Shown here one piece after another: positions 1-20,279 of a DNA stretch of 20,279 nucleotides. Positions within the stretch are counted from its first letter, which is position 1; each line of letters begins with the position of its first letter. The notes under the pieces are model-generated. The model saw only the letters and a program-made list of their open reading frames with translations. It had not been told where the DNA came from and did not search any database. Origin of the DNA: a virus; IMG/VR virus record IMGVR_UViG_3300009080_000076, positions 1-20,279 of that record, one strand, 5' to 3'. The translations under genes and the position numbers were made by a program.

Positions 1-5
1 CTCAT
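1..5 (-). CDS. First codons of a further downstream gene (cut by the window edge)
   Basis: Immediately after the stop of the fibre gene (15-17) the minus strand reads AAGGAAG, then TATA, then ATG at 5-3. This is a good ribosome binding site at normal spacing followed by a start codon, so the next gene of the operon probably begins here. Only the ATG and two more bases are inside the window, so nothing can be said about the product. Confidence 0.4.
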
Positions 6-14
6 TATACTTCC

Positions 15-1706
15 TTAAACAATATTAATTGTGCCAGCCATTGCGCTGTGATATTGACATACATAATACAATGTACTTGGTGCATCCATTTGCACAGTCC
101 AAGTAATAGTACCACTTTGTGTTCCAGGATTTGTTACATTATCAGTATACAAGTTACTAGCATTGTAAGCACCACTTGATGTTTGAATATGGAAAGGATG
201 TCCTGAACTATTAACTGCAAATTTGTATGTAAATCCACGATATAGATATAATGTTGCGTTGTCATCACCATCAGTACCTGCACCGTTAAACGTATAACGT
301 CCACTATCTGGTGCCGTAACAGTAAATGTTGGGGTGTTGTCTGCAGGAATATCACTTGTTAGTGCTAATGTACCTGTGCCGCTTGGTATAGTATGCGTAT
401 TAATAGTTGTTAAACTGGTTAGGTCTGCATCTAAACTTAAACTTAGCGCAAATCCAGCAGCATCAACATTAATTTGTCCTGTTGCACCAGTTACTGTTAA
501 TGTTTCACTTGCAAAAGTTACACTACCTGTTCCTGTGTTACCAGCAGTATTGACACTAGTTGCACCGCCAGCAGATCCAGCTGTCGCTACCCAAGAACTG
601 TTTTCATAACTCTCTAATTGGTTAGTTGTAGTATTGTAAATCATATCACCATTTACAGGACTTGCAATAGCATTACGTGTAGTTGTTGTAAAACTTGCTA
701 ACCTAAATGGTGTGTCTGTAACTAGTACACGGTTTGTTGCATCTAGTTCGATGTTAGCACCAGCACTAATTGTCTGTGTGCCAGAACCAGTTGCAGTAAT
801 ATTAGTTGCAACTAAGTTAACCACTGTTAATGTGTTGGTACTTGCGTTGTATGTAAAGTCAGCTTCTGCACCAAATGCGCCGCTGTTGTTGTATTGTACT
901 TGTGTGTCAGAGCCGCCAGGTGTTCCGCCACCACCACCGCCAGTTTGGTCTGCTACCCATGCATAGTCAGTTCCATTCCAACTTAGTATTTGTCCGCTTG
1001 ATGCGCCACTTACGTTTAGGTGTGTGTCAACATCACTGTCAGTATAACTACTACCACCTGATATAGTGCCTGGTTCCCAAATACTATTTGCATTGTCCCA
1101 AACAAGAGCTTGACCATCTGTAGGGGCAACAGTGGTGGTGTCTACGTCTGCTAAAAAGTCTATGCTAATATTGGTAGCCAAGTCGCCCACGGCAACTGTG
1201 TTTGCTGCAATTTCTCTAGTTGTTACAACATTTTCAGCAATCATGCCTGCTGTAATTGCATCTGCTCCAAGTGAACTACCTGCGCTGTCTGCGGCTGGTG
1301 CCCATTCTGAACCGTCCCATTTTAAAACTTGTCCAGTACTTGGTGCCGTGCTACTTACGTCAGTTAAACTACTGGTAGTAAGTGCATCCATTGTTGATTT
1401 ATTTGCTAATTCTAACCAGCTTCCTGCATGAGCATAGTATGCTCCTCCAGTAGCGTGTACATGAGCAAACATTCCATGATAGCTTGATGCTGATGGTAAT
1501 GATGCTAAGTCTGCATATAAAAATGTAATTTTGTTAGAACCTGTTAGTTCTAGTTGTCCACTGTTGACAATGGTAGTTGGTGTGCTTCCGCCCAATGCAT
1601 TATAAACTTCAAGAAAGTTATCATTAACTTTGTCCATTGCATCACGGAGTGGATCGCCTGTACCATCGTTAGGTGTGGCGCCTAAATTTAAATCTTGTTT
1701 TGCCAT
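15..1706 (-). CDS. Tail-fibre-like virion protein with a C-terminal cupredoxin-like domain
   Basis: This 563-residue protein has the low-complexity, Thr/Ser/Gly/Asn-rich beta composition of phage fibres. The N-terminus (residues 5-36, with PNDGTGD and KVNDNF) resembles the start of fibre-like proteins of T4-like marine phages. Three repeats follow at about 118-137, 190-213 and 227-252, each with a Gly-Gln-x-Leu-x-Trp-Asp/Asn core (GQVLKWDG, GQALVWDN, GQILSWNG). A polyglycine hinge lies at 256-260. The last ~108 residues form a separate domain with His503, His506, Cys550, His553 and Met556; CQYHSAM resembles the Cys-x2-His-xn-Met ligand loop of type 1 copper proteins. The start has a good site (AGGGG) and an ATAAATA late promoter just upstream. 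Role as a virion fibre is inferred from composition and context; copper binding is a hypothesis. Confidence 0.75.
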   Translation of the reverse strand: MAKQDLNLGATPNDGTGDPLRDAMDKVNDNFLEVYNALGGSTPTTIVNSGQLELTGSNKITFLYADLASLPSASSYHGMFAHVHATGGAYYAHAGSWLELANKSTMDALTTSSLTDVSSTAPSTGQVLKWDGSEWAPAADSAGSSLGADAITAGMIAENVVTTREIAANTVAVGDLATNISIDFLADVDTTTVAPTDGQALVWDNANSIWEPGTISGGSSYTDSDVDTHLNVSGASSGQILSWNGTDYAWVADQTGGGGGGTPGGSDTQVQYNNSGAFGAEADFTYNASTNTLTVVNLVATNITATGSGTQTISAGANIELDATNRVLVTDTPFRLASFTTTTRNAIASPVNGDMIYNTTTNQLESYENSSWVATAGSAGGATSVNTAGNTGTGSVTFASETLTVTGATGQINVDAAGFALSLSLDADLTSLTTINTHTIPSGTGTLALTSDIPADNTPTFTVTAPDSGRYTFNGAGTDGDDNATLYLYRGFTYKFAVNSSGHPFHIQTSSGAYNASNLYTDNVTNPGTQSGTITWTVQMDAPSTLYYVCQYHSAMAGTINIV

Positions 1707-1726
1707 ATCAAAATCCCCTGTTGCTA

Positions 1727-1996
1727 TTATTTATGCTTATCAGGACTCAAAGTTGTATTTTGATATAGTTGAGTATTAAGCACAAAGTTCTCCACAGTTA
1801 GTTTTGTTAAACTTGCAGCAGCAACCAATAGTTGCTTGTCATCTTCAATTTCTCTAATCATATCCAACACTTGTTGTGCCATCATTAGATATGCATCTTC
1901 TTCTTTTATACTTAACATTCCCCAATCAATAGGATCAACCTGATCTATGTGCATTGCCAGATCAGCTAATTGTGATGGGGTAACTCTATTGATCAT
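1727..1996 (-). CDS. Unknown 89-residue protein
   Basis: I do not recognise a characterised family. The open frame runs further upstream, to 2140, but that part lies inside the endonuclease gene in another frame. I therefore start at the ATG at 1996, eight bases after the endonuclease stop, giving a protein that begins MINRVTPSQLADLAMHIDQ. It looks soluble, mostly helical and acidic in the middle (SIKEEDAY, IREIEDD), with no signal peptide or membrane segment. It is the last gene of a four-gene chain (3821 to 1727) behind a sigma-70 promoter, so early expression is likely. Its stop overlaps the late promoter of the next unit. Confidence 0.6.
   Translation of the reverse strand: MINRVTPSQLADLAMHIDQVDPIDWGMLSIKEEDAYLMMAQQVLDMIREIEDDKQLLVAAASLTKLTVENFVLNTQLYQNTTLSPDKHK
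1728..1735 (-). promoter_or_regulatory. T4-type late promoter for the 563-residue fibre gene
   Basis: The minus strand reads CATAAATA, seven of eight bases of the T4 late promoter TATAAATA. It lies about 22 bases before the fibre start and overlaps the stop codon of the preceding gene. The same 7-mer precedes seven other transcription units here. Confidence 0.7.
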
Positions 1997-2003
1997 ATTA
2001 GTT

Positions 2004-2579
2004 CTATTTCTCTCTAAAGTCCAAATCGTTGCCTTTACGATTATACCACATTTCAAATGTATCTGTTTTCCAGAGTGCTTGTCGATTATTACTTTTCTTA
2101 GGAGCCATGTTGTACCATATATTCCAATAGTATTCAGCACGTTCTTTATTGCCCATACGTTTATGATAAAAGAAGTTCATCCTAGGGTGTGTGTGTTCTT
2201 TTTTATTATCCCATTGTGCAGAATGACGATCTCTGTCTAACTGTCTATATAGTTCAGGATTATCTAAACGCCCTGTATACATGCCAGTCTTGTAGTTGGG
2301 ATTAGCTTTACCACCAAGTGAATTTCCATGTTCCTCAACTAGATTTGCAAACATTTTATTATTAACAACATCAAATTTTGCTGAGTAGTCTATACAAACC
2401 TTTTTAAAATTGTCTTGGTTGTCACTCTGGTAAAGTATTTCAGTTGTTACATTATTGCCGTGCATCTCTATGTGCCGGCGCCAATAAACACCAGATCCCT
2501 CATATTTGTATGGATTTCTAGTTGTTTGTCCAAGATACTTCATACCTGTAACATTATGTGTTTTAAGATATAAAATCAT
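2004..2579 (-). CDS. GIY-YIG-like homing-type endonuclease
   Basis: The protein has 191 residues. The first ~45 look like a GIY-YIG nuclease core of the T4 Seg type: a hydrophobic Leu-Tyr-Leu at 3-5 in place of GIY, Tyr-Leu-Gly at 15-17 in place of YIG, then Gly-Ser-Gly at 28-30, Arg34/Arg35 and an Asn-Leu-Val-Glu-Glu segment at 79-83 that could supply the metal-binding Glu. GGKANPNYKTG at 89-99 resembles the linker and DNA-binding region of such enzymes. In T4, free-standing Seg enzymes cut DNA and promote their own spread. Its start codon overlaps the stop of the UV endonuclease gene (TAATG), so translation is probably coupled. The GIY motif is degenerate, so activity is uncertain. Confidence 0.65.
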   Translation of the reverse strand: MILYLKTHNVTGMKYLGQTTRNPYKYEGSGVYWRRHIEMHGNNVTTEILYQSDNQDNFKKVCIDYSAKFDVVNNKMFANLVEEHGNSLGGKANPNYKTGMYTGRLDNPELYRQLDRDRHSAQWDNKKEHTHPRMNFFYHKRMGNKERAEYYWNIWYNMAPKKSNNRQALWKTDTFEMWYNRKGNDLDFREK

Positions 2580-3604
2580 TACATACTTTCTTCAAACGGA
2601 ATACTTGCCAAGTTTTTGCACTTTGCTTCTACCATAATGTCAAAGTCATTACGAAACGTGCTAGCCCATTCATTGACTGCCGTATTCCACATGTAGTCAC
2701 TGTGCGCTCGTAATTTTGCTTTCTTAAAGCCCTGTTCTAATAGTCTTTGGAAGTCAGGCTTTTGATCCATTGGATGATCAACCAGCAAGTCTTCACGACT
2801 GACGCTGTAGTGCATACTAGGACGTACACCACGCCAACTGTCAATAATACGTTTACAGCGATCGTCAGTTCTGTCAATGTATTCTCCTCCACTGTGACAC
2901 CAATGATGATGTATATCCAACACCAATGCAACATCGTTTTCTAGTTCTAGGCTAGCTTCGAGACCCCAGGCGTTTTCGTCGTTTTCAATAGTGATACAGT
3001 TTCGTGCTTCTGTAGACAGTCTTGGAAGGACGGCTTTGATACCGGCTGGACCTTGACGTCCTGAGATGTGGACGTTACACTTGAAGTCTTGCCACTTTTT
3101 ACCGTAACCCACCCACCTGATGATATCCGCATGATACTCGAACTCCTCTATACTTCTATTTACTATTTCTGGATTGTCACTTGCCAATACAGTAAATTGA
3201 CCAGGGTGCATACTCACACGCACATCAAGTTTACGTGCTAGCTCTCCCACTTGCGCCCAGCCTTTGGCTGCGGCATCTCGTACATCGCTCTGTTTGTAAA
3301 ACCAAGCCCAGTCATTGTGTGTATACGCAGGCATCATATTACTGCCCAATCGTACCATACGCTGACCTTGTGGTAAGTTACCCACATACTCAATCAGACG
3401 ATATGCATTTTGCCAGTTAGTATCCAAACAAAACCACAGTTTATCTTCTGCTACTGATTGCTTTTGATTGTTAAGCCATGTGATAGTAGTACTGCGTTCA
3501 CTGTAAGCACCTTGTACTTCTTTAAGTATTTTTGGCTTTTGTGTCTGGTCTGGGTGCATGTACTTGCATGCAAATCCTACACGCTGTACGTTTTGATTAA
3601 ACAT
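2579..3604 (-). CDS. uvdE: UV damage endonuclease (UvdE/UVDE family)
   Basis: This enzyme nicks DNA next to UV photoproducts (cyclobutane dimers and 6-4 products) and starts excision repair. The protein has 341 residues, near the usual length, and the TIM-barrel sequence carries the expected metal-site segments in order: Met-His-Pro at 132-134, Asn-Val-His at 177-179, Ile-Glu-Asn-Asp at 206-209, Leu-Asp-Ile-His-His-His at 229-234, Met-His-Tyr at 264-266, Ala-His-Ser-Asp at 300-303 and Val-Glu-Ala-Lys at 325-328. The frame is open up to 3778, but that extension lies within the previous gene and has unlikely composition. The ATG at 3604 overlaps that gene's stop and places the conserved RVGFACKYMH directly at the N-terminus. 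It sits in an early operon and would protect phage DNA in sunlit water. Confidence 0.9.
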   Translation of the reverse strand: MFNQNVQRVGFACKYMHPDQTQKPKILKEVQGAYSERSTTITWLNNQKQSVAEDKLWFCLDTNWQNAYRLIEYVGNLPQGQRMVRLGSNMMPAYTHNDWAWFYKQSDVRDAAAKGWAQVGELARKLDVRVSMHPGQFTVLASDNPEIVNRSIEEFEYHADIIRWVGYGKKWQDFKCNVHISGRQGPAGIKAVLPRLSTEARNCITIENDENAWGLEASLELENDVALVLDIHHHWCHSGGEYIDRTDDRCKRIIDSWRGVRPSMHYSVSREDLLVDHPMDQKPDFQRLLEQGFKKAKLRAHSDYMWNTAVNEWASTFRNDFDIMVEAKCKNLASIPFEESM

Positions 3605-3821
3605 ATGATTGCAACAAATTAGTAGTTTGTTTTGTAGTAAAGGTATGTGTAAATTTACTAGGGAAGTTTGCACGGATTGCTTGCTGTTGCTTGCGTGTAT
3701 AAGGCACAGCAATGAACGCATCTGAGCCGAATACTTGCTGTGCAAGTTGGTACTGCGATGCTGTAATTTTTTGTGCAAAGTTGAAAATAGTTAAACCGGG
3801 TTCTGTGACTAGATAATTCAT
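3597..3821 (-). CDS. Unknown 74-residue early protein
   Basis: I do not recognise this protein. It begins MNYLVTEPGLTIFNFAQKI, is basic in its C-terminal half (YTRKQQQAIRANF) and has no membrane segment. The start is firm: the minus strand has TTAGGAGA seven bases before the ATG, and a consensus sigma-70 promoter ends about 26 bases upstream. Its stop overlaps the start of uvdE by eight bases (ATGTTTAA), so the two are translationally linked. As the first gene behind a strong host-type promoter it is probably expressed early. Confidence 0.7.
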   Translation of the reverse strand: MNYLVTEPGLTIFNFAQKITASQYQLAQQVFGSDAFIAVPYTRKQQQAIRANFPSKFTHTFTTKQTTNLLQSYV

Positions 3822-3846
3822 AAGTGTCTCCTAACAATATACTACT

Positions 3847-3875
3847 ATTATACGGTAAAGCGTCTTGGTTGTCAA
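3847..3875 (-). promoter_or_regulatory. Consensus sigma-70 promoter with the shared ACCAAGACG spacer
   Basis: On the minus strand the -35 box TTGACA (3875-3870) and -10 box TATAAT (3852-3847) are both perfect and 17 bases apart. The spacer begins ACCAAGACG and contains TTTAC, almost identical to the promoters at 19053-19081 and 19400-19428. It reads into the 74-residue gene and uvdE. Confidence 0.9.
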
Positions 3876-3892
3876 CTAAAAAAGTAATTTTT

Positions 3893-4279
3893 TTACATTA
3901 AATGAGCACTTACTGGATATTCTCCAAAGAATGAACGGTGCATAACTTTTTCTGATGAACGATTTTTAGTTTGCTTTAAAATACGCTTTGCAAGATCTTT
4001 TTGCTTTGCGGTTCCTGTGATTGGACGTACACCTCGTTCCTCACACATGGTTGCGATTACTGTTAGCAGTGTATTGGTTTGTGTTGAATTACATAAGTTT
4101 GTAAGAAGCAGTGCATAGGCAAGGTATGCTACTTCTACTATATTTTTTGCTTTGTTTTTTGGGCACATATAATAATATGTTAATCCTCCTCCACGTGGTA
4201 GTTGACTAGCACGATACAAACCTTGTACACGGGCTTGTAATTCTTTTGCACGAAATTCTTTTTGAGATGTAGTTAGCAT
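3893..4279 (-). CDS. Unknown 128-residue basic protein
   Basis: No family is recognised. The protein is basic, with Lys/Arg-rich termini (QKEFRAKELQARVQ; KQKDLAKRILKQTKN at about 92-106) and a hydrophobic helical middle (about 47-72, VEVAYLAYALLLTNLC) that could be a buried helix or a membrane segment. The start is supported by CAGGAGCG before the ATG and by its own sigma-70 promoter at 4312-4340. It is followed directly by the promoter of the next unit, so it is probably monocistronic and early. A nucleic-acid-binding role is possible from charge alone, but that is a guess. Confidence 0.65.
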   Translation of the reverse strand: MLTTSQKEFRAKELQARVQGLYRASQLPRGGGLTYYYMCPKNKAKNIVEVAYLAYALLLTNLCNSTQTNTLLTVIATMCEERGVRPITGTAKQKDLAKRILKQTKNRSSEKVMHRSFFGEYPVSAHLM

Positions 4280-4311
4280 TATACGCTCCTGAGTAAATTT
4301 AGCTTATTTAC

Positions 4312-4340
4312 TGTATAGCGTAAATTTTACAAGATGTCAA
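4312..4340 (-). promoter_or_regulatory. Sigma-70-type promoter for the 128-residue gene
   Basis: The minus strand has TTGACA (4340-4335), a 17-base spacer and TATACA (4317-4312), then the gene start at 4279. The spacer differs from the shared ACCAAGACG type but also contains a TTTAC. Confidence 0.75.
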
Positions 4341-4345
4341 GAGGT

Positions 4346-4912
4346 TTAATTAAAAAGGTGACGGTACTTTGTGTAAAAATCCAATGCTTCTGTTTTAGTC
4401 ATTGTTGGATATTTGCGATATGCTTCGCTTAAATTATCCCAATCACGCATTGCTGGATGACTTTTTTCTTGTATATTTAGGCGTGTACCATACCGCCATC
4501 CGTCCAAGTTCTTTGCTTCCACCCAACGGTTGTGCAAAAACTTAGCGGCTTCAAGTTGTATATTCTGATGTACTTCATCTTCCATTTCGATATCAAATGG
4601 GTGTTGAATGTCTGCATCTGGACGATACAAGTTACTTGTTTCTATTTCATAATCATTATCATAACGCATGTCCCATGCACTTACAATAAATTCTGCTTCA
4701 CGAGCAATTAAGTCTCTGCGTAGCTCTACAATGTAGACGTAGGGGAAGCCTTCATCCCCTACTTCTTCTTCCACTTCCAACATATCGTCAAGTGAGTCAT
4801 CGTCATCAACCACTACAGTATTAACTGGTGCAAACCGCATTACGGTGTTGTACCAAGATACCATTTGTGTTTCTTCTAATTCTTCACTTGTCAATAGTCG
4901 TATATAATGCAT
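4346..4912 (-). CDS. RyR-domain-like protein with a strongly acidic N-terminal region
   Basis: The C-terminal part (about residues 116-185) resembles the RyR domain (Pfam RyR), first named from ryanodine receptors and also present in bacterial and phage proteins. Matching points are Ala-Lys-Phe-Leu-His-Asn-x-Trp at 123-130, Gly-Trp-Arg-Tyr-Gly at 138-142, a Ser-His-Pro at 151-153 and a Trp-Asp-Asn-Leu-Ser-Glu-Ala turn at 158-164. Residues 36-54 are very acidic (DDDDSLDDMLEVEEE). The function of phage RyR domains is not known to me; they are usually thought to be binding modules. The gene starts two bases after the stop of the putative holin gene, with AAAGGG upstream, so it may be read from the same late transcript. 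No signal peptide is seen. Confidence 0.65.
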   Translation of the reverse strand: MHYIRLLTSEELEETQMVSWYNTVMRFAPVNTVVVDDDDSLDDMLEVEEEVGDEGFPYVYIVELRRDLIAREAEFIVSAWDMRYDNDYEIETSNLYRPDADIQHPFDIEMEDEVHQNIQLEAAKFLHNRWVEAKNLDGWRYGTRLNIQEKSHPAMRDWDNLSEAYRKYPTMTKTEALDFYTKYRHLFN

Positions 4913-4914
4913 TG

Positions 4915-5265
4915 TTATGCCCTTTTTCGTCTAATAATTACTGGCTCATCGTCTGCTTCAGCTTCAACTGGTGTCACTGATGTACTGCTTTTCTGAGTTG
5001 GCATACTGCCTGTTTGTGTTGTGTCTACTTGTACACCACTAAATTTACTGCTAGTACTGTTAACATATAATCCAAACCAAGCGGCGCCTGCGCCTACAAT
5101 TACACTTACTAGACCAGCTTGTTCCATAGTTGGTGCTGGTAGGTCCTGGAACCAAATTACTGTCTTATACAGTAGGTAAATGTACATTGTAATAAATGCT
5201 CTTGGGAATAGTCTCCATCTGCTAAAGTACTCCGGTGCTGTCCACCAAATACTGTTTGTGTTCAT
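4915..5265 (-). CDS. Putative holin-like small membrane protein
   Basis: The 116-residue protein has an aromatic, basic N-terminus (residues 5-22), one hydrophobic segment at about 22-41 and a second at about 50-69 separated by a short DLPAP turn, then a polar Ser/Thr-rich tail ending in RRKRA. Two short membrane segments with a charged tail is a common holin layout, and the second segment (VSVIVGAGAAWFGLY) resembles small proteins annotated as holins in marine phages. A holin would pore the inner membrane and start lysis, matching the spanin pair at 15198-15990. It has a strong site (AGGAGAG) and an ATAAATA late promoter at 5288-5295, fitting late expression. The assignment rests on topology, so another small membrane protein is possible. 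Confidence 0.55.
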   Translation of the reverse strand: MNTNSIWWTAPEYFSRWRLFPRAFITMYIYLLYKTVIWFQDLPAPTMEQAGLVSVIVGAGAAWFGLYVNSTSSKFSGVQVDTTQTGSMPTQKSSTSVTPVEAEADDEPVIIRRKRA

Positions 5266-5287
5266 AGTTTCTCTCCTCTACTAGGAG

Positions 5288-5295
5288 TATTTATC
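5288..5295 (-). promoter_or_regulatory. T4-type late promoter for the holin-like gene
   Basis: The minus strand reads GATAAATA followed by C, seven of eight bases of TATAAATA, about 22 bases before the start at 5265. It overlaps the stop codon of the upstream gene. Confidence 0.7.
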
Positions 5296-5980
5296 AAGTC
5301 TTTGTGACCAATGTTAAGTTTACAAACGCTGTCCATTTAATAGTTTTACCATTTTCGCCACTTACTCTAATACTTAAACAATCAGTTGCATCGTCTGCGG
5401 CTATCAGTGCATACCAAGAATTAATACTCTCGCCAATAATTTCTTCCACTGGATTAGTTAGTAGTGTTGTGCTTCCACTATCATTGGTAATTACACCACG
5501 TATAACATACCCTGCATGGTCATTGTTGTCTGCATCTCTCGCAATAAAACGAGCTTCCACTAATCCAGCGGTGTCAGTTGGTATATGAATCTGTCCAATT
5601 GCTGACCCTTGGTCTGTGGTTACTGCTATACTATCAATAGTAGTTGTGGTTGTGTCTATACCAAAACTTGAACTGGGGGATAATTCTGTTTCATTACCAT
5701 CAGTGGTCTCTCCCCATAATACATGACTAACATTTTTACTGGTGGCCATTGTACTGTTGTAAATGGTAAAGTTATCAATTGCATCATTGATATCAGTTTC
5801 AATTCTAGTCCATTCGTTGTTGTATACCCATACTGAGCCTTCACTGCCATGCTGTAGATACATGTCTCCGTTAACTGCTGATAATGCGGGGGTAATTGAC
5901 CCTTGGTATAAGGTAGGTCCAGCCTTCTGAATTTTAAAAGAAGGGTAGCTTGTGCCCTTCAGGTTCTGTGTTACTGCCAT
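5294..5980 (-). CDS. Fibre-like virion protein, 228 residues
   Basis: No exact family is recognised, but the composition is that of a phage beta-structured surface protein: rich in Thr, Ser, Asp, Gly and Val, with a Thr run (TTTTTI at about 110-115) and no Cys-rich or membrane segments. The segment about 36-57 (VNGDMYLQH ... WVYNNEW) has the same Gly-Asp-Met-Tyr and closing Trp pattern as the 563-residue fibre (VNGDMIYN ... SSW). The C-terminal ~100 residues read like a jelly-roll or beta-sandwich. The start is set by GGAG seven bases upstream of the ATG at 5980. A late promoter-like AATAAATA lies at 6052-6059. Probably a virion or host-range accessory protein. Confidence 0.6.
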   Translation of the reverse strand: MAVTQNLKGTSYPSFKIQKAGPTLYQGSITPALSAVNGDMYLQHGSEGSVWVYNNEWTRIETDINDAIDNFTIYNSTMATSKNVSHVLWGETTDGNETELSPSSSFGIDTTTTTIDSIAVTTDQGSAIGQIHIPTDTAGLVEARFIARDADNNDHAGYVIRGVITNDSGSTTLLTNPVEEIIGESINSWYALIAADDATDCLSIRVSGENGKTIKWTAFVNLTLVTKT

Positions 5981-6051
5981 TTTGTACTCCGTTCAGTGTT
6001 TCCACTGTCAGTCAACCTAAGGTTGCTGTCGATAAGTATCACTTATGTTTG

Positions 6052-6059
6052 TATTTATT
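6052..6059 (-). promoter_or_regulatory. T4-type late promoter for the 228-residue gene
   Basis: The minus strand reads AATAAATA then C. It starts just after the terminator at 6061-6088 and about 70 bases before the gene, which leaves a longer leader than the other late units. Confidence 0.55.
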
Positions 6060-6060
6060 A

Positions 6061-6088
6061 AAAAACAAAACCCACCAATGGTGGGCTT
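6061..6088 (-). terminator. Rho-independent terminator
   Basis: On the minus strand CCCACC, loop ATT, GGTGGG is followed by TTTTGTTTTT, a classic GC stem with a U tract. It closes the transcript that starts from the promoter at 6392-6420. Confidence 0.85.
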
Positions 6089-6386
6089 GTTATCTTGTCT
6101 ATTTGTATGTCTTATCTCCAGCCAAGTTCTTATCTAAAACTGGTCTGACTGTAATCCGATTACTGTCAAGTTTATAATAATGTGATAGGTTGGACTCTGT
6201 GAATACCAACAACCCTTCTGTAGAGCCACGCTCAAATCCGGGAACTTCATATTAAACAGTTACGTCTAAAAATACAACTTCGTATCTCTACGCTCTTGCA
6301 TTGCCACCACAGCTATGAATCAAGTTACGACCTCTACGGACCGCCATTCCTTGCACTATCTAACTTAGGATATCTCCTAACTTATG
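6068..6386 (-). ncRNA. Candidate ~320-nt non-coding RNA, or transcript of a broken gene
   Basis: This stretch has its own promoter (6392-6420) and a strong terminator (6061-6088) but no conventional gene. The predicted 5' end folds into a perfect hairpin (TTAGGA, loop GATA, TCCTAA; about 6361-6376). Further short inverted repeats include GAGC-GTG-GCTC (about 6227-6237) and a GGTTG/CAACC pair around 6188-6214. I do not find the marks of tmRNA (no tag ORF ending in Ala-Ala, no tRNA-like acceptor end), RNase P RNA, or tRNA. The alternative reading as a small interrupted protein gene is listed separately. The unit is placed between two virion genes that have late promoters, yet its own promoter is of host type. 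Confidence 0.4.
6099..6347 (-). pseudogene. 82-codon reading frame interrupted by in-frame TAG and TAA
   Basis: From an ATG at 6347 (preceded directly by AAGGA) one frame runs 82 codons to a TAG at 6101-6099, broken by TAG at codon 20 (6290-6288) and TAA at codon 32 (6254-6252). After the second stop, 50 codons are open and look protein-like, for example YEVPGFERGSTEG and VRPVLDKNLAGDKTYK. The segment between the stops reads RYEVVFLDVTV. By hand count about two thirds of codons begin with a purine, as in real genes. The frame ends 10-15 bases before the terminator, where a gene would end. It could be a decayed gene, a gene needing stop-codon readthrough, or chance within an RNA gene. No family is recognised. 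Confidence 0.35.
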
Positions 6387-6391
6387 TCTTT

Positions 6392-6420
6392 AATATAATA
6401 CATCCTAACACTAAAGTCAA
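6392..6420 (-). promoter_or_regulatory. Sigma-70-type promoter of the 6061-6386 unit
   Basis: The minus strand has TTGACT (6420-6415), a 17-base spacer and TATATT (6397-6392). An A-rich run and GGC directly precede the -35 box, the same AAAAAAAGGCTTGAC seen before the promoter at 19053-19081, suggesting an UP-like element. Confidence 0.7.
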
Positions 6421-6440
6421 GCCTTTTTTTAAAAAAAGTC

Positions 6441-6468
6441 AAAAAAATAGACGCACTAGGCGCCTATT
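6441..6468 (-). terminator. Rho-independent terminator after the 85-residue virion gene
   Basis: On the minus strand AATAGGCGC, loop CTAGT, GCGTCTATT is followed by TTTTT. It lies 24 bases after the stop at 6492 and insulates this gene from the next promoter. The plus strand also ends in TTTT, so it may work weakly both ways. Confidence 0.8.
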
Positions 6469-6491
6469 TTAATTTAACTAAAAATTACGTA

Positions 6492-6749
6492 TTATACGTT
6501 ATCTTTGAAGTCACAAACTGCTGTTACAGTGATAGCTGCAACTGTGCCTGCAACGTCAGCTGTCTGCTGAATTGCAAAGTGTACTGTTCCACCGTGTGCG
6601 CCGTCTGCGCCTGCTACTGTACCTGTTGCGCCGAAGCCTTCGATGATTGCGTCATACTCAGTCTGGTTTGCTACTGGTGCTGATACGATTTGTGTGCGTC
6701 CGCCAAGTCCGTTACCTGCTTGACCTTTTGCTGCTGTTGTTAAAGCCAT
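6492..6749 (-). CDS. Small Ala/Gly/Thr-rich protein, probably an abundant virion component
   Basis: The 85-residue protein is almost entirely Ala, Gly, Thr and Val, with one Cys (CDFKDNV at the end) and no membrane segment or signal peptide. I do not recognise a family. Context suggests high expression: it has its own late promoter (6795-6802), an excellent ribosome binding site (TAGGAGA seven bases before ATG), and its own strong terminator (6441-6468), so it is monocistronic in a block of fibre genes. Such an arrangement fits a decoration, fibre-tip or other multi-copy virion protein. That role is inferred from composition and layout only. Confidence 0.65.
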   Translation of the reverse strand: MALTTAAKGQAGNGLGGRTQIVSAPVANQTEYDAIIEGFGATGTVAGADGAHGGTVHFAIQQTADVAGTVAAITVTAVCDFKDNV

Positions 6750-6794
6750 AATAATTCTCCTAAAATATGGTTCTGCGCCTATTGCGCTTACTTT

Positions 6795-6802
6795 TATTTA
6801 TG
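6795..6802 (-). promoter_or_regulatory. T4-type late promoter for the 85-residue gene
   Basis: The minus strand reads CATAAATA, seven of eight bases of the T4 late consensus, about 46 bases before the ATG at 6749. Confidence 0.65.
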
Positions 6803-6824
6803 CTTTTTTATTAAAAAGCCTAGT

Positions 6825-8276
6825 TTAATCTAAAATGTATGTTAACATTACATATCCAGCACCACTGCCTGAGTTTGATACTGCTAAGATAGTTTGTGTA
6901 CTGTTTACATAATGATGCATTAGATCAATTTGATAAATTCCAACTACAGTTGGATCTATCTCATCTGCTGTTACTAATGCGTCTGGATCAGATGCATCTC
7001 CAACAATAATTGATGTTGATGCTTGATACGCTGATGTAATTGATACTTTTACACTTGTAACTCTTGCGTTTGCTGGTAAAGCTGCACCAATTGATACAGA
7101 ACTTGAATTAAATGCTACTTGTCTAGAAGCTTCTAAGCCTTTGAGTTCGGTTACATCTGTCCAAACATTAGCACCACTATTAGTGGTAATAACTTGTTGA
7201 TTGTCGCCTGTGCCTGTGCTGATCTTTGTAATAGGTAAAATACCTGATACACTGTTGGCTAAGTCAACTGTTCCGTAACTTAAGACACCGTTGGCGTCAA
7301 CACGTAATACAGTGTTGGCTGCACCAACGCTTAGTTCTGTAGTGGTGTTACTTGTTAAGTTACTAAGATATATACTCTGGTCAGCAAATGCACTGGCATC
7401 TGCACCAAAACCACCACGTGAACGTAGTAGTGTGTTTTGTGTAGCATCTGCTTCATTTAAACTGATTGCGCTCCAATTGGCTGTGCCGCCAGCGCCATCA
7501 CTTACTAATGATTGGTATTGTGTTGTGCTACTTTTAACCGACACATTGTCGTTGTCAATATGTGTGGTTGTTCCATCTGTTCTAACATATATTTTATTGC
7601 CGGATTTTCCAAGGCCGTCATCTGCATATATGCCAGTAACACGACTAAACTGTGCAAATAAAATGTCGTCTGTTTTTAGTACGGCTGTGGCTTTTGGTGA
7701 TGTTACAACCCATCCACTGTTTTCCCATACTGTACCGCCTATCACAAATACAAATGTACCGCCGCCGATTTCGTTTTGTGTTCCTGCTATATCATTGTCT
7801 GCGTCAGCTGAACGGGTTAGCTCACCTGCGGCAAATACAAATATACCATTACCAACTGCGTCAGCACCAGTAGCATCTTTAACTAATACACGGTCGTTAG
7901 TTGTTAGTGTTACACCGTCAATTACGCCGCCACTTAGTGTCCATTTATCATCATTAGTAATGTATGTTAAGTTTAACATATCATTAACTATGGGTCCTGA
8001 AACGTCACCGTCTATGTTTGTTGTTATTGTGTTTGTTGCCGCAACAACTGCTTCCTTGGGGTCAAGTCCTTGTGCTACGCTGTCAACATAAAATTTTGTA
8101 GCCGCATCGCTATCATTTACTGGTTCAGCAACTCGAGCATTAACTAAACTTGAGTCAGCTAAGTTGCGTACAAGAAATGCGTTCGCTGATTGGTCAAACT
8201 TAATACGTCCGTTGCCCTTGCCGAACTGAACGTTTTCGTATACACCTGCTAGCCCAAACTGTTTAATAAGTGCCAT
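6825..8276 (-). CDS. Fibre-like virion protein, 483 residues
   Basis: The N-terminus (MALIKQFGLAGV) followed by NARVAEPVNDSDAATKFYVDS at about 47-67 is typical of fibre proteins of T4-like phages; the Ala-Ala-Thr-Lys-x-Tyr-Val-Asp segment occurs before many fibre shafts and is probably helical. The middle (about 70-380) is repetitive, beta-rich and low in Cys. The last ~100 residues form a domain that is also found, diverged, at the end of the 459-residue protein encoded just upstream: compare SIIVGD with TLTVGD, and TADEIDPTVVGIY with TADENDLSEVGTY. Late promoter at 8302-8309 and AGGAG before the ATG support the start. Probable role is host attachment or a virion surface fibre. Confidence 0.75.
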   Translation of the reverse strand: MALIKQFGLAGVYENVQFGKGNGRIKFDQSANAFLVRNLADSSLVNARVAEPVNDSDAATKFYVDSVAQGLDPKEAVVAATNTITTNIDGDVSGPIVNDMLNLTYITNDDKWTLSGGVIDGVTLTTNDRVLVKDATGADAVGNGIFVFAAGELTRSADADNDIAGTQNEIGGGTFVFVIGGTVWENSGWVVTSPKATAVLKTDDILFAQFSRVTGIYADDGLGKSGNKIYVRTDGTTTHIDNDNVSVKSSTTQYQSLVSDGAGGTANWSAISLNEADATQNTLLRSRGGFGADASAFADQSIYLSNLTSNTTTELSVGAANTVLRVDANGVLSYGTVDLANSVSGILPITKISTGTGDNQQVITTNSGANVWTDVTELKGLEASRQVAFNSSSVSIGAALPANARVTSVKVSITSAYQASTSIIVGDASDPDALVTADEIDPTVVGIYQIDLMHHYVNSTQTILAVSNSGSGAGYVMLTYILD

Positions 8277-8301
8277 TTTTGCTCCTAATATCCTCTATAC
8301 G

Positions 8302-8309
8302 TATTTATG
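8302..8309 (-). promoter_or_regulatory. T4-type late promoter for the 483-residue fibre gene
   Basis: The minus strand reads GCATAAATAC, about 26 bases before the start at 8276. It overlaps the TAA stop of the upstream fibre-like gene. Confidence 0.7.
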
Positions 8310-9684
8310 CATAGGTGATCAAAACCTCTGCTTCGCCCACAGTGGCTGCACCTTTATTCAAAAAAGCACTAACATGAATTTCCGATGCTTCATTGTATAA
8401 ATGATTTGGAAAACTGTAGTATGTTCCTACTTCACTGAGATCGTTCTCATCTGCGGTCATATGTCTTGTAAAATTATTATTATCGCCCACTGTTAATGTA
8501 GCGCCGCCATTAAATGCTGTGGTAACTTCAATACTTACATTGAGTACTCTTACATTATGGTCTACACGATGTATATTAACTGTGTTCATTCCGTTGTGTG
8601 TTACTATAGCCTTATAACTGGTTTGACTGTCTGCACCACCGCCATCTTGTGTACTGAGTGCTTTCCATCCACCGCCCTGATAAATGTAATATGCCCATTC
8701 GCCTGGCCCTAGTGGATTACCACTGTCTATAACAAATGCTGTATCTCCTGGCCCTGGTGCTAGTGCAAGTAATTCAGTTTGATTTCCTACTATAAATGCC
8801 TGTGTTGAACTGGTATTGTCTACTAGTCCACTGGCAAAAAATACTGCTCTGTGATCATCAATAACAATGTATACTGGGTCAGCAGTAGTACTGGCTGCTT
8901 GTGCGCTGTTGGGGTCTAAGTGATACAGTTGTCCAGTTGTGCTTGCTGGGTCTACAAAATAAAGAGTACCAGGATTGCCGCCCAACATAATGTCTACAAT
9001 TGGTCCAACTGTACGCATACGGAAGTGATCGTCTGTTGGCCATTTTGGCTCTTCAACAATACCAATAATACGTTTGGTCATTGTAGCATCAGCCGCTGTA
9101 TAATCAACAGCTTGATACTGTCCAGTATTGTTTAAAACAACTGCTTGTTTCTTTGCAAGCCCATGTCCGGCTTGTTCAATAGTTAATGTGTCTCGTTTTT
9201 CACGCAGTAAAAATCTGCTGAGTATTTGTGTAGCAAACCCACGACTAAATCCTGCTGGCAATACACTTGGTAATGGGAACAGCACTGGCATTTGGTTTTC
9301 TATTTCAAAACATATACCAGGACCTTCCAGTATACTTCCGTCACCAAACTGTGTTTGATCCATAAGTGCGTTGAGTCTATCTTCGTCACTTGCTAAACAA
9401 ACAACTGTACTTACATTGGCACTTTCAATTGCATCAATACGTAAAATTAATCCATTGGCACCAGTGGCAACGTAGTCGCCCACTGCAATGTTTCTGCCGT
9501 CATACTGAAAAGGGACTGTACTTTCAACACCACTGTGTAGTTGTGCATTGACGTTCATTTCTAAACGCCACTGTTTGGCATTGCCATCAATATCTTTTTG
9601 TGGAGTGCTTGCAGCCCAGTATGCTGTTATTCCTTGTACTTGTATCCCAACACTCAGTAACTTTGGTGGATTAAGATTACTCAT
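8305..9684 (-). CDS. Fibre-like virion protein, 459 residues
   Basis: A large beta-rich protein without signal peptide or membrane segment. Residues about 1-120 form an N-terminal domain with scattered charged residues. A region around 160-215 (REKRDTLTIEQAGHGL ... TKRIIGIVEEPKWP) resembles the part of phage structural proteins annotated as related to fibre or baseplate proteins, but I cannot name the family. The C-terminal ~100 residues (about 360-459) are a beta-sandwich-like domain shared with the 483-residue protein. The start at 9684 follows the stop of the previous gene by one base (TAAAATG) with no clear ribosome binding site, so translation is probably coupled to it. Both genes would be read from the late promoter at 10784-10791. 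Confidence 0.7.
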   Translation of the reverse strand: MSNLNPPKLLSVGIQVQGITAYWAASTPQKDIDGNAKQWRLEMNVNAQLHSGVESTVPFQYDGRNIAVGDYVATGANGLILRIDAIESANVSTVVCLASDEDRLNALMDQTQFGDGSILEGPGICFEIENQMPVLFPLPSVLPAGFSRGFATQILSRFLLREKRDTLTIEQAGHGLAKKQAVVLNNTGQYQAVDYTAADATMTKRIIGIVEEPKWPTDDHFRMRTVGPIVDIMLGGNPGTLYFVDPASTTGQLYHLDPNSAQAASTTADPVYIVIDDHRAVFFASGLVDNTSSTQAFIVGNQTELLALAPGPGDTAFVIDSGNPLGPGEWAYYIYQGGGWKALSTQDGGGADSQTSYKAIVTHNGMNTVNIHRVDHNVRVLNVSIEVTTAFNGGATLTVGDNNNFTRHMTADENDLSEVGTYYSFPNHLYNEASEIHVSAFLNKGAATVGEAEVLITYA

Positions 9685-9685
9685 T

Positions 9686-10753
9686 TTAGAACACCAAGTT
9701 TACATATGCATGTTGGTTAACGTCTGCTCCAGCCACAGAGGATATAAGTTGTATCTTAAATGTAGTGGTTGGATTTGCACCATCAAGTAACACTTGATAG
9801 TTACCGGTTGGATAACGTAATTTATATTGATTGTTTGTGTTGTCAAAACCAAAATAGGTTACACTTTTTGGCCAAGTATTAAAACTGTGTATTACAGTAA
9901 GTTCGTTACCAATTCTGGAAACAGTTAAATCTGCCGGTACTTGACTAAATGCTTCCACACTGCCATCCTGCTCAAATGTAACTTTAAATATTCTTGTATT
10001 AGCAGTAGTTGTACTCCACTCAAGTCCGCCAGCACCACTCATTAAGAATGAACCAGTTGCACCTGTTGTTAATGTACTTAAAGCACCGCCATTAACTTGC
10101 ACAAGTTCGCCTTCATCGCCGGCTGCAAATCCGTAGTTTGGAGCAATTGTAATTGTGTTATTGGCTGTGCTTACACTTAGTTGTCCAGATACATCAATGC
10201 TGTTAAACGCTAAGTCTGCGCCCGTCTTTGCACTGAATATAGACTGCCCAGTACCTAAGTTACTTGCTGTATTAATTTCTGCTGTATTGTTAAATTCTAT
10301 TTCATCGCCATTGGTTGTAATAGCAAGGTTACTGCCTGTTGCAGTTAATGTACGAAATTGTAGTATATTATTGGCTACGCTTTTGTATACTTCTTGACCA
10401 GCACCAACATTATTACCTGTGTTGAGTAAAGCACCGCCATTAGCGAGACTAATTGTAACATCTGTACCAGTGCCAGTAATATCTAAATTGGCACCAACCT
10501 TTAATGTTTTTATAATTTGTGTATGGTTACCAGTACCAGTTCTAGCACCAATTAATGATGTACCAGTAGCACCGTCACCTGCTTGAAAGGAAGTAACCGC
10601 TGGATTACCGCCGATACTTAAATCGGAATTTATAAAATTACCCTGTGTGGTGTTCCACTGTAAAACTTGATCGTCAGTTAATGTTGACCTGTCAAGTTTA
10701 ATGGACGGGACTGTTTGTGCTGTTATTGTTGAAGAACTCGCATAGATTGCCAT
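9686..10753 (-). CDS. Fibre-like virion protein, 355 residues
   Basis: The protein is rich in Thr, Asn, Gly and Ala. Residues 20-40 (RSTLTDDQVLQWNTTQGN) carry the same Gln-Val-Leu-x-Trp motif as the repeats in the 563-residue fibre. Several shaft-like repeats follow at about 75-215, each with Gly-Ala/Ser-Asn-Leu-x-Ile followed by a short beta stretch (GANLDITGTGTDV, GSNLAITTNGDEI). The C-terminal ~100 residues from RIFKVTFEQDG onward look like a globular tip or capping domain. Its late promoter is at 10784-10791 and the start is preceded by AAAGGT. Likely a virion fibre or part of the host-recognition complex. Confidence 0.7.
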   Translation of the reverse strand: MAIYASSSTITAQTVPSIKLDRSTLTDDQVLQWNTTQGNFINSDLSIGGNPAVTSFQAGDGATGTSLIGARTGTGNHTQIIKTLKVGANLDITGTGTDVTISLANGGALLNTGNNVGAGQEVYKSVANNILQFRTLTATGSNLAITTNGDEIEFNNTAEINTASNLGTGQSIFSAKTGADLAFNSIDVSGQLSVSTANNTITIAPNYGFAAGDEGELVQVNGGALSTLTTGATGSFLMSGAGGLEWSTTTANTRIFKVTFEQDGSVEAFSQVPADLTVSRIGNELTVIHSFNTWPKSVTYFGFDNTNNQYKLRYPTGNYQVLLDGANPTTTFKIQLISSVAGADVNQHAYVNLVF

Positions 10754-10783
10754 ACTACATTTACCTTTATCTTTTATTAGTAG

Positions 10784-10791
10784 TATTTATG
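10784..10791 (-). promoter_or_regulatory. T4-type late promoter for the 355/459-residue fibre pair
   Basis: The minus strand reads GCATAAATAC, identical over ten bases to the element at 8302-8309 apart from flanks, just after the stop of the 134-residue gene. Confidence 0.7.
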
Positions 10792-10792
10792 C

Positions 10793-11197
10793 CTATACGT
10801 TCAAAAGTATTTGGTCAATTCGGCCATGTGCCACTTGAGAATACGAACCAGCACCTAAATGACTACGATCAATTTTCGCTCTTAAATAAATTGCGTTTAC
10901 ACGGAACGTAAATCCGTCTGTACCAGTGTCTCCAACTGAGCCTGTTGGCACTGCACTGTTTACTGGATACTGTTTATACGTAGTACCTGACGTTAAATAT
11001 ATTGGAAACCAATCTTGCTCAGTTGGTGTTGTGGCCAATGTGCCTTCGATATAAACTCTTCCAACAAAATCATCAAATTTTACACTTACTGTGTGTAAGC
11101 CGTCAGTATTACCATAAAAGGCATCAGCCTTAATATTGTCGCCTTTATAGCTTAATTCTGCTTTGTGTGTTAACATTGTATAACTGACGTTGCTCAT
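10793..11197 (-). CDS. Small beta-rich virion-associated protein, 134 residues
   Basis: I do not recognise a named family, though proteins of this look are frequent in the virion blocks of marine T4-like phages. It has alternating hydrophobic residues suggesting a beta-sandwich (HTVSVKFDDFVGRVYIEGTL at about 35-54), a polar loop region in the middle and a conserved-looking C-terminus (AIYLRAKIDRSHLGAG ... GRIDQILLNV). No membrane segment or signal peptide. The start is set by AAGGA eleven bases upstream, within the end of the 54-residue gene; the stop-to-start gap is three bases. It is therefore the second gene of the late unit that starts at 11391-11398. Confidence 0.65.
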   Translation of the reverse strand: MSNVSYTMLTHKAELSYKGDNIKADAFYGNTDGLHTVSVKFDDFVGRVYIEGTLATTPTEQDWFPIYLTSGTTYKQYPVNSAVPTGSVGDTGTDGFTFRVNAIYLRAKIDRSHLGAGSYSQVAHGRIDQILLNV

Positions 11198-11200
11198 CTC

Positions 11201-11365
11201 TTATTCCTTAATGATCTCTACAAGTGTACCTTCACCTGCCAATTCTTGTACGATAGCTGATAGCTGATCAAGTAGACCTTCGTCCAGTGGTGCTAATATT
11301 TGCTCATCGTCTCTAACCAGTCTACTGGCTTTAATTACTACTGTAGTTTCTGCAATTTTTGCCAT
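11201..11365 (-). CDS. Unknown 54-residue acidic protein
   Basis: This short gene begins with ATG at 11365 and ends with TAA at 11203-11201. It reads MAKIAETTVVIKASRLVRDD at the start and ends in TLVEIIKE, with a helical middle rich in Leu, Asp and Glu (APLDEGLLDQLSAIVQELAG). It has a near-perfect ribosome binding site (AAGGAGA, about six bases before ATG), a late promoter at 11391-11398 and a three-base gap to the next gene, all of which support it as real. No function is recognised; it may be a small virion or assembly protein by context. Confidence 0.7.
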   Translation of the reverse strand: MAKIAETTVVIKASRLVRDDEQILAPLDEGLLDQLSAIVQELAGEGTLVEIIKE

Positions 11366-11390
11366 AACCTTCTCCTTAAATAACTATAGT

Positions 11391-11398
11391 TATTTATC
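11391..11398 (-). promoter_or_regulatory. T4-type late promoter for the 54- and 134-residue genes
   Basis: The minus strand reads GATAAATA. The bases AAATAACTATAGTTATTT (about 11378-11395) form an 18-base perfect inverted repeat that overlaps it, which could be a hairpin at the 5' end of the message. Confidence 0.65.
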
Positions 11399-11400
11399 TG

Positions 11401-12171
11401 TTACAGGTCCTGTTGTAATATCACTTCATATTCATGCAATGTATCACCGCCCACCATCATTTTATACATTACATAATCTTCCTCATCAGCAAAATATATA
11501 CTAACAACATGCCATGAATTAATTTTAGGTCGATAGTGCCAATTGGCAATATTAGAGTAGTTGCTGGATGGCTTCATATTACTAACCCATGCTTTGGACT
11601 GTTCAGCTTCCATATCCCTTATAAGTTTGTAGTAATTACTGCTTACTTTGACATTTTCTATTGGTGTGTTTTTGAGATATTGAGATAACACTGGTAATAT
11701 TTCTTCTTTAAACACTGTATTGGTGTTATACGCAACCTTAAAGCGATACTTCCTGTAATACAACTGTGATTTTACTATTGCTTTACGATTGGATAATAAT
11801 ACATCCAAATGTTGATCGTTTTTAGGACCATCAATTAATAATACATCATCACTCATTGTGTTTAATATACGGCGTACTATACTACTGTCACTCAAATACA
11901 AATTAAAGTTTTGCTCACGTCTAAAGCGATATTCAATATCCAATCGATCCATTAGTTTGGTTATTTTGTGTTGTTTAGCAACTAGATTCATGTATTCACG
12001 CTTTATTGCATATAAATCGTCACTATCACGATACTGCCACATGGAGATACTACGTAAACTAATGTTGTATGCAAATTTTCGATAGAATGCTTTGTTGCTC
12101 AGTGTATACTTAACACCTGTTTGTTTACAAAGTTCTCGTATATTATCGATATTCAATTTGCACTGTGTCAT
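11401..12171 (-). CDS. Unknown 256-residue protein
   Basis: No family is recognised. The protein is basic and Tyr-rich, with many Arg/Lys (for example YAIKREYMNLVAKQHKITK at about 53-71 and KSQLYYRKYRFKVAYN at about 134-149), and a C-terminal segment with alternating hydrophobic and aromatic residues (WHVVSIYFADEEDYVMYKMM at about 220-239). No signal peptide or membrane helix is seen. The gene overlaps the 3' end of the ClpA-like gene by 29 bases and has no clear ribosome binding site, so it probably depends on translation of clpA. It closes the long operon that starts at 17230. A nucleic-acid-binding role would fit the charge, but that is speculation. Confidence 0.65.
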   Translation of the reverse strand: MTQCKLNIDNIRELCKQTGVKYTLSNKAFYRKFAYNISLRSISMWQYRDSDDLYAIKREYMNLVAKQHKITKLMDRLDIEYRFRREQNFNLYLSDSSIVRRILNTMSDDVLLIDGPKNDQHLDVLLSNRKAIVKSQLYYRKYRFKVAYNTNTVFKEEILPVLSQYLKNTPIENVKVSSNYYKLIRDMEAEQSKAWVSNMKPSSNYSNIANWHYRPKINSWHVVSIYFADEEDYVMYKMMVGGDTLHEYEVILQQDL

Positions 12172-14365
12172 TATTGATGTCTACTTGAATATCACTAAGT
12201 TCCGAATCGTCGAACAGCATTTTACGTGCAAGTGGCTTCTTGATATTTTCATTAATCTCACGTGCCATTGGTCTTGCACCCATTGTTTCACTAAATCCAC
12301 GATCACTCAACCAATCAGTTACTGCTGGTGTCCACGTTAATGTAACACCACGATCCTTGACCATATATTTTAGTTCATTAAGGAATTTATCAGTAACTTT
12401 GTTGATGTGTCCACGGTCAAGTTTATTAAACTTAACAGTAGCATCCAACCGATTGCGGAACTCTGGGCTAAAGAAGTTTTTAACTGCTTTGTCTTGTGCA
12501 GTATCATGTTTACCACCACTAAATCCAATTACATTCTTTTCACTGTCAGCGGCGCCCAAGTTACTGGTTAGGATAATAACAGCATTTCTAGCACTCACTG
12601 CTTTACCGTCACTGCTTGTCACCATGCCGTTGTCCATTACTTGTAACATAACGTTTAGTACATCTGGGTGTGCTTTTTCTACTTCATCAAGCAGTAATAC
12701 ACAGTTGGGAGTCTTTTCCAACTCATTAATAAGTTGTCCGCTACCCATTTTACCATCACCATGTCCAACATAGCCAGGAGGTGCACCAATAAGTTTAGCA
12801 ACAGTGTGACGTTCCTGATATTCACTCATGTCAAAACGTACAAGATGCATATTAAGTAATTCACTAATTGCTTTTGCAGTTTCAGTTTTACCAACACCAG
12901 TAGGTCCAGTAAACAAGTAAGTGCCAACAGGCTTGTCTTTGCTTTTTAGTCCTGCTTTACTGATATAAACAGCATCCGCCAATAAGTCAATTGCTTCGTC
13001 TTGCCCAAACACTCTATCACGCAGTTTTTGTTCGATATTAATCATTTGTGTTTCACGCTTCTTGACATTAACAACTGTGTCTAGTGGAATACGTGCAAGT
13101 TTACTAATCTCATATTTAATTAAGTCTTCATCAATAAGACTTTTGCGTTTACCTGTTTCAGTTACACGCTGACGAGCAAATGCGCTGTCAATAACGTCAA
13201 ATACTTTGTCTGGCAACTTTTTATCATGTAGATATTGTACACTCAAGTCTACAGCCGCTTGTATTGCTTCTGGACTAATCTGTAAGTTGTGATATGTTTC
13301 GTATGTTGCAATACTCTGTGTCACAATCTCACGTGCTTCACTTGGTGTTGGTTCAGGTACATCAATCTTATAAAAGCGTCTTGCTAAAGCACGATCTTTC
13401 TCAAATTTTTCGCGATATTCTTCATATGTTGTACTGCCTACACAGTGTAGTTTGCCTTTTTGTAGTGCTGGCTTCAGTAAGTTAGCAACATCCATTGCTC
13501 CTTGTCCTGCTGACCCTGCGCCCATAATCATGTGTATCTCATCAATAAACAAGATAGCATCATCACGTGTTTCCAAGATATCCAGTATCTCTTTCATACG
13601 TTCTTCAAAGTCTCCACGATATTTTGTACCAGCCAATAATGCACCGATATCCAAACTGTATACTGTGTGTCCTTGAATAGTTTCTGGAACATCTGCTGTT
13701 ACAATACGATGTGCCAGTCCTTCAGCAATTGCAGTTTTACCAACACCAGCATCGCCCACTAATACAACGTTATTCTTTTTACGTCTGGCCAGTGTTTGTG
13801 TCAATAAGTCTACTTCTTCTTTACGTCCAATAAGTGGATCTAATTTGTTTTGTTCTGCTTCCTTGTTTAAGTTAACACAGAACTTACGCAGTACTGCTTC
13901 TTTTTTATTGCGTGGGTCGTTGCTGTCTAGTTCAGCCTGATCGTTTTTGTCTGCCAAATGCTCTAGTAATGATTCACGTGTTACAAAATTGTTTGCGCAG
14001 ATGTATGTTGCAAAACTATTCTTTTCGCTCAGGATACTCAACAATACATCCACTGTTGTAAGTTGTTGACGTCCGTTAAACAGTGCTTGTGTAAATGCAC
14101 GATTAAATACACGTTCCAGTGCCTGTGTTTTAGTTGGGCGTAGTGTACCTACAACTTTAATTTCTTCTAGTTCTGTATGACAATATGCATACGTATGATC
14201 GCTAATCTGAAGTGGGTCACCTCCCAAGTCAACAATCACATCAATGACATCCTGATCTTCTAAAATCACACATAATACATGCTCGAGAGTTACATACTTG
14301 TGACTAAACTCTTCTGCAATTTTAAATGCTTTTGTTACCATTAATTCTAAACGTTCGTTTGACAT
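12143..14365 (-). CDS. clpA: ClpA-like ATP-dependent unfoldase (Clp/Hsp100, two AAA+ modules)
   Basis: ClpA unfolds proteins and feeds them to the ClpP peptidase. This 740-residue protein is full length. Residues 1-140 form a Clp N-domain. The first AAA+ module has Walker A GDAGVGKT (204-211), Walker B ILFIDE (271-276), pore loop KYRG (248-251) and the ALARR arginine element (326-330). The second has Walker A GPTGVGKT (487-494), pore loop GYVG (531-534), Walker B CVLLLDE (555-561) and sensor-2 GARP (696-699). There is no long ClpB-type coiled-coil insertion. Before EFRNRLD (635-641) it carries Ile-Gly-Phe at 613-615, where E. coli ClpA has its ClpP-docking Ile-Gly-Leu loop. No clpP is in the window, so it probably uses host ClpP. 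It follows the DnaJ-like gene by four bases. Confidence 0.93.
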   Translation of the reverse strand: MSNERLELMVTKAFKIAEEFSHKYVTLEHVLCVILEDQDVIDVIVDLGGDPLQISDHTYAYCHTELEEIKVVGTLRPTKTQALERVFNRAFTQALFNGRQQLTTVDVLLSILSEKNSFATYICANNFVTRESLLEHLADKNDQAELDSNDPRNKKEAVLRKFCVNLNKEAEQNKLDPLIGRKEEVDLLTQTLARRKKNNVVLVGDAGVGKTAIAEGLAHRIVTADVPETIQGHTVYSLDIGALLAGTKYRGDFEERMKEILDILETRDDAILFIDEIHMIMGAGSAGQGAMDVANLLKPALQKGKLHCVGSTTYEEYREKFEKDRALARRFYKIDVPEPTPSEAREIVTQSIATYETYHNLQISPEAIQAAVDLSVQYLHDKKLPDKVFDVIDSAFARQRVTETGKRKSLIDEDLIKYEISKLARIPLDTVVNVKKRETQMINIEQKLRDRVFGQDEAIDLLADAVYISKAGLKSKDKPVGTYLFTGPTGVGKTETAKAISELLNMHLVRFDMSEYQERHTVAKLIGAPPGYVGHGDGKMGSGQLINELEKTPNCVLLLDEVEKAHPDVLNVMLQVMDNGMVTSSDGKAVSARNAVIILTSNLGAADSEKNVIGFSGGKHDTAQDKAVKNFFSPEFRNRLDATVKFNKLDRGHINKVTDKFLNELKYMVKDRGVTLTWTPAVTDWLSDRGFSETMGARPMAREINENIKKPLARKMLFDDSELSDIQVDINNDTVQIEYR

Positions 14366-14369
14366 TATT

Positions 14370-15185
14370 TTATTTTTCCTTATTGAGGTCGCTTATACGT
14401 ATATTTACATCAGATACGGCAGGAATAACTACGTTTATTGTTACTACTAAATCTCCAGTACGTTTTGTGTTGAGTATTGGAAATCCTGCTTCTGGTATAC
14501 GCAACCGTGTTCCTGGTTGAGTTCCGGGTTTAATTTTTAATTTATATCTACTATTGTCGATACTGTTGACCTCCAGCTCACCGCCTGTCATAGCAGTGTA
14601 AAGATCTATACTTTGTTTTATGCAACAGTTGTTTTCTTGTCGTACATATAATGGGTGTAATTGTTCTACTACTGTAACATATAAATCACCAGATGTAAAG
14701 CCTTTGTGTGTAGTTTCTCCACATCCACTAAATTTAATTCTTTGTCCGTGTTTGATGCCGGGTGGGATTTTTATATGTACTGTGGTTTTTCTGTCTGCGG
14801 GCAATGATATCTGTATGTCTTTATTTACACCTAGACAGATCTCTTCCATAGTAATGTTGTAATTTATATGTATATCTTTGTTTGGATTCATTTGTGGTTG
14901 TGGTTTACGAAATCCAAAATTAGCAAACATATCTTCAAAACCGCCCATGCCTTGGAATCCATTAGGTCCAAACCCCTGTGGATATTCTTGCTGTGGGCGA
15001 TTAAAGGTGTCACGATCTTCCTGTGTACGGATCTGACGATAGGCTTCATTAACTGCCTTCATCTTTTCCTCACTTCCGCCTTCACGGTCAGGGTGATGTT
15101 TGTGCGCTAGTTTACGAAATGCACTCTTGATATCTTTGTCTGTGCTGTTTCGGTCTACGCCGAGTGTTGTGTAAGGATCTGACAT
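14370..15185 (-). CDS. dnaJ: DnaJ/CbpA-type Hsp40 co-chaperone
   Basis: Hsp40 proteins bind unfolded clients and stimulate the ATPase of DnaK. The 271-residue protein has a J domain at 1-62 with the essential His-Pro-Asp at 31-33, a Gly/Phe-rich linker at about 70-92 (GFGPNGFQGMGGFEDMF) and two substrate-binding beta domains at about 103-263 (LPADRKTTVHIKIPPGIKHG, LKIKPGTQPGTRLRIPEAG). It lacks the four Cys-x2-Cys zinc repeats of DnaJ proper, so it belongs to the shorter CbpA-like class. No dnaK is present here; the partner would be host DnaK. Lying directly before the ClpA-like gene in a late operon, it points to a protein folding and turnover module. The start codon at 15185 has no obvious ribosome binding site. 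Confidence 0.92.
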   Translation of the reverse strand: MSDPYTTLGVDRNSTDKDIKSAFRKLAHKHHPDREGGSEEKMKAVNEAYRQIRTQEDRDTFNRPQQEYPQGFGPNGFQGMGGFEDMFANFGFRKPQPQMNPNKDIHINYNITMEEICLGVNKDIQISLPADRKTTVHIKIPPGIKHGQRIKFSGCGETTHKGFTSGDLYVTVVEQLHPLYVRQENNCCIKQSIDLYTAMTGGELEVNSIDNSRYKLKIKPGTQPGTRLRIPEAGFPILNTKRTGDLVVTINVVIPAVSDVNIRISDLNKEK

Positions 15186-15197
15186 ATTACAACGAGT

Positions 15198-15596
15198 TTA
15201 ATCGATTGTGACAGCATTGTCAAGTGTTTCTTCTGCCTGTTGGTAATATTCTTCATAAGCAACAATGATTGCTTTTTGTTGCTGAACTAAAGCACGTATA
15301 TCACTGAAGTTTAGTCCTAAGTTACTGTAACCGTCTCCAGTTAGTACAAACATAGCCAACGGCTTTCCGTTTGTTGTGAGTTGACTGATCTTCTCATCTA
15401 GATTATCCTGATTGATAACTACCCAATCCACTGATCGCATGTTAACTTGATCTACTGGAGGTAAAATGAGTTGTGGTTTTTCGACAGGTTTTGCGCTGAT
15501 TTCGACAGTTTGTGGTAAGCTACTGCAACTCGCCAGTAATATTACCAGGCCAAAGCCAAGGACACTCTTTGTTAAATTGTTCACCGTTTTCTGCAT
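15198..15596 (-). CDS. Outer-membrane spanin subunit (Rz1-like lipoprotein)
   Basis: The first 24 residues are a lipoprotein signal peptide: a Lys at 3 and 10, a hydrophobic stretch (SVLGFGLVILLA) and the lipobox Leu-Ala-Ser-Cys at 21-24, so Cys24 would be lipidated and anchored in the outer membrane. The mature part (about 108 residues) is longer than lambda Rz1 and has a Pro-rich region after the Cys (KPVEKPQLILPPVD). Its 5' end overlaps the upstream inner-membrane subunit by 77 bases in another frame, the usual Rz/Rz1 overlap layout. Spanins fuse inner and outer membrane as the last step of lysis. A start with GGAG nine bases upstream supports 15596. Confidence 0.8.
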   Translation of the reverse strand: MQKTVNNLTKSVLGFGLVILLASCSSLPQTVEISAKPVEKPQLILPPVDQVNMRSVDWVVINQDNLDEKISQLTTNGKPLAMFVLTGDGYSNLGLNFSDIRALVQQQKAIIVAYEEYYQQAEETLDNAVTID

Positions 15597-15990
15597 TTGT
15601 TTCTTTCTCCGTTAACTGTGCGCCACTTAGTATTTCAAAGCAACGTCCAGCATTGATGGTACCATTGTTAATCGCTCGTTCAATGCTGTCTGGTTTTTCA
15701 CTTGCAATAAGACCTAAATCTAGGTCAGACAGTTTATCTCTAAGACGATTATTTTGCTGACGAATGTCTGCATATTGTTCTTGTATTTTAGTATTTTGTT
15801 CTAGGACTCTTGTATAGTCTGCTTGTAACGAAGTTATTGCTTCTTCGTTTAATTGTATTGCTGTATCAAGTTTAGCATTGTTTGCTGTTAATACTTGGAT
15901 AGTTGCTTGACTTGAGGTATAATACCAATAGCCTAATCCACTCATTGCCATAATTACAACCAGTAATGCCGCTGAAATTTTATATCCCAT
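15520..15990 (-). CDS. Inner-membrane spanin subunit (Rz-like)
   Basis: The 156-residue protein has one N-terminal membrane segment at about 5-24 (ISAALLVVIMAMSGLGYWYY) with no cleavage site, followed by a coiled-coil-rich periplasmic region at about 30-95 full of Gln, Glu, Asn and Leu at heptad-like spacing (LEQNTKIQEQYADIRQQNNR). This matches Rz topology: inner-membrane anchor, helical periplasmic body. Its C-terminal 26 codons overlap the lipoprotein gene in another frame. The start at 15990 is preceded by TAAGGT. Together the two would form the spanin complex. The Cys at about 117 and 143 may form a disulphide. Confidence 0.8.
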   Translation of the reverse strand: MGYKISAALLVVIMAMSGLGYWYYTSSQATIQVLTANNAKLDTAIQLNEEAITSLQADYTRVLEQNTKIQEQYADIRQQNNRLRDKLSDLDLGLIASEKPDSIERAINNGTINAGRCFEILSGAQLTEKETNAENGEQFNKECPWLWPGNITGELQ

Positions 15991-16001
15991 AATGGTCTAC
16001 C

Positions 16002-16223
16002 TTATTTGTGTCTATAAACGATACGGCCTTTGGATAGATCATAGGGTGATAGCTCTAAGTCTACACGGTCGCCCAACAATATGTTTATGTTAAATTTACG
16101 AATTTTTCCACTGATAAGTCCAATAATAATATTATCGGTATCTTCAATCTTTACCTTGAATGTTGCATTGGGCATGCAATCGATAATTTTACCAGTAACC
16201 GTAAAGATTTCTTCTTTGGCCAT
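16002..16223 (-). CDS. infA: Translation initiation factor IF-1-like protein
   Basis: IF-1 binds the ribosomal A site during initiation. The protein has 73 residues, one more than E. coli IF-1 (72 with Met), and matches it along its length: MAKEE at the start, Gly-Lys-Ile-Ile at 11-14, Met-Pro-Asn-Ala-x-Phe at 17-22, Leu-Ile-Ser-Gly-Lys-Ile-Arg-Lys at 36-43, and the highly conserved PYDLSKGRIVYRHK at the end (E. coli ends PYDLSKGRIVFRSR). This fits the S1-type OB fold. The gene starts one base after the stop of the preceding gene, so translation is coupled, and it lies in the late operon. It replaces or adds to host IF-1; whether the phage needs it is unknown. Confidence 0.93.
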   Translation of the reverse strand: MAKEEIFTVTGKIIDCMPNATFKVKIEDTDNIIIGLISGKIRKFNINILLGDRVDLELSPYDLSKGRIVYRHK

Positions 16224-16224
16224 T

Positions 16225-16725
16225 TTAATATTTAACTAAAAAGTCCATGCGTTCTGCGATCTCCTGACCGGCTGTCTTTTCAAACTTCTGACGATACATC
16301 TCTGGATCAGTAATAATATCTCTAGTAAAACGTTCCTCATCAAGTGTACGTGGGTCATCAAGTTTGTATCCAGTGTATTGCCATTCACCAGCATCACTGG
16401 TAATTTTATTAATGTGTGACAACATACCAGATATTTTTTCATATAAATCTTTATTACGTTGGAATTCAACAAACACTTTGTACTCGCCGTCCTGATTGGG
16501 TGCAGGGCTAGCTTCAACATCCAAATGCTCATTTACACCTGTTTCAATAAAGTTACTTAAATCTTTGGCTGGCTTCTCATATTGTACAGTAAGTGCTACC
16601 ACAACAGTATCTGCGTTTTCGCCAATTTTAGGTTTATACTGGTCAATACTAACTACACTATTGACTAGTCCTTGCATTTCTTCGTGGGTTAATCCCTCAA
16701 ATATCTTGGTCTGGGTCATTGTCAT
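16225..16725 (-). CDS. Unknown 166-residue protein
   Basis: I do not recognise a family. It is soluble, acidic and mixed alpha/beta, with no signal peptide or membrane segment. A Thr/Val-rich beta segment (DTVVVALTVQYEKPAKDLSN at about 39-58) is followed by helical stretches, and the C-terminal part is Asp/Glu/Arg-rich (DDPRTLDEERFTRDIITDPE at about 122-141). The gene begins inside the 3' end of the previous gene (29-base overlap), so coupled translation is likely; the second Met, two codons further on, is also a possible start. It sits between a conserved-looking unknown gene and IF-1 at the head of the late operon. Confidence 0.6.
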   Translation of the reverse strand: MTMTQTKIFEGLTHEEMQGLVNSVVSIDQYKPKIGENADTVVVALTVQYEKPAKDLSNFIETGVNEHLDVEASPAPNQDGEYKVFVEFQRNKDLYEKISGMLSHINKITSDAGEWQYTGYKLDDPRTLDEERFTRDIITDPEMYRQKFEKTAGQEIAERMDFLVKY

Positions 16726-17230
16726 TTTTTAAAGCCTCTTCGCTATCTAGTCCTTGTTCGTAAGCATCACTAACATCACTCATGTCAATTTCAACGCCGT
16801 TAACTTCAATTTGCTGACTTTTAAATTCGTCCACAAAGTGGCGTGGCATCACGATACGCACTAGCCAAACATCTTTTTCAATTTTCTTAGGCTTACGTTC
16901 GCCTCGGTCAGTTGTTTCAAGATCATCTGGTGTTTTAATTTCTTTACTTACAATGTATGTTTCTTTCTGAAAATACACATAGCAACCATGTTTGGTAAGT
17001 CGTAACGAACCTTCTGGATCTGGCATGAAATCTCTAGGATACATCACTGTGGCTTCAATCCAATAGCGACTAATTTCTGGTCCAGCTACAATTTCGCCTT
17101 TGATCCAGTTTTTATAAGCATACAAGTGTAACTTGTCTAATACGCCCTCAAATTCGAGTAGCATATCTAGCTTACTATTACCGTCATAGATACTACTAAT
17201 TGTGTCTGTTATGTCTTGTGGTTCAATCAT
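16697..17230 (-). CDS. Unknown 177-residue protein heading the late operon
   Basis: No named family, although the central block (about 40-88: NWIKGEIVAGPEISRYWIEA and DPEGSLRLTKHGCYVYF) looks strongly constrained and resembles conserved hypothetical proteins of marine T4-like phages. It is mixed alpha/beta and acidic at the C-terminus (DSEEALKNDNDPDQD at about 162-176). No membrane segment. It is the first gene after a perfect T4-type late promoter (17259-17266), with TAGGT before the start codon. Being first in an operon with lysis and chaperone genes, it may be a virion or assembly protein, but the sequence alone does not say so. Confidence 0.65.
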   Translation of the reverse strand: MIEPQDITDTISSIYDGNSKLDMLLEFEGVLDKLHLYAYKNWIKGEIVAGPEISRYWIEATVMYPRDFMPDPEGSLRLTKHGCYVYFQKETYIVSKEIKTPDDLETTDRGERKPKKIEKDVWLVRIVMPRHFVDEFKSQQIEVNGVEIDMSDVSDAYEQGLDSEEALKNDNDPDQDI

Positions 17231-17258
17231 TATTCATTTACCTAATTGCTGTTGTAAC

Positions 17259-17266
17259 TATTTATA
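17259..17266 (-). promoter_or_regulatory. Perfect T4-type late promoter of the chaperone/lysis operon
   Basis: The minus strand reads TATAAATAG, an exact match to the T4 late promoter, about 28 bases before the start at 17230. It lies in the 161-base divergent gap in front of phoH (17231-17391). That gap also has a perfect palindrome TTGACGTCAA (17312-17321) on the phoH side. I see no convincing -35/-10 pair for phoH. Confidence 0.8.
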
Positions 17267-17391
17267 CAAACAAGAAACTATTTTGTTATTTCATTATACT
17301 ATCAAAGGTGTTTGACGTCAATCTGTTAAATACCAATGAACAACTTGGGCTCAAGTCTAGCAAATATAAACTACAAAAGGAGAATGACGTA

Positions 17392-18123
17392 GTGACTAAA
17401 AGAGCTAGAAAAACCAAATCGTTCAACAGTTCGGAGCCAATTGTTGACTTCGGGAAATATAAAAAGCGTAATTCAAGGGTAACTATTTTACCTAAAAATC
17501 TTGCACAGGAGGATTACTTGACGTTACTTGACGATGCAAATAAAAACATCGTGTTTGCAACAGGCCCAGCGGGTACTGGCAAAACCATGCTAGCAGTGCT
17601 AGCGGCGGTTCGTGCGCTCAAGGAAGGCGACTGTGAGAAAATTGTTGTAACTCGTCCAGCAGTAAGTGTGGATGAACAACATGGCTTTTTGCCCGGTACT
17701 CTACTAGAGAAAATGGCACCATGGACTAGACCAATCTTCGATGTACTTGAAGATTATTACACTCCAAAAGAAATCACAACAATGATTGAAGAAGGCATAA
17801 TTGAAGTTGCCCCATTAGCATATATGCGTGGGCGGACTTTCAAAGAAGCATTCATTATCGCAGATGAAATGCAAAACGCCACACCAAGTCAAATGAAAAT
17901 GTTGCTAACACGTATAGGTGTTGGTAGTCGTATTGTTGTGACAGGAGACTTAGCTCAGCATGATAGGGGGTTCGACAACAATGGGTTAAAAGACTTTATG
18001 TTCTTACTGAAAAAAACCGACACACAACGTATCGGCTTTACTGAATTTAACCGGTGTGATGTGGAAAGACATCCTGCCGTGTCTGAAGTATTATCAATTT
18101 ATGGAGACGAAAGTATTAACTAA
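17392..18123 (+). CDS. phoH: PhoH-family P-loop ATPase
   Basis: PhoH proteins are P-loop NTPases common in marine phages and named after a phosphate-starvation gene of E. coli; their exact role in phage is unsettled. The frame is open from 17200, but the upstream part is low-quality. I start at the GTG at 17392, nine bases after AAGGAG, giving 243 residues. Walker A GPAGTGKT is at 58-65 and Walker B AFIIADEMQN at 153-162; sensor-like VVTGDLAQ is at 182-189. This is the only plus-strand gene here. It converges with the HAD gene (five-base gap) and diverges from the late operon. Confidence 0.92.
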   Translation: MTKRARKTKSFNSSEPIVDFGKYKKRNSRVTILPKNLAQEDYLTLLDDANKNIVFATGPAGTGKTMLAVLAAVRALKEGDCEKIVVTRPAVSVDEQHGFLPGTLLEKMAPWTRPIFDVLEDYYTPKEITTMIEEGIIEVAPLAYMRGRTFKEAFIIADEMQNATPSQMKMLLTRIGVGSRIVVTGDLAQHDRGFDNNGLKDFMFLLKKTDTQRIGFTEFNRCDVERHPAVSEVLSIYGDESIN

Positions 18124-18128
18124 ACGTA

Positions 18129-18719
18129 TTACAAAATAATATCACAGACTTGAGCCCAATTGTCGACGTTAGTAATTCGTTTATCCATAAACCCAACATT
18201 ATGTTCATGATTTATAAGGATCGTGTTCAAACCAAGGTCTGCACCCAACTGTGCATTTTCTGGCTTATCTTCAAGCCAATAAAGTCCTGTATCTTTGTAG
18301 GGTGCAAGTGCTTCATCTTTGTCTGCACCAGTATCCAAACACACAACATCATTAAACACATCTTGGCCAAATATCTTAGCCAAGTTCTCCTCCCGTAGCT
18401 TCTTTGCATACGGATCTAAACTTAAACTAGTAATACAAGTAAATGTGTATCCAGCTTCAACTAGCTTGGCAACACCGCTTCGTGCATCTCGTAAAGCAGG
18501 CAAACAGCACATCCAAGCACTCTGGTTAAATTCTTTAACTAATTTTTTGCATTCTGCTTTGGAAATGTCATAAGCAACTTCCATTTCATAAACACCTTCA
18601 ACAACTTTTTTATATCCATTGTCATACATCCAATCATGGAAACTATTTTCCCAATCGAGCAGAACACCATCGCAATCTGTTAAAATTATATTTTTCATCT
18701 TTTTCATCTTTTCTTTCAT
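18129..18719 (-). CDS. HAD-superfamily phosphatase-like protein
   Basis: The protein has 196 residues. HAD motif I is Asp-Cys-Asp-Gly-Val at 15-19, holding the nucleophile Asp15 and acid Asp17. Motif II is probably the Thr-Ser in CITSLSLD (about 111-118), and motif IV is Leu-Glu-Asp-Lys-Pro-Glu-Asn near 152-160. Substrate is not evident; phage relatives are often annotated as 5'-nucleotidase-like or as nucleotide phosphatases. The frame is open to 18770, but the ATG at 18719 has AGAGGAAA just upstream and the extended -10 element lies in the extension, so I choose the shorter form. It converges on phoH. Confidence 0.75.
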   Translation of the reverse strand: MKEKMKKMKNIILTDCDGVLLDWENSFHDWMYDNGYKKVVEGVYEMEVAYDISKAECKKLVKEFNQSAWMCCLPALRDARSGVAKLVEAGYTFTCITSLSLDPYAKKLREENLAKIFGQDVFNDVVCLDTGADKDEALAPYKDTGLYWLEDKPENAQLGADLGLNTILINHEHNVGFMDKRITNVDNWAQVCDIIL

Positions 18720-18768
18720 ATTTTCCTCTTTAGTCCTTCTTAACATATATGCGTAATATCCTTCATAC

Positions 18769-18777
18769 ATTATAACA
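18769..18777 (-). promoter_or_regulatory. Possible extended -10 promoter for the HAD gene
   Basis: The minus strand reads TGTTATAAT, a TGn extended -10 with a perfect TATAAT, about 50 bases before the start at 18719. No -35 box stands at normal spacing. A GGCAAA-TTG-TTTGCC hairpin precedes it at the end of the upstream gene. Confidence 0.4.
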
Positions 18778-18781
18778 TACC

Positions 18782-19021
18782 TTAGGCAAACAATTTGCCC
18801 ATATTTTTAAACACAACATTGTAAGCATTCACTTCAGCTTCATACCACTCATAAAAGTCATCATCTTCTTCAAAGCGGTCACTACCACTGGCATGCTCTT
18901 CCCAAACACGGTTCATAGCGTTCATACCTTCAAGAGCATCGCCACGACCAAAGTTTTTAATTGTATTCCAAGCACTAGTAAAATCTACTGTTTCTTGGTA
19001 AAAGCTAGGGATTCTAAACAT
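18782..19021 (-). CDS. Unknown 79-residue acidic early protein
   Basis: No family is recognised. The protein begins MFRIPSFYQETVDFTSAWNT and has a strongly acidic, aromatic C-terminal half (SDRFEEDDDFYEWYEAEVN at about 47-65), predicted helical with no membrane segment. The start has GAAGGA about nine bases upstream and follows the sigma-70 promoter at 19053-19081. Small acidic proteins directly behind strong host-type promoters are common early takeover genes in phages, so that role is possible here; nothing in the sequence proves it. Confidence 0.7.
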   Translation of the reverse strand: MFRIPSFYQETVDFTSAWNTIKNFGRGDALEGMNAMNRVWEEHASGSDRFEEDDDFYEWYEAEVNAYNVVFKNMGKLFA

Positions 19022-19052
19022 TGTGTATTCCTTCTTTATTAACTATACTTAC

Positions 19053-19081
19053 AGTATATAGTAAAACGTCTTGGTTGTCAA
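19053..19081 (-). promoter_or_regulatory. Sigma-70 promoter with the shared ACCAAGACG spacer
   Basis: The minus strand has TTGACA (19081-19076), a 17-base spacer starting ACCAAGACGTTTTAC, and TATACT (19058-19053). AAAAAAAGGC directly precedes the -35, as at 6415-6420. It reads into the 79-residue gene. Confidence 0.85.
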
Positions 19082-19096
19082 GCCTTTTTTTAACTT

Positions 19097-19369
19097 TTAT
19101 GACCAATCCATTTCAACTTCTTCTGTTGTTTCACCAGGGTTAACAATCTGTCCATTAACTTTGATAGGGTTAGGACCGTTCCAAGCATAGTAAAGACTAT
19201 CACGTGTAGCAACACGTGTACTCCAACCAATGTCACGAAAGTCACCAATACAAACACTGTTGGATGAACCACTTGCATCATCAATATCAACTATACAACC
19301 TGCTGTGATATCAATTACTGCTGATTCAAACAACGTCTGTTTATCTTCTTTTGACATTACTTCAAACAT
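19097..19369 (-). CDS. Unknown 90-residue acidic early protein
   Basis: I do not recognise this protein. It starts MFEVMSKEDKQTLFESAVID and is acidic, with a beta-like middle (CIVDIDDASGSSNSVCIGDF at about 25-44) and an Asp/Glu-rich end (GETTEEVEMDWS). There is no membrane segment or signal peptide. The start at 19369 has AAAAGGAAA seven bases upstream and follows a consensus promoter at 19400-19428. Like its neighbour it is a small acidic product behind a strong promoter, so early expression is likely. Confidence 0.7.
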   Translation of the reverse strand: MFEVMSKEDKQTLFESAVIDITAGCIVDIDDASGSSNSVCIGDFRDIGWSTRVATRDSLYYAWNGPNPIKVNGQIVNPGETTEEVEMDWS

Positions 19370-19399
19370 ATTGTTTCCTTTTTGTTAACTTATACCATC

Positions 19400-19428
19400 A
19401 TTATAAGGTAAAACGTCTTGGTTGTCAA
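19400..19428 (-). promoter_or_regulatory. Consensus sigma-70 promoter with the shared ACCAAGACG spacer
   Basis: Both boxes are perfect on the minus strand: TTGACA (19428-19423) and TATAAT (19405-19400), 17 bases apart. The spacer is ACCAAGACGTTTTACCT, identical in its first 15 bases to the one at 19059-19075. It reads into the 90-residue gene. Confidence 0.9.
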
Positions 19429-19445
19429 CAGTAAAAGGCAATAAA

Positions 19446-19898
19446 TTATAAAATATTTTGATTACTTGGAGTAAGATTGTCACCGTATTCTATTGTTTTG
19501 ATATTGTGACAGTTACTACACAGTGTTACCAAATTATCTGGCTCATTGTTTTCATGGTTGCCATCAATATGATCCACTGTTAGTGCGGCACGTAGTAGGC
19601 TGTTATGCTTTTTAGGATCGCTTTCTTTATACTTGCTAACCCGTGGCAACTTAGCAGGATCAAATCCACAATCACTACATGATGTCTGACGCATCTGACT
19701 GTATGCTTTGGATGGTGTAGCCATACCGCCAAATGCAGCAAAATTACGCTGACATGGATCACAGTACTCTTTCTCACCTGGACCTTTCCACAGTGTTAAG
19801 TGACTGTTACAGCCTGGTGTTTTACATTTGCCTCGCATTGCGGCTTTCATTTCGGGTGTTGATTTACGTACCCGATCTGTTGCTTCACGAATGGCCAT
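19446..19898 (-). CDS. HNH endonuclease with two zinc-binding Cys sites
   Basis: The 150-residue protein ends in an HNH nuclease motif: Asp109-His110-Ile-Asp-Gly-Asn-His, then Asn118/Asn122 and the closing Cys127-x2-Cys130-His131. Cys74-x2-Cys77 with Cys127 and Cys130 would hold the structural zinc of the HNH fold. A separate Cys25-x4-Cys30 and Cys46-x2-Cys49 near the N-terminus could bind a second zinc, likely for DNA contact. Such genes are frequent free-standing homing or nicking enzymes in phages. Its ATG overlaps the stop of the upstream gene (TAATG), implying coupled translation. Confidence 0.85.
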   Translation of the reverse strand: MAIREATDRVRKSTPEMKAAMRGKCKTPGCNSHLTLWKGPGEKEYCDPCQRNFAAFGGMATPSKAYSQMRQTSCSDCGFDPAKLPRVSKYKESDPKKHNSLLRAALTVDHIDGNHENNEPDNLVTLCSNCHNIKTIEYGDNLTPSNQNIL

Positions 19899-20279
19899 TA
19901 TACCAAATCCTCCGCAGTAAAGTTAAATGCTACTTCAAAAGTTGGCAACTTGTGTTTAAATCCTGCTGTTTTAAGAGCACCTGCAATCCAGCTTGGCCCA
20001 ACAATCGTTTGGTTACAACGGTAAGTCTTGCCCTCAATCATACGCCCTGCTTTCTTTTCGATATCACAGTGATTTTGGTATGCTGCTTGTACTTTGCGTC
20101 CTTTAACAGTGCCACTAGGAGCCCATGTGTTTTGTGTAATCTTTGACAGTACAGATGACATTTCATCTATGTATTCATCTGTAATAACAATTCCATCGTC
20201 CATACATTGACGGAAGAATACACTGAGGTTATCAATCTCCATTGCAATAAACGGCTTGTCAGCATTGCTAACTGAATGA
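19898..20279 (-). CDS. Unknown protein, 5' end cut by the window edge
   Basis: The frame stays open from 20242 to the window edge, and the upstream codons (SNADKPFIA before MEIDNLS) read like coding sequence. The ATG at 20242 has no ribosome binding site, so I treat the gene as partial, with at least 126 residues inside the window. The visible part has a Phe/Asp-rich start and a basic, Cys-containing middle (GTVKGRKVQAAYQNHCDIEK and GKTYRCNQTIVGPSW). No family is recognised. It is the gene just before the HNH endonuclease in the same unit. Confidence 0.6.
   Translation of the reverse strand, partial: HSVSNADKPFIAMEIDNLSVFFRQCMDDGIVITDEYIDEMSSVLSKITQNTWAPSGTVKGRKVQAAYQNHCDIEKKAGRMIEGKTYRCNQTIVGPSWIAGALKTAGFKHKLPTFEVAFNFTAEDLV

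Follow-up and report, generated by a model that had tools for sequence, protein, structure and literature searches.

A probable stand-alone RNA gene related to manA RNA in the virion gene block of T4-like phages

Layout of the locus

In the stretch of viral DNA analysed here (20,279 nucleotides; hereafter the window), the minus strand at 6420-6060 carries a discrete unit in which a structured RNA is preceded by a sigma70-type promoter and followed by an intrinsic terminator; another terminator lies upstream. All elements named in the initial annotation were found in place. The upstream intrinsic terminator (6470-6444, minus strand; an 11-pair stem with 4 G-C pairs, followed by a T-rich tail) would shield the unit from the gene upstream (6749-6492), for which no PHROGs match was obtained. 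The promoter, TTGACT-17-TATATT, occupies 6420-6392 on the minus strand, and transcription is expected to start at about 6386-6384. It is followed on the same strand by a manA-like RNA body (6386-6183, 204 nt as aligned), by a 3' tail (6172-6089) and by the intrinsic terminator of the unit (6088-6068; a 9-pair stem with 5 G-C pairs), the T tract of which runs to 6060. The late-promoter-like motif ATAAATA of the next gene (5980-5294) lies at 6058-6052 on the minus strand, downstream of this terminator. Late-type motifs of the form [AT]TAAATA stand 78 nt before that gene and 52 nt before gene 6749-6492, in agreement with the earlier proposal that the neighbours of the unit use late elements. The window also encodes a UvdE-like UV endonuclease (2579-3778, minus strand; PF03851, E 9e-40).

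Promoter-like sites in the interval 5000-8000 number 6 against 9.1 expected in shuffled sequences, so that a single match is not above chance, and host-type promoter sites scoring at least 10/12 occur 18 times on the minus strand and 5 times on the plus strand of the whole window, that of the unit not being unique. The promoter at 6420-6392 is not significant by itself and is accepted because it is conserved across the family. Terminator-like sites in the same interval are above chance (6 versus 1.7 expected in shuffles). Folded in isolation, 6388-6061 is only slightly more stable than shuffles (z -1.70), and the structural evidence for an RNA is that of covariation. The 3' tail, which is common to the loci L001-L005 and L014, folds better than shuffles, with a folding z of -3.22 for tail and terminator together (6178-6063, minus strand). 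This stretch may be a separate small RNA, since in L014 the tail directly follows the promoter.

Coding potential and related loci

The open frame at 6347-6099 (minus strand) spans 83 codons with two internal stops, TAG and TAA. A peptide search with its end found 17 IMG/VR loci, in the DNA of which nucleotides and stems are conserved but codons are not. A 20-base pattern located 77 IMG/VR stretches, which together with the window give 78 records and 36 distinct full-length RNAs (that of the window included); several of the 78 located copies behind these 36 RNAs are the same record found twice. The length and extent of the frame might suggest a protein gene that is broken, or that is read through at its two stop codons. 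Against this, the ATG is replaced by ACG in 22 of the 36 distinct sequences, lengths differ by single bases, one to seven in-frame stops are present in all 36, and the frame has no PHROGs family at E 0.001. The broken or recoded reading was rejected, we consider it almost certainly wrong, and the frame is treated as non-coding.

ARAGORN found no tRNA or tmRNA gene (0) in the window, and no Rfam family reached its gathering score; the next best hit after the manA family (RF01745) had an E-value of 0.51, the threshold being E <0.01. The unit had no match in our search of a phage collection and the whole window had none by megablast, while a type-2 RNA matched three records only, over 26 bases (E 0.6).

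Secondary structure and covariation

A structure of 57 pairs was derived from the Rfam match and from visual inspection of the window, with the same 36 sequences in view on which it was tested. In these, 94.8% of cells are paired, as compared with 85.7% in shuffles and 31-41% when the structure is slid along the alignment. Changes on both sides were found in 25 of the 57 pairs (mean 15.8 in shuffles, none of 500 reaching 25), and the covariation score is 0.335 against 0.176 in shuffles and 0.036-0.085 when slid; because the sequences form about three types, these counts represent few independent events. One measure does not favour the structure, namely the number of further pair types, which is 41 as against 46.7 in shuffles and was reached by 500 of 500. 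The combination of compensatory changes with the lack of frame conservation is what the initial annotation had proposed to look for in relatives as the mark of an RNA gene.

All elements of the structure lie on the minus strand. The 5' hairpin P1, TTAGGAGATATCCTAA (6380-6365), is 99.1% paired, and 5 of its 6 pairs show double-sided changes. The closing pseudoknot joins GAUAG (6360-6356), invariant in the clade, to CUAUC (6188-6184), and is 100% paired. The interval 6353-6321 is taken up by the invariant P2 (CAAG:CUUG) and its inner hairpin P2b, in which 2 of 5 pairs have changed on both sides and 87.7% are paired. P3 (6319-6314 with 6251-6246; 100% paired, double-sided changes in 3 of 6 pairs) closes a junction domain at 6319-6246 that contains P4, P5/P5b and P6. 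Double-sided changes affect 4 of 7 pairs in P5, 2 of 4 in P5b and 2 of 6 in P6 (89.8% paired), and the P4 loop reads GUGGUG in the window and GURGUR in the clade (GUGGUG in 8 and GUAGUG in 24 of the 36 RNAs). P7 and P7b follow at 6242-6213; P7 is 99.1% paired and shows double-sided changes in all 3 of its pairs, and P7b is poorly supported (54.4% paired as aligned). The terminal P8 hairpin GUUGG:CCAAC (6210-6189) is 100% paired and has a double-sided change in 1 of 5 pairs. The RNA predicted from this unit has a complex fold of about 200 nt and a tail of about 120 nt.

Relationship to manA RNA

The earlier statement that the RNA belongs to no known class has to be corrected, as the Rfam search identifies it as a diverged relative of manA RNA, visible only with a covariance model. 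The RF01745 match covers 6380-6179 (minus strand) and model positions 1-192 of 192 with 43.5 bits (E 5e-10 for 481 nt searched); it lies below the gathering score of 55.2 bits and was found only at permissive thresholds. Among 20 long records of the clade, 10 match the model at 40.6-48.3 bits and none exceeds the cut-off, and no match was found in 14 control genomes. A reciprocal covariance model (R1), built from the 36 distinct RNAs of the clade alone, was run on 39 other sources that contain manA; it recovers the RNA where expected in 11 of them (E<=0.01; best 3e-9) and misses it in the remaining 28. A second R1 match in locus L163 (12697-12902, E 0.0013), within apparent coding sequence, was judged to be false, so that R1 E-values near 0.001 are unsafe.

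Both RNAs possess a 5' hairpin, a five-pair closing pseudoknot, an internal-loop hairpin, a junction domain with a GUGGUG-like loop and a terminal GUUGG:CCAAC hairpin, with the same type of promoter at the same position. The pseudoknot strands were found together in 68 of 80 distinct cyanophage RNAs, the other 12 lacking the 5' motif used to locate the strand and being outside the pair counts; the pairing is GGGAG:CUCCC in 65 of the 68 and GGGUG:CACCC in 3, and in phage S-CREM1 it is GGAUG:CAUCC. Thus all five pairs are kept with different letters between the clade, the cyanophages and S-CREM1. The two differ in that the clade scores below 55.2 bits and occurs in a different phage group, and in that the unit is backed by a terminator and a late promoter, with no ORF directly behind it, whereas manA has been described as cis-regulatory. 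The potential 5' UTR position that characterises manA (Rfam type Cis-reg) does not apply in the window, where a terminator precedes the next ATG-ORF. On the strength of these sequence comparisons, we regard the RNA as belonging to a homologous but diverged sister group of manA RNA with a sub-threshold match, and we do not file it under RF01745 because the cut-off, when tested, was not reached. The comparisons further allow us to treat the unit as established to encode a conserved, non-coding, covarying manA homologue with a promoter and a terminator of its own.

Flanking signals in the clade of the window

Flanks were made distinct, copies cut by contig ends were dropped, and promoters were counted at a score of at least 10/12. 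All 49 distinct upstream regions have a promoter directly before the 5' hairpin, as against 0.8% of random positions, with the -10 box ending 11-12 nt before the first pair of the hairpin. Downstream, 34 of 39 distinct flanks have a terminator ahead of the next ATG-ORF by a fold-based rule (8.4% of random stretches have any terminator), two of the 34, L038 and L055, being doubtful with a late hairpin 108-129 nt downstream; none was detected in the other five (L020, L021, L036, L037 and L046). The ATG-ORF test is crude (an ATG and at least 30 codons) and probably overstates the number of leader-like cases. A stricter terminator rule, which gave 20 of 39 clade flanks, 9 of 75 cyanophage flanks and 2% in the control, missed hairpins with an A-rich foot pairing to the T run and was replaced by the fold-based one. 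A late motif occurs within 180 nt downstream in 34 of 39 flanks (6.1% in random sequence). The proposal of a stand-alone RNA gene in the virion block, non-coding and with compensatory base changes, is supported.

Upstream insulation is less regular. A terminator precedes the promoter in 16 of 41 upstream regions and a doubtful A/T-rich hairpin overlies it in 3 (9.8% in random sequence), and none was detected in 22 of the 41, so that read-through from upstream genes is possible. Among 75 instances having at least 300 nt of sequence upstream of the RNA, the capsid gene gp23 is found there within 1.5 kb in 63 and within 350 nt in 47; over 44 distinct upstream regions the corresponding figures are 37 and 28. 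A conserved RNA gene thus adjoins the capsid gene in many phages of the clade. In one of nine sources searched, a freshwater-2 RNA (RF02980; L006:3154-3237) was found in the leader of the gene behind the terminator of the RNA.

These flanks bear on the possibility that the RNA is a cis-regulatory, riboswitch-like leader which senses something and decides on passage of the terminator or on translation of the downstream ORF. Such a role would agree with the Rfam type Cis-reg and with the 5'-UTR positions given in the available text of Weinberg et al. (PMC2864571), who in 2010 included manA RNA with the riboswitch candidates. In the clade, however, the terminators and late motifs just described stand between the RNA and the next gene. 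Moreover, the 34 terminators have 20 distinct 5' arms, some differing by one base, and in a simple test of duplex energies on the 34 copies the arms did not pair with the RNA beyond expectation (mean z +0.21; single copies from -2.69 to +1.73). Differing arms without conserved pairing to the RNA give no support to a switch between terminator and aptamer. The RNA also sits before different genes. We consider a leader function unlikely, although it is the most serious of the alternatives.

manA copies in cyanophages

Of 11 whole cyanophage records, 5 gave an RF01745 score above the cut-off, and the P-SSM4 RNA had DNA matches in 37 phage records. The RNA lies behind the capsid gene gp23 in P-HM1 and P-RSM4, behind pstS in P-SSM4 and between regA and purL in P-SSM2; it occupies 112740-112927 in P-HM1 and 142837-143034 in P-SSM2. 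A promoter scoring at least 10/12 stands right before it in 4 of the 5 isolates. The exception is S-CREM1 (OP535465, PMC9964418), the manA RNA of which matches RF01745 with 96.6 bits, has the third version of the pseudoknot and lies between tRNA-Leu and tRNA-Asn with no promoter right before it (best 6/12); a TTGACA-17-TATAAT site precedes tRNA-Met of the same tRNA array. An abiF RNA (L102:2032-2068) was noted about 100 nt behind manA in this array. Small hypothetical proteins have been annotated over the RNA in P-HM1 (PHM1_121; L112:1406-1582) and P-SSM4 (PSSM4_169.1; L113:1485-1658).

The IMG/VR cyanophage set comprises at least 120 loci (121 instances). The promoter, upstream and downstream counts were made on all 120, and earlier counts, including the distance to gp23 and the pseudoknot pairs, on 80 of the at least 120 loci. 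Among the matches listed, 96 of the 97 distinct regions keep the promoter. In 44 of 94 distinct upstream regions among these matches, a terminator hairpin spans the -35 box and has its T run in the promoter spacer; 3 regions have a terminator wholly upstream, and in 47 none was detected. Hairpins that contain the -35 box TTGACA occur in loci across L116-L235 (for example L160, L173 and L123) and in 3 of 4 isolates. The capsid gene gp23 is found within 1.5 kb upstream in 3 of 61 cases among the 80 loci.

The cyanophage group is mixed downstream. Of the 112 distinct flanks among the matches listed, 69 have, within 120 nt, an ATG-ORF that no terminator separates from the RNA (a gp32-like ORF in 23 cases), 29 have a terminator first, 11 have a tRNA that starts 4-18 nt behind the end of the RNA pattern, and 3 fall into none of these classes. 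Because 69 of the copies precede an ATG-ORF in this way, a leader role retains some plausibility in the cyanophages; the 11 copies with a tRNA right behind the RNA speak against it. A conserved hairpin GACCTAAGATGCAACT..AGTSGGGCAGA..GGTC followed by a T run (L162:4054-4085, minus strand, and 20 further loci; 21 of 262 loci in all) often lies close behind manA in cyanophage contigs, and its L162 copy has no credible Rfam match.

Presence and absence of the RNA

The record of L014/L254 does not contain about 206 nt corresponding to 6378-6173 (minus strand) of the window, that is, nearly the whole RNA body, the ends being uncertain by a few bases. On either side it matches the window closely, with 97.6% identity along 2.27 kb upstream and 98.3% along 2.5 kb downstream. 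The model R1 finds nothing at this site, which keeps the -35 box of the promoter and the tail and has a different spacer and -10 box. The RNA is therefore not strictly required, since it is absent from a near-identical phage.

Such presence and absence between flanks of about 98% identity, together with the different genome positions of the RNA, would be expected of a selfish or hitch-hiking cassette of promoter and RNA that is kept by spreading and not by serving the phage. The strong structural constraint on the RNA argues the other way, as does the single copy per matching record in 15 of 15 records, and we find this explanation very improbable. One short contig (L186, 4.8 kb) has two manA copies (282-310 and 3804-3831).

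Function of the RNA

The best explanation of the locus as a whole, to which we assign a probability of about 0.65, is that it is a small RNA gene of a marine T4-like, apparently jumbo, phage, homologous to manA, whose product is independently transcribed and probably acts in trans. Judging from the type of promoter, the host sigma70 RNA polymerase would transcribe the unit, probably early in infection. The regulation of phage or host messages that the initial annotation suggested is conjecture on the same ground. The terminator would release the RNA before the downstream gene, which appears to have its own late promoter, and for this reason action in trans is favoured over action as the leader of that gene. 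The most likely mode of action of the free RNA would be binding to a protein or complex of the host or of the phage.

The promoter and the RNA are fused in nearly every copy tested and the parts downstream vary, which would also suit a promoter-proximal device, with promoter plus RNA as the constant unit, influencing the polymerase or the stability of the transcript either as a 5' shield or as a put-like antiterminator (put is an antiterminator RNA type, named here for comparison). In most flanks of the clade, however, a terminator comes soon after the RNA and leaves little to stabilise or antiterminate, and we hold such a device to be improbable, more so than a cis-acting leader. Small stable RNAs with no assigned role, species C and D, are encoded among the tRNAs in the tRNA cluster of T4. 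As small RNAs of T4-like phages, they resemble the proposed RNA gene by general description only.

A broader reading, which we advance tentatively and at somewhat less than even odds, is that the whole manA family consists of independently transcribed, trans-acting phage RNAs and is not a riboswitch class. It would be a portable gene of promoter plus RNA, carried by at least two unlike T4-like groups (the cyanophages and, apparently, marine jumbo phages) and sited behind the capsid gene, in tRNA arrays or elsewhere; in the cyanophages, roughly every second copy would be shielded by a terminator that has the -35 box in its hairpin. As far as manA is given a role in the available text of the open-access literature (among PMC2864571, PMC9964418, PMC7657543, PMC7779021 and PMC10665884), it is that of a 5' UTR or cis-regulatory element. 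We found no description of a fixed promoter or of a stand-alone unit for manA in that text, nothing on manA RNA in the available text of PMC7029224, and no transcript data on manA in literature searches. Should manA prove to be an RNA gene in its own right, looking for a ligand that controls the next gene would be the wrong question, and transcript mapping, deletion and protein pull-down would be the right experiments, feasible in cultured manA-bearing cyanophages.

Phages of the clade

The clade belongs to T4-like phages, apparently of the jumbo type, and thus extends the manA family to another T4-like group. The Gp23 family (PF07068) was found in 9 of 12 long clade records, and gp23 of one clade record other than the window is 69-71% identical to that of Phosso, 2.275.O, SNUABM and BF, the records of which measure 349-469 kb; the dnaJ-clpA pair of the window recurs in PA5oct. 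The jumbo assignment is based on this likeness of gp23 and on the gene pair, the longest clade record listed being 200.8 kb. No manA-like RNA was found under stricter filters in the whole records of Phosso, 2.275.O, BF, XbC2 and PA5oct, or in about 5 kb around gp23 of Phosso, 2.275.O, BF and XbC2; the emptiness of these isolates carries little weight because the filters were stricter and the model of one run also missed known cyanophage copies. A scan of a genome collection returned 15 stretches, 5 of them with manA over the cut-off. A manA copy was observed in a 188 kb contig titled Nonlabens xiamenensis (L241, NZ_RMVE01000006.1) together with a PhotoRC-II RNA and one tRNA, and this contig is perhaps a cyanophage-like genome inside a bacterial assembly.
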